Shown here piece after piece: positions 1 through 52,190 of a stretch of 52,190 nucleotides of DNA (positions are counted from its first letter, which is position 1; each line of letters opens with the position of its first letter). Origin of the DNA: an uncultured Syntrophobacterales bacterium (GTDB taxonomy: Bacteria > Desulfobacterota > Syntrophia > Syntrophales > UBA5619); the NCBI GenBank assembly GCA_903928915.1, contig CAIYSL010000121.1, positions 1 through 52,190 on the forward strand, written 5' to 3'. Made by a program: the position numbers and the translations under genes. The notes under the pieces were generated by a model. The model was not told where the DNA came from, did no database searches, and worked only from the letters and a program-made list of their open reading frames with translations.

Positions 1-1074
1 AAGGTCGCGGACAATGCCTCCAAGGGTTATCTGGCCGGCCAGGAGACCGGGCCGTTTCGCTGCAACCTCGGAACGTCCGGCTCCATCGTTTCCACGGCCA
101 GGGATATGGCGAAATATCTGAAGATGATCATGGGAAACGGCCTGGGCGAGCGCGGCAGGGTGCTCATGCCCGTAACGGTGGAGACGATGCTCACGAACCA
201 GTCCACCGCACCGCCGCTCGACTTCGGGGCGAAGATCGGCTTTCTCTGGCAACTCACCGACCCGGAGCTCGGCTACGCGGGAAGCCTGTGCTGGCACAAC
301 GGCGGCACGATGACGATGACGAGCCACATGACCGTGCTGAGGGACCACAAGCTGGCCGTTGTCGTGCTCTCCAATACTTCGGAGGCCGGAGGCGTCGTGG
401 CCACCATCGCCCGGCAGACCCTGAAGCGTGCGCTCGCGGAGAAGACCGGGCTAACGCCGCCGGCTCCCTATGTGCCTCCCTACTCGCCTCCCGCGACGTG
501 GCCGCAGGAAAGGCTCGACGCAATGACCGGCATCTACGTGAAATCGGACACGACAGGAGGATATCTGAGCATTGCGAGCGTCGCGGGAGGCCTCGCATGG
601 AGCGATGCGGGCAAGACGGTGAATGTCATCCCCCGGGAAAACGGCTGGCTTTCGGCAGCCGACTCGCAGGCGATGCAGTATGAATTCACAGCCGTCTCCG
701 GCCGCAACGTCATGCTGGGGCACAGCGGAAACAGGACGAGGGTGCTGGCGGAAAGATACAGCCCCGTCGCGATTCCCGCTGCCTGGAGCGGCCGCAGCGG
801 CTTTTGGGATGCCTGCGATCTCGACCCCGCCGACGCCCTGCGGTACATGCCCGGCGCCGGGGTTCCCACGATAGAGATCTCGGTTGCCGACGGGCTGCTC
901 CTTTTCCGCATCCTGCCCGCAGGCTCCGGCGGCACGTTCGTGATCCAGCCGGTCGACGACAGCCGCGGCTACCTCAGGGGGTTGGGCCGCAACATGGGAT
1001 CGGCGACGCAGATTTTCACCATGGACGGCAAAGAGGAGCTGCGGCTACTGGGGATACGATACCGGAAGCGGTGA
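1..1074 (+). CDS. Beta-lactamase-family serine hydrolase, 3' part
   Basis: The reading frame is open from the first base, so the N-terminus with the SxxK nucleophile motif lies outside the window; 357 residues remain. The visible part matches the end of the class C beta-lactamase/penicillin-binding-protein-like fold: a SGSIVSTARDMAKYL segment, then an HNGGT motif (the HxG equivalent of KTG) near residue 100, and a strand ending in VVVLSNT. About 220 further residues form a C-terminal region with no motif I recognise, of the kind often appended to esterase-type members. Substrate unknown. It converges with the NrfD gene only 26 bases downstream, with no terminator visible between them. Confidence 0.75.
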   Translation, partial: KVADNASKGYLAGQETGPFRCNLGTSGSIVSTARDMAKYLKMIMGNGLGERGRVLMPVTVETMLTNQSTAPPLDFGAKIGFLWQLTDPELGYAGSLCWHNGGTMTMTSHMTVLRDHKLAVVVLSNTSEAGGVVATIARQTLKRALAEKTGLTPPAPYVPPYSPPATWPQERLDAMTGIYVKSDTTGGYLSIASVAGGLAWSDAGKTVNVIPRENGWLSAADSQAMQYEFTAVSGRNVMLGHSGNRTRVLAERYSPVAIPAAWSGRSGFWDACDLDPADALRYMPGAGVPTIEISVADGLLLFRILPAGSGGTFVIQPVDDSRGYLRGLGRNMGSATQIFTMDGKEELRLLGIRYRKR

Positions 1075-1100
1075 GCAGGGTTCTTTGCAGAGGGCCTCTC

Positions 1101-2129
1101 TTACGTTGCGATCGCCTTCGCCATCTGTCCCGCGTAGACGACCACATACCGGAGGATGAACCCGCCGGCGAGGACCGAGAGGGTCACTACGCCGGAAAGC
1201 CAGGGGTTGTGCTCCCGCATCGTCGCGCGGCTGATGAAATGCGGGATCAGTTCGTACACCTCCAGAGAGAGCGGCAGCAGGATTCCCATTACCACCGCCA
1301 TCCCCCAGAACAGGAAGGTGAACTCCCCGCCCATGATCAGCCCCGCTGCCTCCGCGGAGCTGCGGGGGGCGGCGTACAGGCCGAAGACGAACAGAAGAAC
1401 AGCGATGATCGACAGGATCATCAGGAAAAAGTCGATCGAGTGGATGACGAACTTGTTCGTCTCGATCTGCTCGCGGCTCATCCCGCCCATCCCCTTGGCC
1501 ACGCAGCCGACCAGGCAGATCGAGGCCGTCCCGGTCTTCAGGGCCGACACCAGAAACAGCATCGGCAGCATCGGGTTGTTCCAGAAGGGCCGGGCAGCCA
1601 GCGCCCCCAGGAGAACGCCCGTGTAGATCCCCACCAGCAGCGACACCGGGATGCCGGCCATGGCGATCCAGCCCCTGAGCCCGTTGAGGTTCTTCCGCCG
1701 CAGCTTCTCCAGGAGCGGGCCCGTCCTGAGCCAACGGAAGAGCGGGAAGCGGTCCCACCCCGCCGGAGCGCGCCTCAGGAGCTCCGCCGCATCGAACCGA
1801 TCGGGCAGCCAGAGGTAGAAGTACACGAAACTGAGGAGCGAGAAGACCACCAGCAGCCAGGCCCCGAGCGACATGATCGAATGGACCTGCAGGGTGACCA
1901 TCAGCTTCCAGAAGAGCTGCGGCCGCTCCAGATCGGCGATCAGGCAGATCAGTCCGAACAGCAGCGGGAAGGGGGCGATGTACGCCCCGATCCGGGTGAC
2001 ATCCCGGTATTTCTCCTCGCCGAGGAAGTGGGTCAGGGCGGAGATGGCGAAGGCCCCGGCGCTAACCCCGGCCACGAACAGGTAAACCGCCACCGTCCAG
2101 TTCCAGAAGATGAATATCTTGCCTTCCAT
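1101..2129 (-). CDS. NrfD/PsrC-type membrane subunit of a molybdoenzyme complex
   Basis: A 342-residue polytopic protein with about eight to ten hydrophobic helices, opening FIFWNWTVAVYLFVAGVSAGAF as NrfD/PsrC proteins do. The family anchors a periplasmic Mo and 4Fe-4S pair in the membrane and exchanges electrons with the quinone pool without haem. It is the last gene of the minus-strand set behind the Mo subunit (3814-6009) and the four-cluster ferredoxin (3261-3806), completing a PsrABC-like complex. It is separated from the lipoprotein gene by 243 bases holding two hairpins. Direction (quinol oxidation or reduction) and substrate cannot be read from the sequence. Confidence 0.85.
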   Translation of the reverse strand: MEGKIFIFWNWTVAVYLFVAGVSAGAFAISALTHFLGEEKYRDVTRIGAYIAPFPLLFGLICLIADLERPQLFWKLMVTLQVHSIMSLGAWLLVVFSLLSFVYFYLWLPDRFDAAELLRRAPAGWDRFPLFRWLRTGPLLEKLRRKNLNGLRGWIAMAGIPVSLLVGIYTGVLLGALAARPFWNNPMLPMLFLVSALKTGTASICLVGCVAKGMGGMSREQIETNKFVIHSIDFFLMILSIIAVLLFVFGLYAAPRSSAEAAGLIMGGEFTFLFWGMAVVMGILLPLSLEVYELIPHFISRATMREHNPWLSGVVTLSVLAGGFILRYVVVYAGQMAKAIAT

Positions 2130-2166
2130 GCCCGACTCCTCATTACTCCGGCAACAATATATGCCC

Positions 2167-2225
2167 TTCCGGCGCAGGCCGGAATCTTGGACGTCTTATC
2201 CTGGATGCCGGATCGAGTCCGGCAT
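2167..2225. repeat. Intergenic repeat-like pair of hairpins
   Basis: Two perfect stem-loops lie head to tail between the lipoprotein and NrfD genes: TTCCGGC (2167-2173), loop GCAG, GCCGGAA (2178-2184); and ATGCCGGA (2205-2212), loop TCGAG, TCCGGCAT (2218-2225). Paired GC-rich hairpins around a GGATGCCGGATC core resemble dispersed REP-like intergenic elements of proteobacteria. Whether further copies exist in this genome cannot be tested here. In the transcript they could protect or attenuate message ahead of the NrfD gene. Confidence 0.5.
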
Positions 2226-2372
2226 GACCCGTTCTCCGCTCGGTTGCCGGAGTTATAACCGGTCGCTGCCGGCCATACGCTGCCGAGACGGAACCGGCCC
2301 TCTCTCCGGAGAACCTCCCGCCCGACACCTTCCTGTCTATCCGATTCGCCCCCGGCGAATCCGCGTTCAGCT

Positions 2373-2630
2373 TCACCCACCCCCGGTCTTGGGTTTGAAG
2401 TTCGGATCCTCCTTCCCGAAGGAGGCGTCCTTGAAAAGAGCGGGGGTGTTCTTCGCGTAGGCGAGGTCGACCGGCTCGTTCAGCTTGGCGGCCGCAGCGG
2501 TCATGTCCCAGAGCTTCTCCTGGTTGGCAGGCATGGATGCGCTCTCCGTCTTGGTGCATCCCGCGAGCAGGGAGACCGCGCCGGCCGCGAGCGCGGCTGC
2601 CGCCCATTCAATGAACCGTCTTCTCTCCAT
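2373..2630 (-). CDS. Small lipoprotein with twin-arginine-like leader
   Basis: An 85-residue protein, MERRRFIEWAAAALAAGAVS at its start, then a lipobox LLAGC giving an acylated cysteine at about residue 25. The arginine cluster before the hydrophobic stretch could direct Tat export. The mature part is only about 60 residues, rich in Lys, Asp and Pro, and matches no family I know. The ATG at 2630 is preferred over a TTG at 2639 because AGGAGAGG sits nine bases upstream of the ATG but abuts the TTG. It overlaps the end of the TorD-like gene by 23 bases, so translation is probably coupled and the protein is likely an accessory of the Mo reductase. Confidence 0.65.
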   Translation of the reverse strand: MERRRFIEWAAAALAAGAVSLLAGCTKTESASMPANQEKLWDMTAAAAKLNEPVDLAYAKNTPALFKDASFGKEDPNFKPKTGGG

Positions 2631-3258
2631 GGCCCCCAACCTCTCCTTTTATCTTTTGGCTCTCGATAAACCGCCGGATCATCCCGACCGCATCCCGGTA
2701 GAAGGGGTGCGCGCCGGCCTTTTCGAGTTCCGCCTCAAGCCCCGGGACCCAGTCCAGGTGGTCTCCGATGAATCCTCCGACCTGCCGCTGCGACGCCGAT
2801 CGGTACAGGAGGCCCAGAAACTCCAGCTCGAGTACCAGATGGTCCGGCGTGCTCAGGAACTCCTCCGGCACCTCCAGGGCAGACTGCCGGTACAGCTCCT
2901 GCATGTGGAGCGCCGCGTCCCCCATCAGCAGCCCCGTGGAGCGGGAAAACACCATCCTGCATTCCCCGTCGGCGGTCCAGGGTTTGTACGTGGACTCCAC
3001 CAGCGAGATCCCCGCCCCCTCCCGCGGACCGAAGAGACGGCCGTATTCGGCCCGCAGTGCCGCAACGGGGTCCTCTCCGTCCTCTTCGCCGCTGAACAGC
3101 GCCGGCGATTGACTGCCTCCGCCCCACTCCCGGAAGGCCTTTTCCAAGAGCGACCGGCTCGCCTCCGTGCGCAGCTCAGCGAACAGCGCGCCCTCCGGCG
3201 GCGCCAGGAGCGCAGCGGCAAGGGAGCAGAAGCGTGCCTTTTCATCCGCAGTCAGCAT
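2608..3258 (-). CDS. TorD/DmsD-family molybdoenzyme chaperone
   Basis: A 216-residue all-helical protein starting MLTADEKARFCSLAAALLAP. It carries a Y..LFG segment, a PWTADGECRM stretch and a conserved PDHLVLELEFL block, the E-P-D-H-like signature of TorD/NarJ-type chaperones. These bind the leader of a Tat-exported molybdoenzyme and hold it until the cofactor is inserted. The client is presumably the Mo subunit at 3814-6009, which has a Tat leader. The start at 3258 lies three bases after the stop of the ferredoxin gene. Readings that extend upstream of 3258 run into the ferredoxin gene in another frame and are not real. Confidence 0.8.
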   Translation of the reverse strand: MLTADEKARFCSLAAALLAPPEGALFAELRTEASRSLLEKAFREWGGGSQSPALFSGEEDGEDPVAALRAEYGRLFGPREGAGISLVESTYKPWTADGECRMVFSRSTGLLMGDAALHMQELYRQSALEVPEEFLSTPDHLVLELEFLGLLYRSASQRQVGGFIGDHLDWVPGLEAELEKAGAHPFYRDAVGMIRRFIESQKIKGEVGGHGEKTVH

Positions 3259-3260
3259 CG

Positions 3261-3806
3261 TCAGGCCTTCCGGTAGAAGATCCGGGGCTTCGTGTTCATC
3301 TCCCCCTTGTACGGCCGCAGGCGGTGCCGGTTCCGGGCGATGTACTGTGCAATCTCGCTCGCCGGGTCGTCCAGGTCCCCGAACAGGCGGACTCCGGTCA
3401 TGCAAGTGGTCATGCAGGCGGGCTTTCCCCCTTCCTCGACGAACTCGACGCAGAAGCGGCACTTCTCGACGTACCCTTGCTTCCGGATGATCCGGACATG
3501 GTAGGGGCAGGCGGCGATGCAGTACTTGCAGCCGATGCAGTCCTTCTCGGTGACCAGGACGATGCCGTCTTTGCGTTTGTGAGAGGCGCCGGTCGGGCAG
3601 ACGGTGACGCAGGGCGGGTTGTCGCAGTGCTGGCACTGGACCGGGAGAAACACCCGGGTGAACAGGGGGAACTGCCCGAACTCCCGCTCCTCGAGATAAT
3701 TGTACGCCTCGTCCTCAGCCAGGTTGTTCTGGTTCTGGCAGGCGACGCGGCAGGCGTAACAGCCGACGCACTTCGTCTCGTCGATGACCATCCCGTACCG
3801 TGCCAT
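3261..3806 (-). CDS. Four-cluster ferredoxin subunit (PsrB/NrfC/DmsB type)
   Basis: A 181-residue electron-transfer subunit with four cysteine groups: CVGCYACRVAC near residue 14; CQHCDNPPCVTVC near 58; CIGCKYCIAAC near 90; and a final group CRFC with CMTTC near 117-133. This is the arrangement for four 4Fe-4S clusters in subunits that wire the Mo subunit to the NrfD membrane anchor. It lacks its own signal peptide, which fits the family because it is co-exported with the Tat-bearing catalytic partner. It lies seven bases downstream of the Mo subunit gene. Confidence 0.9.
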   Translation of the reverse strand: MARYGMVIDETKCVGCYACRVACQNQNNLAEDEAYNYLEEREFGQFPLFTRVFLPVQCQHCDNPPCVTVCPTGASHKRKDGIVLVTEKDCIGCKYCIAACPYHVRIIRKQGYVEKCRFCVEFVEEGGKPACMTTCMTGVRLFGDLDDPASEIAQYIARNRHRLRPYKGEMNTKPRIFYRKA

Positions 3807-3813
3807 ACTACCC

Positions 3814-6009
3814 CTACACCTTTCTCACCTGGACGATCACCTCCGAGGACATGGCATGGCCCACGGTGGGGTCGAACAGTGTCGGCAGGAAGTCGTTGTA
3901 CGACAGCCCCTGATCGTACGCCGTGGTCAGGTGCTTGGAGAAAACCCCGTAGCCGCTGGGAAGCCAGACGCAGGAGGGATGGAGCCCTTCGGTCAGCTTC
4001 ACCCGGATTTTCCCCTCGCCCACCAGCGATTTGATCTCGACCATATCGCCATCCTTCAGGCTGAGTTTCTCCGCCCGGCTGCGGTTGATCCAGAGGCGGA
4101 TCAGGTCGTACCGGCGGCTGATCGCCATCAGGTAGGGCTGGTTGGCAGTCATGGCATGGGTGTGCATCGCCTGCTTGCCATGGATCAGACGGAAGGCATG
4201 GAGGTCCTTCGGGTCGGGCGAGACGAGGGGCTCCTGCCAGCGCGGGATCGCCGGATACCCCAGCCCCTCCAGGGTCGCGGAGGCGATCTCCACCTTCCCC
4301 GAAGGGGTCTCCAGCTTCCCGATCCCCTCCTTCCAGGACGGCCCGACCGCAAGGACCCCCTTGGCCCTCAGCTCTTTCAGGCTCGCCCCCAGAGGCTTCA
4401 GCCGGAGCTCGTTCGCCTCGTCCAGGGTGAAGTTGAAGAACCTAGCGCTGCCGAGATGCTTCGCCAGGTCGCAGATGATCTGAAAACCGGACCGCGAATC
4501 GAACAGGGGCTCGATCGCCTTCTGCTGGATGCTCACCTGGGCCCGTTTCCCGCTGTGCTTGGTGTCCACCGCCTCATCCGTCTCCAGGTAGAAGGAGGCG
4601 GGCAGCACGTAATGGGCAATCGAGGCGGTTTCCGACAGGACCGGATCGATGACCACCAGGAGGTCCAGCTTCTTGTACCCCGCGATCACCCGTTTCGGGT
4701 TGGGGTTGGTCCGGAGCGGATTGTGGTGGTAGACGAACCCGCACTTGAGGATTCCCCGGAGGGCCAACTCGGGGATCGCATGGGAAATCCCGTCGCCGTA
4801 GGAGCCGAGGGGATATCTCCCGGGAATACCGGTTCCGTCGGCCTTTGGGCCTGCCGGTCCGGCCGGGATCGGGTGCGTCGGCTGCAGCTCGCCGAGTCCT
4901 GCCGATTGGGCGAAATAGATCCCGCCTTTCCGGTTGATGTTCCCCAGGAGGGCGTTGGCGATGGCGAGCGCCCGGGCGGTCTGAAAGCTGTTGAGGTACT
5001 GGGCGCCGATCGCGCCGTGGTAGCCCCGGTGGATCAGGGCGTGCGGCTTGGCGCGGCAGATCTCCCGGGTGATACGCACGATCGTCGCCGCCGGGATGTC
5101 GCAGACCTTCTCGGCCCACTGGGGCGGATAGTTGATGATCTCGTCCTCGAGCTGCTCGAACCCCACGGTGTTTTCCTTGACGAACCGGGCGTCATACAGC
5201 CTCTCTGCGACCATCACGTTGATCATCGCCAGGAGCAGGGCCAGGTCGGTGCCCGGCTTGATCGGGAGCCATTCGTCCGCCAGGATCGCGGTCTCGCTGT
5301 GGCGCGGGTCCACGACGATCAGCTTGGCCCCGTTCTCCCTGGCCCGGACGATGTCCTTCACCTGGCCGAGATCGACCCCTCCGGCCGGGTTCCTGCCGAT
5401 GACCAGGATGTACCGCGAGTTCGCCAGATCGTTGGAGGGGAGCTTCCCTACGGTATGATTCCAGGCGGCGTTCCGCGCGGTGTAGCAGGTGGAGCCGTGG
5501 GTGAAATAGTGCGGACTCCCCAGGGAATGCATGAACCGGAGCGCATAGGCGTGGTTGGGCTGGGGGTAGTTGACCCAGAAGACCGATTCGGGACCGTTCT
5601 CCATCAGGATGAGGTTGATCTTCTGGGCAATCTCCTGGTAGGCCTGCTCCCAGGAGATGGGTTGGAACTTGCCGTCCACCCGCTTCAGGGGGGAACGGAT
5701 CCGGTTGGGGTTGTACAGATCGTGGAGATAGCCGTGCCCTTTGGGGCAGAGGACCCCCCGGTTGCCGTTGGCCTCGGGGTTGCCCTCGATCCTCCAGATG
5801 CGCCCGTTTTTCACATAGGCGAACAGACCGCAGCGGTTGCCGCAGCCGTTACAGATGGTGGGGACGCGTCTGACCGGGGCGGCGGCATTCGTCTTGGCCC
5901 AGGTTCGGAAATCGAGCGCACCCAGGGTACCCAGGGAAAGGGCGCCGGCGGTGAGCGCCGAACCCTTCAGAAAGCCCCGCCGCGATATCTTCAAAGGCAT
6001 TGATTCCAT
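3814..6009 (-). CDS. Molybdopterin oxidoreductase, polysulfide/thiosulfate-reductase-like catalytic subunit
   Basis: A 731-residue catalytic subunit of the DMSO-reductase superfamily. A Tat leader (SRRGFLKGSALTAGA, residues 9-23) is followed by a 4Fe-4S site C53-x2-C56-x3-C60-x27-C88 and a candidate Mo ligand C175 in HGSTCYTARN. The C-terminal half carries the usual molydopterin-binding segments (AGYKKLDLLVVIDP, HPSCVWLPSGYG). Length, Cys ligand, PsrB- and NrfD-type partners and the upstream rhodanese all favour a polysulfide or thiosulfate reductase (PsrA/PhsA), but other respiratory oxyanion reductases share this plan. ATG codons at 6009 and 6000 are both possible starts; neither has a strong ribosome site. 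A perfect 12-bp hairpin precedes it. Confidence 0.85.
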   Translation of the reverse strand: MESMPLKISRRGFLKGSALTAGALSLGTLGALDFRTWAKTNAAAPVRRVPTICNGCGNRCGLFAYVKNGRIWRIEGNPEANGNRGVLCPKGHGYLHDLYNPNRIRSPLKRVDGKFQPISWEQAYQEIAQKINLILMENGPESVFWVNYPQPNHAYALRFMHSLGSPHYFTHGSTCYTARNAAWNHTVGKLPSNDLANSRYILVIGRNPAGGVDLGQVKDIVRARENGAKLIVVDPRHSETAILADEWLPIKPGTDLALLLAMINVMVAERLYDARFVKENTVGFEQLEDEIINYPPQWAEKVCDIPAATIVRITREICRAKPHALIHRGYHGAIGAQYLNSFQTARALAIANALLGNINRKGGIYFAQSAGLGELQPTHPIPAGPAGPKADGTGIPGRYPLGSYGDGISHAIPELALRGILKCGFVYHHNPLRTNPNPKRVIAGYKKLDLLVVIDPVLSETASIAHYVLPASFYLETDEAVDTKHSGKRAQVSIQQKAIEPLFDSRSGFQIICDLAKHLGSARFFNFTLDEANELRLKPLGASLKELRAKGVLAVGPSWKEGIGKLETPSGKVEIASATLEGLGYPAIPRWQEPLVSPDPKDLHAFRLIHGKQAMHTHAMTANQPYLMAISRRYDLIRLWINRSRAEKLSLKDGDMVEIKSLVGEGKIRVKLTEGLHPSCVWLPSGYGVFSKHLTTAYDQGLSYNDFLPTLFDPTVGHAMSSEVIVQVRKV

Positions 6010-6025
6010 TGGAGCGGAGCGGACA

Positions 6026-6054
6026 GCGGCGCCCGGAAATAGTCCGGGCGCCGC
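6026..6054 (-). promoter_or_regulatory. Intercistronic 12-bp perfect hairpin between rhodanese and Mo subunit
   Basis: Arms 6026-6037 and 6043-6054 are perfectly complementary over 12 bp of almost pure GC, with a five-base loop. No T-run follows in the minus-strand direction, so it is a poor rho-independent terminator. As an intercistronic element it would more likely stabilise the rhodanese message or reduce read-through, giving more rhodanese than reductase. Confidence 0.55.
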
Positions 6055-6087
6055 CGCGTATGCCCCTCTGTTTCCTTTCCGGGCAGA

Positions 6088-6540
6088 TTAACGCTCGACC
6101 GGATAGCCGGCCTTGACCCAGTCTTCGTACGACGCGTCCATCAGGACGGCATTCTTGTACCCCAGATCATTCAAGGTCTTGGTGGCCATTGCCGAGCGGG
6201 CCTTGGTCTTGCAGTAGACGTAGATCTTCTCGTTCTGATCGGCAATCTTGCCGAAGACTACAAACTCCAGGGTGCCCCGGGAGATGTTCAACGAGCCCGG
6301 AAGGTGGCCCGCGGCGAACTCGCCCGGATCGCGGACGTCGAGGTAGATCGCCTTCTCCTTGGAGTCAATGGCCTTCTTGACGGCATCGGCGGGGACCATC
6401 TTTATCGTCTCCCTGGCCGAGTCGATCAACGCCTTCACTTTGGGGTTCATTGGCGCCCCGGGAGCAGCCGCGAACCCGACGCCCACCATGGACAGCACGA
6501 AGGCTGCCCCTACTATAAGAACCAGTGCTTTTCTTGCCAT
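6088..6540 (-). CDS. Exported single-domain rhodanese
   Basis: A 150-residue sulfurtransferase with a Sec-type signal peptide (residues 1-25, ending GFAAA). The rhodanese domain covers about residues 50-150, with YLDVRDPGEFAAGHLPGS typical of the fold and the active-site loop C110-K-T-K-A-R115-S, whose Cys would carry the persulfide. The start ATG at 6540 has AAAGGAG seven bases upstream; in-frame codons further upstream enter the promoter. It is the first gene of the reductase operon. A periplasmic rhodanese next to a PsrABC-like complex suggests sulfane-sulfur delivery to or from the reductase, as sulfide dehydrogenase/Sud proteins do in Wolinella. That role is inferred. Confidence 0.85.
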   Translation of the reverse strand: MARKALVLIVGAAFVLSMVGVGFAAAPGAPMNPKVKALIDSARETIKMVPADAVKKAIDSKEKAIYLDVRDPGEFAAGHLPGSLNISRGTLEFVVFGKIADQNEKIYVYCKTKARSAMATKTLNDLGYKNAVLMDASYEDWVKAGYPVER

Positions 6541-6609
6541 GTCATTCTCCTTTGCTGTCGTCGTTAATGGGTTATGCAGCACACCTGCCCTTGATCTTCG
6601 GCAGCCTAT

Positions 6610-6625
6610 CGCAAAAGAGATGCCA
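6610..6625 (-). promoter_or_regulatory. Sigma-54 (-24/-12) promoter for the rhodanese-reductase operon
   Basis: On the minus strand the sequence reads TGGCAT-CTCTT-TTGCG, against the consensus TGGCAC-N5-TTGCW: GG at -24 (6624-6623), GC at -12 (6612-6611), exact 10-base separation. Initiation would fall near 6599, about 60 bases before the rhodanese ATG. It faces the operon, and a sigma-54 activator is encoded immediately upstream, so assignment to that regulator is natural. Confidence 0.7.
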
Positions 6626-6825
6626 CAATCCCTCAGGCGAATCGGAATCGAGCTGATCAGGTAATTTTCTTTTAATATGCCATGAGTTGGAAGTGCGCTG
6701 CGGTGCAGGGCTGTTATACGTTGCCAGAGCGGCGGAAGAACGACAGGACCCACTCTCCGTTTGAAAAGGGACACTCCGCGGACCGCGCTATCGTTAATAG
6801 CTTGTATTTTAAGAGAAAATATCGA

Positions 6826-6862
6826 GTGCACGATTTCAGACAGACTGCCTGAAAAGGTGCAT
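6826..6862. promoter_or_regulatory. Inverted repeat between regulator gene and sigma-54 promoter
   Basis: TTTCAG (6834-6839) and CTGAAA (6849-6854) form an inverted repeat, flanked by GTGCA (6826-6830) and TGCAT (6858-6862). It is 12-48 bases beyond the regulator's stop codon and about 210-250 bases upstream of the -24 element. It could be an upstream activator site for the NtrC-type protein or a weak terminator for the kinase-regulator operon. A smaller repeat, GCTAT-N5-ATAGC, lies at 6787-6801. The rest of 6541-6873 shows no gene. Confidence 0.4.
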
Positions 6863-6873
6863 GCCGCCAGGGC

Positions 6874-8250
6874 TCACTCCTGTTCCGCTTTGATCCCGTA
6901 CTTATCCATCCGGTAAAGCAGAGCGGAGCGTGTGATGCCGAGGATCTTGGCAGCCTGGACCTTATTGCCCTTCTTCAGCCTCAAGGCTTCCCGGATGCAA
7001 TGCCTTTCGACCTCTTCCAGGACGAGGCCCTGCGGGGCAAGGGCGACTGGACGGACCCTCGCTTCCCGATCAGCGCCCCCCTGGCCCAGGCACGAGAGGT
7101 GCGCACCCCGGATCGTGTCCCCTTTTTCCAGCAGAACGATCCGTTCGGCGGTATTGCGGATCTCGCGGATATTTCCCGGCCAGGGATAGGCGAGGAGCTG
7201 CGCTTCGGCTTCCCCGTCGATCACCAGGAACCGCTTGCTGAACTGCTCATTGAACCGCTCGACAAAGAACCGGAACAGCGGCAGGATATCTTCCCTGCGG
7301 ACCCGCAGGGGAGGAATGACGATCCTGACGACATTCAGCCGGAAGAACAGATCGGCCCGGAAATTCCCCTTTTCCACTTCTCCGTCGAGGGACTTGTTCG
7401 TGGCGGCGATGATCCGCACGTCCGCCGTCTTTTTCTCCCTCCCGCCAATCTTGAAATATTCCTTCTCCTCGAGGACCCGCAACACCTTCACCTGGGCGGA
7501 GAGGGGAAGATCGATCACCTCGTCGAGAAACAGGGTGCCCTTCTCGGCTGCCTCCACCTTTCCGATATGCCCTTTTTCCGAGGCGCCGGTGAAGGCGCCC
7601 CGTTCATACCCGAACAGCTCGCTCTCGAAGAGATCCTTGGGAATGGCCCCGCAGTTCAGCGGGATGAAGGGAAAGGCCGACCGGGGGCTGAGAAAATGGA
7701 TGTACTCGGCGAGCAGTTCCTTGCCGGTACCTGTCTCGCCCTCGATGAGCACCGTCGTATCCGATCCGCCGGCAACCTTCTCGGCAAGGTCGAGGACATC
7801 CCGCATCTCCCGGCTCGCGGCGATGATCCCGGCGCGGAACTTTTCCTGATACTGCGTCCGGAGCCACTCCACTTCCTTTTTCAGGCGTATCCGCTCCAAC
7901 GCCCGTTGCACCAGGATTTCCAGCCGTTCCAAGTCGAACGGTTTGACCAGGAAATCATAGGCGCCCATCTTCATCGAGTTTACGGCGAGTTCGATCGACC
8001 CCTGGGCGGTCATGATGATCACCAGGACCTCGGCATCCTGTTCCCTGATCAGGCGCAACACCTCGCCGCCGTTCATCCCGGGCAACCAATGATCCAGCAG
8101 GATGAGATCCGGACGCTCCTTCCGGAACAGTTCGAGGCCCTCCTCCCCGCTCGGGGCAGTGATGACGTCATGGCCTGCGACCTTCAGGGCAACTTCGAGG
8201 GAGCTCCTGAGGATCGGTTCATCATCGATGACGAGTATCTTGAATTTCAT
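6874..8250 (-). CDS. NtrC-family sigma-54-dependent response regulator
   Basis: 458 residues in three domains: receiver (1-120; acidic pair D9/D10, phosphoacceptor D53 in LILLD, T81, K103 in FLVKPF); AAA+ sigma-54 interaction domain (about 140-380; Walker A GETGTGKE at 171-178, GAFTGA loop at 218-223, Walker B GTLFLDEV, then an R-finger region); and a C-terminal Fis-type helix-turn-helix (GNKVQAAKILGITRSALLYRM). All catalytic motifs are intact. The ATG at 8250 follows the kinase stop by four bases. Its likely targets include the sigma-54 promoter at 6610-6625 before the rhodanese-reductase operon. Confidence 0.92.
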   Translation of the reverse strand: MKFKILVIDDEPILRSSLEVALKVAGHDVITAPSGEEGLELFRKERPDLILLDHWLPGMNGGEVLRLIREQDAEVLVIIMTAQGSIELAVNSMKMGAYDFLVKPFDLERLEILVQRALERIRLKKEVEWLRTQYQEKFRAGIIAASREMRDVLDLAEKVAGGSDTTVLIEGETGTGKELLAEYIHFLSPRSAFPFIPLNCGAIPKDLFESELFGYERGAFTGASEKGHIGKVEAAEKGTLFLDEVIDLPLSAQVKVLRVLEEKEYFKIGGREKKTADVRIIAATNKSLDGEVEKGNFRADLFFRLNVVRIVIPPLRVRREDILPLFRFFVERFNEQFSKRFLVIDGEAEAQLLAYPWPGNIREIRNTAERIVLLEKGDTIRGAHLSCLGQGGADREARVRPVALAPQGLVLEEVERHCIREALRLKKGNKVQAAKILGITRSALLYRMDKYGIKAEQE

Positions 8251-8254
8251 GGAT

Positions 8255-9742
8255 TCATCCGCCCAGGGCCGGGAACTGGATGGTGAAGATGGACCCCTTC
8301 CCCTCTTCCGACGCAACCTCGATCAACGCTTTGTGATTTTCCAGCAATTTCATCGTAATCGACAGGCCGAGCCCGGTTCCCCGGGATTTGGTGGTAAAAA
8401 ACGGGTCGAATATGCGCTTCAGATGCGCCGCGGGGATCCCCACTCCCGTATCCTCGATCTCGATCCCTACCCCCCCGCCGCCCGTCGGGAACGTCCGCAC
8501 CGTCACCGTGCCGCCCTTTTCCATGGCATGAATGGCGTTCAGCATGATGTTGATCAGCACCTGCTGAATCTGGTGCCGGTCGACCTTGACCTGCGGCAGG
8601 TTCCGGCCCCGTTCGAAGCAAGCCACGATGTTGGCATTCTTCAACGGCACGTTCAACACGTCCAGGCTCTTCTCGACGATGGAGTTGATCTCTTCCGGCT
8701 TGTATTCGGCCGCCCGGGGCCTGGCGTAATCCAGCATGTCCTCGACGATCTTTTGGATCTTTTCGATACCCTCCAGGGTGCTCCCCAGGAGCTGTTTATC
8801 CATTGCGGGGATGTCACTGTTTCTGGCCATGACCTGCGTGTTGATCTTGATCCCCGCCAGGGGATTCCGTATCTCATGGGCCACCCCCGCAATCAGCTCG
8901 CCCATGCTGGAGAGTCGCTCCGAGAGGAGCAGTTTTTCCTCCGCCTTCTTCATCTGGGTAATGTCCTTGCAGATCCTCGACGCGCCCACGATCTTGCCCG
9001 CGGCATCCCTGAGCGGAGAGAAGGTAACGCTGACCGTGAGTTCCCGCCCTCCCTTGGCCAGTCGCTTCACCTCCACGTTGGAGATCACCTCCCCCTTCCA
9101 GACCCGGGCGATCAGCGACTGAAACCGTTTTTCCTCCCGCGCCTTGAGGGGATCGCCTTGGGGAAACAGGAACCCGGAACTCCTTCCCAGGACCTCCTCT
9201 TTGGCGTAGCCGTAGATCTTCTCCGCCCCTTCATTCCAGTAAATGATCCTTCCCTCCAGGTCCACCACCGAGATGGCGTCCCCTGCTTTCTCGACGATCG
9301 ACTCGAGAAAATTCCTGGTCTCGATCAGCTCCTTTTGCAGCCGCACCTTCTCGACCATCAGGTTGTAGCCCTCGATCGCGCGGTTTACCACGAACGGGAA
9401 GGCCTTCGCGCATTCCGCGGAACGGTTGATGTAGTCGAAGACCCCCTCCTGCATCGCCTGGATGGACATCTGGGGATCACCCTTTGCGGTTACGAAAATC
9501 GTCGGGATGCCCATTCCCGATCGGTTGAACCGCCGCAGCCATTCGAGGCCGTCTCCGTCCGGAAGGGAGTGGTCCAGCAGGAGCACATCGAATTTCTCCT
9601 CCCGGAGCTTCTGCAGGCATCCTTCGCCGGATGAAACCGTCTCCACCGCATAGTGGTCGCCGGCCTTCAGGAGCGAGGCTTTTATCATCGCGATGAAATC
9701 AAGGTCCTCCTCGGCTACCAGTATCCGGATGATACGACTCAT
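8255..9742 (-). CDS. Soluble hybrid histidine kinase REC-PAS-HisKA-HATPase
   Basis: 495 residues without membrane segments. An N-terminal receiver (1-120, phosphoacceptor D57 in VLLLDHSLPDGDG) is followed by a PAS domain (about 145-265, DAISVVDLEGRIIYWNEGAE), a HisKA domain (H289 in GVAHEIRNPLAG) and a HATPase with N box, GVGIP and GTGLGL boxes. In the receiver the usual switch lysine position reads YINRS, so its signalling may be non-standard. ATG at 9742 has AAGGAAC upstream. The kinase lacks a periplasmic sensor; the receiver suggests it sits mid-relay, taking input from another kinase or sensing through PAS. It forms an operon with the adjacent NtrC-type regulator. Confidence 0.9.
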   Translation of the reverse strand: MSRIIRILVAEEDLDFIAMIKASLLKAGDHYAVETVSSGEGCLQKLREEKFDVLLLDHSLPDGDGLEWLRRFNRSGMGIPTIFVTAKGDPQMSIQAMQEGVFDYINRSAECAKAFPFVVNRAIEGYNLMVEKVRLQKELIETRNFLESIVEKAGDAISVVDLEGRIIYWNEGAEKIYGYAKEEVLGRSSGFLFPQGDPLKAREEKRFQSLIARVWKGEVISNVEVKRLAKGGRELTVSVTFSPLRDAAGKIVGASRICKDITQMKKAEEKLLLSERLSSMGELIAGVAHEIRNPLAGIKINTQVMARNSDIPAMDKQLLGSTLEGIEKIQKIVEDMLDYARPRAAEYKPEEINSIVEKSLDVLNVPLKNANIVACFERGRNLPQVKVDRHQIQQVLINIMLNAIHAMEKGGTVTVRTFPTGGGGVGIEIEDTGVGIPAAHLKRIFDPFFTTKSRGTGLGLSITMKLLENHKALIEVASEEGKGSIFTIQFPALGG

Positions 9743-9856
9743 GGCAGGTTCCTTATTTCTTCCTGATAGGGCATTCGCAGGCGGTTGTATCCGGCTGCGG
9801 ATGCCGCAGATATCGGCAGTACGGCGCATGGAGGGGGGAAAACGGGCTGGCTGGGT

Positions 9857-10891
9857 TCACTCGCCCTTTCCGAAGGGACAGCGCGGATAGCGGCATTCCC
9901 CGCAGTGGAGACAGAGTCCCCCATGTCCGAGAGCGGCAATCTCCCTCCGGCTCAGGCGCTCGCCGGCCAGGACCCGGGGAAGCACCAGGTCGAAAATGGT
10001 CGTTTCGTGGTAAAGCCCGCAGGCCGGAACCCCCAGGACCGGGACGGAGCCGATCGTTGCAATCATGAACATGGCCCCGGGGATGACCGGTGCACCGTAC
10101 AGGAGGTCCGTTCCGCCGGCCTCGATCACGGCCTGCCGGGTGACGTCATCGGGATCGACGGACATCCCTCCGGTGATCAGCAGGAGATCGGCCCCCTCGG
10201 AAAGGAGCCGCCGGACTTCCCCGGCGATGATGCCGATCTCATCGGGAGCGAAGGCGACGCGCAGGACTCGGGCGCCGACTGCCTCCATCTTCCGCCGGAG
10301 CAGGGGCTCGAATTGATCCTCGATCAGGCGGGAATAAACCTCGCTGCCGGTTATCAGGATCCCCGCGTTTGCCCGCCGCAGCGGCCGCACCCGAAACAGG
10401 CCGGCGCGGGAGCGGGCGATCGCGACGGCAGCGTCGACGATCTGCGCTGAAATCACCAGCGGAATGGCACGGACCGCTGCGACGATCTCGCCCCTTCTTA
10501 CCGGGCAATTCGTATGCCGCGAGGCGCACATCACCTCTGCGAGGAGGTTGATCTCGGTCAGGGCGGCGGCGTCTGCCTTGAACAGTCCGTCGTGCGCGGC
10601 CACCAGGTTGAGCTTCCCCTCCCGCGGCTCGCCTTCCCAGCGCACCCCCTCGCCGCAGAAGGCAGCGGCCATGGCAATGGCGGCGTCATCCTCATGGAGC
10701 TGTCCTTCCTCGACATCGAGGACGTACAGATGACGCTTTCCCAGCCGCTGCAGATGGCAGACGTCGTCCTCGCGAACCCTGTGCCCCTTCCGGAATGCCG
10801 GTCCTTTGAACTCGCCCCGCCGGATCTCCGTGATGTCATGGGCCAGGACGGTTCCCACGGCGTCCTCGACCTTGATCAGCCGTTTAGTCAT
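9857..10891 (-). CDS. Molybdopterin-binding (MoeA/MogA-domain) protein with C-terminal Cys motif
   Basis: 344 residues. The central and C-terminal part has the molybdopterin-binding fold of MoaB/Mog/MoeA: ILITGSEVY, then GADLLLITGGMSVDPDDVT with the GG-S-D residues that hold the pterin, and VIPGAMFMIATIG. It is shorter than a true MoeA (about 400 residues) and its N-terminal half is divergent. The tail has C-x2-C-x2-C-x4-C (LCLHCGECRYPRCPFG), suitable for a metal or 4Fe-4S site. It overlaps the FmdE-like gene by four bases (ATGA). Probable role: handling Mo/W cofactor for the adjoining AOR or the reductase; not proven to be a molybdotransferase. Confidence 0.75.
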   Translation of the reverse strand: MTKRLIKVEDAVGTVLAHDITEIRRGEFKGPAFRKGHRVREDDVCHLQRLGKRHLYVLDVEEGQLHEDDAAIAMAAAFCGEGVRWEGEPREGKLNLVAAHDGLFKADAAALTEINLLAEVMCASRHTNCPVRRGEIVAAVRAIPLVISAQIVDAAVAIARSRAGLFRVRPLRRANAGILITGSEVYSRLIEDQFEPLLRRKMEAVGARVLRVAFAPDEIGIIAGEVRRLLSEGADLLLITGGMSVDPDDVTRQAVIEAGGTDLLYGAPVIPGAMFMIATIGSVPVLGVPACGLYHETTIFDLVLPRVLAGERLSRREIAALGHGGLCLHCGECRYPRCPFGKGE

Positions 10892-11466
10892 CGTTGCTCG
10901 TAATAACCTCTTCCCTGACAGGCGAGGCACATGCCGCCCTGAACGACGGGGTACGCCTCACCGCAGCGAGGGCAGATCGAGACCTCCCCTTTCTTGCTTT
11001 TCCCGTGCCACCGGTTGACCCGGACGGGCGCCGAGGAGAGCATCCCCCGTCCCGCCCGCTCAATTTCTCCGAGGAGGACGTCGAGCGGGAGTTCCTGTTT
11101 CGGTACCAGCCGCATGTACCAGTTGTACACCGCGGGGAAACGGCGGGTCTTCTCCAGGTCGAGCCAAACCCGGGTCCCTTCCCGTGTCCGCTTGTCATAG
11201 AGGGTCAGGGCGAATTTGTCCCAGTCGACCACCTTCAGCCAGCCGTTCCCGATCGTACAGGGGGTGAAGAGCTGAACGGCATCGGGCAGGCAGTGGATCG
11301 TCTCCACGATCGCATCCGCCTCCACGCCGGTGCCGACATGCTCCTGCGCCAAATCCACCATGAACCCTCCGATCACGACACCGGGGGCCTTCCACCCATG
11401 GAACCGTTCAATCGTTTCGGCGAACTCCCGGTATGTTTTCCCGCAAAGGGTAAGCGCTGTTGGCAT
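10888..11466 (-). CDS. FmdE-family (formylmethanofuran dehydrogenase subunit E-like) protein
   Basis: 192 residues. The N-terminal domain has the FmdE features APGVVIGGFMVDLA and HCLPDAVQLFTPCTIGNG, including the D-A-(I/V)-Q and TxCTxGN blocks. The C-terminal 40 residues carry a zinc ribbon, CPRCG...CLACQG. FmdE-like proteins accompany molybdenum and tungsten enzymes in anaerobes; a direct role in formylmethanofuran chemistry is not implied. Start: ATG at 11466 fits the domain; a GTG at 11490 is an alternative. Stop and next start overlap by four bases, so this and the MoeA-like gene are translationally coupled. Confidence 0.8.
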   Translation of the reverse strand: MPTALTLCGKTYREFAETIERFHGWKAPGVVIGGFMVDLAQEHVGTGVEADAIVETIHCLPDAVQLFTPCTIGNGWLKVVDWDKFALTLYDKRTREGTRVWLDLEKTRRFPAVYNWYMRLVPKQELPLDVLLGEIERAGRGMLSSAPVRVNRWHGKSKKGEVSICPRCGEAYPVVQGGMCLACQGRGYYEQR

Positions 11467-11560
11467 CTGATTTCCCGTTTCCCGCACCACTCGGCTGATC
11501 GGCCCCGGCCCGCCCCCGGATCGGAATATGCTGTGTCACCCGGGACGAGGATCGTACGTT

Positions 11561-11977
11561 CTACATGACCGACATGATCGTTGTCAAGCGCGTCAGCAGC
11601 AGCGGGTGGGCGAACATCCCTGCAATCCTCACCCGGCCACGCAACAGGTGGGCCGCCACCTTCCGTCCTGCCTCGTCAAGGCACCAGGGAAGTCCGCCGA
11701 CGATTCTCAGGGTGTTCAGATCGGTCACCCGGTCGGCGGTGGTCCGGATGATGAGTGCGGGGACACCGACGATCCCCGCCTCGATCCGGAGCCGCCCGTC
11801 CTGAAAATCCAGCGTCACGGCCGTTTCGATGTCGGCGAGGTCGATGGCAACCACCCCCTGCATGCGGCGGAAGACCGCCAGCTTTTCCCGATGCTGCATC
11901 AGGTTGGTGGTCAGCAGCTCGGCGATGATCCCGGCGAAGGGGACCTCTGCGGCGCGATTGTCTACCAATCCGTCCAT
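11561..11977 (-). CDS. SCP2-like lipid-binding domain protein (tentative)
   Basis: 138 residues. Pattern AVTLDFQDGRLRIEAG, then LIIRTTADRVTDLNTL, then AAHLLRGRVRIAGMFAHPLLLTRL follows the SCP-2/alkyl sulfatase C-terminal fold, in which a beta sheet and a helix enclose a hydrophobic ligand. The start ATG at 11977 shares one base with the stop of the Fe-alcohol dehydrogenase (TGATG), so the two are coupled. A second SCP2-like gene lies on the other side of the dehydrogenase. Sequence similarity is inferred by eye; a ligand cannot be named. Confidence 0.55.
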   Translation of the reverse strand: MDGLVDNRAAEVPFAGIIAELLTTNLMQHREKLAVFRRMQGVVAIDLADIETAVTLDFQDGRLRIEAGIVGVPALIIRTTADRVTDLNTLRIVGGLPWCLDEAGRKVAAHLLRGRVRIAGMFAHPLLLTRLTTIMSVM

Positions 11978-13140
11978 CAAAACGCCCTCCGGTAGAGGTC
12001 CAAAACCTCGTCGACGGCGAGGATCGGCCGGGGGTTGTTGACGATCGCTCCGTCGGAGAGGCTCAACGCCGCCGCCTTCTCCAGGTCGTCCTCCTTCACG
12101 CCCGCAGCGGACAGCCGCAGGGGATGGCCGATCCGGCCGAGGAAGGCGGCGATCTCCGTCACAGCGCTGCGGGCCGCTTCCTGCCCGCCCTTGCCCCCCT
12201 CCGGGGTTCCCAGCGCCTCGGCAACCATGGCGTAGCCCTCGGCCGCTTCAGCGAGGTTGAACGACATGACGTGCGGCAGCAGGATCCCGTTGGCGATCCC
12301 GTGCGGAACCCGTGCCACGGCGCCGAGCGAGTGCGCCATCGCATGGGCCAGTCCGACCATGGCGTTCCCGAAGGCCCACCCGGCCATCAGCGCCGCGATC
12401 TGGACCTGGCCGCGGGCAGCAAGGTCCGCGCCGCTCTCGATGCAGCGGGGAAGGTGGCGGTGCAGCAGACGGATTGCGTGCAGGGCCAATCCGTCTGCAA
12501 CCGGTTCCCGCTGCACCGACTGGAGCGCTTCGATGGCGTGGGTCATCGCGTCCATCCCGGTCGACGCGGTCAGGAGCGGCGGCAGTTTCTCCGTCATCCG
12601 CGGGTCGAGGAGGGCAATCCGGGGGGTGTTGAAGTGCTCGACGATCAGGATCTTCTGCCCCTTTCGCTCGTCGAGGATGACGGCCATCGAGGTCACCTCG
12701 CTGCCCGTGCCGGCCGTGGTCGGGATGACGATGTGCGGCGTCTGCGGCCGGGTGAGAAGCTGGATCCCTTCGAAGTTTTCGAGGCCGCCGCCCTCGGTCA
12801 GGAGAATGCACACCCCCTTTGCCGTGTCGATGACGCTCCCGCCCCCCACGCTGACCACGCAATCGGCGCCCTGCGCGCGGGCGTACGCCGCCGCCCGGTT
12901 GACGACCCCCATCCCGGTATCCTGGGATACGTCGCTGAACAGGCCGACGCACCTCTCTCCCAGCGCCTTGACGACTGTCCCGGCGAGCCCTGCCTGCATC
13001 ACCCCCGGATCGGTCACGACGAGCGCCTTCCGGCAGCCGAGTCCGGCCGCTTCCACCCCCACATCGCCGGCGCATCCGGCACCGAAGACGACCTTCGTGG
13101 GGCCGAAATAGACGAACGACAAATCCCGATCGTACGCCAT
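11977..13140 (-). CDS. Iron-containing alcohol dehydrogenase
   Basis: 387 residues, the normal length for group III alcohol dehydrogenases. Visible are the nucleotide motif GGGSVIDTAKG near residue 95, TTAGTGSEVTSMAVI, and the metal-binding region GMDAMTHAIEA with histidines in HAMAHSLG and VPHGIANG. The enzyme interconverts an alcohol and aldehyde with NAD(P). GAGGAGG precedes the ATG at 13140. It sits between two SCP2-like genes and downstream of an aldehyde ferredoxin oxidoreductase, so the operon can take an alcohol to the acid level, or the reverse, through the aldehyde. Confidence 0.9.
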   Translation of the reverse strand: MAYDRDLSFVYFGPTKVVFGAGCAGDVGVEAAGLGCRKALVVTDPGVMQAGLAGTVVKALGERCVGLFSDVSQDTGMGVVNRAAAYARAQGADCVVSVGGGSVIDTAKGVCILLTEGGGLENFEGIQLLTRPQTPHIVIPTTAGTGSEVTSMAVILDERKGQKILIVEHFNTPRIALLDPRMTEKLPPLLTASTGMDAMTHAIEALQSVQREPVADGLALHAIRLLHRHLPRCIESGADLAARGQVQIAALMAGWAFGNAMVGLAHAMAHSLGAVARVPHGIANGILLPHVMSFNLAEAAEGYAMVAEALGTPEGGKGGQEAARSAVTEIAAFLGRIGHPLRLSAAGVKEDDLEKAAALSLSDGAIVNNPRPILAVDEVLDLYRRAF

Positions 13141-13170
13141 GGGACCTCCTCGCCCGCAGGCTCGCCCCCT

Positions 13171-13596
13171 CTACGGTCCGTCCGGCCAGACGGTGTCGAT
13201 TTCACAGAGGAGATCGATCACCTTATTGACCGTCTTGATATTCCGTACCACGTAGGTCAGGTCGCCCTTGAGCTTCAGTTTCCCCTGCATCAGCGCCTTG
13301 GTGGAATCGACCTCTTTCTTCGCCACCTGCTTCCAGCGAACGTAGTCGCCCGACATGACGAACTTGGCCGTTTCCGCCTTTGCCTTGTCGCAGATCAGAA
13401 AATCCCGGACCTCGCCGTGCCAGTAGTCCGTGAACAGGTAGATCGCCTCCGGGATCCCCCGCTCCGGATCGGGGTTCACGATGATCGAGACGCTCCCCTC
13501 CCAGTTCTTTGCGATCTCCTGGTACTCCTTCGATCCCGCGATCTTTTGCTTCCACGCCTCGAGCCATTCCTGGGTCATCGCCTGATAGTTCGCCAT
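13171..13596 (-). CDS. SCP2-like sterol/lipid carrier domain protein
   Basis: 141 residues. The C-terminal half (SGDYVRWKQVAKKEVDSTKA, then MQGKLKLKGDLTYVVRNI) has the SCP-2 family pattern of a helix, a glycine turn and the xGxLxxxGd strand. SCP2 domains bind acyl-CoAs or other hydrophobic ligands. ATG at 13596 is chosen for its GGGAGGG ribosome site; an upstream in-frame ATG at 13632 overlaps the AOR end. Position between AOR and the alcohol dehydrogenase suggests it shuttles a poorly soluble alcohol or aldehyde between them. That is inference. Confidence 0.7.
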   Translation of the reverse strand: MANYQAMTQEWLEAWKQKIAGSKEYQEIAKNWEGSVSIIVNPDPERGIPEAIYLFTDYWHGEVRDFLICDKAKAETAKFVMSGDYVRWKQVAKKEVDSTKALMQGKLKLKGDLTYVVRNIKTVNKVIDLLCEIDTVWPDGP

Positions 13597-13628
13597 CGCG
13601 CCCTCCCTTTCCGGCTGTATGGTATCCG

Positions 13629-15497
13629 TCACCTTCCGCTCGCGAAGAGCCGCTCCCCGAGTTCGTCGAGTCCCAGCTCCCGAAGTTTCTCCTTCCGGGG
13701 GATACCGCGTTCATCCAGCCCCCGGAGGGCGTAGTACTCATTCTTGAGCCGCTCCACATCGGGGACCGAACCGGCGGCGGCGCCCTCCGCAAGCGGCGTC
13801 ATGATCCGTTTCGGCAGACAGTCGTCCTTCGCGGTCACGCCGAGGAGGTTGTTGATCCCCCGTTTGAGCATCCAGTCCCGGGCGCCGCAGCGCATCAGGT
13901 CGGCGAAGCTGTAATCGAATCCCGTGACAGCGTTAAAGGCGTCCCGGATCGTTTCCGGCTGCAAACAATCGACAAGGTAGTGGCAGATCGCCAGCGAGTT
14001 CCCCAGGATCCCGTAGTTCTCCGCGTGGTACACGAGCTCCGCCTTCCCTTCGCTCGTCGTCCCCCGGTAGTCGTCCTTCATCGGGAACAGCTGGGGCCAG
14101 GAGGCCATCCCCTGCTCGGTGGCAAGGACCGCATGCTGCAGGTGGCAGGCGCCGCGGTTCGACATCATGTACGCAAGCCCCATCCCGTGGAATCCCCGCG
14201 GGTCGTGCATCGGGAGATCGAGCCCCTTGACGTGGACCACGGCATCCTCGGCCTGCGGTCCGATCGTTCGGGCCGCGGCCAGACTCCCCTGTGCGAGGAG
14301 GCCGCCGAATCCCTCGCGGCGCGCGATCCGGGGCAGGAGCCGGAGAACGGCCTCCATATCCCCCCAGCGCAGCTCGATCCCGTCGGTCATCTCCGGCGTC
14401 AGGACTCCCTTCTCGGTAAGTTCCATCGCCCAGGCGATGGCCGACCCGCAGCTGATCGTATCCATCCCGTACCGGTTGCAGAGCTCGTTGGCCTTGATTA
14501 CCCCGGCGAGGTCCCGGTTCATGATCATCGTCCCGAAGGTACCGCAGGTCTCGTACTCCGGCCCCGGCCCCTCCTCCGTCCGGAACGGTCCGTCGTCCAC
14601 CCGGACGATCCGTTTGCATGCCACGGGACAGTGGGAGCAGGCGTGGGCGCGGGTCAGGTAGGTCTCGGAGAGGGTGGGGCCGCTCAGGGCGGCGGAGAGG
14701 TCAAAGTCTTCACCCACGGTCCAGTTTCGCACCGGGACATCGCCGTTGATCATGCCGATGTCCATCCCGGCATCGGAACCCATCGCATGGAGCGACCCCG
14801 CCAGGGCCGAATCCTTGATCTCCCGGAGGGCCGCTGCGTGGGCCTCCCGGTACCGGCCTTCGTCGGCCTTCCCCAGCTTCTTGGTCCCCCGCACGGCGAT
14901 CGCCTTGAGCCTTTTTGCCCCCATCACCGCGCCGAGCCCGGTCCGGCCTACGAAATGGCCCTTGTCGTTCCCGATTGCCGCGAACCGGACGCCGTTCTCT
15001 CCGGCGGGACCGATGGCGAGTACCTTTACCCCGGGGTCGTCCTGTTTGATCTGATCGGTAGCCGCATAGATGTCCATGCCCCAGAGCGCCGTCGCGTCGC
15101 GGAGGCACGCCTCTCCCTCCCGGAGGGAAAGCATGACCGGCGCGGCTGCGCGGCCGGTGACGATGATTCCGTCAAACCCGGCCCGCTTGAGTTCCGGGCC
15201 GAAGGTCCCGCCGCAGGCCGACTCTCCCCAGATCCCGGTCAGCGGGGATTTTGCGCACACCGCAAACCGCGAGGTCCCGGGAAACCCGCTTCCGACCAGC
15301 GGACCGGTCATCACCATCAGCGGACACTCCGGGGCCAGGGGATCGGCGCTCAGGGGATATCCGTCGAGGAACAGCTTCGCACCGAGCGAGCTCCCCCCGA
15401 TGAACGCTCTTTGCAGCGGTTCGTCAACGCGGAAATCCCCGCAGCGGCCCTCCGTCAGGTCGACACGAAGATACCGCCCGGCATACCCGTTTGCCAT
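13629..15497 (-). CDS. Tungsten-type aldehyde ferredoxin oxidoreductase
   Basis: 622 residues, typical of the AOR family. N-terminal domain: LRVDLTEGRCGDF, FIGGSSLGAKL, GPLVGSGFPGTSRFAVCAKSPLTG and WGESACGGTFGPELK. The 4Fe-4S cluster ligands are C-x2-C-x3-C in ACSHCPVACKRI near residue 290, with a fourth Cys in LAICHY near 490. The bis-pterin binding segments GPAGEN and DPRG are present. AORs oxidise aldehydes to acids, or reduce activated acids, using low-potential ferredoxin. AGGAGGTG precedes the ATG. It is the first gene of an operon running to the MoeA-like gene, which would supply the pterin cofactor. Confidence 0.92.
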   Translation of the reverse strand: MANGYAGRYLRVDLTEGRCGDFRVDEPLQRAFIGGSSLGAKLFLDGYPLSADPLAPECPLMVMTGPLVGSGFPGTSRFAVCAKSPLTGIWGESACGGTFGPELKRAGFDGIIVTGRAAAPVMLSLREGEACLRDATALWGMDIYAATDQIKQDDPGVKVLAIGPAGENGVRFAAIGNDKGHFVGRTGLGAVMGAKRLKAIAVRGTKKLGKADEGRYREAHAAALREIKDSALAGSLHAMGSDAGMDIGMINGDVPVRNWTVGEDFDLSAALSGPTLSETYLTRAHACSHCPVACKRIVRVDDGPFRTEEGPGPEYETCGTFGTMIMNRDLAGVIKANELCNRYGMDTISCGSAIAWAMELTEKGVLTPEMTDGIELRWGDMEAVLRLLPRIARREGFGGLLAQGSLAAARTIGPQAEDAVVHVKGLDLPMHDPRGFHGMGLAYMMSNRGACHLQHAVLATEQGMASWPQLFPMKDDYRGTTSEGKAELVYHAENYGILGNSLAICHYLVDCLQPETIRDAFNAVTGFDYSFADLMRCGARDWMLKRGINNLLGVTAKDDCLPKRIMTPLAEGAAAGSVPDVERLKNEYYALRGLDERGIPRKEKLRELGLDELGERLFASGR

Positions 15498-15531
15498 GGT
15501 TCACCTCCTGTTCCCGCGGCCGGCGACCTAT

Positions 15532-15580
15532 GGTTGCCCGTACCCGCCGGCATATGCCGACGCCCAATCGGCAGGATCAA
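15532..15580 (-). promoter_or_regulatory. Possible AOR operon promoter with 12-bp palindromic operator
   Basis: On the minus strand TTGATC is followed after 18 bases by CATATG, a plausible -35/-10 pair. The -10 lies inside the perfect palindrome CGGCATATGCCG (15548-15559), suitable for a dimeric repressor. The AOR ATG is about 50 bases downstream. Weak by sequence alone. The remainder of the 300-base gap 15498-15797 shows no gene and no convincing terminator for truA's neighbours. Confidence 0.35.
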
Positions 15581-15797
15581 GGAATGGGATGGACACTGAT
15601 CGTACACTGTCCGTGCGTACCTGCCCCTGCTGGAGATAGAGCGGGGACAGGAGTCATCAGGGAATAGGAAAACCGACAGCCCTGCCGCGCCTCCGCCGTC
15701 TGCGCCGATGACGGAAAAAAGAAGGCCACTGAGTATGAGCGGGAAACAGCGGGATGCGAATGTACCCTATCACAGATGCCCGTTCACCTGCAACGCG

Positions 15798-16613
15798 TTA
15801 CTGATCCAGCCTCCGGCCCTCGCCGCGCCCCGATTCGCGTAGGACCAGAGGAAACGGTGGCAAGGTGAGCGGCTGAAGCCGGTCCCCCTCGTACAGGACC
15901 TGGGCGAGGAACAGCCCCGAAGGGGGCGCAGTGCACTGGGCGGGGAGGGGCGACGCGGAGGTCAGCATCTGTTCGACTTCGGCGGGACGGAGACGTCCGC
16001 GCCCCGCCTCCACCATGATACCGACGATACGACGGACCATCTTCCAGAGGAAATGGGAAGCGGCGATGCGAACGACGATCAGGCCGCCCCAGGCGGCAAC
16101 ATCGGTCCGGTCGATGCGGACCTCGGTTGAGAGGTGTTTGTCGATCCGCTTGTCGGCAAAGGAGGAAAAATCATGGAACCCCCGGAGGCTCTCCACCGCC
16201 GTCCGCATCAGGCCCACGTCGAGCTCATCCTTTACCCACCAGACGTACCGCTTCCCGAATGCCGTTCGTTCACGCGAGATGAGGTAGAGGTAGCTCCGCC
16301 CCCGGGCGAGGTGACGGGCATGGAAGCCGGGCGGCGCCTCCTCAACCTTCAGGATATTCACGGGAGCGGGCAGCAGATCGTTCAGACCGCGCAGGATCCG
16401 CGGAGGCGGGAGCCGGTGCGGGGCATCCAGGTGTGCAACCTGGGCGAGCGCATGAACGCCGGCATCGGTCCTGCCCGCCCCCTGGAGATCGACCTCCCCG
16501 CCGAAGAGTGCGCGCGCCGCATCGACGAGCGTCCCCTGGACGCTCCGGGCGTTTGTCTGGGTCTGCCAACCGCTGAACCCGGTGCCGTCGTACTCGATCG
16601 TCAGCTTGTACAT
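15798..16613 (-). CDS. truA: tRNA pseudouridine(38-40) synthase
   Basis: 271 residues. TruA signatures are clear: LTIEYDGTGFSGWQTQ at the start, catalytic D50 in GAGRTDAGVHA, FHARHLARGRSYLYLI in the middle, and SHFLWKMVRRIVGIMVEAGRG towards the end. The enzyme isomerises uridines in the tRNA anticodon arm. The family start at 16613 is used; an ATG at 16673 overlaps the preceding stop as ATGA and would add 20 residues, so coupled initiation there is possible. It lies downstream of the NlpC/P60 gene. Confidence 0.93.
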   Translation of the reverse strand: MYKLTIEYDGTGFSGWQTQTNARSVQGTLVDAARALFGGEVDLQGAGRTDAGVHALAQVAHLDAPHRLPPPRILRGLNDLLPAPVNILKVEEAPPGFHARHLARGRSYLYLISRERTAFGKRYVWWVKDELDVGLMRTAVESLRGFHDFSSFADKRIDKHLSTEVRIDRTDVAAWGGLIVVRIAASHFLWKMVRRIVGIMVEAGRGRLRPAEVEQMLTSASPLPAQCTAPPSGLFLAQVLYEGDRLQPLTLPPFPLVLRESGRGEGRRLDQ

Positions 16614-16669
16614 GCACCGCGAAGGAACGGAGGCGGTCCTGCCGTGAGCCGGTATGCGGTCCCGTCGGT

Positions 16670-18034
16670 TCATGGCGCCGTCACCGGCGACGTCCCCGGC
16701 TCCGGCGGTTCGCCGAGCAGGGTCATCCCCTCCACACCGGCCCGGGGAACGTCCCGGCCAGAAAATTCACGGCCCGGCTGGAGCGTCGTCACCGCGGCGC
16801 GGCCCACGATGACCCGCCCCCGGTTTCCCGCGGCGTCCCTCGTCCTGACGCTCCAGAAACTGTGGAAGATCAGCGGCCGCCCTTGCTGCACACCGATGTA
16901 CAGCATGATATGCCCCGGCGTCCAGAGCAGGGTCCGCCAGGGAACCCCCCGACTGATGATCAGCGTCTGCTTCTCCTCCGGCGAACGGCCGCGGAGGCTG
17001 ATGAACCTTCCCGCCTCGGCCTGCTCCCGGGAATTGCGGGGGAGCCACAGTCCGAACGGGGTGAAGAGGTCGCGGATCACTGCCGAGCAGTCCCGTTTGG
17101 CGTCGAGGCCGCCCCATCCGTAGGGCTCGCCGATCAGCCCCGCAGCTACTGTTGCGACAGAGCGGGGGGTAAGCCGGAGGGGCTTGTCGGCCGCCGCGCG
17201 CGTCGGCACCCGGGCCTTGCTGAGACGCGCCTTTCCCTGGCCGTCACGCACCGCCGTGAGGATCCAGGTGCTGCCGGCATCCGCTCCGACCTTCGGGAAT
17301 AACGCTCCCAGGGGCGCCCGAAGGTGAACCGTTCCCGCTTCGTCGCGGATGGGCACCTTGTCCTCGACGATCACCGCATAGCTACCCGATTCCCAGCGCT
17401 GCATGAATTCGGCGTCCACCGCGGCCACGTCTGCTGCGGGCACCCAGCCGAGTGCATAACTCGTCTCGACGAGAAGCCACTTCCGGTCACGGCTGCAATG
17501 GGTCACTAGAACGGGTGTCCCCGGCGGAGCCGATGATTCCTGGAAATTGTCGAAGGGGTACTCTTTGCCGGGAGGCCGGGGTGAATCGAGGTGGCGTTCC
17601 CGCGTGGGGAGCACGCGGAAATCGATCCGTTGCACCGTGACCGCGGGAAAGCCTCCCTGGGGATAATCATCGATGTGCGCGTTGCGAGCCATCTTCCGGA
17701 CCCAGTCCCGGGGATGCGGCTTTCCGTCTCGCCCGTACCCCGGTCTGTTCCTGTATTCCTTGAATCCCCAGGAGACCTGCTCCAGGGTATGGCGGGGGTT
17801 CGTCATGTGCCAGGGGAGAAAGTGGAGGATGTCGGACGCGGCATTCCAGTTCCGCTGTTCGTCCTCCGGCAGGAGCGGCTGATCAGCGGTCGCGGCATCG
17901 ATGTACGCGATCGGGTCCTGCTTGAGCTCGCGGAGATCGCGGATTGCCTTGTCCCCGGTATTGCCGTCCCCCGCAACCAGAAGCGACAGCATCAGCAGTA
18001 CCGATCCCCAGCTTCTTTTCCCCACCGACCGCAC
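16670..18034 (-). CDS. Exported NlpC/P60 (C40) cell-wall hydrolase with SH3-like domains
   Basis: About 454 residues. A hydrophobic leader (WGSVLLMLSLLVAGDG) precedes a region resembling the NlpC/P60 stabilising domain, then two SH3-like segments (GTPVLVTHCSRDRKWLLVET; GALFPKVGADAGSTWILTAV), then a C-terminal peptidase with catalytic Cys in AKRDCSAVIRDLF and His in TPGHIMLYIG. Such enzymes cleave gamma-D-glutamyl-diamino acid bonds in peptidoglycan. The start is uncertain: GTG at 18034 or 18025 gives a proper signal peptide, while longer readings run into the divergent arginine decarboxylase promoter. It ends with an ATGA overlap to the alternative truA start. Confidence 0.82.
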   Translation of the reverse strand: MRSVGKRSWGSVLLMLSLLVAGDGNTGDKAIRDLRELKQDPIAYIDAATADQPLLPEDEQRNWNAASDILHFLPWHMTNPRHTLEQVSWGFKEYRNRPGYGRDGKPHPRDWVRKMARNAHIDDYPQGGFPAVTVQRIDFRVLPTRERHLDSPRPPGKEYPFDNFQESSAPPGTPVLVTHCSRDRKWLLVETSYALGWVPAADVAAVDAEFMQRWESGSYAVIVEDKVPIRDEAGTVHLRAPLGALFPKVGADAGSTWILTAVRDGQGKARLSKARVPTRAAADKPLRLTPRSVATVAAGLIGEPYGWGGLDAKRDCSAVIRDLFTPFGLWLPRNSREQAEAGRFISLRGRSPEEKQTLIISRGVPWRTLLWTPGHIMLYIGVQQGRPLIFHSFWSVRTRDAAGNRGRVIVGRAAVTTLQPGREFSGRDVPRAGVEGMTLLGEPPEPGTSPVTAP

Positions 18035-18188
18035 CCCGCTGTTTTTTCCCAGTGTAGAGAGTTTTGAAAATTCCTGCAAACAATTTTGGCAGTAGCACGG
18101 CTCCGCAGCGGAAAATAATTTTTTTATGGCATTCACACAGAAACCTTGATATATTCCCCCGCAATCGTAACCGAGCGGCAAGGTGTGA

Positions 18189-18743
18189 ATGCTGATGGAT
18201 GAACTTGTTCCGAAGAGAATTTTTTTCACCAAGGGCGTCGGCACCCATCGGGACGAGCTCCATTCCTTCGAGCGAGCGCTCAGGGACGCAGGGATCGAGC
18301 GATGCAACCTGGTGCAGGTTTCCAGCATCATTCCCCCGAACTGTCGGATGATCTCCAAGGCCCAAGGTTTGAAGGAACTGGTGTCGGGAGGGATCACCTT
18401 CTGCGTCATGGGGCGATGCTGCAGCAACGAGCCGAAACGCCTCCTGGCCGCGTCGGTCGGTTGCGCCATCCCGGCCGACCAAACCTCCTACGGATACATC
18501 AGCGAATACCACACATTCGGACAGACGGAAAAGCAGGCGGGGGATCACGCGGAGGACATGGCCGCGGCCATGCTGGCCTCCACGCTGGGGATCGATTTTA
18601 ACGTCGATGAAAGCTGGGACGAGAAGAAGGAGATCTTCAAGATCAGCGGCAAGATCGTCAGAACGCGAAACGTCACCCAGTCGACCATAGTGAAGGGCGG
18701 TGGATACACCACCGTCATCGCCGTCGCGGTCTTCCTCTTCTAG
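18189..18743 (+). CDS. Pyruvoyl-dependent arginine decarboxylase
   Basis: 184 residues, the usual proenzyme length. It has FFTKGVGTHRDELHSFERAL, the self-cleavage site S45-S46 in VQVSSIIPP (the second serine would become the pyruvoyl group), and a conserved DQTSYGYISEYH stretch. The product converts arginine to agmatine for polyamine synthesis. ATG at 18189 has AAGGTG upstream; a second ATG at 18195 is possible. It is divergent from the NlpC gene with 154 bases between, AT-rich near 18110-18160, where a promoter would be expected. No agmatinase gene lies nearby. Confidence 0.9.
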   Translation: MLMDELVPKRIFFTKGVGTHRDELHSFERALRDAGIERCNLVQVSSIIPPNCRMISKAQGLKELVSGGITFCVMGRCCSNEPKRLLAASVGCAIPADQTSYGYISEYHTFGQTEKQAGDHAEDMAAAMLASTLGIDFNVDESWDEKKEIFKISGKIVRTRNVTQSTIVKGGGYTTVIAVAVFLF

Positions 18744-18834
18744 CGACCGTCACGGCAACCCGACACAGGAGGGGGCAGCGATCATCGAGCTGGTACGGGA
18801 TAGTGCGAATCGGAGCGAACATACCCCCGGAATC

Positions 18835-19731
18835 ATGTGCATGGTGAACGAGCCGAGCGACCATACACCGCAGATCCGCACGCAGAATGTCGGCGACGCC
18901 GAACTCTCCTATCTCCAGTACGCGGGGGAGGGCCCGCCGCTGCTCTTCCTCCATGCAACCGGCTTCCATCCCTGGCTGTGGCATCCCCTTGCGCGGGAGC
19001 TCGCCGACCGGTACCGCATTATTTCCCCCTCGTTCTGCGATCACCGCGTGGCCGATCCGGAAGCGGGGGGGCTCAACTGGGCGACGCTCGCCGAAGATAC
19101 CGTTCGCCTCTGCGCCCTGCTCAACATCGAGAGACCGTTTTTGGTCGGCCACTCAATGGGGGCAACGATCCTGATCATCGCCGTCGCACACCTCGGTCTC
19201 GCCGCCAGCGGCATGGTCCTCATCGAACCGATCCTCCTCCCTGCGGAGTTCTACAAAATCCCCCTGCGCGTCGACGAGCACCCCCTCGCTTCGCGCGCGA
19301 TCAAACGGACAAATTACTGGCATGACCGGAGTGACGCCATGAATTACCTTCGTTCCCGAGCCCTGTTTCAGGGATGGGATGGGGAGGTGCTGGACCTCTA
19401 CGTTCGCTACGGCATGAACGCCAGGAGCGACGGAGGGCTCCAGCTCACCTGCAGCCCCGAACGGGAGGCGGCCCTCTTCATGGGAGGGAAACACGTCGAT
19501 CCCTGGCCTTTGCTGCCGGACATCTCCTGCCCGGTCCTCATCGTCGAAGGAGAGAAGAGCGAAAATCGGGAGATCGTCGATACGGGCCGGATCCAATCGG
19601 CAATCCCGGACTGCACCCGCCACAGGGTGGACGGCGCAGGTCATCTGCTGCCGATGGAGCGGCCCCGGGAGGTGACCTGCTTGATCGAAGAATTCTTTCT
19701 CCCCCTGCGGTCTACACAGCGCCGGGGATGA
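18835..19731 (+). CDS. Alpha/beta hydrolase
   Basis: 298 residues with the alpha/beta-hydrolase order: oxyanion strand PPLLFLHATGFHPWLWHPLA, nucleophile elbow VGHSMGAT, a late acidic strand PVLIVEGEKSEN and the catalytic His in DGAGHLLPMERP. Substrate unknown. The start is unsettled: ATG 18835 and 18841 lack a good ribosome site, while an AGGAGGGGG at about 18769 precedes in-frame codons without ATG. It follows the arginine decarboxylase by 91 bases and may be cotranscribed, but the sequence shows no functional link. Confidence 0.82.
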   Translation: MCMVNEPSDHTPQIRTQNVGDAELSYLQYAGEGPPLLFLHATGFHPWLWHPLARELADRYRIISPSFCDHRVADPEAGGLNWATLAEDTVRLCALLNIERPFLVGHSMGATILIIAVAHLGLAASGMVLIEPILLPAEFYKIPLRVDEHPLASRAIKRTNYWHDRSDAMNYLRSRALFQGWDGEVLDLYVRYGMNARSDGGLQLTCSPEREAALFMGGKHVDPWPLLPDISCPVLIVEGEKSENREIVDTGRIQSAIPDCTRHRVDGAGHLLPMERPREVTCLIEEFFLPLRSTQRRG

Positions 19732-19912
19732 GGGACCCGCCGGTGAGCGCGGGATAACGGGAGGAGCCGGGGGGCGGAAACGGATGGTACCCTCCCCGGG
19801 GGAAAAGGTGCGATTGAACCGGGAGGGCGCGCGGGGCCCTCGAGCAGCGGCCAGCGGATGGGGGTAAGGTTGCGCTCCGGCGTGACCGACTTTACGAACG
19901 CAGGGGGAAGGT

Positions 19913-20164
19913 ATGGCAAAGGCGAAGAAGGGCGATTATCTGAGTTGCGCCGTGTGCGGTCTGGTCGTGACGGTCGACGAGGCGTGCGGGTGCGCCTCGG
20001 CAGACGTGATCTGCTGCGGTAAGCCGATGGCTGCGGGGAAGGTGGCGGCGAAGAAGGCGAAAATGGCTGCGGCAAAGAAGCCGGCCAAAGCGGCTACAAA
20101 GAAGCCGGCAGCCAAGAAGCCGGTAAGAAAGGCCGCCGCAAAGAAACCGACGAAGGGAAAATGA
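19913..20164 (+). CDS. Desulforedoxin-like Cys module fused to histone-H1-like tail
   Basis: 83 residues. Residues 8-39 resemble desulforedoxin or the N-terminal domain of desulfoferrodoxin: C12-x2-C15, then C34-C35-G-K-P-M, with two extra cysteines C25 and C27. This would bind Fe or Zn by four thiolates. Residues 43-83 are an AAKKPA-type lysine/alanine/proline tail like bacterial H1 homologs and should bind DNA or RNA. GGGGGAAGGT precedes the ATG. A similar tail forms the whole protein at 20375-20599. The pairing of a redox-type metal site with a nucleic-acid tail is unusual; the function is unknown. Confidence 0.75.
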   Translation: MAKAKKGDYLSCAVCGLVVTVDEACGCASADVICCGKPMAAGKVAAKKAKMAAAKKPAKAATKKPAAKKPVRKAAAKKPTKGK

Positions 20165-20294
20165 TGCGGGTATAGGGGCCGTCATCTGTGTTCGGAGAGC
20201 CGCCCCCGGAAGAAGGCCCGGCTCAGCGCCGAGCCCATACAGCGCCCTGCAAGCAGCGGAATGGGGCGAATGAGCGGAAGTTTGATGCGGTCTT

Positions 20295-20336
20295 ACCTGA
20301 ATGGTTAACCCGGATGGACCGCGGTTCCATTCAGGT
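20295..20336. repeat. 10-bp inverted repeat ahead of the H1-like gene
   Basis: ACCTGAATGG (20295-20304) and CCATTCAGGT (20327-20336) are perfectly complementary; inside them AACC and GGTT can extend the structure. It ends about 20 bases upstream of the ribosome site of the H1-like gene, so it could be a leader hairpin or an operator. The rest of the 210-base gap 20165-20374 shows no gene. Confidence 0.5.
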
Positions 20337-20374
20337 GGATCGACAATGCAGTAACCATTAAGGAGGAGGGATTT

Positions 20375-20599
20375 ATGGCAACAGCAAAGAAGGCGACAGC
20401 AAGCAAGGCAAAGAAGACGGTTGCAAAGAAGGCCGCCGCAAAGAAGCCGGCAGCGAAGAAAACGGTGAAAAAGGCCGCCGCGAAGAAGCCAGCGGCAAAG
20501 AAACCGGCAAAGGCTGCGGCAAAGAAACCGGCAAAGAAAGCTGCGGCAAAGAAACCGGTAAAGAAAGCCGCTGCGAAGAAACCGGCGGCAAAGAAGTAG
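20375..20599 (+). CDS. Histone-H1-like lysine/alanine-rich protein
   Basis: 74 residues composed almost entirely of K, A, P, V and T in AAKKP and AKKAA repeats, as in the bacterial H1 homologs (HctB/AlgP-type tails). Strongly basic, probably disordered until bound to DNA. AAGGAGGAGGG precedes the ATG, indicating vigorous translation. The lysine codons are nearly all AAG or AAA in repeating blocks, making the DNA itself repetitive (copy number may vary between strains). It is followed by a 44-base hairpin. Confidence 0.8.
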   Translation: MATAKKATASKAKKTVAKKAAAKKPAAKKTVKKAAAKKPAAKKPAKAAAKKPAKKAAAKKPVKKAAAKKPAAKK

Positions 20600-20622
20600 G
20601 AACGCCCCGGTACGGTAACGAT

Positions 20623-20666
20623 CATTCAGCGGGAGTCCGGCTTCTACTGCCGGCTCCCGCTGAATG
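20623..20666. terminator. Long hairpin after the H1-like gene
   Basis: CATTCAGCGGGAG-T-CCGGC (20623-20641) pairs with GCCGGCTCCCGCTGAATG (20649-20666), an 18-bp stem with one bulged T and a seven-base loop. There is no T-run on either side, so it is an imperfect intrinsic terminator. It separates this gene from the convergent membrane-protein gene and may act in both directions. Confidence 0.55.
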
Positions 20667-20756
20667 AGGCCTCGAAGCCTGCTGCTGTATTACCCACTGC
20701 GCCCGGGATCGCGTGCAGCGACCGGAGGCGTACGGTGTGCTTTTTTCCGTTTTCCC

Positions 20757-22553
20757 TTACCCGCCCTCTTCCCCCACCGGATTCGTCCGCTGCTGCCAGC
20801 GCCCCAGGATTATCGACTCCACCGCGGTGGCCAGACCGACCGACGACACGCTAATCACCAGCGGCATTCCCTGGGTACGGATGAGATCGTACAGAAACAC
20901 GTTGATGGCGCCGACGATCGTTATCAGGATCGCCGTGTTCCGTAGCTCGGTGTTGCGGTAGGCCCAGGCGATCAGCATCACCAGGATTGCGGAGAGGTTG
21001 ATGACGACCGATTGGCTGCCGTAAAAGACGTTGTTCAGCTCGGACGGGGTGAGCGTCAGCGACAGGATATGGTGGAGAACTACCCGCAGCGCGAAAAAGG
21101 CACAGAGCAGAGAAGCCAGCAGAATGAACACCGCGCTGAAGTCCCGCGTATCGATCCTTCGGAAAAAGGTCGATTCCTCGGGATGCTGCCTGCGGCGGCA
21201 CCACCAGTACTGGATAAAACCCAGGCCGGCAATCGCGCCCGCCGATAGCGCGCGCACCCAAACGGACGGCACCGCTCCTTTTTCCAGTAACGATACCGAC
21301 AGGGTCGCAGCCACGTACAGTTGGAGAAGGTACGAGGTCAGACGAACGCTTCCGCTTTGCCACGTGACCGAAAGGGCCGTCGCCCCGAGGGCGATCGCCG
21401 CCAGAATGGGGAGCGACAGGGCGGGACTGTGCGTCGCCGCTGGCAAGGCGAGTGCCAGCAGCACCGCCCCGGCAAGCAAGAAGGCATTGGCGCCAGCCGC
21501 GCCCTGCGGGTCGCGGCTGGCCAGCCGGTATGCGGCAGCCAGATGTCCCGCCCCGACAACAACCCCGACGATGCCGAGAATCGTCACCCCGCTCTCCATG
21601 GCCGAGAGCACATACCGGGCGAGGGAAAAGGCCCATGCCACGTTGATGGTGGGGAGGACAAGGTCAAACCGGCTGATCTTCGCCGGGGGGACGCGTATGA
21701 TGCCCAGAAAGGCGATTGCCATGTACGTAATTGAGAAGAGCGCCAGGAACGGCAGAAACAAGTCCGGCGCCAGCGCCTGGGGAGGGTGTTCATTGCCCAG
21801 CAGGGTCATCCCCAGTTTGAAGCCCCACAGGTGAATCATGAACAGGGTTGTCAGCAGTAGAATCCACCGGGGCCAGGAATACCGATGCGCGCGGGCGGTG
21901 GCGTACCCCAGCAGGTTGGCGGTGAGCAGAAGGATCCCGGGATAGGGGAAGAAGGGGGCCGGATAATCGATTGCCGCTCCGGTGATGCACATTCCCAGGT
22001 TGCCGACGACGACCGGAGCCGGTACCCGATGGACATAACTGATACCGGCCGTTCCCAGGGCGGTGAGCATCAGCAGGATGTAGGCCGGGACAGAGGGGAG
22101 AGCGCCAAACCGGGCATGCGCTTCCCCGATGATCGTAAACATCAGCACGGTCCCGCATACGGTGAATACCGGTGCCAGCGGGTTGGCCCTCCCGTACCTG
22201 AGCCAGCCCATGCCGATCAGCGCAGTAGCGTAACTCATGCCGATCACCGTCCCGATCCGCCGGTCGATCATGCCGTTGTCGGTGATTGTCCGCAGAACCA
22301 AGGCGATGACCAGGAGGAAACAGAGCGTGGAAAGCCGCTGAAGGAGAGACGAACGGCGTATCCAGGACAGGAGGGTCTCCGCTGCGTCGGGGAATGCATC
22401 ATCCGCCACAGGCAGTGCGTCCGGAGACGCCCGGGCGGAGCCGGCCTTCCCGGCGAGTCCGTCCACTCTCCCGGACAGTTCCTCCACTTGCACGGTCAGG
22501 CGTTCGACACGGGCTTCCAGAGATGACAGCTTGCTCGTCACCTGATCATCCAT
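20757..22553 (-). CDS. Large polytopic membrane protein, DUF2339-like (tentative)
   Basis: 598 residues. Residues 1-40 form a heptad-like coiled coil (SLEARVERLTVQVEELSGRV); about 15 hydrophobic helices follow from residue 65, with few charged loops. A short coiled coil before many transmembrane helices is the layout of DUF2339 proteins, but I see no decisive motif. AGGAGAGG precedes the ATG. It follows the ImcH-like gene on the same strand with a 78-base gap and may be cotranscribed with cbcL and imcH. No catalytic or cofactor residues are evident. Confidence 0.7.
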   Translation of the reverse strand: MDDQVTSKLSSLEARVERLTVQVEELSGRVDGLAGKAGSARASPDALPVADDAFPDAAETLLSWIRRSSLLQRLSTLCFLLVIALVLRTITDNGMIDRRIGTVIGMSYATALIGMGWLRYGRANPLAPVFTVCGTVLMFTIIGEAHARFGALPSVPAYILLMLTALGTAGISYVHRVPAPVVVGNLGMCITGAAIDYPAPFFPYPGILLLTANLLGYATARAHRYSWPRWILLLTTLFMIHLWGFKLGMTLLGNEHPPQALAPDLFLPFLALFSITYMAIAFLGIIRVPPAKISRFDLVLPTINVAWAFSLARYVLSAMESGVTILGIVGVVVGAGHLAAAYRLASRDPQGAAGANAFLLAGAVLLALALPAATHSPALSLPILAAIALGATALSVTWQSGSVRLTSYLLQLYVAATLSVSLLEKGAVPSVWVRALSAGAIAGLGFIQYWWCRRRQHPEESTFFRRIDTRDFSAVFILLASLLCAFFALRVVLHHILSLTLTPSELNNVFYGSQSVVINLSAILVMLIAWAYRNTELRNTAILITIVGAINVFLYDLIRTQGMPLVISVSSVGLATAVESIILGRWQQRTNPVGEEGG

Positions 22554-22631
22554 GCATGCCTCTCCTGTCCGGACTCGGGCACCGGAAACGGCCGGCCCGC
22601 GGCGTACGGAGCGGTTTCGCCCCGCGACGGG

Positions 22632-24155
22632 CTATTTGCCTTTGCCGCCGCCCGGGACATCCTCGCCGCCGGCGGCATGGCACTCGCTGCAATTGAGGGC
22701 CATCATGCTGTCGCCGATATCCGTCGGATGGACAAATCCCTTCACCTTTGTCCCCGGCCGGATGTTCTCCTGTTTCTGGCTCAAGACGGTGTGGCAGATG
22801 TTGCAGTCCTTCGAAATGACCTTGCCGTCGGCGGTCTTGTGCTTCCCGTCATGACAGCGGAAACAACCGGGGGTGTAAAAATGGCCGATATGGTCGGGAT
22901 AGGTGTTCCAGGAAACCTTCATATTCGGGAAAAAGCCCCGGTTATAGATATCCTGCACCCCTTCGATGGCCTGTCTGATCGCGGCGGCCTTATCACCGAC
23001 TATCTTCGGATAGTTCTTGGCATAGAACTCCGTGATCCCGCTGGCGATGGAGGCCTTCCCCTCCTCCTTGGTCTTGTACGGCTTGGTGAGGAATTCCACG
23101 GCCACCTTCTTGATGAACGGCAAGGTGGGGTCGATATGGCCGGAGACGAAGTTCTCGTCCATCTCCCGGCCCGGTGAGCGATAGATATGGGTGGGGCGGT
23201 TGTGGCAGTCGATGCAGTCCATCAGCCGCTGTTCCCCTTTGGCGATCTCTTCCTTGGAAAGCGGCTCGTGCTCATCGTTGTATTCGACGACCCTGCCGTT
23301 CTTATCCTTGACGGCCACGTAGGGGATGTCGAGACGTTTCTTGTCCCGGGCGATGTAGTAGACCTCGCTGCCGATATGCCAGTGTACCCCCGTCCCCGTC
23401 GGATTCTTGGGAGAGCCACCGATATTGATCAGCATGTTGGTCTCCCGGGGCGTATTCTTCTCGTCGGGCGCATAGTGGTAGAACACCCGCTGCCGTCCCG
23501 AATAGAATTTTTCCGGCCAGTGGCAGCGTTCGCAGATATCCCGGGCAGGCCGGAGATTCGCGACCGGTGTCTCGATCGGCACCGAATAGGTGTGGGCCAG
23601 CACGGCATAGATCTGTTTCAACCCGGAGATCTTCGCCTTGACGTACCACTCCGCCCCCGGTCCGATGTGGCATTCCACGCACCGGACCCGGGCGTGGGGT
23701 GACTTGCTCCAGGCGCTGTATTCCGGTGTCATGACCGTATGGCACAGCTTTCCGCAGAATTCTGCGGACTCGGTAAAATGGTACCCCTTGAGCGCGGCGA
23801 TGGAGATGATGATTACGAAAAGGACGGTGCCGAAAATGAAGAAGACGAACAGCCGGCGTTTGTGGCGGTCGTTCAGGTCGAGATCGGGATAGGGAGGGAT
23901 GGTGTCGGGTTTCGCCTGCCGGTGCCGCTGCCGTTCGCGGAAGGCCCCGATGGGAACCAGGAGCAGCCCCAGGATCAGCATGGCGGGGAAGATGAAGTAG
24001 ACGAGTATCCCCAGATAGGGGCTCTCCACGCCGGTAATCATTTCCACGGACAGCAGCACGATGATCAGCCCCGTTGCCACCGTGGCCAGGATCATCCCGA
24101 TCAGGCTTATGATGTTGAAGAAATACCCCAGTCTGTCGTTCCTGTTTTCAGGCAT
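22632..24155 (-). CDS. imcH: ImcH-like inner-membrane heptahaem cytochrome (NapC/NirT family)
   Basis: 507 residues. Three N-terminal transmembrane helices (about 10-38, 46-72, 100-122) are followed by a periplasmic domain with six CXXCH sites (CVECH, CERCH, CIDCH, CFRCH, CNICH, CSECH) and one CXXXCH site (CGKLCH) in the NapC position, giving seven haems. Three helices and seven haems match ImcH of Geobacter sulfurreducens, which oxidises menaquinol when high-potential extracellular acceptors are used. GAGGAGGGG precedes the ATG. It lies 126 bases downstream of cbcL on the same strand. Homology is judged from architecture; transfer of the potential range is inference. Confidence 0.82.
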   Translation of the reverse strand: MPENRNDRLGYFFNIISLIGMILATVATGLIIVLLSVEMITGVESPYLGILVYFIFPAMLILGLLLVPIGAFRERQRHRQAKPDTIPPYPDLDLNDRHKRRLFVFFIFGTVLFVIIISIAALKGYHFTESAEFCGKLCHTVMTPEYSAWSKSPHARVRCVECHIGPGAEWYVKAKISGLKQIYAVLAHTYSVPIETPVANLRPARDICERCHWPEKFYSGRQRVFYHYAPDEKNTPRETNMLINIGGSPKNPTGTGVHWHIGSEVYYIARDKKRLDIPYVAVKDKNGRVVEYNDEHEPLSKEEIAKGEQRLMDCIDCHNRPTHIYRSPGREMDENFVSGHIDPTLPFIKKVAVEFLTKPYKTKEEGKASIASGITEFYAKNYPKIVGDKAAAIRQAIEGVQDIYNRGFFPNMKVSWNTYPDHIGHFYTPGCFRCHDGKHKTADGKVISKDCNICHTVLSQKQENIRPGTKVKGFVHPTDIGDSMMALNCSECHAAGGEDVPGGGKGK

Positions 24156-24281
24156 GTCCCCTCCTCGTTCCCCGGGCACAGGATCAGTACCGTCAGGTCT
24201 GCCTGTCCAGCATCCGGCTATCGCTCCCTCACTACAGTATACTCATCCGTCTGCCCTGCGGCAAGCTGCCGGCGCGGCGCG

Positions 24282-26129
24282 CTAATGCAGCGCCGCGATG
24301 AACGTGTACAGCATCATGAACAGCAGGGCTATCCCCAGGGACAGCCCCAGGAACCCAAATCCCTTGAAGAAGAAGTCGGAAAAGACACCGCTGCGCTTTT
24401 CGACTGCCAGCTTCTCCGTGCCCCCTTCCCGTTCGGTGCGCTCCCACTGATCGCGGCGTTCCTCGATAAACTCATGCTTCGACACCTGGCCGTTGAAGAT
24501 GACGAAATCCATCGGAAACTTCTCAGGGCGGAAGTGGGTGTTGAAGAAATGGACTGTAAAGATGAACCCTGTGGCAAGCAGGGCCTCATCGGAATGGACC
24601 ACGGTCGCCACGTTGAACATCCAGCCGGGCAGAACGCGTCCGAACGCCTCCGGGAACCAGAGCATCAGCCCCGAGCCGCCGATGGCGAACATGCCCCAGA
24701 AGACCGCAAGAAAATCGAACTTTTCCCAGTAGGTCCAACGCTCGAAGGTCGGTTTCGGCCCCTTGAAGAAAAACCAGCGGATCATTCCGGCGATGTCCTG
24801 GACATCGCGCGGATTGGGGCAGAGCGAGTCGGGGCCGAGCAGCCGCTCCAGCCAATTCCCCGGGATATCCTTCCGGATGAACAGAAAATGGATGCACATG
24901 GCGATGGCCGACAAAAAGTACGCGAAGGTGATCACGGCGCAGATCCGGTGGATCAGGGCGGCGTTCGCCGCGCCGCCAAACAGGGCCATAAGAAGCTTCG
25001 AGAGTTCCTGATCACTGAATTTCAGCGGCAACCCCGTCAGGGCGAGTCCGAGGAAGCTGACCATCACCATGATGTGCAGGACGATGTGGCGCGTGTTGAA
25101 GCGCCGGTACTGCCTGAACCCGTCCGGCACATGCGCGACCGCCCCCTCTGCAAGCAGCGCCTCCTTTTCCCGGTTTTCCACAAAGCCGCGGTACAGCCAG
25201 AGGAGCGTATGCACCCAGAAGACGGCGAACGTACCGACCAGCAGGATGACCATGCTGATGTAGGTCAAGAAAAGCAGCGGATACTTTTTTCGGTCCGTGT
25301 GGTCCCCATGGGCGTAGAATTGGGTGAACAGCGAGGTGGCGTGCGTGTGGCACTGCTTGCACGTTTCCACAAGATGGCCGGGATTGACGGTGGAATTGGG
25401 GTCGGACGCCTTCAGAACCGAATGGGCCGTATGGCAATCGGAACACCCGGCGACCTTTTCCGGATACCCGAGCCGGTAATTTTTCCCATGATAACTATCC
25501 ATGTAGGTCTTGGCAGCGACGTTGAAGACGTTGTTTCGCTTCATCATCTCCTCGTCGCTGTGGCATCGCAGGCAGACCTTGGTATGGAATACACGATCGG
25601 TCTTGAATTTGGGATCGTTCATCGGCTTGATGTCATGGAGGTTGTGGCAATCATTGCAGGCGGCCGAATCCTGATTGCCCGCTGCCACCGTCTGCCCATG
25701 GATGGATTGGCGGTACACTGCCTCATGGTCATGACACTGGATGCACTTGGCGACGACAATACGCTTATCCTTTTTCCAGTACTGGTGCGAATGGATATCG
25801 GTATGGCAGTCGGCGCAGCTGACCTCCTTCCGGCTGTGCACGCTGGCATAGTGCTCGGCGTTTTCCTTCTTATGGCACCGTTCGCACCTGACCTTCTCCA
25901 TCTTGATGGTGCCCTTGACATGCTTCGAGAGGTCGGTCAGCTGGATATGGCAGCTGTTGCAGCCGTTCTTAGCGTGAACGGAAGCGGTAAACGCGGAGGC
26001 GGAGACTTTGTCCCCATGGCAGCCGAGGCACGTAGCCGGATCGATGGCCATGCCCTGCGCCCGCAGCGGGCTCGCCGACAGGAGAAAACACAGGGCCGCA
26101 AACATCATCGGGGGAATCATCTTCAGCAT
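24282..26129 (-). CDS. cbcL: CbcL-like nonahaem c / cytochrome b fusion
   Basis: 615 residues. A signal peptide (1-24) leads to a periplasmic domain of about 260 residues with nine CXXCH sites (CLGCH, CNSCH, CERCH, CADCH, CIQCH, CNDCH, CLRCH, CSDCH, CKQCH). The C-terminal half is a cytochrome b with about six helices and candidate b-haem histidines in NTRHIVLHIM, LIHRICA, CIHFLF and FTVHFFNTH. Nine c-haems fused to a b-type domain is the plan of CbcL, the Geobacter quinol oxidase used for acceptors below about -0.1 V. CAGGAGGATC precedes the ATG. It is divergent from the haem-sensor kinase gene. Confidence 0.85.
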   Translation of the reverse strand: MLKMIPPMMFAALCFLLSASPLRAQGMAIDPATCLGCHGDKVSASAFTASVHAKNGCNSCHIQLTDLSKHVKGTIKMEKVRCERCHKKENAEHYASVHSRKEVSCADCHTDIHSHQYWKKDKRIVVAKCIQCHDHEAVYRQSIHGQTVAAGNQDSAACNDCHNLHDIKPMNDPKFKTDRVFHTKVCLRCHSDEEMMKRNNVFNVAAKTYMDSYHGKNYRLGYPEKVAGCSDCHTAHSVLKASDPNSTVNPGHLVETCKQCHTHATSLFTQFYAHGDHTDRKKYPLLFLTYISMVILLVGTFAVFWVHTLLWLYRGFVENREKEALLAEGAVAHVPDGFRQYRRFNTRHIVLHIMVMVSFLGLALTGLPLKFSDQELSKLLMALFGGAANAALIHRICAVITFAYFLSAIAMCIHFLFIRKDIPGNWLERLLGPDSLCPNPRDVQDIAGMIRWFFFKGPKPTFERWTYWEKFDFLAVFWGMFAIGGSGLMLWFPEAFGRVLPGWMFNVATVVHSDEALLATGFIFTVHFFNTHFRPEKFPMDFVIFNGQVSKHEFIEERRDQWERTEREGGTEKLAVEKRSGVFSDFFFKGFGFLGLSLGIALLFMMLYTFIAALH

Positions 26130-26511
26130 TCAGATCCTCCTGAAAACAACTATCAACGGAAAAACCGCACCGCAATGAACCCAACGTGGTTGTTTGGCTT
26201 GCCGAATCCGGATTGGAGAGGGGAGATAGCCGCACATTTCGGTAGAAAATCGCGTATTCCTAATATAGGGGAGGAGAAAAATCAATAGAAAATTTACCCG
26301 AGGATGCCGCGATCCATGAATCCGCCCAGGGCTCCTTCCCCGTGCCAGGGCGGGTTTGGCGAACAGAATCGAGAAGCCGTTGCGCGGCAGGGTTGCCATT
26401 ATCTGCCTTGACTATCACTCCCCCCTTACACTAAGATGGCGGCACTCTCAGGGCGGTACGTTCCCGAAGGGGTGAACGGAACCCATAGATCATCCGCAGG
26501 GGGCAAGAGAC
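26130..26511. promoter_or_regulatory. Divergent control region, cbcL / haem-sensor kinase
   Basis: A 382-base gene-free gap. Two -24/-12-like elements with correct GG-GC spacing are visible but imperfect: minus strand TGGCAA-N5-CCGC (26398-26384) facing cbcL, and plus strand CGGCAC-N5-GGGC (26440-26454) about 58 bases before the kinase start. Both have a good -24 and a poor -12. An AT-richer stretch (26240-26295) could instead hold sigma-70 promoters. Treat as candidates only. Confidence 0.35.
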
Positions 26512-28101
26512 TTGCGCATCAGCCTTATCTCGAAGCTGACCATCGGTACCAGCCTTATCCTGCTCGTGTTCATGGTGTTTTTTGCCTACATCAATATCGC
26601 CACGTTCAAGACAACGCTCATGGAAGCGGCCATCTCCGATGCCGACAAATTGAGCGAGACGATCATCAAGTCCACCCACTACGAAATGCTCGAGGATAAC
26701 CGGAAACGGGCCTACGCCATGATCCAGGAGGTCGGCACGCTCGAAGGGGTACAATACATCCGGATGATCAACAAGAGCGGCACGATAACCTTCTCGACGG
26801 ATAAGGACGAGATCGGGCGGTACTTGGACAAGACAGAGGCCGGATGCAACGTGTGCCACACCAGCGGCGAGCCGAAGGTTCAGGCCTCCACGATGAACAG
26901 AAGCAGGATTTTTTTCGATAAGGCGGGAAAGCAGGTCGTGGGAATGGCCAAGGCGATTTACAACGAGAAGAGTTGTTACACCTCCGCATGCCACTTTCAC
27001 CCGCCCAAGCAACGGATACTGGGGGTCATCGATATCATCGTTTCTCTCGAAAACATGCATACGATGATCGGAACTTACCGGAACAAAATAATTTTCCTGA
27101 CAATCTTTCTACTATTGTCCATTTCTCTGGCCATAACGATTTTCACGCACCACCTGGTCAACCGCCCGGTCAAGCAACTCCTGACACAGACCAAGCGCAT
27201 TGCCCAGGGCGACCTCGACGCCCAGGTAAAGGACGTGACGAACGACGAGATGGGTGAGCTTACGGATGCCTTCAACAAGATGACCGCGAGTTTGAAGAAT
27301 GCCCGGATGGAACTGGAGGAGTGGGCAAAGAACCTCGAGGCAAAGGTTGCCGAACGGACGAGCGAAATAAAGCAGATGCAGATGCAGCTCATCCGGTCGG
27401 AAAAATTGGTTTCCCTCGGAAGACTGGTGGCCGGAATCACCCACGAGATCAACAACCCCCTGACGGGAATCCTGATGTTCGCCAACCTTACGAAGGAAAG
27501 CCCGCACCTGGACCCGTCGTTGAAGACCGACATGGATGTCATCATCAACGAAGCCCAGCGTTGCGCAAAAATAGTCAGAGGACTGCTCGATTTCTCCCGT
27601 GAATCGATACCGCAAAAGAAACAGGTGTCCCTCAACAGCATCATGGAGGCGACCCTCACCCTGATCGGCCGCCAGTCCAGCTTTCACAATGTCGATATCA
27701 TCAGGGATTACCAGCCCGATTTGCCACTTGTCCTGGTCGATGAAAACCAGTTGGAACAGGTGTTCATCAACATGTTGCTCAACGCCAGCCAGTCTATGTT
27801 TAGCGGCGGCAGCATCACGATCAGGACGTACGCGGAGGATGAATACGCCTGCATCCGGATAACCGATACCGGCGCCGGCATCAGCGAGGAGAACATGGGA
27901 AAGATATTTGATCCCTTCTTCACTACGAAGACCGATAAAGGCATGGGATTGGGCCTTTCCGTCTCCTATGGGATCATCGAGAGGCACGGCGGGAAGATCG
28001 AAGTAAGAAGTAAACTGGCCGAAGGAACAACCTTTACGATCAAAGTGCCCCTCAACCCGCAGGGGAAAGAGGCGTTGGCGGCCAGCAGCACGGTCAGTTA
28101 A
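26512..28101 (+). CDS. Histidine kinase with c-haem-type periplasmic sensor
   Basis: 529 residues. TM1 (7-29), a periplasmic domain (30-191), TM2 (192-214), HAMP (to about 265), coiled coil, HisKA with H311 in GITHEINNPLTG, and HATPase with DTGAGIS and GMGLGLSVSYG. The sensor has a haem motif C112-N-V-C-H116 and a second C155-x4-C160-H161 that may bind another haem or ligate metal. This implies sensing of periplasmic redox state or a diatomic ligand. The start is TTG at 26512, with AGGGGG eight bases upstream and a membrane helix directly after. The probable partner is the sigma-54 regulator at 29532-31010. Confidence 0.88.
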   Translation: MRISLISKLTIGTSLILLVFMVFFAYINIATFKTTLMEAAISDADKLSETIIKSTHYEMLEDNRKRAYAMIQEVGTLEGVQYIRMINKSGTITFSTDKDEIGRYLDKTEAGCNVCHTSGEPKVQASTMNRSRIFFDKAGKQVVGMAKAIYNEKSCYTSACHFHPPKQRILGVIDIIVSLENMHTMIGTYRNKIIFLTIFLLLSISLAITIFTHHLVNRPVKQLLTQTKRIAQGDLDAQVKDVTNDEMGELTDAFNKMTASLKNARMELEEWAKNLEAKVAERTSEIKQMQMQLIRSEKLVSLGRLVAGITHEINNPLTGILMFANLTKESPHLDPSLKTDMDVIINEAQRCAKIVRGLLDFSRESIPQKKQVSLNSIMEATLTLIGRQSSFHNVDIIRDYQPDLPLVLVDENQLEQVFINMLLNASQSMFSGGSITIRTYAEDEYACIRITDTGAGISEENMGKIFDPFFTTKTDKGMGLGLSVSYGIIERHGGKIEVRSKLAEGTTFTIKVPLNPQGKEALAASSTVS

Positions 28102-28439
28102 AGCCCCCAGCGCAGCTTTGCCCTGTTCAGCACTGCTAAACCCGTCAGGACCCACCCCTCCGGCCGCGGTGCAGCGGGGCCGCACGACCTCCCCCGCCCT
28201 GTCCGGCCAGCCCGGGCCGAAAGGGTATATTTTTTTATACAAAGGGTCGTCGGAAAATATATCAAGTGATCACAAATCATTAGCGTTATTCCGCTGCCGT
28301 CTCCGCTACCGGACCGCCACCTCCGCTGTATACGTTCATTATACACTTCCGTCCCCGCTTCACCCTTCAGTGGATCGGCACAATATAAAATATGTATGCT
28401 TATCAAATTGTTATACGTATTTACGGCCAGCAGTTTCCC
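28102..28439. other. Gene-free AT-rich stretch
   Basis: No credible reading frame. Base composition drops sharply in AT-rich patches at 28225-28275 and 28380-28420, unlike the flanking GC-rich genes. It lies upstream of the sigma-54 promoter at 28440, where enhancer sites and a bending region for the activator loop would be expected. No clear palindromic activator site was found by eye. Confidence 0.5.
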
Positions 28440-28455
28440 TGGCATGGTCATTGCT
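28440..28455 (+). promoter_or_regulatory. Sigma-54 promoter of the small-protein operon
   Basis: TGGCAT-GGTCA-TTGCT matches TGGCAC-N5-TTGCW at 10 of 11 fixed positions, with GG at 28441-28442 and GC at 28453-28454. Initiation is expected near 28466, about 53 bases before the ATG at 28519. It is the best -24/-12 element in the window. The NtrC-type regulator at 29532-31010 is the nearest activator candidate. Confidence 0.78.
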
Positions 28456-28518
28456 AAACGTAAGCTGACGAGAGAGAAACTCTGGCGTTTAACGCGACAG
28501 GAAAGAAAGGAAGAACCC

Positions 28519-28758
28519 ATGAAAGCCAAGACAGCGATCCTCACGGTGATGATGTTCACGGCGGTACCGGCACTGGCTTCGAGTGATGCGGGAACGGGGG
28601 GAGCCAGTTTCCTGGTGTTCCTTTTCCTCGGGTTCGGCGCTCTGATCTTCGCCTGCCAACTACTCCCCAGTCTGATGCTCTTCTGCGCGATGCTCAAGGG
28701 GCTTTTTCATGGTGCCGCCCCGGACACCATGCCAAAGAACGGTACCAAAGCAGCCTGA
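28519..28758 (+). CDS. Small exported one-helix membrane protein A
   Basis: 79 residues: signal peptide (1-20, ending ALA), short Gly/Ser linker, one long hydrophobic helix (31-60) and a short basic tail. The helix contains F-L-x-F-x-A-L-I-x-x-x-Q-L-x-P (36-50), shared with the protein at 29212-29478, so the two are probable paralogs. First gene behind the sigma-54 promoter; the receiver-like gene follows at once. I recognise no family. Position suggests a membrane or signalling accessory of the cytochrome cluster, not shown by sequence. Confidence 0.7.
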   Translation: MKAKTAILTVMMFTAVPALASSDAGTGGASFLVFLFLGFGALIFACQLLPSLMLFCAMLKGLFHGAAPDTMPKNGTKAA

Positions 28759-28784
28759 GATCGGGACAGAGGGGGATGGGAGAC

Positions 28785-29192
28785 ATGCGGGAATTGCTGA
28801 TCGCAGATAAGGATTCGGCCGCGCGAAAGCAGATGGCAGCGATGCTGATCGAAGCCGGTTACGATGTGATGGTGACGGACTCGGCCGTGAAGGCCATCAG
28901 CGGCGTACTCACGAAGAGAGCCAGGGTTGTACTGCTGGGGACCGAGCTCGACGAATTTACCTCCGCGGAGATCGTTCCGCTCCTGAAACAGTGCAACCGC
29001 AAGCTGATGATCATTCTGATCGCCGATGACGCACCCTTGCCGCTGATCAGGAAGGTGCGCAAGGAGGGTATCTTCTACCACGCCCTCCGCCCGGCGGAAC
29101 CGGAGGACGAGGAGGAGATCAAGCAGGTGGTGAAGTGCGCCATGGAAAGCCTGACCAGGACGGGGTACGAGCGCCGGGCGCAGGCGAACTGA
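28785..29192 (+). CDS. Degenerate receiver-domain protein
   Basis: 135 residues with CheY-like alternation (MRELLIADKDSAARKQMAAM at the start). The acidic pocket is kept (D8, D10), but the phosphoacceptor position reads VVLLG52 in place of VVLLD, and the switch lysine position reads HALRP. It is therefore probably not phosphorylated in the normal way and may act as a binding partner. Start at 28785 gives GGGGG nine bases upstream; ATG at 28776 is possible but has poor spacing. It lies between two paralogous small membrane proteins in one operon. Confidence 0.72.
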   Translation: MRELLIADKDSAARKQMAAMLIEAGYDVMVTDSAVKAISGVLTKRARVVLLGTELDEFTSAEIVPLLKQCNRKLMIILIADDAPLPLIRKVRKEGIFYHALRPAEPEDEEEIKQVVKCAMESLTRTGYERRAQAN

Positions 29193-29211
29193 CCGCAGCA
29201 GGGAGGACATT

Positions 29212-29478
29212 ATGCAGGGGGCAGCGAGAATCAAGAACATCGGCCTGGGGATAACGGCACTGTTGGTCAACGGCGCACCCCTGTGGGCCGCGGATGCCGC
29301 TCGGGAAGACAGCAGCAGCGTGTTCGTTTGGATATTCCTGGCCTTCTGCGCCCTGATCGTCGTTGCCCAACTCATACCGGCCGCGATGATGATGTTGGGG
29401 TTTGCCAAAGGGGTCAAGAAGGAATCGGGGCGAACCGCATCGCAAGGCGCCGATCACGCGGCTTCGCCGGATGCATGA
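29212..29478 (+). CDS. Small exported one-helix membrane protein B
   Basis: 88 residues: hydrophobic leader (8-26, ending LWA-A), acidic-serine linker, one hydrophobic helix (37-66) and a polar tail. F42-L-x-F-x-A-L-I-x-x-x-Q-L-x-P56 repeats the pattern of the protein at 28519-28758. GGGAGGAC precedes the ATG. No named family recognised. It closes the sigma-54-controlled three-gene operon and converges with the regulator gene 53 bases away. Confidence 0.68.
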   Translation: MQGAARIKNIGLGITALLVNGAPLWAADAAREDSSSVFVWIFLAFCALIVVAQLIPAAMMMLGFAKGVKKESGRTASQGADHAASPDA

Positions 29479-29531
29479 TCTCCGCTTCGGCTGAGGTGGT
29501 ACACAGAATCGACGGCGGAGAGGACGGGCTG

Positions 29532-31010
29532 CTATTGATTGCCCTGCTCATCCCGGACGGAGATGCCCAGTTTCTTCAGGAGGGCATGAAAGTTTGGCCG
29601 CAGCATGCCTGTTTCTTCCGCGGCTTGTGAAATATTCCAGTTGTTCCTTTTCAGGGCGCTGAGGACAAAGGCCTTCTCGATCGGTTCAACCGCCCGCTCG
29701 CGGATCTGTTTCTTGGTCTCCTTCAATTCTTCCAGGTTCAGCGGAACCACATCCGGGTCGAGATAGCGATCCTCCTCCGCGGATCGCAGCTCCAGGTCGG
29801 CCCGCTGGATGATCTCGCCTTCGCAGAGCACGACCGCCCGCTCGAGAATATTCTCCAGCTCCCGCACATTTCCCGGGAAGGCGTATCCCTCCAGCACCGC
29901 CAGGGCATCAGGCGCCAGACCGCGGACCTCCTTTCCTACCTCTTCGGAGAACTTTCCCAGGAAGTGATGAATCAGCAGGGGCAGGTCTCCTCTTCGCTCC
30001 CTGAGCGGAGGAAGGTTTATCGGAATGACGTTGATGCGGAAAAAAAGATCGTCCCGGAATAACCCTTTGTCCACCATGGTCCGCAGGTTGACATTGGTCG
30101 CGACCACCAGCCGGATGTCGATCGGTACGGGCCGGGTGTCGCCGATGGGGGTCAGCATCCTCTCCTGGAGAACGCGCAGCAGCTTTGCCTGGGTAGCGAG
30201 ACTGATGTTCGAAATCTCGTCTAAAAACAGCGTGCCCCCGTCAGCGACCTTGAACAGCCCCGTCTTGCTGTGAATGGCGCCGGTGAACGATCCTTTCACA
30301 TGACCGAACAGTTCGCTTTCCAGGAGGGTTTCGGGGAGGGAGGTACAATCGACCGCTACGAAGGGCTGGCCGTGCCTTGGACTGTTCTTGTGCACGGCAC
30401 GCGCCACCAGTTCCTTGCCCGTCCCGCTCTCGCCGGTAATCAGCACCGTGCTGTCGGTGGGCGCCACCTGTACAATCCGGCGGTAGACTTTCTGCATCTC
30501 GATGCTCTCACCGACGAAGTCTTCGAACCCATGACCGGCACTGAGCACCTTCTTTACGGAAAAACCGTCCGCAAGCGATACGGTATGGGCGACGGCCTTG
30601 TGCAGCTTGTCGAGGATGAGTTCGGAGGAAAAAGGTTTGGCGATGTAGTCAAAGGCGCCGCTCTTCATGGCGTCGACGGCCGTATCGACGGTCGAATACC
30701 CGGTGATGATGATAACCGGCACCTCCGGCTGCAGAATCTTTATCGTCTTGAGCACTTCAATTCCGTCCATGCCGGGCATTTTCAGGTCCGTGATGACCAC
30801 AGCGAAATCCTGCTCCTGGATTTTTTCTATTGCCGCGCGTCCGCTGGCCGAGGTCTCAACGTGATACCCCTCGCTCGCAAGAATGCGGCGCATACCCTCC
30901 CTGATGACCGCCTCGTCATCGACGATGAGGATGCTGTGCCTCTCCGGAAGCTTTTCCTGGTTGCCTGTTTCCATGCTGCGATCGCTGCACGAAGCGCTGT
31001 TTGCGTTCAT
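29532..31010 (-). CDS. NtrC-family sigma-54-dependent response regulator (BccR-like by context)
   Basis: 492 residues: receiver with phosphoacceptor D75 in VVITDLKMPGMDG and K in YIAKPF; AAA+ domain with Walker A GESGTGKE, a GSFTGA loop (serine variant of GAFTGA), Walker B GGTLFLDEI; and a C-terminal Fis-type helix-turn-helix (NWNISQAAEETGMLRPNFHALL). ATG 31010 is used; 30974 is an alternative, and neither has a clear ribosome site. It is divergent from the cbcA-cbcB genes. In Geobacter a sigma-54 regulator, BccR, encoded near cbcBA is required for its expression, so this is the likely counterpart. Orthology is not tested. Confidence 0.88.
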   Translation of the reverse strand: MNANSASCSDRSMETGNQEKLPERHSILIVDDEAVIREGMRRILASEGYHVETSASGRAAIEKIQEQDFAVVITDLKMPGMDGIEVLKTIKILQPEVPVIIITGYSTVDTAVDAMKSGAFDYIAKPFSSELILDKLHKAVAHTVSLADGFSVKKVLSAGHGFEDFVGESIEMQKVYRRIVQVAPTDSTVLITGESGTGKELVARAVHKNSPRHGQPFVAVDCTSLPETLLESELFGHVKGSFTGAIHSKTGLFKVADGGTLFLDEISNISLATQAKLLRVLQERMLTPIGDTRPVPIDIRLVVATNVNLRTMVDKGLFRDDLFFRINVIPINLPPLRERRGDLPLLIHHFLGKFSEEVGKEVRGLAPDALAVLEGYAFPGNVRELENILERAVVLCEGEIIQRADLELRSAEEDRYLDPDVVPLNLEELKETKKQIRERAVEPIEKAFVLSALKRNNWNISQAAEETGMLRPNFHALLKKLGISVRDEQGNQ

Positions 31011-31190
31011 CCCGGCCGTTCGGGCCGCACTCGTTCCGTTTTATTATTTATCATATAGTAATTCACCCTGTTAGTCAAATCGCCGCGATCTCCTTAGGAT
31101 AGCGTTTCTGTTCCCTTATCTTGTCCGGACCGGGTGCTACGGGCATCTTCCGGCCCGATCGTTCCCTCTCCCGGCTCGGGACCGCCGGCA

Positions 31191-31214
31191 GCGGGAGACG
31201 CCGGCGTCTCCCGC
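31191..31214. promoter_or_regulatory. Perfect 24-bp palindrome in the regulator/cbcA gap
   Basis: The half-site GCGGGAGACGCC (31191-31202) is followed directly by its exact reverse complement (31203-31214). With no loop it is better suited to a DNA-binding dimer than to an RNA hairpin. It lies midway between the divergent sigma-54 regulator and cbcA, about 45 bases upstream of the candidate -24/-12 element, an appropriate place for an activator site. Confidence 0.6.
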
Positions 31215-31259
31215 AGACAAACAGGGAAGAGGGAATCACCGAATAAAATCACGCGATAA

Positions 31260-31275
31260 CGGCATGTTACCTGCA
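31260..31275 (+). promoter_or_regulatory. Candidate sigma-54 promoter for cbcA-cbcB
   Basis: CGGCAT-GTTAC-CTGCA keeps GG (31261-31262) and GC (31273-31274) at the exact -24/-12 spacing, but departs from consensus at the first and last bases of the -24 box and the first base of the -12 box. A transcript from here would have a leader of about 225 bases. The whole gap 31011-31511 is otherwise gene-free. Confidence 0.45.
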
Positions 31276-31511
31276 GACAATATTTTCTATGGCGTTCAGC
31301 GCTCAACTCATGGTAATGCAAACAGTCTTTGCCATGCGGGGACACTTCTGCCGGACGAGAAAAGAGGCAAGTCATCGGAACGGGAGGGACTGTAGCAGGC
31401 AGAGAGGGCACCCGGTGCAGGCGGACTCTCCGATAGGGCTGCATCAGCGGATGGGTAAGGTTGTTATGCCGGTACTGTGCAGTAACCCATCAATGCCAAG
31501 GAGGAAGATTG

Positions 31512-32564
31512 ATGAGTCGGACAAGAGGGTATCTGATTCTTCTGTTGTCGGCACTCATACCCGTGATGACAGCGGCGGCAGTGGGGGCAGCGGAAAGAAG
31601 CACCTGCCTGAGCTGCCACGGGGAAAGGAAGATCCTGAATAAGGGAACCCATCTCTACATCGACCCCGCAAAGTACGAATCGACGACCCATGAGCGCATC
31701 GGGTGTGTGGCCTGCCACACCGGGGTAACGCCGCGTCATCCCGCCGACGGTGTCCGTCCGTCCCGGGCGAAGTGCGAAGAGTGTCACGCCGCTGTGTATG
31801 CCGAGTACGAAAAGAGCAGCCACAGTGCCTATGCCGGCTGTACCGACTGCCACAAGCCGCATGCGGTAAAGCCGCTGCTGGCGGTGTCCGGGCGCGACAT
31901 CAACATCCAGTGCGCCAAGTGCCACGACAACTCCGCGACGGTCAAGAGCCACGCCAAGTGGCTGCCACAGGCAGCGCTCCACATCGACGCGCTGCCCTGC
32001 ATCACCTGCCATACAGGATCGAAGGAGACCGTAATCACCCTGTACATGGCCAAACGGGCGGGGGATTCACGCCTCGGCGGCGTGGCGCTGGCCGGGTACG
32101 AAGACCTGCGATCCTTCATACCGCCGGGCAAGAAGATCGGACGGGTGATCGACAGCAACGGCGACGGCGCGGTTTCGCTCGACGAGCTGAAGGCGTTCAA
32201 CACCAGCAGCCAGTTCAAGCACATCAGCCTCCTGGGGACGATGATGCCGGAAGTGGTAACCCACAGCTTTCAGATCCTGGCCAACCGCTGGGATTGCACC
32301 TTCTGCCACGCCTCGGGGCCAAACGCGCAGCAGACCAGCCAGCTCGCCTTCCCCGAGCAGGGCGGCACCTACAGCCGGATGATTGTGGAGAAAGGCGCCA
32401 TCCTGGACATCCTCTACGGAACCCCGGATTTCTACATGACGGGCTTCACGCGGAACAAGACCCTGAGCATCATCGGCATCTTGATCGTGGCCTCGGGCCT
32501 GATGGTGCCGATTCTGCACGGCACGCTTCGCTTCCTCACCAGAAGCAGAAGAAAGGAGCGCTGA
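31512..32564 (+). CDS. cbcA: CbcA-like membrane-anchored heptahaem cytochrome c with EF-hand loop
   Basis: 350 residues: signal peptide (1-26), seven CXXCH sites (CLSCH, CVACH, CEECH, CTDCH, CAKCH, CITCH, CTFCH) and a C-terminal transmembrane helix (about 320-341) ending in a basic cytoplasmic tail. Between haems 6 and 7, residues 214-225 (DSNGDGAVSLDE) form a full EF-hand calcium loop: D1, N3, D5, G6, V8, E12. AAGGAGGAAG precedes the ATG. With the diheme b gene one base later it matches the CbcBA quinol oxidase of Geobacter, used close to the thermodynamic limit of respiration. Confidence 0.83.
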   Translation: MSRTRGYLILLLSALIPVMTAAAVGAAERSTCLSCHGERKILNKGTHLYIDPAKYESTTHERIGCVACHTGVTPRHPADGVRPSRAKCEECHAAVYAEYEKSSHSAYAGCTDCHKPHAVKPLLAVSGRDINIQCAKCHDNSATVKSHAKWLPQAALHIDALPCITCHTGSKETVITLYMAKRAGDSRLGGVALAGYEDLRSFIPPGKKIGRVIDSNGDGAVSLDELKAFNTSSQFKHISLLGTMMPEVVTHSFQILANRWDCTFCHASGPNAQQTSQLAFPEQGGTYSRMIVEKGAILDILYGTPDFYMTGFTRNKTLSIIGILIVASGLMVPILHGTLRFLTRSRRKER

Positions 32565-32565
32565 C

Positions 32566-33213
32566 ATGACGGAACAGACCCCCCCGGAGCAGGTGTACCT
32601 TACCCCCACCCCGGTGAGGATATGGCACTGGCTGAACGCCTTGGGCATCGTCACCCTGTGCGTAACGGGCATCCAGATCCGATTCCCGGAATACGCGAAC
32701 ATCTTCGGGACATACAAGGCGGCAATCCGGCTGCACGACATCGCCGGGATCACTGTCTCGATTTCCTTTCTCCTCTGGATCTTCTACTATCTGGTGGTGG
32801 CAAGGAACATCGCAAAGGTCTACGTCCCGACATTAGCTGACATCAAGTCAGGGCTGTTCCAGCAGGCGTTCTTCTATTTCTTCAACTATTTTTTGGGGAA
32901 AGACAATCCCCATACGGCGACACCGGACAACAAATTCAACGCCATCCAGAAAGTTACGTATTTCATGACCATGTTCCTGTTGATACCACTGGTCGTCGTC
33001 AGCGGCCTGCTGCTGATGAACATTGCCCCCCTCAGGGCATGGATCATCGCGATCGGGGGCATCAAGTTTCTGGTGGACGCCCACTACCTGCTTGCCTGTT
33101 CGTTCTTCGCCTTTCTGTGCGTCCATGTGTACATGGCGACGCTGGGGCATACCCCCTTTGCCCATTTCCGCCAGATGTGGACCGGATGGGAGAAGATGGA
33201 ACACACCGGGTAA
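32566..33213 (+). CDS. cbcB: CbcB-like diheme cytochrome b
   Basis: 215 residues, four main hydrophobic helices, opening YLTPTPVRIWHWLNALGIV as in Ni/Fe-hydrogenase and formate-dehydrogenase b-type cytochromes. Candidate haem histidines are in RIWHWLN, AIRLHDIAG, LVDAHYLL and FLCVHVYMA. It would take electrons from quinol and pass them to the haem chain of the preceding cytochrome. GGAGCGC precedes the ATG, which starts one base after the cbcA stop. The 268-base gap after it shows no promoter I would defend. Confidence 0.85.
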   Translation: MTEQTPPEQVYLTPTPVRIWHWLNALGIVTLCVTGIQIRFPEYANIFGTYKAAIRLHDIAGITVSISFLLWIFYYLVVARNIAKVYVPTLADIKSGLFQQAFFYFFNYFLGKDNPHTATPDNKFNAIQKVTYFMTMFLLIPLVVVSGLLLMNIAPLRAWIIAIGGIKFLVDAHYLLACSFFAFLCVHVYMATLGHTPFAHFRQMWTGWEKMEHTG

Positions 33214-33481
33214 GTCCTGTGGCCCGGGGATCGAACCCGGCGCTTCGCTTCGTCACGTATCGCTTCGCGAGTGGTCCCGGCACTCCTCATCTCGCCGATA
33301 CCGGGCATGACGATATGCGTTGACTAATGGCGGTCGTTTTTCTATACTCCGCGCAAAACGGTGGATCGTCGAGGTGTTTGTTCTACGTATCTTCCTGGCA
33401 TTATGGGGGAAATGTGGAACAGAGCATATCGGGGGCTGCCGTAATCCGGGCGCGGCGCCCGGTTGTTTTCAGGAGGAAAAC

Positions 33482-34474
33482 ATGAAGCAGCGATGCGCTT
33501 TATTTATCTTGACCGTGGCGATCCTCACCTACTCCTTCGCCCAGGCGATCGACATTAAGGATGTCCCGTTCAAAATAGCCAATTTCGGCAGGGTGGTGTT
33601 CAGCCACAACGACCACTTCCGGGTGGAAGGGATCAAGAATAATTGTAAGACCTGCCACAACGCTATCTACAACCTCAGGAAGAAAGCCCGTTTCACGATG
33701 GCGGACATGGAAAAGGGGCTCTCCTGCGGCGCCTGCCACAACGGCAAGCGGGCCTTTGCGCTCAGAGAGTGCATCCGCTGCCACAAGGTAGGGGACGTCG
33801 CGATGCAGGTGAAGGAGACGGGACCGGTTGCCTTCAGCCACAAGAAGCACCTCACGGCAGACAACTGCGCCGTCTGTCATCCCAAGCTCTTCGATCTGGC
33901 TGCCAGGAAACCCGTGACCATGGCCCAGATGGAGAAGGGGCTCTCCTGCGGCGCCTGCCATAACGGAAAGTCGGCATTCAAGATCGATGAATGCGCCAAG
34001 TGCCACCCGGTCAAGGACGTGGCCTTCAACGTGAAGGAGACAGGGGTCGTCACATTCAGCCATGAGTTCCACGCGGGCTTGTCCAAGTGCGGCGACTGTC
34101 ACACAAAGCTTTACCTCCCCTCGGCGAAGAACAAGCGGGGGATCACCATGGCCCAGATGGAGAAGGGGCTCTCCTGCGGCGCCTGCCATAACGGAAATGC
34201 GGCAGCGAAGATCGACGAATGTGCCAAGTGTCATCCCGTCAAGGATGTGGAATTCAAACTGAAGGATTCGGGTGACGTAAAATTCAGCCATGAATTTCAC
34301 ACCGGCTTGTCCAAGTGCGGCGACTGCCACCCCAAGCTTTACCTCCCCTCGGCAAAGAACAAACGGGGAATCACGATGGCCGAGATGGAGGCGGCCAGAT
34401 CCTGCGGCGCCTGCCACAACGAGAAGGATGCCTTTACCGTAAAGGAAAACTGCGACCGCTGCCACAAAATGTGA
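33482..34474 (+). CDS. Dodecahaem periplasmic cytochrome of four c7-type triheme modules
   Basis: 330 residues: signal peptide (1-21, ending SFAQA) and twelve CXXCH sites in four modules of about 76 residues. Each module has FSHxxH, then CxxCH (haem I), an MxxMEKGLSCGACHNG block (haem II) and CAKCHPVKDV-like haem III. This is the layout of the polymeric cytochrome c7 proteins of Geobacter (GSU1996 type), elongated periplasmic electron wires. AGGAGGAAAAC precedes the ATG. It follows the CbcAB-like genes, from which it could accept electrons. Modules 2 and 3 share a 53-base identical stretch, a sign of recent duplication or gene conversion. Confidence 0.9.
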   Translation: MKQRCALFILTVAILTYSFAQAIDIKDVPFKIANFGRVVFSHNDHFRVEGIKNNCKTCHNAIYNLRKKARFTMADMEKGLSCGACHNGKRAFALRECIRCHKVGDVAMQVKETGPVAFSHKKHLTADNCAVCHPKLFDLAARKPVTMAQMEKGLSCGACHNGKSAFKIDECAKCHPVKDVAFNVKETGVVTFSHEFHAGLSKCGDCHTKLYLPSAKNKRGITMAQMEKGLSCGACHNGNAAAKIDECAKCHPVKDVEFKLKDSGDVKFSHEFHTGLSKCGDCHPKLYLPSAKNKRGITMAEMEAARSCGACHNEKDAFTVKENCDRCHKM

Positions 34475-34485
34475 CGCAGCGGCAT

Positions 34486-34513
34486 TTGACAAACGGGATT
34501 CTATTGTTAGGTT
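34486..34513 (+). promoter_or_regulatory. Sigma-70-like promoter for the HesB-like selenoprotein
   Basis: A consensus TTGACA (34486-34491) is followed after 16 bases by TAGGTT (34508-34513), a modest -10. It lies 39 bases before the ATG at 34552, so the gene can be expressed independently of the cytochromes. Confidence 0.45.
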
Positions 34514-34551
34514 AGAAAGACGGGCGGAAAATTCAGCACAAGGAGATTACT

Positions 34552-34866
34552 ATGTTTTCTGTATCAGAAAAAGCAAGCGAGATGATTAAAGAATTTCTCA
34601 AGAACCGGACGGAGGCCCCTTCGATCAGGGTGGTCATGCAGGAAGGCGGCTGATCCGGGCCCTCACTGGGCATGGCTCTGGATGAGTCAAAAAATGACGA
34701 TGAAGTATTCGAAGACCGCGGAATCACCTACCTGATCGAGAAAGCGCTTTTCGAGAAAGTCAAGCCGATCGAGGTCGATTTCGTCACCACCCCGCGGGGG
34801 TCGGGATTTAAACTGACCTCCAGCCTGTCTCAGGAGAGCGCCTGCGGCTCTTCCTGTAGCTGCTGA
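34552..34866 (+). CDS. HesB/IscA-like selenoprotein (in-frame TGA = Sec34)
   Basis: The frame from ATG 34552 (AAGGAG seven bases upstream) meets TGA at 34651-34653 and continues without interruption to TGA at 34864-34866. Around the internal TGA the protein reads VVMQEGG-U-SGPSLGMALDE, matching the GGCSG motif of IscA/HesB proteins with selenocysteine for the first Cys. The rest, ending SACGSSCSC, supplies the C-terminal cysteines. Total 104 residues with Sec. HesB-like selenoproteins are known in Desulfobacterota. Automatic calling would leave only a truncated 64-residue fragment from 34672. Likely role: Fe-S cluster or thiol/selenol chemistry. Confidence 0.85.
34654..34682 (+). promoter_or_regulatory. 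Candidate bacterial SECIS hairpin
   Basis: Directly after the in-frame TGA, TCCGGGCCC (34654-34662) can pair with GGCTCTGGA (34674-34682): eight of nine positions pair, two of them G-U, with one C-C mismatch, around an 11-base loop TCACTGGGCAT containing Gs. Placement within the coding region just 3' of UGA is where bacterial SECIS elements act with SelB. Confidence 0.6.
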
Positions 34867-34874
34867 CCGGAGAT

Positions 34875-34907
34875 GCCCCGGAGGCCGCCGGCCTCCGGGG
34901 CGTTTTT
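34875..34907 (+). terminator. Rho-independent terminator of the selenoprotein gene
   Basis: GCCCCGGAGGC and its reverse complement GCCTCCGGGGC frame a four-to-six-base centre (34875-34901) and are followed by GTTTTT. Textbook GC stem plus T-run, nine bases after the stop codon. Confidence 0.85.
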
Positions 34908-34917
34908 GCACCGCCCC

Positions 34918-35904
34918 ATGGATGACGTATCCCGCACCGATCGTGACCGGGCCGACGCGCTGCTCCGTTTGGGGCGTTTTCCCGAGGCGATCGAGCTGTT
35001 AAGAAACCTGGTGGAAACATTCCCGGAAGAGGAATCCCACCTGCTGGCGCTCGCCTGGGCGCTTCATGACAGCGGAGACCGCCGCGAGGCCGCATCCTGT
35101 TTCGAACTCCTCTTCCAACGGGAACTTTCCCGAAACCTGGGGGGCGGGTTTGCCTACGATGAACTCGTCCGCATCCACCGGGAAGGGAACAATCCGGAGG
35201 GACTGCTGTCGGTCTGCGAACGGGCGGCCGCCGTTCAGCCGGAGGACCCGGGTCTTCTCAAGACCCTCGGCGATGCATACCTGACGGCGGGCCGCCCCAC
35301 CGACGCCCTGCGGGTGTTCGAACGGCTGACCGCACGCGAGCCCGATGCCCCGGAGAACTGGTGCAGCCTCGGCAGCGCCCGGCTCGCAGCGGGCGCCCCC
35401 GGGGAAGCGGAAGCGGCGTACGCCAAAGCCGCCGAACTGACCCCCGCCGATGCCGCGGCATTCTTCAGCCGTCTGGCCGCTGCATTTCTCCGCGCGGGCC
35501 ATCCGGAGCGCAGCCAGGCAGCCGGCGAACGCTGTACGGCACTCGCCCCCGATGAGCCGCTGTACCTGATGAACCTGGGAACCACGCTCCTTCACAGGGG
35601 CGACGCAGACGCCGCCGCCGGCGCATACGCCCGGGCGGCATCCCTCAACCCGGCGTCGGCCGGGGCCATATGGTACCGCCTGGGTACCCTCCTCGCAACG
35701 GAAGGGCTCCACGCCCGGGCAGCGGAGGCGTTCACGAACGCCGCCGCAACCGAACCGGGAAACTCCCGCTATCTTCTGGCCCTGGCCGCTTCTTACGCCG
35801 CGCGGGGCGAAACCGACCTCGCAGTCGCGACGCTCCGCCGGGTGGACAGTCCGGGCGGGGATACGGCCACCGATCACCTTCCCCGGCGGCCCACACCGGG
35901 GTAA
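34918..35904 (+). CDS. TPR-repeat protein
   Basis: 328 residues, almost entirely tetratricopeptide repeats of 34 residues (for example ADALLRLGRFPEAIELLRNL; GDAYLTAGRPTDALRVFERL; LGTTLLHRGDADAAAGAYAR), about eight in all. No signal peptide, so cytoplasmic, and no enzymatic domain. TPR solenoids bind partner proteins. ATG 34918 is chosen because the in-frame ATG at 34873 lies in the terminator stem of the gene before. It is convergent with the receiver gene 18 bases on. Partner unknown. Confidence 0.8.
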   Translation: MDDVSRTDRDRADALLRLGRFPEAIELLRNLVETFPEEESHLLALAWALHDSGDRREAASCFELLFQRELSRNLGGGFAYDELVRIHREGNNPEGLLSVCERAAAVQPEDPGLLKTLGDAYLTAGRPTDALRVFERLTAREPDAPENWCSLGSARLAAGAPGEAEAAYAKAAELTPADAAAFFSRLAAAFLRAGHPERSQAAGERCTALAPDEPLYLMNLGTTLLHRGDADAAAGAYARAASLNPASAGAIWYRLGTLLATEGLHARAAEAFTNAAATEPGNSRYLLALAASYAARGETDLAVATLRRVDSPGGDTATDHLPRRPTPG

Positions 35905-35921
35905 GCCCCCCAGGGCGCCCC

Positions 35922-36437
35922 TCAGGCCCTCCCCATCTTCTGCAGCGTCTCGTTCAACACATGGTAGAAGGCCCTGTTTTCGGCGTTCCCCTGCTTGATG
36001 ATCTTTCCCACCTCAGCGATGCTGGCCGGATTGACGACGATATTGACGCTTCGGTTGAAGGCCGCCATGTGATCCATCGTCCGGAACCGCGAGCTCACCA
36101 GGGCCACGAAGAACCGCCGCCGCGTGGTCATCGGCAGCTCCGCCAGGTAATGGAGGACGCTGTTCGCCTGCGGATCGGCCGTGTCGAACAGCTCATCGAG
36201 AACGACGACGTCGAAGATGTGAAACCGCATCGCCTTGAGGGCGTCTTTGGCGGTCGCCGACACCGTGACCCGATACCCGAGTTCATCGAGGCCGCTGAGG
36301 ATCTTCTCCCGGACTGCGGGATCGGATTCGCAGACCAGCGCCGTCTCCCCGCCTGCCTCAATAAAATCGAACGGCTTGTCCGCAGCGTCGTACCCGTCAG
36401 ACGCGACATCAGTCGCAAGAGTCTTCTCCTCTTCCAT
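35922..36437 (-). CDS. Receiver-domain protein downstream of pilT genes
   Basis: 171 residues. An acidic N-terminal extension (1-30) is followed by a CheY-like domain: ALVCESDPAVREKILSGLDE, phosphoacceptor Asp in VVVLDELFD and a VALVSSRFRT strand. The switch lysine position falls in NIVVNPAS, so it is atypical. There is no output domain. GGGGAGGGGG lies upstream of the ATG. It is the last gene of a minus-strand set with two PilT ATPases, so a role in pilus retraction control is reasonable but unproven. Confidence 0.72.
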   Translation of the reverse strand: MEEEKTLATDVASDGYDAADKPFDFIEAGGETALVCESDPAVREKILSGLDELGYRVTVSATAKDALKAMRFHIFDVVVLDELFDTADPQANSVLHYLAELPMTTRRRFFVALVSSRFRTMDHMAAFNRSVNIVVNPASIAEVGKIIKQGNAENRAFYHVLNETLQKMGRA

Positions 36438-36503
36438 GGCCTGCCCCCTCCCCTCAAGACCTCAGCCCGAAACCCGGCTCGGTCGGCATCCGCTCCGGAG
36501 CCG

Positions 36504-37679
36504 CTAGAACCTGCGCGCCGGTTTTCCGTAATCCTTGTCCACCTCGAGTTTGCCGAGATCGGTCGTCGCCTGCCCCAGAGAACTCTTGATGGTATCTATG
36601 CCGCGCCCCACGATCCCCTTGTTGGAGGCGTACGCCTTGCCCGTCTCTTCGCTGATCAGCCCCTGCCGGAACAGATCGACGATGTAGTCGTCGAAGGTGA
36701 TCATCCCGAATGCCTTGCCCGCCTGGATGATTTCGTAGAACGTCTTCCCCTCGGATTCGCCATTGAGGATCGTATCCTTGACCCGCAAGTTCGCCCCCAT
36801 CACCTCGAACGCCGCCACCCGGCCGCCCCCTTCCTTGGGAAGAAGCCGTTGGCAGACGATCCACCTGACCGTATCGGCCAGCCGGATCCGGATCTGCGTC
36901 TCCTCCTCGGTGGAAAACATGCCCAGGATGCGGTTGACCGTCTGGCCGGCGTCCACCGTATGGAGCGTGCTCAGGACCAGATGGCCCGTCTCCGCGGCGG
37001 ACAGACCGATCTCCACTGTTTCGCGGTCCCGCATTTCGCCGACGAGGATCACCTTCGGCGCCTGCCGGAGCGCCGCCCGCAGCCCGCTAGCGAAGGTATC
37101 GAAGTCGCTCCCCATCTCCCGCTGGTTGAAGGTGGCCTTCTTGTGGGGATGGGCGAATTCCACGGGGTCCTCGAGGGTCACCACGTGGACCGACTTGTGG
37201 TCGTTGATCTCGTTGAGAAGCGCCGCCAGCGACGTGGATTTTCCGCTCCCCGTGGCGCCAGTGACGAGGATGATCCCGTTCTTCTCCTCGGCCATCTTCT
37301 TGAAGGCTTCGGGGAGGTTCAAGTCGGTCAGGGTCGGTATCCGGGTCTCCAGCTTTCTCAGGACCACGGAGGTGTTCCCGCGCTGGGAGAAGATATTCAC
37401 CCGGAAGCGGGCCTTGCCCGGCAGCTCGTAGGATGAATCACACGACCCCTGGGAAACGAGCATCTCCGTCAGCCGCCGGTCCTGGTTGATCAGGTTGAGC
37501 GCGAAGATCTCCGCCTGAAACGGCGTCAGCTCCGGAAACGGCGGGTCCAGTTCCACACCGGTCAGCTCTCCCGAGGTCTCCACCTGGAAGGGCTTCCCCA
37601 CCGTGATGTTCAGGTCCGAAACGTTCTTGTGGGAATCGAGCATCCTGCCCAGGATATAATCGATCTCCGGCTTTCTCAT
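36504..37679 (-). CDS. PilT-family retraction ATPase (second copy)
   Basis: 391 residues. N-terminal PAS-like domain (ILGRMLDSHKNVSDLNITVG), Walker A VTGATGSGKST near residue 140, Asp box VTLEDPVEFAH, Walker B VILVGEMRDRET, and His box HLVLSTLHTVDAGQTVNRI. The AIRNLIRE motif of canonical PilT is replaced by LRVKDTILNGE, so it is a divergent member (PilT2/PilU-like). AGGAGGAGG precedes the ATG. Gene order is pilT, this gene, receiver protein. Such paralogs modify or assist PilT-driven depolymerisation of type IV pili. Confidence 0.88.
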   Translation of the reverse strand: MRKPEIDYILGRMLDSHKNVSDLNITVGKPFQVETSGELTGVELDPPFPELTPFQAEIFALNLINQDRRLTEMLVSQGSCDSSYELPGKARFRVNIFSQRGNTSVVLRKLETRIPTLTDLNLPEAFKKMAEEKNGIILVTGATGSGKSTSLAALLNEINDHKSVHVVTLEDPVEFAHPHKKATFNQREMGSDFDTFASGLRAALRQAPKVILVGEMRDRETVEIGLSAAETGHLVLSTLHTVDAGQTVNRILGMFSTEEETQIRIRLADTVRWIVCQRLLPKEGGGRVAAFEVMGANLRVKDTILNGESEGKTFYEIIQAGKAFGMITFDDYIVDLFRQGLISEETGKAYASNKGIVGRGIDTIKSSLGQATTDLGKLEVDKDYGKPARRF

Positions 37680-37747
37680 CGCCCTCCTCCTGCGTTAGGT
37701 CCTATCGTTTCTGCGGCCCCGCCGTCTCCCGTCGCCGGCATCCGGCG

Positions 37748-38830
37748 TCAGGCCTCGGTGAAGTCGGTCGGCGGGTTCTTCAGGAACTGCCGGAACCGCT
37801 GCTTGTCGTTGGCCTTCATGTAGGCCTCGTCCACGCCGATCCAGCCCTTGTTGAGGAGGTCCTGAATCGCGTCGTCCAGCAGCTGCATGCCGTACTTCTT
37901 CCCCGTCTGGATCATCGAGGGGATCTGGAAGGTCTTCGATTCGCGGATCAGGTTGCGCACGGCCGAGTTGGCGATCAGGATCTCGAGCGCGGCGCAGCGC
38001 CCCTTCTTATCGATCCGCCGGAACAGGACCTGGGCGATGATCGCGCGCAGCCCGTCGGCCAGGGTGGAGCGGATCTGCATCTGTTCGCTGGCGGGGAAGA
38101 CCTCGATGATCCGGTCGACCGTCTTGGCGGCGTTGGTCGTGTGGAGGGTGCCGAACACGAGATGTCCCGTGGAGGCCGCCTCGACGGCGAGGGATATGGT
38201 CTCCAGGTCGCGGAGCTCGCCCACGAGGATGATGTCCGGGTCCTCGCGGAGCGCCCCCCGCAGCGCCGCCGTGAAGGACTTGGTGTGCCGCCCCACTTCG
38301 CGGTGGTTGACGATGCAGCTCTGGCTGGTGTGGACGAATTCGACCGGGTCTTCGATCGTGATGATATGGTCCTTGCGGGTACGGTTCGCCTCGTCGATGA
38401 TCGCCGCGAGCGTCGTCGACTTGCCACTCCCCGTCGGCCCCGTGACCAGGACCAGGCCGCGGGGGAGCGAGGCCAGCTTGGGGATGACCGGGGGCAGCCC
38501 CAGTTCGGCGCACGTGACGATCTTGCTCGGGATCTCCCGAAAGACGGCCGCGCAGCCGAACTGCTGCTGGAAGAAGTTGGCGCGGTACCGGGCAAGTCCG
38601 GGAATTTCATAGGCGAAGTCGATGTCCCCCGTCTCCTCGAACTGCTTGATCTTGTGTTCGGGAGCGATCTCGTACAGCATCGACTTGAGGCCGTCGTTGC
38701 TCAGGACGTCGAATTTGATCCGCTCCATCTCTCCCCGGATCCGGATGACGGGCTGCTGGCCGGAAACGAGATGGAGGTCCGACGCCCCCTGGTCGTGCAT
38801 CAACTGGAAAAAGGCATCAATCTTTGCCAT
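37748..38830 (-). CDS. pilT: Type IV pilus retraction ATPase PilT
   Basis: 360 residues, the normal PilT length. DLHLVSGQQPVIRIRGEM at the start, Walker A VTGPTGSGKST near residue 133, Asp box ITIEDPVEFVHTSQ, Walker B IILVGELRDLET, His box HLVFGTLHTTNAAKTVDRI, and the PilT-diagnostic AVRNLIRE. It powers pilus depolymerisation on the cytoplasmic side of the pilus base. GAGGAGG precedes the ATG, and a good sigma-70 promoter lies about 140 bases upstream. No pilB, pilC or pilin gene is in the window. Confidence 0.93.
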   Translation of the reverse strand: MAKIDAFFQLMHDQGASDLHLVSGQQPVIRIRGEMERIKFDVLSNDGLKSMLYEIAPEHKIKQFEETGDIDFAYEIPGLARYRANFFQQQFGCAAVFREIPSKIVTCAELGLPPVIPKLASLPRGLVLVTGPTGSGKSTTLAAIIDEANRTRKDHIITIEDPVEFVHTSQSCIVNHREVGRHTKSFTAALRGALREDPDIILVGELRDLETISLAVEAASTGHLVFGTLHTTNAAKTVDRIIEVFPASEQMQIRSTLADGLRAIIAQVLFRRIDKKGRCAALEILIANSAVRNLIRESKTFQIPSMIQTGKKYGMQLLDDAIQDLLNKGWIGVDEAYMKANDKQRFRQFLKNPPTDFTEA

Positions 38831-38969
38831 GGACGGCCTCCTCGATCGTGCATCTCAGCGATGGTTCATGAAGGGCACTGCGATCCTCCCGAGTTCGGGG
38901 TTATCCAGCTCTTCGGACGCGCCGCCTGCCGCGGGGGATGCCCGGACACTGCGGCGAAACGGCGGCAGA

Positions 38970-38999
38970 AGTATAGGAACGGAGTAGCCGTTTTGTCAA
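38970..38999 (-). promoter_or_regulatory. Sigma-70 promoter for pilT
   Basis: On the minus strand TTGACA (38999-38994) and TATACT (38975-38970) are separated by 18 bases. Start of transcription would be near 38963, leaving a leader of about 130 bases to the pilT ATG. The remainder of the 331-base gap 38831-39161 shows no gene. Confidence 0.65.
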
Positions 39000-39161
39000 G
39001 AAAAAGGGCTGCCCCCTTGACCGGGGTTCCCCGGGGTGTTACAGAATGGCCAGCCGGCCGGGTCGGAGCGATGCCGCCGGTTTCCTGAAACGGCGCGGTA
39101 CGGCAATGAACGACTCCCCCGCAGTGCTTACGGGCGGGATTTCCGTCGAGGAGGATCTGCG

Positions 39162-39506
39162 ATGACGACCAAGAGATGCGTTCGGGTGGATGACGAGCAG
39201 GGGCTCAAGGACACGCTGGCGGTGCATGAACGGGTGGTCGCCCTATTCCATGCCTCCTGGTGTCCCTTTTGTGTCGCGTTCCTGCCCGTTTTCCAGAAGT
39301 GCGCCGCAGGCGAGGGGTTGGAGTTCCTGATCGTCCAGGACGATACGGAAACCCTGGGGGACCGCTACGCAGTGGAGGTCGTTCCGACCGTGCTGTACTT
39401 CCAGAAAGGCATGGTCGCGGGGCGGCTGGACGGCGCCCTGGGGGTGGGGCTGCAGGAGAAGCAGTTGACCGCGTTCATTCAGACCTGCGCAGCCTCGACC
39501 TGCTGA
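39162..39506 (+). CDS. Thioredoxin-like protein
   Basis: 114 residues with the thioredoxin fold: FHASWCPFCVAFLPVFQKC carries the redox CPFC site, and VEVVPTVLYFQKG supplies the cis-proline. The active site is CPFC rather than CGPC, and the C-terminus has an extra Cys (AASTC), so the redox partner is probably specialised. GAGGAGGATC precedes the ATG. No signal peptide, so cytoplasmic. It lies upstream of xseA with a 106-base gap. Confidence 0.85.
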   Translation: MTTKRCVRVDDEQGLKDTLAVHERVVALFHASWCPFCVAFLPVFQKCAAGEGLEFLIVQDDTETLGDRYAVEVVPTVLYFQKGMVAGRLDGALGVGLQEKQLTAFIQTCAASTC

Positions 39507-39612
39507 TCCACCGCTGTTCCCGTGCGGGGCCCTGCCATGGCGGTCCGCAAACCGTGCCCCACCTGTAAAAAACCGACTTGTAACGGCAGGAGATATCTGA
39601 TACGTCCCGGCT

Positions 39613-40998
39613 ATGGCCGGGCAAGAGATACGAGAAATCTTGAGCGTGTCGGCGCTCAACGAGCGGATCAAGGCGCTTCTCGAAGGGGGTTTTGCCCTCG
39701 TCTGGGTGGAGGGCGAGGTTTCGAACCTCCGCCGGCCGGCATCGGGCCACCTGTACTTCATCCTCAAGGATGCCAAAAGCCAGATCCGGGCGGTCGTATT
39801 CCGGAACCCCTTCGCCCAGCGGGGGTGGGGCCGGCCTGCCGGTTTCGCGCTCGAAGAGGGGATGAGCGTCGTCTGCCGGGCCCGTCTAACCGTCTATCCT
39901 CCCCGCGGCGATTACCAGCTTATCATCGACGCGGTGGAGCCCAAGGGGCTCGGGGCGCTCCAGAAGGCCTTCGAGCAGCTCAAGGCCCGCCTCGCAGCGG
40001 AAGGGCTGTTCGAGCCGGATCGCAAGAGGCCCCTGCCCTACCTGCCGTCGGCCATCGGCGTCGTCACGTCGCCGACCGGGGCGGTGATCCGGGACATCCT
40101 GACCGTCACGGGCCGCCGCTTCCCTTCGGTCAACATCCTGATCGCCCCTGTCCGAGTCCAGGGAACGGAGGCGCCGGCGGAGATCATCCGGGCCATCGGC
40201 GATCTCCAGGTCGCCGGCGGCGTCGACGTGATCATCCTCGCCCGGGGGGGCGGCTCGCTCGAAGATCTCGCCCCCTTCAACGACGAGGGAGTGGCCCGCG
40301 CGATTGCCCGCTCGTCCATTCCCGTAATATCGGCGGTCGGACACGAGACCGACTTCACCATCGCCGATTTTACCGCCGATCTGCGGGCCGCGACCCCTTC
40401 GGCGGCGGCCGAGCTGGCGGTTCCGCTCCGCGCGGAGCTGGCGGAGACAGTCGAGACGCTTCGCCTTCGCCTGTTCCAGCGGCGGCGTCTCGCAGCGGAA
40501 CGGCTCCGGCTGCGGGTGACGGAACTCGCGGGGCGGCTCCGGGATCCGAAACGGCGCCTCGCCGATATCCGGATTGCCCTGGACGACGCCATGGAGCGGA
40601 TACGCCTTGCGCTCCACCACCTGCGGCAGGTCCGCCGGCAGGAGTGGATCACCCTCGCCGTCCGCCTGGAGCACCGCGATCCCCGGACGCGGATCGCCGA
40701 GGAATGCCGGCTCGCCGACAGCCTCGGGCTGAAACTCCGGACGGCCTGGGAACGGGAAGAAGGGCTGCGGAGGAACCGGCTGCGCTCGGCAGCGGCCCTG
40801 CTCGACTCGCTGAGTCCGCTGGCAGTCCTCAACCGGGGCTACGGCATCACCCGGCGGCTGCCCGACGGCCTCATCCTGAGACGGGCGGCAAGCGTGCGTG
40901 TGGGAGACCGGATCGCCGTCCGGCTCGCCGCGGGAACCCTGCATGCCGACATCACGGACACATTCGAGGGAGAGCCCAATGGCCAAGGAGAAGTTTGA
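39613..40998 (+). CDS. xseA: Exodeoxyribonuclease VII large subunit
   Basis: 461 residues. N-terminal OB fold (VWVEGEVSNLRRPASGHLYF), then the family motifs PYLPSAIGVVTSPTGAVIRD, VDVIILARGGGSLEDL and VISAVGHETDFTIADF, a long coiled-coil region and a C-terminal LNRGYGITR segment. With XseB it degrades single-stranded DNA to short oligonucleotides. Its end overlaps the xseB start by 20 bases. Confidence 0.95.
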   Translation: MAGQEIREILSVSALNERIKALLEGGFALVWVEGEVSNLRRPASGHLYFILKDAKSQIRAVVFRNPFAQRGWGRPAGFALEEGMSVVCRARLTVYPPRGDYQLIIDAVEPKGLGALQKAFEQLKARLAAEGLFEPDRKRPLPYLPSAIGVVTSPTGAVIRDILTVTGRRFPSVNILIAPVRVQGTEAPAEIIRAIGDLQVAGGVDVIILARGGGSLEDLAPFNDEGVARAIARSSIPVISAVGHETDFTIADFTADLRAATPSAAAELAVPLRAELAETVETLRLRLFQRRRLAAERLRLRVTELAGRLRDPKRRLADIRIALDDAMERIRLALHHLRQVRRQEWITLAVRLEHRDPRTRIAEECRLADSLGLKLRTAWEREEGLRRNRLRSAAALLDSLSPLAVLNRGYGITRRLPDGLILRRAASVRVGDRIAVRLAAGTLHADITDTFEGEPNGQGEV

Positions 40999-41212
40999 AG
41001 AGGCGCTGGAAAAATTGGAAGAGATCGTCAAGCGGATGGAGGCGGGGGAGATGACTCTCGAGGAATCCCTCAAGGCCTTCGAGGAGGGGATCAAGCTCTC
41101 CCGGCTCTGCGCGAAGAAGCTCGACGAGGCCGACCGCCGCGTCGAGCTTCTCCTCAGGCAGGAGGGCGAGTTGGTCACGAAGCCCTTTGCGGAGGAAGAA
41201 CGTGAACCGTGA
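40979..41212 (+). CDS. xseB: Exodeoxyribonuclease VII small subunit
   Basis: 77 residues, the usual size. FEEALEKLEEIVKRMEAGEM then LEESLKAFEEGIKLSRLCAKKL is the two-helix XseB signature. Several copies coat the coiled coil of XseA. Translation is coupled at both ends: the start is inside xseA and the stop lies inside ispA. Confidence 0.95.
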   Translation: MAKEKFEEALEKLEEIVKRMEAGEMTLEESLKAFEEGIKLSRLCAKKLDEADRRVELLLRQEGELVTKPFAEEEREP

Positions 41213-42110
41213 CGACGGGCGCGGCCTGAAGGAATACCTCGCGGAGCGGAAAACGGTGATCGATCGGGCGCTCGCCGGTTATCTCCCCGGCGAGGAGAGC
41301 CATCCGCCGATTCTCTTCCAGGCAGCGCGGTACAGCGTCATGGCAGGGGGAAAGCGGCTCCGGCCGATCCTCTGCCTGGCCGCAGCGGAGGCGGTGGGAG
41401 CGCCCTGCGGCCCGATCCTGCCCGTGGCCTGCGCGATCGAACTCATCCACACCTACTCGCTCATCCACGACGACCTCCCGGCGATGGACGACGACGATTA
41501 CCGCCGGGGGAGACCCACGTCGCACAAGGTCTTCGGGGAGGCAATCGCCATCCTTGCCGGCGACGCCCTCCTGACCGAGGCCTTCCGCCTGATGACCCGC
41601 CGGGACCTGATGCCCGGCATGCCGCCCGAACGCCTCCTCGAGGCCATCGGCGAAATCGCCGAGGCGGCGGGCTTCTTCGGGATGGTCGGCGGCCAGGTCC
41701 TCGACATCCGCTCGGAAGGGGAACAGGTCGACCTGGAAGCCCTCCAGGGGATCCACCGGCGAAAGACAGGGGCGATGCTCCGCGTCTCGCTCCGGGCAGG
41801 GGCGATCCTGGCCGGGGCCTCCCCCGAGCAGATCGATTCGCTTTCGAATTACGGCGAGCAGATCGGCCTCGCCTTCCAGATCGTCGACGACATCCTCAAC
41901 GTGGAGGGCGATCCGGCCCTCCTGGGGAAGGAGACGGGCAGCGATGCGGCCCGGGGGAAGGTTACCTTCCCGGCCCTGCTGGGCGTGGAGGCGTCACGCC
42001 TGCGGGTGCAGGCGCTCATCCGGGAGGCGCTGTACTCGCTCGCCTTTTTCGACGATCGCGCCGAGCCGCTCCGCCGGATCGCCCGGTACATCCCGGAGCG
42101 GAAATCATGA
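41202..42110 (+). CDS. ispA: (2E,6E)-farnesyl diphosphate synthase type polyprenyl synthase
   Basis: 302 residues. GGKRLRPILCLAAAE, the first Asp-rich motif IHDDLPAMDDDDYRRG and the second region FQIVDDILNVEGDP identify a short-chain trans-prenyl synthase. In the second motif the last Asp of DDxxD is Asn (DDILN). Substrate binding is still supported by the first two Asps. GTG at 41202 is taken as start because GGAGG lies seven bases upstream; the gene overlaps xseB by 11 bases. Supplies C10-C20 diphosphates for quinone and other isoprenoids. Confidence 0.92.
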   Translation: MNRDDGRGLKEYLAERKTVIDRALAGYLPGEESHPPILFQAARYSVMAGGKRLRPILCLAAAEAVGAPCGPILPVACAIELIHTYSLIHDDLPAMDDDDYRRGRPTSHKVFGEAIAILAGDALLTEAFRLMTRRDLMPGMPPERLLEAIGEIAEAAGFFGMVGGQVLDIRSEGEQVDLEALQGIHRRKTGAMLRVSLRAGAILAGASPEQIDSLSNYGEQIGLAFQIVDDILNVEGDPALLGKETGSDAARGKVTFPALLGVEASRLRVQALIREALYSLAFFDDRAEPLRRIARYIPERKS

Positions 42111-42308
42111 TCTGCCGATGTCCCTGTACGACAGACCGGGAGCGGTTCGGCCGGGCGGCGCTCCCCTCTCCCGGCCGACCTTGCCGGGGCATTGATAATC
42201 AGCTTGAATTGCACGTAAAATTCGCGTATATGCGCATCTCGGGAGGGGGCGGCCCCGCAACGGCAGACGGCCGGCCTCGACATGCGGACAGGGACAAACG
42301 GAATACCG

Positions 42309-44246
42309 ATGACCGACAGTAAACAGCAGCGCATCCTGGCACGGGTCAATTTCCCCAAGGACATCCGGCAGCTCACCCTGACAGAGCTCCAGGAACTGGC
42401 GGAGGAGATCCGGGAGCTGATGATCGAAACCGTCTCCCGGAAGGGGGGGCATCTGGCCTCTTCGCTGGGAACGGTGGAGCTGACCCTGGCCCTCCACTAC
42501 GTATTCGACACCCCCCGGGACCGCCTGGTCTGGGACGTGGGACATCAGGCCTACGCCCATAAGATCATCACCGGCCGGAAGGAGCGGTTCGCAACCCTCC
42601 GCCAGAAGGGGGGGATCAGCGGGTTCCCAAAGCGGGAGGAGAGCCCCTACGACGTCTTCGACGTGGGCCACAGCGGGACATCCATATCGGCGGCCGCGGG
42701 GATGGCCGAGGCGCGCTGCCTGAAGGGCGAGGACTTCCGGATCATCGCCGTCATCGGCGACGGGTCGATGTCCGCCGGGATGGCCTTCGAAGGGCTCAAC
42801 TGGGCCGGCGACCGCAAGAAGAACCTGATCATCATCCTCAACGACAACGAGATGTGCATCTCCCCGAACGTGGGCGCCCTCTCCTCGTACCTCAACCGGA
42901 TCATGACCGGCCAGACCGTGACCAGGATCAAGAGCGAGGTCAAGACCTTCCTGAAATCGGTCCCGGGTATCGGCGAGCAGATGCTCAAGTTCTCCCGCCA
43001 GGTGGAGGAGTCGCTCAAGACCTTCTTCGTCCCCGGCGCGATCTTCGAGGAGCTGGGGTACACCTACGTGGGCCCCCTGGAAGGCCACCGCCTCGACTAC
43101 CTGATCAAGACCCTGGAAAACGTCCGCCAGTTGACCGGCCCCGTCCTCGTCCACGTGGTGACGCAGAAGGGAAAGGGCTACAAGTACGCCGAAGACGACC
43201 CCTCCCGGTTCCACGGCATCCCCCCCTTCGACATCGACACCGGGGAACCGGTCGCCGCCGGATCGGCGCCGCCGGCCCCCTCCTACACCTCCGTGTTCGG
43301 CCGGACGATCGTGTCCCTGGCCCGAGAGGATAAGCGGGTCGTAGCGATCACGGCGGCGATGGCAGAAGGCACGGGGCTTGACCGGTTCGCGGCCGAATTC
43401 CCGGGGCGGTTCTACGATGTGGGTATGGCCGAGCAGCACGGGGTGACCTTCGCGGCAGGGCTGGCCACCCAGGGGCTGGTCCCCGTCGTGGCGATCTATT
43501 CCACCTTCATGCAGCGGGCCTACGACCAGATCATCCACGATGTGTGTCTGCAGAAGCTGCCGGTGGTCCTGGCGATGGACCGGGGAGGGTTCGTCGGCGC
43601 CGACGGCCCGACCCACCACGGCCTGTTCGACTTCGCCTTTCTGAGGACCGTTCCGAACATCATCGTCATGGCGCCGAAGGATGAAAACGAACTCCAGCAC
43701 ATGCTGAAGGCCGCCGTAACCTGCGGCCGCCCGGTTGCGCTGCGCTATCCCCGGGGGAAAGGGGTCGGGGCGACGCTCGACGCGGAGCCTCGCGCCCTAC
43801 CGATCGGGAAAGGCGAGGTCCTGCGCGATTCACCGGACGCCCTGCTCGCCGTCGTCGCCATCGGCGCCTGCGTCTACCCCGCCCTTGCCGCCGCCGATCT
43901 GCTGCAGGCCGAGGGGGTTTCCATCCGGGTGATCAACGCCCGGTTCGTCAAGCCCCTGGACGCGGCGCTGATCTGCGCTACGGCGGCCAAGTTCCGGCGG
44001 GTGATCACCGTCGAGGAGAACACCCTGATGGGCGGTTTCGGGAGCGCCGTTCTCGAGCTCCTCGCGGAGCGCGGGCTGGACGGCGTCGCCGTCCGGCGTC
44101 TCGGCATTCCGGACGAGTTCGCCCAGCACGCAACCCAGAAGGAACTCCGGCGCCTTTACGGAATCGATGCGGAGGGGATCGCCGCCGCGGTACGGGAGAT
44201 GCTGGCTGATGAAAAGCCCCAAGCGACCCAAAATCCGCCTGGATGA
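42309..44246 (+). CDS. dxs: 1-deoxy-D-xylulose-5-phosphate synthase
   Basis: 645 residues. Thiamine diphosphate motif GDGSMSAGMAFEGLNWAG with NDNEM, the early GGHLASSLG and VWDVGHQAYAHK segments, the catalytic region DVGMAEQHGVTFAAG, and ADGPTHHGLFD. First enzyme of the non-mevalonate isoprenoid route, condensing pyruvate with glyceraldehyde 3-phosphate. ATG 42309 fits the family; 42282 is in frame but lacks a ribosome site. Its end overlaps tlyA by 38 bases. Together with ispA and ispH it groups isoprenoid supply in one locus. Confidence 0.95.
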   Translation: MTDSKQQRILARVNFPKDIRQLTLTELQELAEEIRELMIETVSRKGGHLASSLGTVELTLALHYVFDTPRDRLVWDVGHQAYAHKIITGRKERFATLRQKGGISGFPKREESPYDVFDVGHSGTSISAAAGMAEARCLKGEDFRIIAVIGDGSMSAGMAFEGLNWAGDRKKNLIIILNDNEMCISPNVGALSSYLNRIMTGQTVTRIKSEVKTFLKSVPGIGEQMLKFSRQVEESLKTFFVPGAIFEELGYTYVGPLEGHRLDYLIKTLENVRQLTGPVLVHVVTQKGKGYKYAEDDPSRFHGIPPFDIDTGEPVAAGSAPPAPSYTSVFGRTIVSLAREDKRVVAITAAMAEGTGLDRFAAEFPGRFYDVGMAEQHGVTFAAGLATQGLVPVVAIYSTFMQRAYDQIIHDVCLQKLPVVLAMDRGGFVGADGPTHHGLFDFAFLRTVPNIIVMAPKDENELQHMLKAAVTCGRPVALRYPRGKGVGATLDAEPRALPIGKGEVLRDSPDALLAVVAIGACVYPALAAADLLQAEGVSIRVINARFVKPLDAALICATAAKFRRVITVEENTLMGGFGSAVLELLAERGLDGVAVRRLGIPDEFAQHATQKELRRLYGIDAEGIAAAVREMLADEKPQATQNPPG

Positions 44247-44967
44247 CCTCCTCGTCGAGCGGGGGCTGGCCGGGGACCGCCGCCAGGCGCAGGCGCTGAT
44301 CCTTTCGGGGGCGATCCTCGTCGACGAGCGGCCGGCCGCGTCGGCGGGAACCCTGACCCCTGCCGACGCCCAACTCCGGGTCCGGGGCGAGTCAAGCCCC
44401 TACGTGAGCCGGGGCGGCATCAAACTCCGGGGGGCCCTCGACAGCTTCGGCATTTCCGTCGCCGGACTGACCGCCCTCGACGTGGGGGCCTCGACCGGCG
44501 GGTTTACCGATTGTCTCCTCCAAGCCGGGGCGGCAAAGGTCTACGCTGTCGATGTGGCCTACGGACAGCTCGCCTGGAAACTCCGGGAGGACCCGCGGGT
44601 CGTCGCGATCGAACGAACCAACATCCGTACCTACGGCGGGGACCGGATCAGCGACGGGATCGATATCGCCGTGATCGACGTCTCGTTCATCTCGCTCAGA
44701 CTCGTCCTGGCGCCCGTCCTGAAGCTGCTCACGACCGGTGGGCTGATCGTCGCCCTCGTGAAACCGCAGTTCGAGGCGGGTAAGGGGGAGGTCGACGACC
44801 GCGGCGTCGTGCGCGACCCGGAGCTCCACCGCCGTGTCCTGGCGGAGGTCGAGGCGTACGGCCGGGACCTGGGGATGACGTTCCTGGGTCAATGCGATTC
44901 GCCGCTCGAGGGACCGGCGGGCAATAAGGAGTTCTTCCTCTGTTTCAAGAAACCGCCGGCCGGATAG
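44209..44967 (+). CDS. tlyA: TlyA-family rRNA 2'-O-methyltransferase
   Basis: 252 residues. An N-terminal S4 RNA-binding domain (IRLDDLLVERGLAGDRRQAQ, ILVDERPA) is joined to an RrmJ/FtsJ methyltransferase with SAM motif ALDVGASTGGFTDCLLQAGA, IDVSFISLRLVL and KPQFEAGKGE. Methylates ribosomal RNA cytidine ribose in characterised members; often labelled haemolysin A, for which the sequence gives no support. GGGAG precedes the ATG, within the end of dxs. Confidence 0.92.
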   Translation: MKSPKRPKIRLDDLLVERGLAGDRRQAQALILSGAILVDERPAASAGTLTPADAQLRVRGESSPYVSRGGIKLRGALDSFGISVAGLTALDVGASTGGFTDCLLQAGAAKVYAVDVAYGQLAWKLREDPRVVAIERTNIRTYGGDRISDGIDIAVIDVSFISLRLVLAPVLKLLTTGGLIVALVKPQFEAGKGEVDDRGVVRDPELHRRVLAEVEAYGRDLGMTFLGQCDSPLEGPAGNKEFFLCFKKPPAG

Positions 44968-45160
44968 GGTGCAGGCCGGCGCAGCTTCGTTTCTGTCATG
45001 AACTTCGCGTTGCTCCGCGCATCCTTCGGATTCCGGGTTTGACCCGCGATCCGGCCCCGGTTCGACGATGCTGGCTACCGCCACGGTTTTCACCGGGGTG
45101 ACACGCCGGCATGACGACGAGACGGGATTCTGTGCACCGCACGCGGAAGGGAAGAGAGTC
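44968..45160. other. Gap between tlyA and ispH
   Basis: 193 bases without a gene. It holds repeat-like GC-rich sequence between about 44996 and 45115 (fragments such as TTCCGGGTTTGACCCGCGATCC and CACCGGGGTGACACGCCGGCATGAC) that resembles dispersed intergenic elements; similarity to the pair at 2167-2225 is only general. No clear promoter or terminator. Confidence 0.4.
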
Positions 45161-46906
45161 ATGGGAGTGAAACTGGCCAAGACCGCCGGGGTGTGCATGG
45201 GGGTGAAGCGCGCCGTGGACATGGTCATCGAGATGGCCCGCCACAAGGGGACGGAGACGATCTATACCTACGGCCCCCTCATCCACAACCCCCAGACGGT
45301 CGAGCTTCTCCGGAAGCGGGGGGTCGTCCCGATCGGGGGGATCGAAGGAACCGACTGCGCCCCTGCCGGCGCCGCCATAGTGATCCGCGCCCACGGCGTC
45401 TCTCCTGCGGAACGGAAAAGGATCAAAGCAAAGGGATTCCGCATCATCGACGCCACCTGCCCCAAAGTTGCCCATGTGCAGGCGATCATCCGGAAGCATG
45501 CCTCCGCGGGATATACGGTCCTGATCGCCGGGGACCGCGAGCACCCCGAAGTGAACGGCCTGCTGGGGTTCGCGGGCGCCTCGGGGATCGTCATCGGGTC
45601 CACCGCGGAGGTGGCGAACCTGCCCGACCTCCCGAAGGTGTGCGTGGTCGCCCAGACGACGCAGAGCCTGGAGGAGTATGCAGCCATCGTCGGCCGCGTC
45701 CGGGAACGGTTTCCTGCGGCGGTCGTGTTCGACACGATCTGCGATTCCACCGAGAAGCGCCAGACCGAGATCAAGGAGCTGGCGGCCGAAACCGACGCCG
45801 TCTTCATCGTCGGCGGCCGGAATAGCGCCAACACCAGGCGTCTCGCCGAGCTGGCAAAACTCCAGGGGAAACCCGCCTTCCACATCGAAACCGCGGCGGA
45901 ACTCGATGGGATCGACATCGAGCCGTACCGCCGCATCGGCGTCTCCGCCGGCGCCTCGACCCCCAACTGGATCATCGATCAGGTGGTCGATTCCCTGACC
46001 GCCCGGGAGGGAAAGCGGGAGGAATTCATCCGCGTGCTCTTCAGGATGTGGGTCTTCGCCGTCCGGACGGACATCTACTCCGCCGCGGGCGCCGGCTGTC
46101 TCTCCGTTGCCGCCATGCTTCTCCAGGGGCTGCCGGTGCGGCCGCTGCACATCCTGACCGCCTCCCTGTACGTATACGCCATGCACATCCTCAACCGGTT
46201 CATCAACCGGAAGGCGAGCAGCATCAGCTCCTTCCGGGAGGAGTCGTACCTTCTCCACGAGAAGGTCTACGTATCGCTGGCGGTCCTCTCCACGGTCGTC
46301 GCACTCGGTGCCGCGTTCATCGCCGGACCGGCGCCCTTCATCCTGCTGTTCCTCATCTCGCTGTTCGGGATCCTGTACAACACCCGCCTCCTGCCGGGTC
46401 GGTGGCGGTTTCAAAGTCTGAAGGACATCCCCGGTTCGAAGAACATCACCGTCGCCATCGCCTGGGCGGCGGTGACGGCTCTCCTGCCGTGGATAGAAAC
46501 AGGGCGCGAGATTACGGGGGGTCTGCTGGTCTCCTTCGTCTTCGTTGCCGGCATCGTGTTCATCCGGTCGGCACTCTCGGACATCCTCGACATCCAGAGC
46601 GACCGGCTGTTCGGACGGGAGACGATCCCCGTTCTCATCGGCGAGGGGCGGACCCTGACCCTTCTCCAGGCGGTCTCCGCACTCCTGTTCCTGCTGCTGG
46701 TCGCCGCCGCTCCGGCCGGGTGGACCTCTTCCCTCAGTTTTGTGCTGTTAACCTCGGTATTTTATATATGGATTTGTTTCAAACTTTATGATAGAAGGTC
46801 CGGGTTTTCCGGAGTGGTCCTGGAAGGACTGTTGGAAAGCAGCTACATCGTCGCCGGTCTGAGCGCCGCGCTGTGGCGGATGATGGTCCACGGCGCGATC
46901 GCCTGA
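45161..46906 (+). CDS. ispH: Fusion: IspH (HMBPP reductase) + UbiA-like prenyltransferase
   Basis: 581 residues in one frame. Residues 1-280 are IspH: the three cluster cysteines C12 (GVCMGVKRAV), C100 (DATCPKV) and C194 (DTICDSTEKRQ), plus VVAQTT and GASTPNWIID. Residues 295-581 are a polytopic UbiA-like domain with the second motif intact (SDILDIQSDRLFG, D474, D477, D481). The first UbiA motif NDxxDxxxD reads N345-R-F-I-N-R-K-A-S, losing every Asp. A separate IspH is normally about 280 residues, so this is a real fusion. GGAAGGGAAGAG precedes the ATG. The UbiA part may be inactive, altered or a membrane anchor. Confidence 0.88.
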   Translation: MGVKLAKTAGVCMGVKRAVDMVIEMARHKGTETIYTYGPLIHNPQTVELLRKRGVVPIGGIEGTDCAPAGAAIVIRAHGVSPAERKRIKAKGFRIIDATCPKVAHVQAIIRKHASAGYTVLIAGDREHPEVNGLLGFAGASGIVIGSTAEVANLPDLPKVCVVAQTTQSLEEYAAIVGRVRERFPAAVVFDTICDSTEKRQTEIKELAAETDAVFIVGGRNSANTRRLAELAKLQGKPAFHIETAAELDGIDIEPYRRIGVSAGASTPNWIIDQVVDSLTAREGKREEFIRVLFRMWVFAVRTDIYSAAGAGCLSVAAMLLQGLPVRPLHILTASLYVYAMHILNRFINRKASSISSFREESYLLHEKVYVSLAVLSTVVALGAAFIAGPAPFILLFLISLFGILYNTRLLPGRWRFQSLKDIPGSKNITVAIAWAAVTALLPWIETGREITGGLLVSFVFVAGIVFIRSALSDILDIQSDRLFGRETIPVLIGEGRTLTLLQAVSALLFLLLVAAAPAGWTSSLSFVLLTSVFYIWICFKLYDRRSGFSGVVLEGLLESSYIVAGLSAALWRMMVHGAIA

Positions 46907-46921
46907 ACCGAAGGGGCAGCA

Positions 46922-47509
46922 ATGACGAACGGAACGAGAGCGGGAATCGCCGCAATCCTGCTGATGTGGCTCATGGGTTGCGGGGGGCTCCGCTATTCCC
47001 AAGTCGCACCGGAAGCGAAGGATTTCCATCCCCAACGGATTGCCGTCCTTCCCGCCGATACGACGGCGTTTCCCGAGGCGAAGGGCAGCATCGATCGCAT
47101 GTTCGCCGAAGTCCTGGCCGATCGCCAGTGGTTCGCCCGCGTCACCGGGGGGGAAGAGATCGGACGCCGCATGGCGAACGAAGCGGAACTGCGGCAAGCC
47201 ATCACCGAATACCTGGCCAAGCTCCGCAACGTCAGTTACTCCGATGCGAGCCTGAGCGCCAGGATCGGCTCCCTGACCGGGAGCGACGCCTTGGTGCTGG
47301 TCCGGGTCGATTACTGGAACTACACGACGGAAGACGATACGAAGGTGGGCAAGGTGGGCCTCAGCGTCACCCTGATCGAGGCGGCGACCGGCAAGACGAT
47401 CTGGCGCGCGGGCCATAACCGGGCAAGCGACTATGTGCTCATCAAACCGGACCTCCCCGATGTAGCGAGAAGTCTGATCCGGGAGATGGTCCGTCATATG
47501 CCGCATTGA
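46922..47509 (+). CDS. Outer-membrane-type lipoprotein of unknown function
   Basis: 195 residues. Signal peptide with lipobox LMGC, Cys at about residue 20, then PQRIAVLPADTTAFPEA, a GSLTGSDALVLVRVDYW strand and SVTLIEAATGKTIWRAG. The IAVLP...GADALV...TGK-W pattern resembles the LpoB/CsgG-like or GNA1162-like lipoprotein fold, judged by eye. It follows the IspH fusion by 15 bases and may be cotranscribed. Function not assigned. Confidence 0.72.
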   Translation: MTNGTRAGIAAILLMWLMGCGGLRYSQVAPEAKDFHPQRIAVLPADTTAFPEAKGSIDRMFAEVLADRQWFARVTGGEEIGRRMANEAELRQAITEYLAKLRNVSYSDASLSARIGSLTGSDALVLVRVDYWNYTTEDDTKVGKVGLSVTLIEAATGKTIWRAGHNRASDYVLIKPDLPDVARSLIREMVRHMPH

Positions 47510-47551
47510 GGGCCGGCGGAAGGCGGCTCGGAGTATCGAAGGGGGAATGGG

Positions 47552-47773
47552 ATGAAAGAACTGGTGCAAAAAGCGCTTGAGAAGATCAGGCCTAATCTCC
47601 AGGCCGACGGGGGAGATGTGGAACTGATTGACGTGGGAGAAGACGGGGTGGTAAAGGTGAAGCTCACGGGGGCTTGCCACGGCTGTCCGATGGCCCAGAT
47701 GACGCTCAAGAACGGGATAGAAAAGCTCTTGAAGCAGGAGATTCCTGCGGTAAAATCCGTTGTTTCCGGTTAA
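47552..47773 (+). CDS. NifU C-terminal domain (Nfu-type) Fe-S carrier
   Basis: 73 residues consisting only of the NifU C-terminal domain: RPNLQADGGDVELIDV and GACHGCPMAQMTLKNGIE, with the CHGC pair that binds a 4Fe-4S cluster at a dimer interface. Free-standing small Nfu proteins deliver clusters to client enzymes. GGGGGAATGGG lies before the ATG. A ferredoxin gene follows 56 bases later. Confidence 0.9.
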   Translation: MKELVQKALEKIRPNLQADGGDVELIDVGEDGVVKVKLTGACHGCPMAQMTLKNGIEKLLKQEIPAVKSVVSG

Positions 47774-47829
47774 GATGGCCGGTTCGGACGAACCGGTCGG
47801 GAAAATAAAAAAGCAAGGAGAAGAATGAT

Positions 47830-48009
47830 ATGGCGTATACGATTACCGATGAATGCATTGCATGCGGATCCTGTCAGGATGAATGCCCCGTAGAGGCGAT
47901 AAACGAGGGAGAGGATAAATACACCATCGATCCCAAGCTGTGCACGGACTGTGGAACCTGCGCCGAGCAGTGCCCGGTTGAGGCGATCAAGCCCGGCGAA
48001 GAGAAGTAG
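47830..48009 (+). CDS. 2[4Fe-4S] ferredoxin
   Basis: 59 residues, below common gene-calling cut-offs. Two classic cluster motifs: CIACGSCQDECP (residues 9-20) and CTDCGTCAEQCP (38-49), each followed by VEAI, as in clostridial-type ferredoxins. AAGGAGAAG precedes the ATG. A low-potential carrier of this kind could serve the AOR and other ferredoxin-linked enzymes of the cell. It ends just before a terminator. Confidence 0.93.
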   Translation: MAYTITDECIACGSCQDECPVEAINEGEDKYTIDPKLCTDCGTCAEQCPVEAIKPGEEK

Positions 48010-48034
48010 GCCGAAACGAGTATCCGACAGGAAA

Positions 48035-48081
48035 AGGGGAATGCCGCGCCGGAGACGGACCGCGGCCTTCCCCTCTGTTTT
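48035..48081 (+). terminator. Rho-independent terminator after the ferredoxin
   Basis: AGGGGAA-T-GCCGC (48035-48047) pairs with GCGGC-C-TTCCCCT (48062-48074), one mismatch, followed by CTGTTTTAT. It closes the operon that ends with the ferredoxin. Confidence 0.75.
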
Positions 48082-48156
48082 ATGGTGGTTGTGGACTCGA
48101 AAGGATTCTACCGGGACTCAGGATCTTTTTCCGACCTTGCTCATCCTCGTTACGCC

Positions 48157-48201
48157 GCCGGAAGACCAACTCGCGCTTCGCGCTCAGACATGCTTTCCGG
48201 C
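48157..48201. repeat. Intergenic hairpin of REP-like type
   Basis: GCCGGAA (48157-48163) and TTCCGGC (48195-48201) bracket an inner CGCGCTTCGCG stem-loop. The arms have the same sequences as the first hairpin at 2167-2184 in swapped order, which supports a dispersed element. It sits between the ferredoxin terminator and tmk in a 288-base gap with no other feature. Confidence 0.45.
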
Positions 48202-48297
48202 TGACGCTCCACTGCGGTGGCAGGGTGCCCGGAAAAATCTTCAAATCGTCCCGGTGAGATCCTTCCGAGGCATGGTTTCTTGGTAAGAAGGCGCAAC

Positions 48298-48966
48298 ATG
48301 GGGCGGTTCATCACCTTTGAGGGGAGCGAGGGCTCCGGCAAGAGCACCCAGATCGGGCTTGCAGAGGACTGGCTGAAACGGCGCGGCCTTGCGGTCATCG
48401 CGACCGCCGAGCCGGGCGGAACGCCGCTCGGCCGAAAGATCCGTGAAATTCTCCTGAACCGGGGCGCTTCCCCGATCGGCGCCGAAGCGGAGCTCCTCCT
48501 GTTTGCCGCCGCGCGGGCGCAGCACGTACGGGAAACGATCCTGCCCGCGCTCAGGGCAGGGCAGTGGGTCCTCTGCGACCGCTTTGCGGACGCGACGCTG
48601 GCCTACCAGGGGTCCGGCCGGGGGCTCGACGCGGCATTCATCGGCACCCTGAATGCCTTTTCCGCCGGTTCGCTCGTCCCGGACCTCACCCTGCTGTTCG
48701 ATCTTCCCGTGGAAGTCGGGCTGGTCCGGGCGAGGCAGCGGGCAGCCGGCAGGGGACCGGAGACGGCAGAAGACCGCTTCGAGCAGGAGGACAGCGAATT
48801 TCACCGGCGGGTCCGCGCGGGATACCTGGCGCTTGCCGCCGCGGAGACGGCCCGGTTCCGGATCATCGACGCAGCGGCGGACGTGGAAACGGTCCACGCT
48901 GCGGTCGGTCGCTGCCTGGAGGCGCTCGCCGGCCCCTCTCCCGCGGGAGGACGGAGGGCGCCATGA
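48298..48966 (+). CDS. tmk: Thymidylate kinase
   Basis: 222 residues. P-loop FITFEGSEGSGKSTQ, TAEPGGTPLG, the DR motif LCDRFADATLAYQGSGRGLD and the lid region ARQRAAGRGPETAEDRFE. Phosphorylates dTMP to dTDP. ATG 48298 is the family start with AGAAGG upstream. It overlaps holB as ATGA. Confidence 0.95.
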   Translation: MGRFITFEGSEGSGKSTQIGLAEDWLKRRGLAVIATAEPGGTPLGRKIREILLNRGASPIGAEAELLLFAAARAQHVRETILPALRAGQWVLCDRFADATLAYQGSGRGLDAAFIGTLNAFSAGSLVPDLTLLFDLPVEVGLVRARQRAAGRGPETAEDRFEQEDSEFHRRVRAGYLALAAAETARFRIIDAAADVETVHAAVGRCLEALAGPSPAGGRRAP

Positions 48967-49931
48967 CCTTCGAAGAGCTCTACGGGCAGGACCAGCCGCT
49001 GGCGGTCCTGAAAAACGCCATGGCGAACAACCGCATCGCCCACGCCTATCTCTTCTACGGGATGGAGGGGATCGGCAAGCGCACCGCGGCTGCGCTGTTC
49101 GCCCGGGCGGTGAACTGCGAGAGTGAATCCCCCCCCTGCACGACCTGCGCTTCCTGCCGGAAGGCGCTGCATCAGAACCACCCCGACATCGTGACGATCC
49201 GCGCCGAGGGACAGTTCATCAAGATCGGAGCGGTAAAGGAGCTCCAGGAACAGATGAAATTCAGGCCCCGGGAGGGGCGGCGACGGGTCTTCGTGATGCC
49301 CGAGGCGGACCGGATGAACGCGCCGGCGGCGAATGCGCTCCTGAAGACCCTGGAGGAACCCTCGGCAGGGAACATCCTGCTGCTGACGACCTCCCGTCCC
49401 CACGCCCTGCCGCTGACCATCCTGTCCCGGTGTCAGCATTTGCGCTTTACCCCCCTGCCGCGGGAAGAAGTGGCCCGGTATCTCCGGGAACGGGAGTCGC
49501 TCGACGACCAGACCGCGGCGGCCTTAGCGGCCTCGGCGGGAGGAAGCATCGGCCGCGCGCTGGCGATGCGGCGCGACGATTGGCTGGGGATGAGAAACGG
49601 GATCATCGAACATCTGTCCGGGGACGACCCGGCGGACCCCCTCCGGCGACTTGCCTTCGCCGGCCAGCTCGGGACGGAGCGCGAGGAGATCCTTGCGCGT
49701 CTCGAGATCCTGCGGACCTGCTACCGGGACGCCCTGGTGCTGAGGGAAACCGGGGATGCCGGGCGGCTGACCTTCCCGGACCGGACGACGCCCATCCGGA
49801 CGGTCGCCGAGCGCCTTTCGGGGGCCAACCTTCTCACCAACCTCGCCACGGTCGAGGCAGCCATGGAGGCGATCGACCAGAACGCCAATAAGGCGTTGAC
49901 TTTAGAGACTATGGCGATTAATCTCGCCTGA
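48963..49931 (+). CDS. holB: DNA polymerase III subunit delta'
   Basis: 322 residues. Clamp-loader AAA+ fold with a P-loop-like FYGMEGIGKRTAA, zinc module CTTCASCRKALHQNHPD, PEADRMNAPAANALLKTLEEPSAG and the SRC motif LTILSRCQHLRF. Start overlaps the tmk stop by four bases. Order tmk-holB-PSP1-metG is common in Desulfobacterota and supports the taxonomic reading. Confidence 0.93.
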   Translation: MTFEELYGQDQPLAVLKNAMANNRIAHAYLFYGMEGIGKRTAAALFARAVNCESESPPCTTCASCRKALHQNHPDIVTIRAEGQFIKIGAVKELQEQMKFRPREGRRRVFVMPEADRMNAPAANALLKTLEEPSAGNILLLTTSRPHALPLTILSRCQHLRFTPLPREEVARYLRERESLDDQTAAALAASAGGSIGRALAMRRDDWLGMRNGIIEHLSGDDPADPLRRLAFAGQLGTEREEILARLEILRTCYRDALVLRETGDAGRLTFPDRTTPIRTVAERLSGANLLTNLATVEAAMEAIDQNANKALTLETMAINLA

Positions 49932-49958
49932 ACGACAGGAGAAACGGGGTGAAATACC

Positions 49959-50780
49959 TTGAAAAATATCGTTGGAGTCAAGTTTAAGGCAGAGGGGAAG
50001 ACCTACAGCTTCCACGCTGCCGACCTCCCGCTGAAGCTCGACGACCTGGTGGTCGTCAACACGGAAAACGGGCTGGCCATCGGCACGGTGGCAAAGGAGG
50101 TCCAGGCCGTTCCGGACGAACAGGCAACCGCCAACTTGAAGAACGTCGTTCGCCTTGCCTCGGATGACGACCTGCGCACCTGCGAGAACAACAAGAAACT
50201 GGAGCGCGAGGCCTTGCAGTTCTGCACCCGGAAGATCGCCGAGCGGAAGCTCCCGATGAAGATGATCGACGTGGAATGCCACTTCGACCGGTCCAAGGTG
50301 GTGTTCTCCTTCACGGCGGAGACCCGGGTGGACTTCCGGGACCTGGTCAAGGACCTGGTCCAGAAATTCCGGACCCGCATCGAGCTTCGCCAGATCGGTG
50401 CCCGGCAGGAAGCCCGCATCATCAAGGGGCTGGGGATCTGCGGACGCGAGGTCTGCTGCGCAACACTCCTGCACAGCCTGGACAGGGTATCGGTCAAAAT
50501 GGCCAAAGAGCAGAACATGTCCCTCAACCCGGAAAAGATCTCCGGCCTCTGCGGCAGGCTGATGTGCTGTCTGGCCTACGAATACGACGGATACGCCGCC
50601 ATGAAGAAGGATATGCCGAAGTGCGGGAAGGTCGTCCAGACCCCCGAGGGGCGCGGCAAGGTGATCCGCCAGAGCGCCCTCCAGGGGGAGGTCGTCGTCG
50701 CCCTGGAAAGCGGGAAAGAGGCAACATTCAAGACAAAAGACATCCAGCGGCCTCCTGACGGCGGCCGTTCGACGCAATGA
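49959..50780 (+). CDS. PSP1/RicT-family protein
   Basis: 273 residues. The PSP1 domain is recognised by VVVNTENGLAIGTV, ECHFDRSKVVFSFTAETRVDF, and two Cys pairs in GREVCCATLL and CGRLMCCLAYE. In Bacillus the homolog (YaaT/RicT) joins a complex with Fe-S clusters that affects RNA processing. TTG at 49959 is taken as start with GGGGTGA eight bases upstream; no better in-frame codon is present. Confidence 0.88.
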   Translation: MKNIVGVKFKAEGKTYSFHAADLPLKLDDLVVVNTENGLAIGTVAKEVQAVPDEQATANLKNVVRLASDDDLRTCENNKKLEREALQFCTRKIAERKLPMKMIDVECHFDRSKVVFSFTAETRVDFRDLVKDLVQKFRTRIELRQIGARQEARIIKGLGICGREVCCATLLHSLDRVSVKMAKEQNMSLNPEKISGLCGRLMCCLAYEYDGYAAMKKDMPKCGKVVQTPEGRGKVIRQSALQGEVVVALESGKEATFKTKDIQRPPDGGRSTQ

Positions 50781-50855
50781 CGGGCGCCGGGGCCGGATTG
50801 TAACTATCCGGCGACCCGCCGAAGACCGGCTCGGAATCGCAGGGAAAGGTGAATT

Positions 50856-52190
50856 ATGGAAAATGCGTTCTATATCACGACACCGATCTACTACGTGAAC
50901 GCCTCGCCCCACCTCGGACACGCCTACACCACGATCGTCGCGGACGTCCTGGCGCGCTACCACCGCCTCCGCGGCTGGCCCACCTTCTTCGCGACCGGGA
51001 CGGACGAGCATGGCGACAAGATCGCCGAGGCGGCTGCGAAAGCGGGCGTCACGCCGCAGGAGTACGCAGACCGGATCAGTGCCCAGTTCAGAAACCTCTG
51101 GCCCGAGCTGGCCGTGACCAACGACTACTTCATCCGGACGACCGACGCGAACCACGTGGAGACGGTCCGGCGGATCCTCCAGAAGGTCCACGACTCCGGA
51201 GACATCTACTTCGGCCAGTACGAGGGATTCTACTGCGTCGGCTGCGAACGGTTCTACATGGAGAAGGAACTGCTCGACGGGAAATGCCCCCAGCACGAGA
51301 CAGCCCCCGAACACCGCAAGGAGAGCAACTACTTCTTCCGGATGGGCAAATACCAGGATTGGCTGATCAAGCACATCGAAGACCACCCCGATTTCATCCG
51401 GCCGGAACGGTACCGGAACGAGGCCCTCGCCTTCCTGCGCGACCCCCTGGAGGACCTCTGCATCTCCCGCCCGAAGACCCGGCTCACCTGGGGGATCACC
51501 CTCCCCTTCGACGAAAACTACGTCACCTACGTCTGGTTCGACGCCCTGATCAACTACGTCACCGCGGTCGGGTATCCGGAGGGTGCGAACTTCCGGAGGT
51601 TCTGGCCGGTGGCCGAACATCTGATCGCCAAGGACATCCTGAAACCCCACGGGATCTACTGGCCGACTATGCTCAAGGCAGCGGGGATCGAGCCGTATCA
51701 GCATCTCAACGTCCACGGCTACTGGAACGTGGACAAGAGCAAGATGTCCAAGAGCCTGGGAAACGTGGTCAAGCCCCTCGACCTCAAGGACAAGTACGGC
51801 CTCGACCCCTTCCGGTACTTCCTGCTCAGGGACATGGTGTTCGGGCTCGACTCCAGCTTCAGCGAGGAGGCCTTTGTCCAGCGGATCAACTCGGACCTGG
51901 CCAACGACCTGGGCAATCTCGTCAGCCGGACGATCACGATGGCGGTCAAGTACGGCGAGGGCCGCGTACCCGCGCCCGGCGCCGCCTCAGGCGCGGAGAC
52001 TCTCCTACGGGAGACGGCCGCCCGGACCGTGGCCGAGGTGGAGGCCTGCTTTGCGGAGCTCAGCCTCCACAAGGCGCTGATCGCCGTCTGGGAGTTCATC
52101 AACGTCACGAACAAGTACATCGTCGAGCAGGAACCCTGGGTGCTGGCCAAGGACCCGGCAAACCGGGGACGGCTCGAAACGGTGCTCTAC
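50856..52190 (+). CDS. metG: Methionyl-tRNA synthetase, 5' part
   Basis: The frame is open to the last base; 445 residues are present and the anticodon-binding end is missing. HIGH-type motif PHLGH (18-22), zinc knuckle CVGCERF...CPQHE near residue 130, and KMSKS in DKSKMSKSLGN near residue 300. The single C-x2-C knuckle marks the shorter, Aquifex/Thermus-like MetRS type. AGGGAAAGGTG precedes the ATG. Confidence 0.95.
   Translation, partial: MENAFYITTPIYYVNASPHLGHAYTTIVADVLARYHRLRGWPTFFATGTDEHGDKIAEAAAKAGVTPQEYADRISAQFRNLWPELAVTNDYFIRTTDANHVETVRRILQKVHDSGDIYFGQYEGFYCVGCERFYMEKELLDGKCPQHETAPEHRKESNYFFRMGKYQDWLIKHIEDHPDFIRPERYRNEALAFLRDPLEDLCISRPKTRLTWGITLPFDENYVTYVWFDALINYVTAVGYPEGANFRRFWPVAEHLIAKDILKPHGIYWPTMLKAAGIEPYQHLNVHGYWNVDKSKMSKSLGNVVKPLDLKDKYGLDPFRYFLLRDMVFGLDSSFSEEAFVQRINSDLANDLGNLVSRTITMAVKYGEGRVPAPGAASGAETLLRETAARTVAEVEACFAELSLHKALIAVWEFINVTNKYIVEQEPWVLAKDPANRGRLETVLY

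Follow-up and report, generated by a model that had tools for sequence, protein, structure and literature searches.

Three small genes in the window (the whole stretch analysed, 52,190 nucleotides of a contig from an uncultured Syntrophobacterales bacterium) belong to a real, conserved and dedicated module, whose architecture and regulation are well supported. Two paralogous exported proteins with one membrane helix each, A and B, flank a receiver domain that has lost its phosphorylation residues, and the genes follow a conserved sigma-54 promoter with paired upstream dyads. On sequence grounds we put at roughly 0.5 the probability that this trio is an enzyme-matched accessory or control module of low-potential menaquinol:cytochrome c oxidoreductases, in which B would face the enzyme and hold the receiver at the membrane. 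The features of the locus are as follows, with the basis of each assignment in brackets.

26512..28101, + strand: sensor histidine kinase whose sensor region carries a CxxCH (haem) motif; it probably partners the activator (neighbour in many cassettes)
28225..28240, no strand: upstream dyad 1, GTATA-N6-TATAC, where a sigma-54 activator probably has an enhancer site (rarity in the genome, position in homologues)
28327..28345, no strand: upstream dyad 2, TGTATA-N7-TATACA (about 102 bp from dyad 1; 101-106 bp in homologues)
28440..28455, + strand: sigma-54 -24/-12 promoter element, TGGCATGGTCATTGCT (motif and conservation in homologues)
28519..28758, + strand: gene A, 79 aa, signal peptide and one transmembrane helix with a conserved Q-L-x-P core (alignment of relatives)
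28776..29192, + strand: phospho-dead receiver (pseudoreceiver), 138 aa, signature EGIFYHALxP (Pfam, Spo0F alignment, predicted structure)
29212..29478, + strand: gene B, paralogue of A, 88 aa, with a REDSS-type periplasmic segment as in CbcBA-linked homologues (homology)
29532..31010, - strand: sigma-54 response regulator of the NtrC type that probably activates the cassette (neighbour in many cassettes)
31513..32564, + strand: CbcA-like cytochrome c with seven CxxCH motifs, RBS and ATG near 31513 (CxxCH count)
32566..33213, + strand: CbcB-like cytochrome b561 membrane subunit (PF01292)

Results

Small proteins and the pseudoreceiver

The original prediction described A and B as paralogous one-span exported proteins with a shared helix motif, and the description holds in each respect. 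The motif common to both helices reads as given there, FLGFGALIFACQLLP in A and FLAFCALIVVAQLIP in B, and a search of the window's own genome with A recovers B at E 9.6e-5, so that the two are true relatives; a receiver-less second A-B pair turns up on contig C102 in the same search. In 289 unique relatives of A and B, the Gln, Pro and one Phe of the helix are conserved in 99%, 98% and 97% of sequences, and the two Ala of the signal-peptide AxA site in 88% and 96%. By such sequence statistics, an AxA site followed by a single later hydrophobic helix, both proteins have a cleavable signal and one span. The genes for A, the receiver and B are each preceded by a Shine-Dalgarno-like sequence.

A receiver without its Asp, the second component claimed, is likewise borne out. 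The protein, whose start possibly lies at 28785 rather than 28776, has a modest but real match, above the cut-off, to Pfam Response_reg (PF00072; E 3.7e-7). Its AlphaFold2 model (pLDDT 89.9) has the standard alpha/beta receiver fold with a long last helix, and the model gives 570 matches in the PDB at E<=0.001, the top ones being receivers. In contrast to the fold, the phospho-acceptor Asp, the complete acidic pair, the Thr/Ser switch and the conserved Lys are missing: in the alignment with Spo0F, Asp54 corresponds to Gly55, the second acid to Lys12 (D11 of the pair is kept), the switch Thr to Ile82 and the Lys to Arg105, a position at which 112 of 139 relatives have K. The phospho-Asp site of these 139 relatives is occupied by G in 87, S in 44 and A in 1 (132/139 together) and by D in 7, which makes the loss of phosphorylation a lasting trait of the family and not decay.

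Spo0F, representing the closest solved relatives by sequence, is likewise a stand-alone receiver (fold TM-score about 0.76 by query length), but it is phosphorylated on Asp54. The KaiA pseudoreceiver and HP1043 are phospho-dead, atypical receivers, and they share with the trio protein the receiver fold without a working acceptor Asp; in contrast to them, the trio receiver has no output domain, is flanked by two membrane microproteins and in some genera forms a fusion with one of the two. Another small receiver-like protein, outside the pseudoreceiver family, is encoded in the window at 35922-36437 (-) and conserved in a related genome (L015:16868-17383, -).

Promoter and upstream dyads

A near-consensus TGGCAT-N5-TTGCT sigma-54 promoter had been proposed ahead of the trio, and TGGCAT-GGTCA-TTGCT at 28440-28455 (+) is the sole exact match to TGGCAYN5TTGCW within the window, with the GG and GC of the -24/-12 element at the correct spacing. 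Although the motif count is near chance (with 1 mismatch, 3 matches in the window versus 1.7 expected), we accept the element as real because it is conserved in homologues. In 91% of the cassettes (151 after removal of redundancy), the first small gene has a sigma-54 element 40-170 nt ahead of it; shuffled sequences give 6-17%, depending on the threshold. The element is kept even at unlinked copies (20/20 A-B pairs and 14/17 single copies).

Dyads of the form TGTATA-N7-TATACA (at most one mismatch) precede 60% of the 151 non-redundant clusters and are found in 1.2% of shuffles. Their distances upstream of the -24 element are concentrated in two ranges, about 100-120 nt and about 200-230 nt, and paired dyads are mostly separated by 101-106 bp; dyad 1 of the window falls, as in homologues, in the farther range. 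The pattern GTATA-N6-8-TATAC occurs just three times in the 4.34 Mb genome, two of them ahead of the trio and one ahead of the second A-B pair; no dyad was found upstream of cbcA in the window. The NtrC-type regulator (29532-31010) and the haem-motif kinase (26512-28101) are the likely activator pair of the cassette, since both adjoin many cassettes, and the regulator probably acts by binding at the two TGTATA-N7-TATACA dyads.

Distribution and architecture

Had the trio been confined to this genome, the prediction would have failed; instead, relatives are widespread. A profile search with the A+B alignment, of the kind suggested originally for finding other pairs, detected them in 5 of 155 genomes of the class, in 40 of the 395 genomes sampled from the phylum and in 62 of 76 genomes of one Geobacter-type family; a single genome has as many as 15 matches. 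Named genomes were scanned for the receiver by a motif around EGIFYHAL, whose conservation is thereby partly selected (the Asp site lies outside the pattern), and this yielded 181 relatives in Geobacteraceae, other Desulfuromonadia and Syntrophaceae. The best 80 of the 181 include Geomonas, Geotalea, Citrifermentans, Trichlorobacter, Pelotalea and Geobacter argillaceus, as well as further Desulfuromonadia and also Syntrophaceae; closest to the window genome are Syntrophus/Syntrophobacterales MAGs.

Among 178 parsed clusters, a count that includes some loci taken twice, the order A-receiver-B is kept in 86, and 13 more carry a receiver-B fusion, which speaks for a module; there are also 18 A-receiver clusters, 21 receiver-less pairs and 17 single genes. 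The match at L019 (genome G079) sits inside a larger gene and was discarded as a false positive. Dispersed A-B or B-only copies (L194-L196 of genome G559, L064-L072, L088) mostly have a sigma-54 element of their own, and dispersed A/B copies adjoin apparently unrelated genes, as judged from the translations of the neighbours. In a distant branch (family f28; L074, L075, L082, L103) the order is small-small-receiver and the receivers keep Asp at the acceptor site; two of these loci lie before an 11-haem cytochrome.

Neighbouring oxidoreductases and regulators

Seventy-two receiver-containing cassettes have enough flanking sequence to judge their neighbours, and 63 of them have an inner-membrane menaquinol:cytochrome oxidoreductase within 6 kb, compared with 7 of 30 receiver-less clusters (Fisher p 6e-10; the enzyme labels rest on phmmer matches to proteins of the window, L015 and L016). 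The enzymes are CbcA/CbcB (CbcBA/Cbc5), a pentahaem cytochrome/FeS/NrfD-like type labelled Cbc4, whose NrfD-like protein has no Pfam match, and CbcL-like. The expectation that cassettes always sit next to cbc-type cytochromes holds for these 63 trios but fails for 9/72 trios and 23/30 receiver-less clusters. The NtrC-type activator or the haem-motif kinase adjoins 57 of the 72; the 9 trios without a nearby enzyme are also without a nearby regulator, and some others have an enzyme but no regulator.

The window itself holds a CbcBA/Cbc5-type locus, a multihaem CbcA with seven CxxCH motifs followed by a b-type CbcB matching PF01292. There the activator gene separates the trio from cbcA, which makes the trio a transcription unit of its own. 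Three close Syntrophales trios adjoin CbcBA-like (window), NrfD-like (G002) and formate-dehydrogenase-like (G005) genes. Since related trios adjoin different enzymes, a role of the whole trio as dedicated subunit of one enzyme was rejected.

Several neighbouring genes merit a separate mention. Between 22632 and 33213 of the window, an ImcH-like NapC/NirT cytochrome (6 CxxCH), a CbcL-like fusion of a 9-CxxCH cytochrome with cytochrome b, and the CbcA/CbcB-like genes stand side by side; it is likely, with names resting on size, haem count and Pfam, that relatives of all three inner-membrane Geobacter routes are clustered in one Syntrophales-type genome, and partly also in L016. A haem-motif cache protein of about 280 aa (L018:12934-13752, similar in many loci) follows many oxidoreductase operons and resembles the sensor part of the kinase, without the kinase domain. 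At L016:15502-16065, L106 and L107 the trio is followed by a molybdopterin/Fe4S4 protein with an early-ending frame, possibly a selenocysteine formate dehydrogenase.

Matching of B to the enzyme type

As to DISCRIMINATING, the short segment of B before the helix differs with the enzyme: next to CbcA/CbcB (Cbc5) it is of the D-N-S-G kind in a ratio of 25:1, and next to NrfD enzymes it is of the Y-x-S-G kind in a ratio of 40:0 (Fisher p 2.5e-17 for both kinds, in a test that leaves out B sequences of neither kind and ignores relatedness). At the one exception, L085, an extra small gene of the expected kind adjoins cbcA. Because Fisher's test ignores relatedness, quick gene trees were made for the matched trios. 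For 65 matched trios, the B tree requires one switch of enzyme label (support 97-99), the A tree 8 and the receiver tree 6, at least 3 changes being forced by well-supported branches in each of the latter two; on the NtrC and kinase trees, built from subsets of the same loci, the label changes 6 times each, at least 4 of them forced, versus 1 for B. This pattern places a breakpoint between the receiver and B: kinase, activator, A and receiver are thus the common half of the locus, and B together with the enzyme the specific half. Linkage of B to the adjacent enzyme genes may contribute to the match.

A single reading frame that shows no clear internal start encodes both the receiver and B in Geomonas and Citrifermentans, as well as in two MAGs (L173, L182). 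In the L173 fusion model (pLDDT 83.5, pTM 0.59) the receiver is followed by TM1 at 140-160 and a long TM2 at 171-219. Such fusions support the notion that receiver and B work together, with the receiver predicted on the cytoplasmic side. At L096, L085, L073 and L097 the two frames are joined without a stop and the ATG of B is kept, at L096 with its own Shine-Dalgarno sequence; both a fusion and a free B could be made there.

Discussion

Joshi et al. 2021, a study cited in PMC10553843, reportedly found that cells need CbcBA close to the energetic limit and that BccR helps to induce it, BccR being the regulator that we take to be GSU0598, with the GSU0596-0597 stretch between it and cbcBA (GSU0593-0594). 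By annotation, on which the likeness in gene set rests, the Cbc5/CbcBA locus of G. sulfurreducens (GSU0590-0598) resembles the window in having cbcA, cbcB, a stand-alone response receiver (GSU0596), a small hypothetical gene (GSU0597) and an adjacent sigma-54 regulator; in contrast, the window activator sits between the trio and cbcA. The genes cbcB and cbcA are GSU0593 and GSU0594, encoding subunits of Cbc5 (PMC7726332), and GSU0596 and GSU0597, annotated as 'Response receiver' and 'hypothetical protein', change jointly with GSU3409, GSU3410 and GSU3489 in a gsu1771 mutant (PMC10599522). GSU0597, GSU3409 and GSU3410 are decreased in a csrA mutant (PMC11934962), and under cobalt GSU3410, predicted in the inner membrane, goes up together with cbcBA (PMC7726332). 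GSU3409/3410 were called 'putative membrane proteins' (PMC6520446), and a family of ten members, found in each of the six Geobacter genomes compared, is named after GSU3410 (PMC2825233); we suspect that GSU3409/3410 are a dispersed A-B pair. The cited G. sulfurreducens reports give no function for the small genes of the locus. The view that no described system has this composition is right as regards function but not as regards the genes, which appear to lie in a studied locus of a model organism (GSU0596, GSU0597), though A and B match no family in Pfam or NCBIfam.

The proposed explanation runs as follows. The haem-motif sensor kinase and the NtrC-type activator would turn on the sigma-54 promoter, probably via the two dyads, and the first products would be A, B and the receiver, A and B being single-span proteins predicted to have an outward N-terminus and an inward-facing basic tail. 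A and B are probably joined to each other by the conserved Gln-x-x-Pro helix inside the membrane, and the receiver, no longer phosphorylatable, may serve as a fixed binding domain. B would be fitted to the enzyme by its short periplasmic segment, which differs between CbcBA-type and NrfD-type operons, and would keep the receiver at the cytoplasmic face, with A and the receiver as the common part of all versions. The module may thereby aid assembly or activity of the enzyme and bridge it to the cytoplasmic side. Against this reading are the CbcBA-linked A-B pairs L185 and L188, which have no receiver, and, in the window, the trio's separate transcription unit together with the failure to find a dyad upstream of cbcA. 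CydX, CcoQ and CcmD are small accessory membrane subunits of respiratory enzymes; like A and B, they are short, cross the membrane once and have their genes in the operon of a respiratory complex. A and B differ from them in cleavable-type signal peptides, in forming a paralogous pair with a receiver, and in having no significant CcmD or Pfam match. A simple role as enzyme subunits is weakened by the many A/B copies among unrelated genes. Of the roles suggested originally, a scaffold or accessory one is in keeping with this picture; nothing supports an anti-sigma role, and cytochrome maturation was dropped after the A/B profile gave nothing but insignificant matches to solved structures (CcmD, E 0.63).

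Receivers naturally dock on kinases, and the phospho-dead receiver could instead be a decoy that binds its own sensor kinase, or the activator, and limits the signal, with A and B tethering it beside the kinase. The regulators adjoining most receiver cassettes, and the exchange of A, receiver, kinase and activator, but not B, between enzyme types, would suit such a feedback brake, yet we think it somewhat unlikely: B fits the enzyme rather than the kinase, the receiver is missing from dispersed A-B copies, the 9 enzyme-less cassettes are regulator-less too, and some cassettes have an enzyme but no regulator. That A and B are bulk proteins shaping or enlarging the inner membrane, for example as intracytoplasmic membranes, under regulation by the receiver, seems improbable. 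Amplified dispersed copies under the same promoter agree with it, as do the intracytoplasmic membranes that G. sulfurreducens forms on low-potential anodes by an unknown mechanism (PMC10082016), but the tie to these is by growth condition only, A and B have no recognisable membrane-shaping feature, and the match of B to the enzyme type would be left unexplained.

Least of all do we believe that these are ordinary hypothetical genes kept near a cytochrome cluster by linkage, without a common function. The lack of a Pfam or NCBIfam family for A and B fits such a view, and we know of no phenotype for the trio genes; however, it is already contradicted by the near-invariant helix Gln, Pro and Phe and by the promoter retained even at unlinked copies.

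The enzyme-matched module could also be a physical bridge, in which B recognises the enzyme from the membrane, the receiver it holds contacts either the haem-motif kinase or the activator, and A keeps the two in balance, so that occupancy or activity of the oxidoreductase is reported to the cell; we regard this extension as rather unlikely. If true, a respiratory chain could be tuned to redox potential in a novel manner, with B exchanged to refit the module to other enzymes. The cassette is part of a dedicated sigma-54 regulon, apparently as its only strict-pattern target in the window genome, and its proteins carry no family name. Overall, the trio bears on how Geobacter-type bacteria change their inner-membrane oxidoreductases as the redox potential falls.
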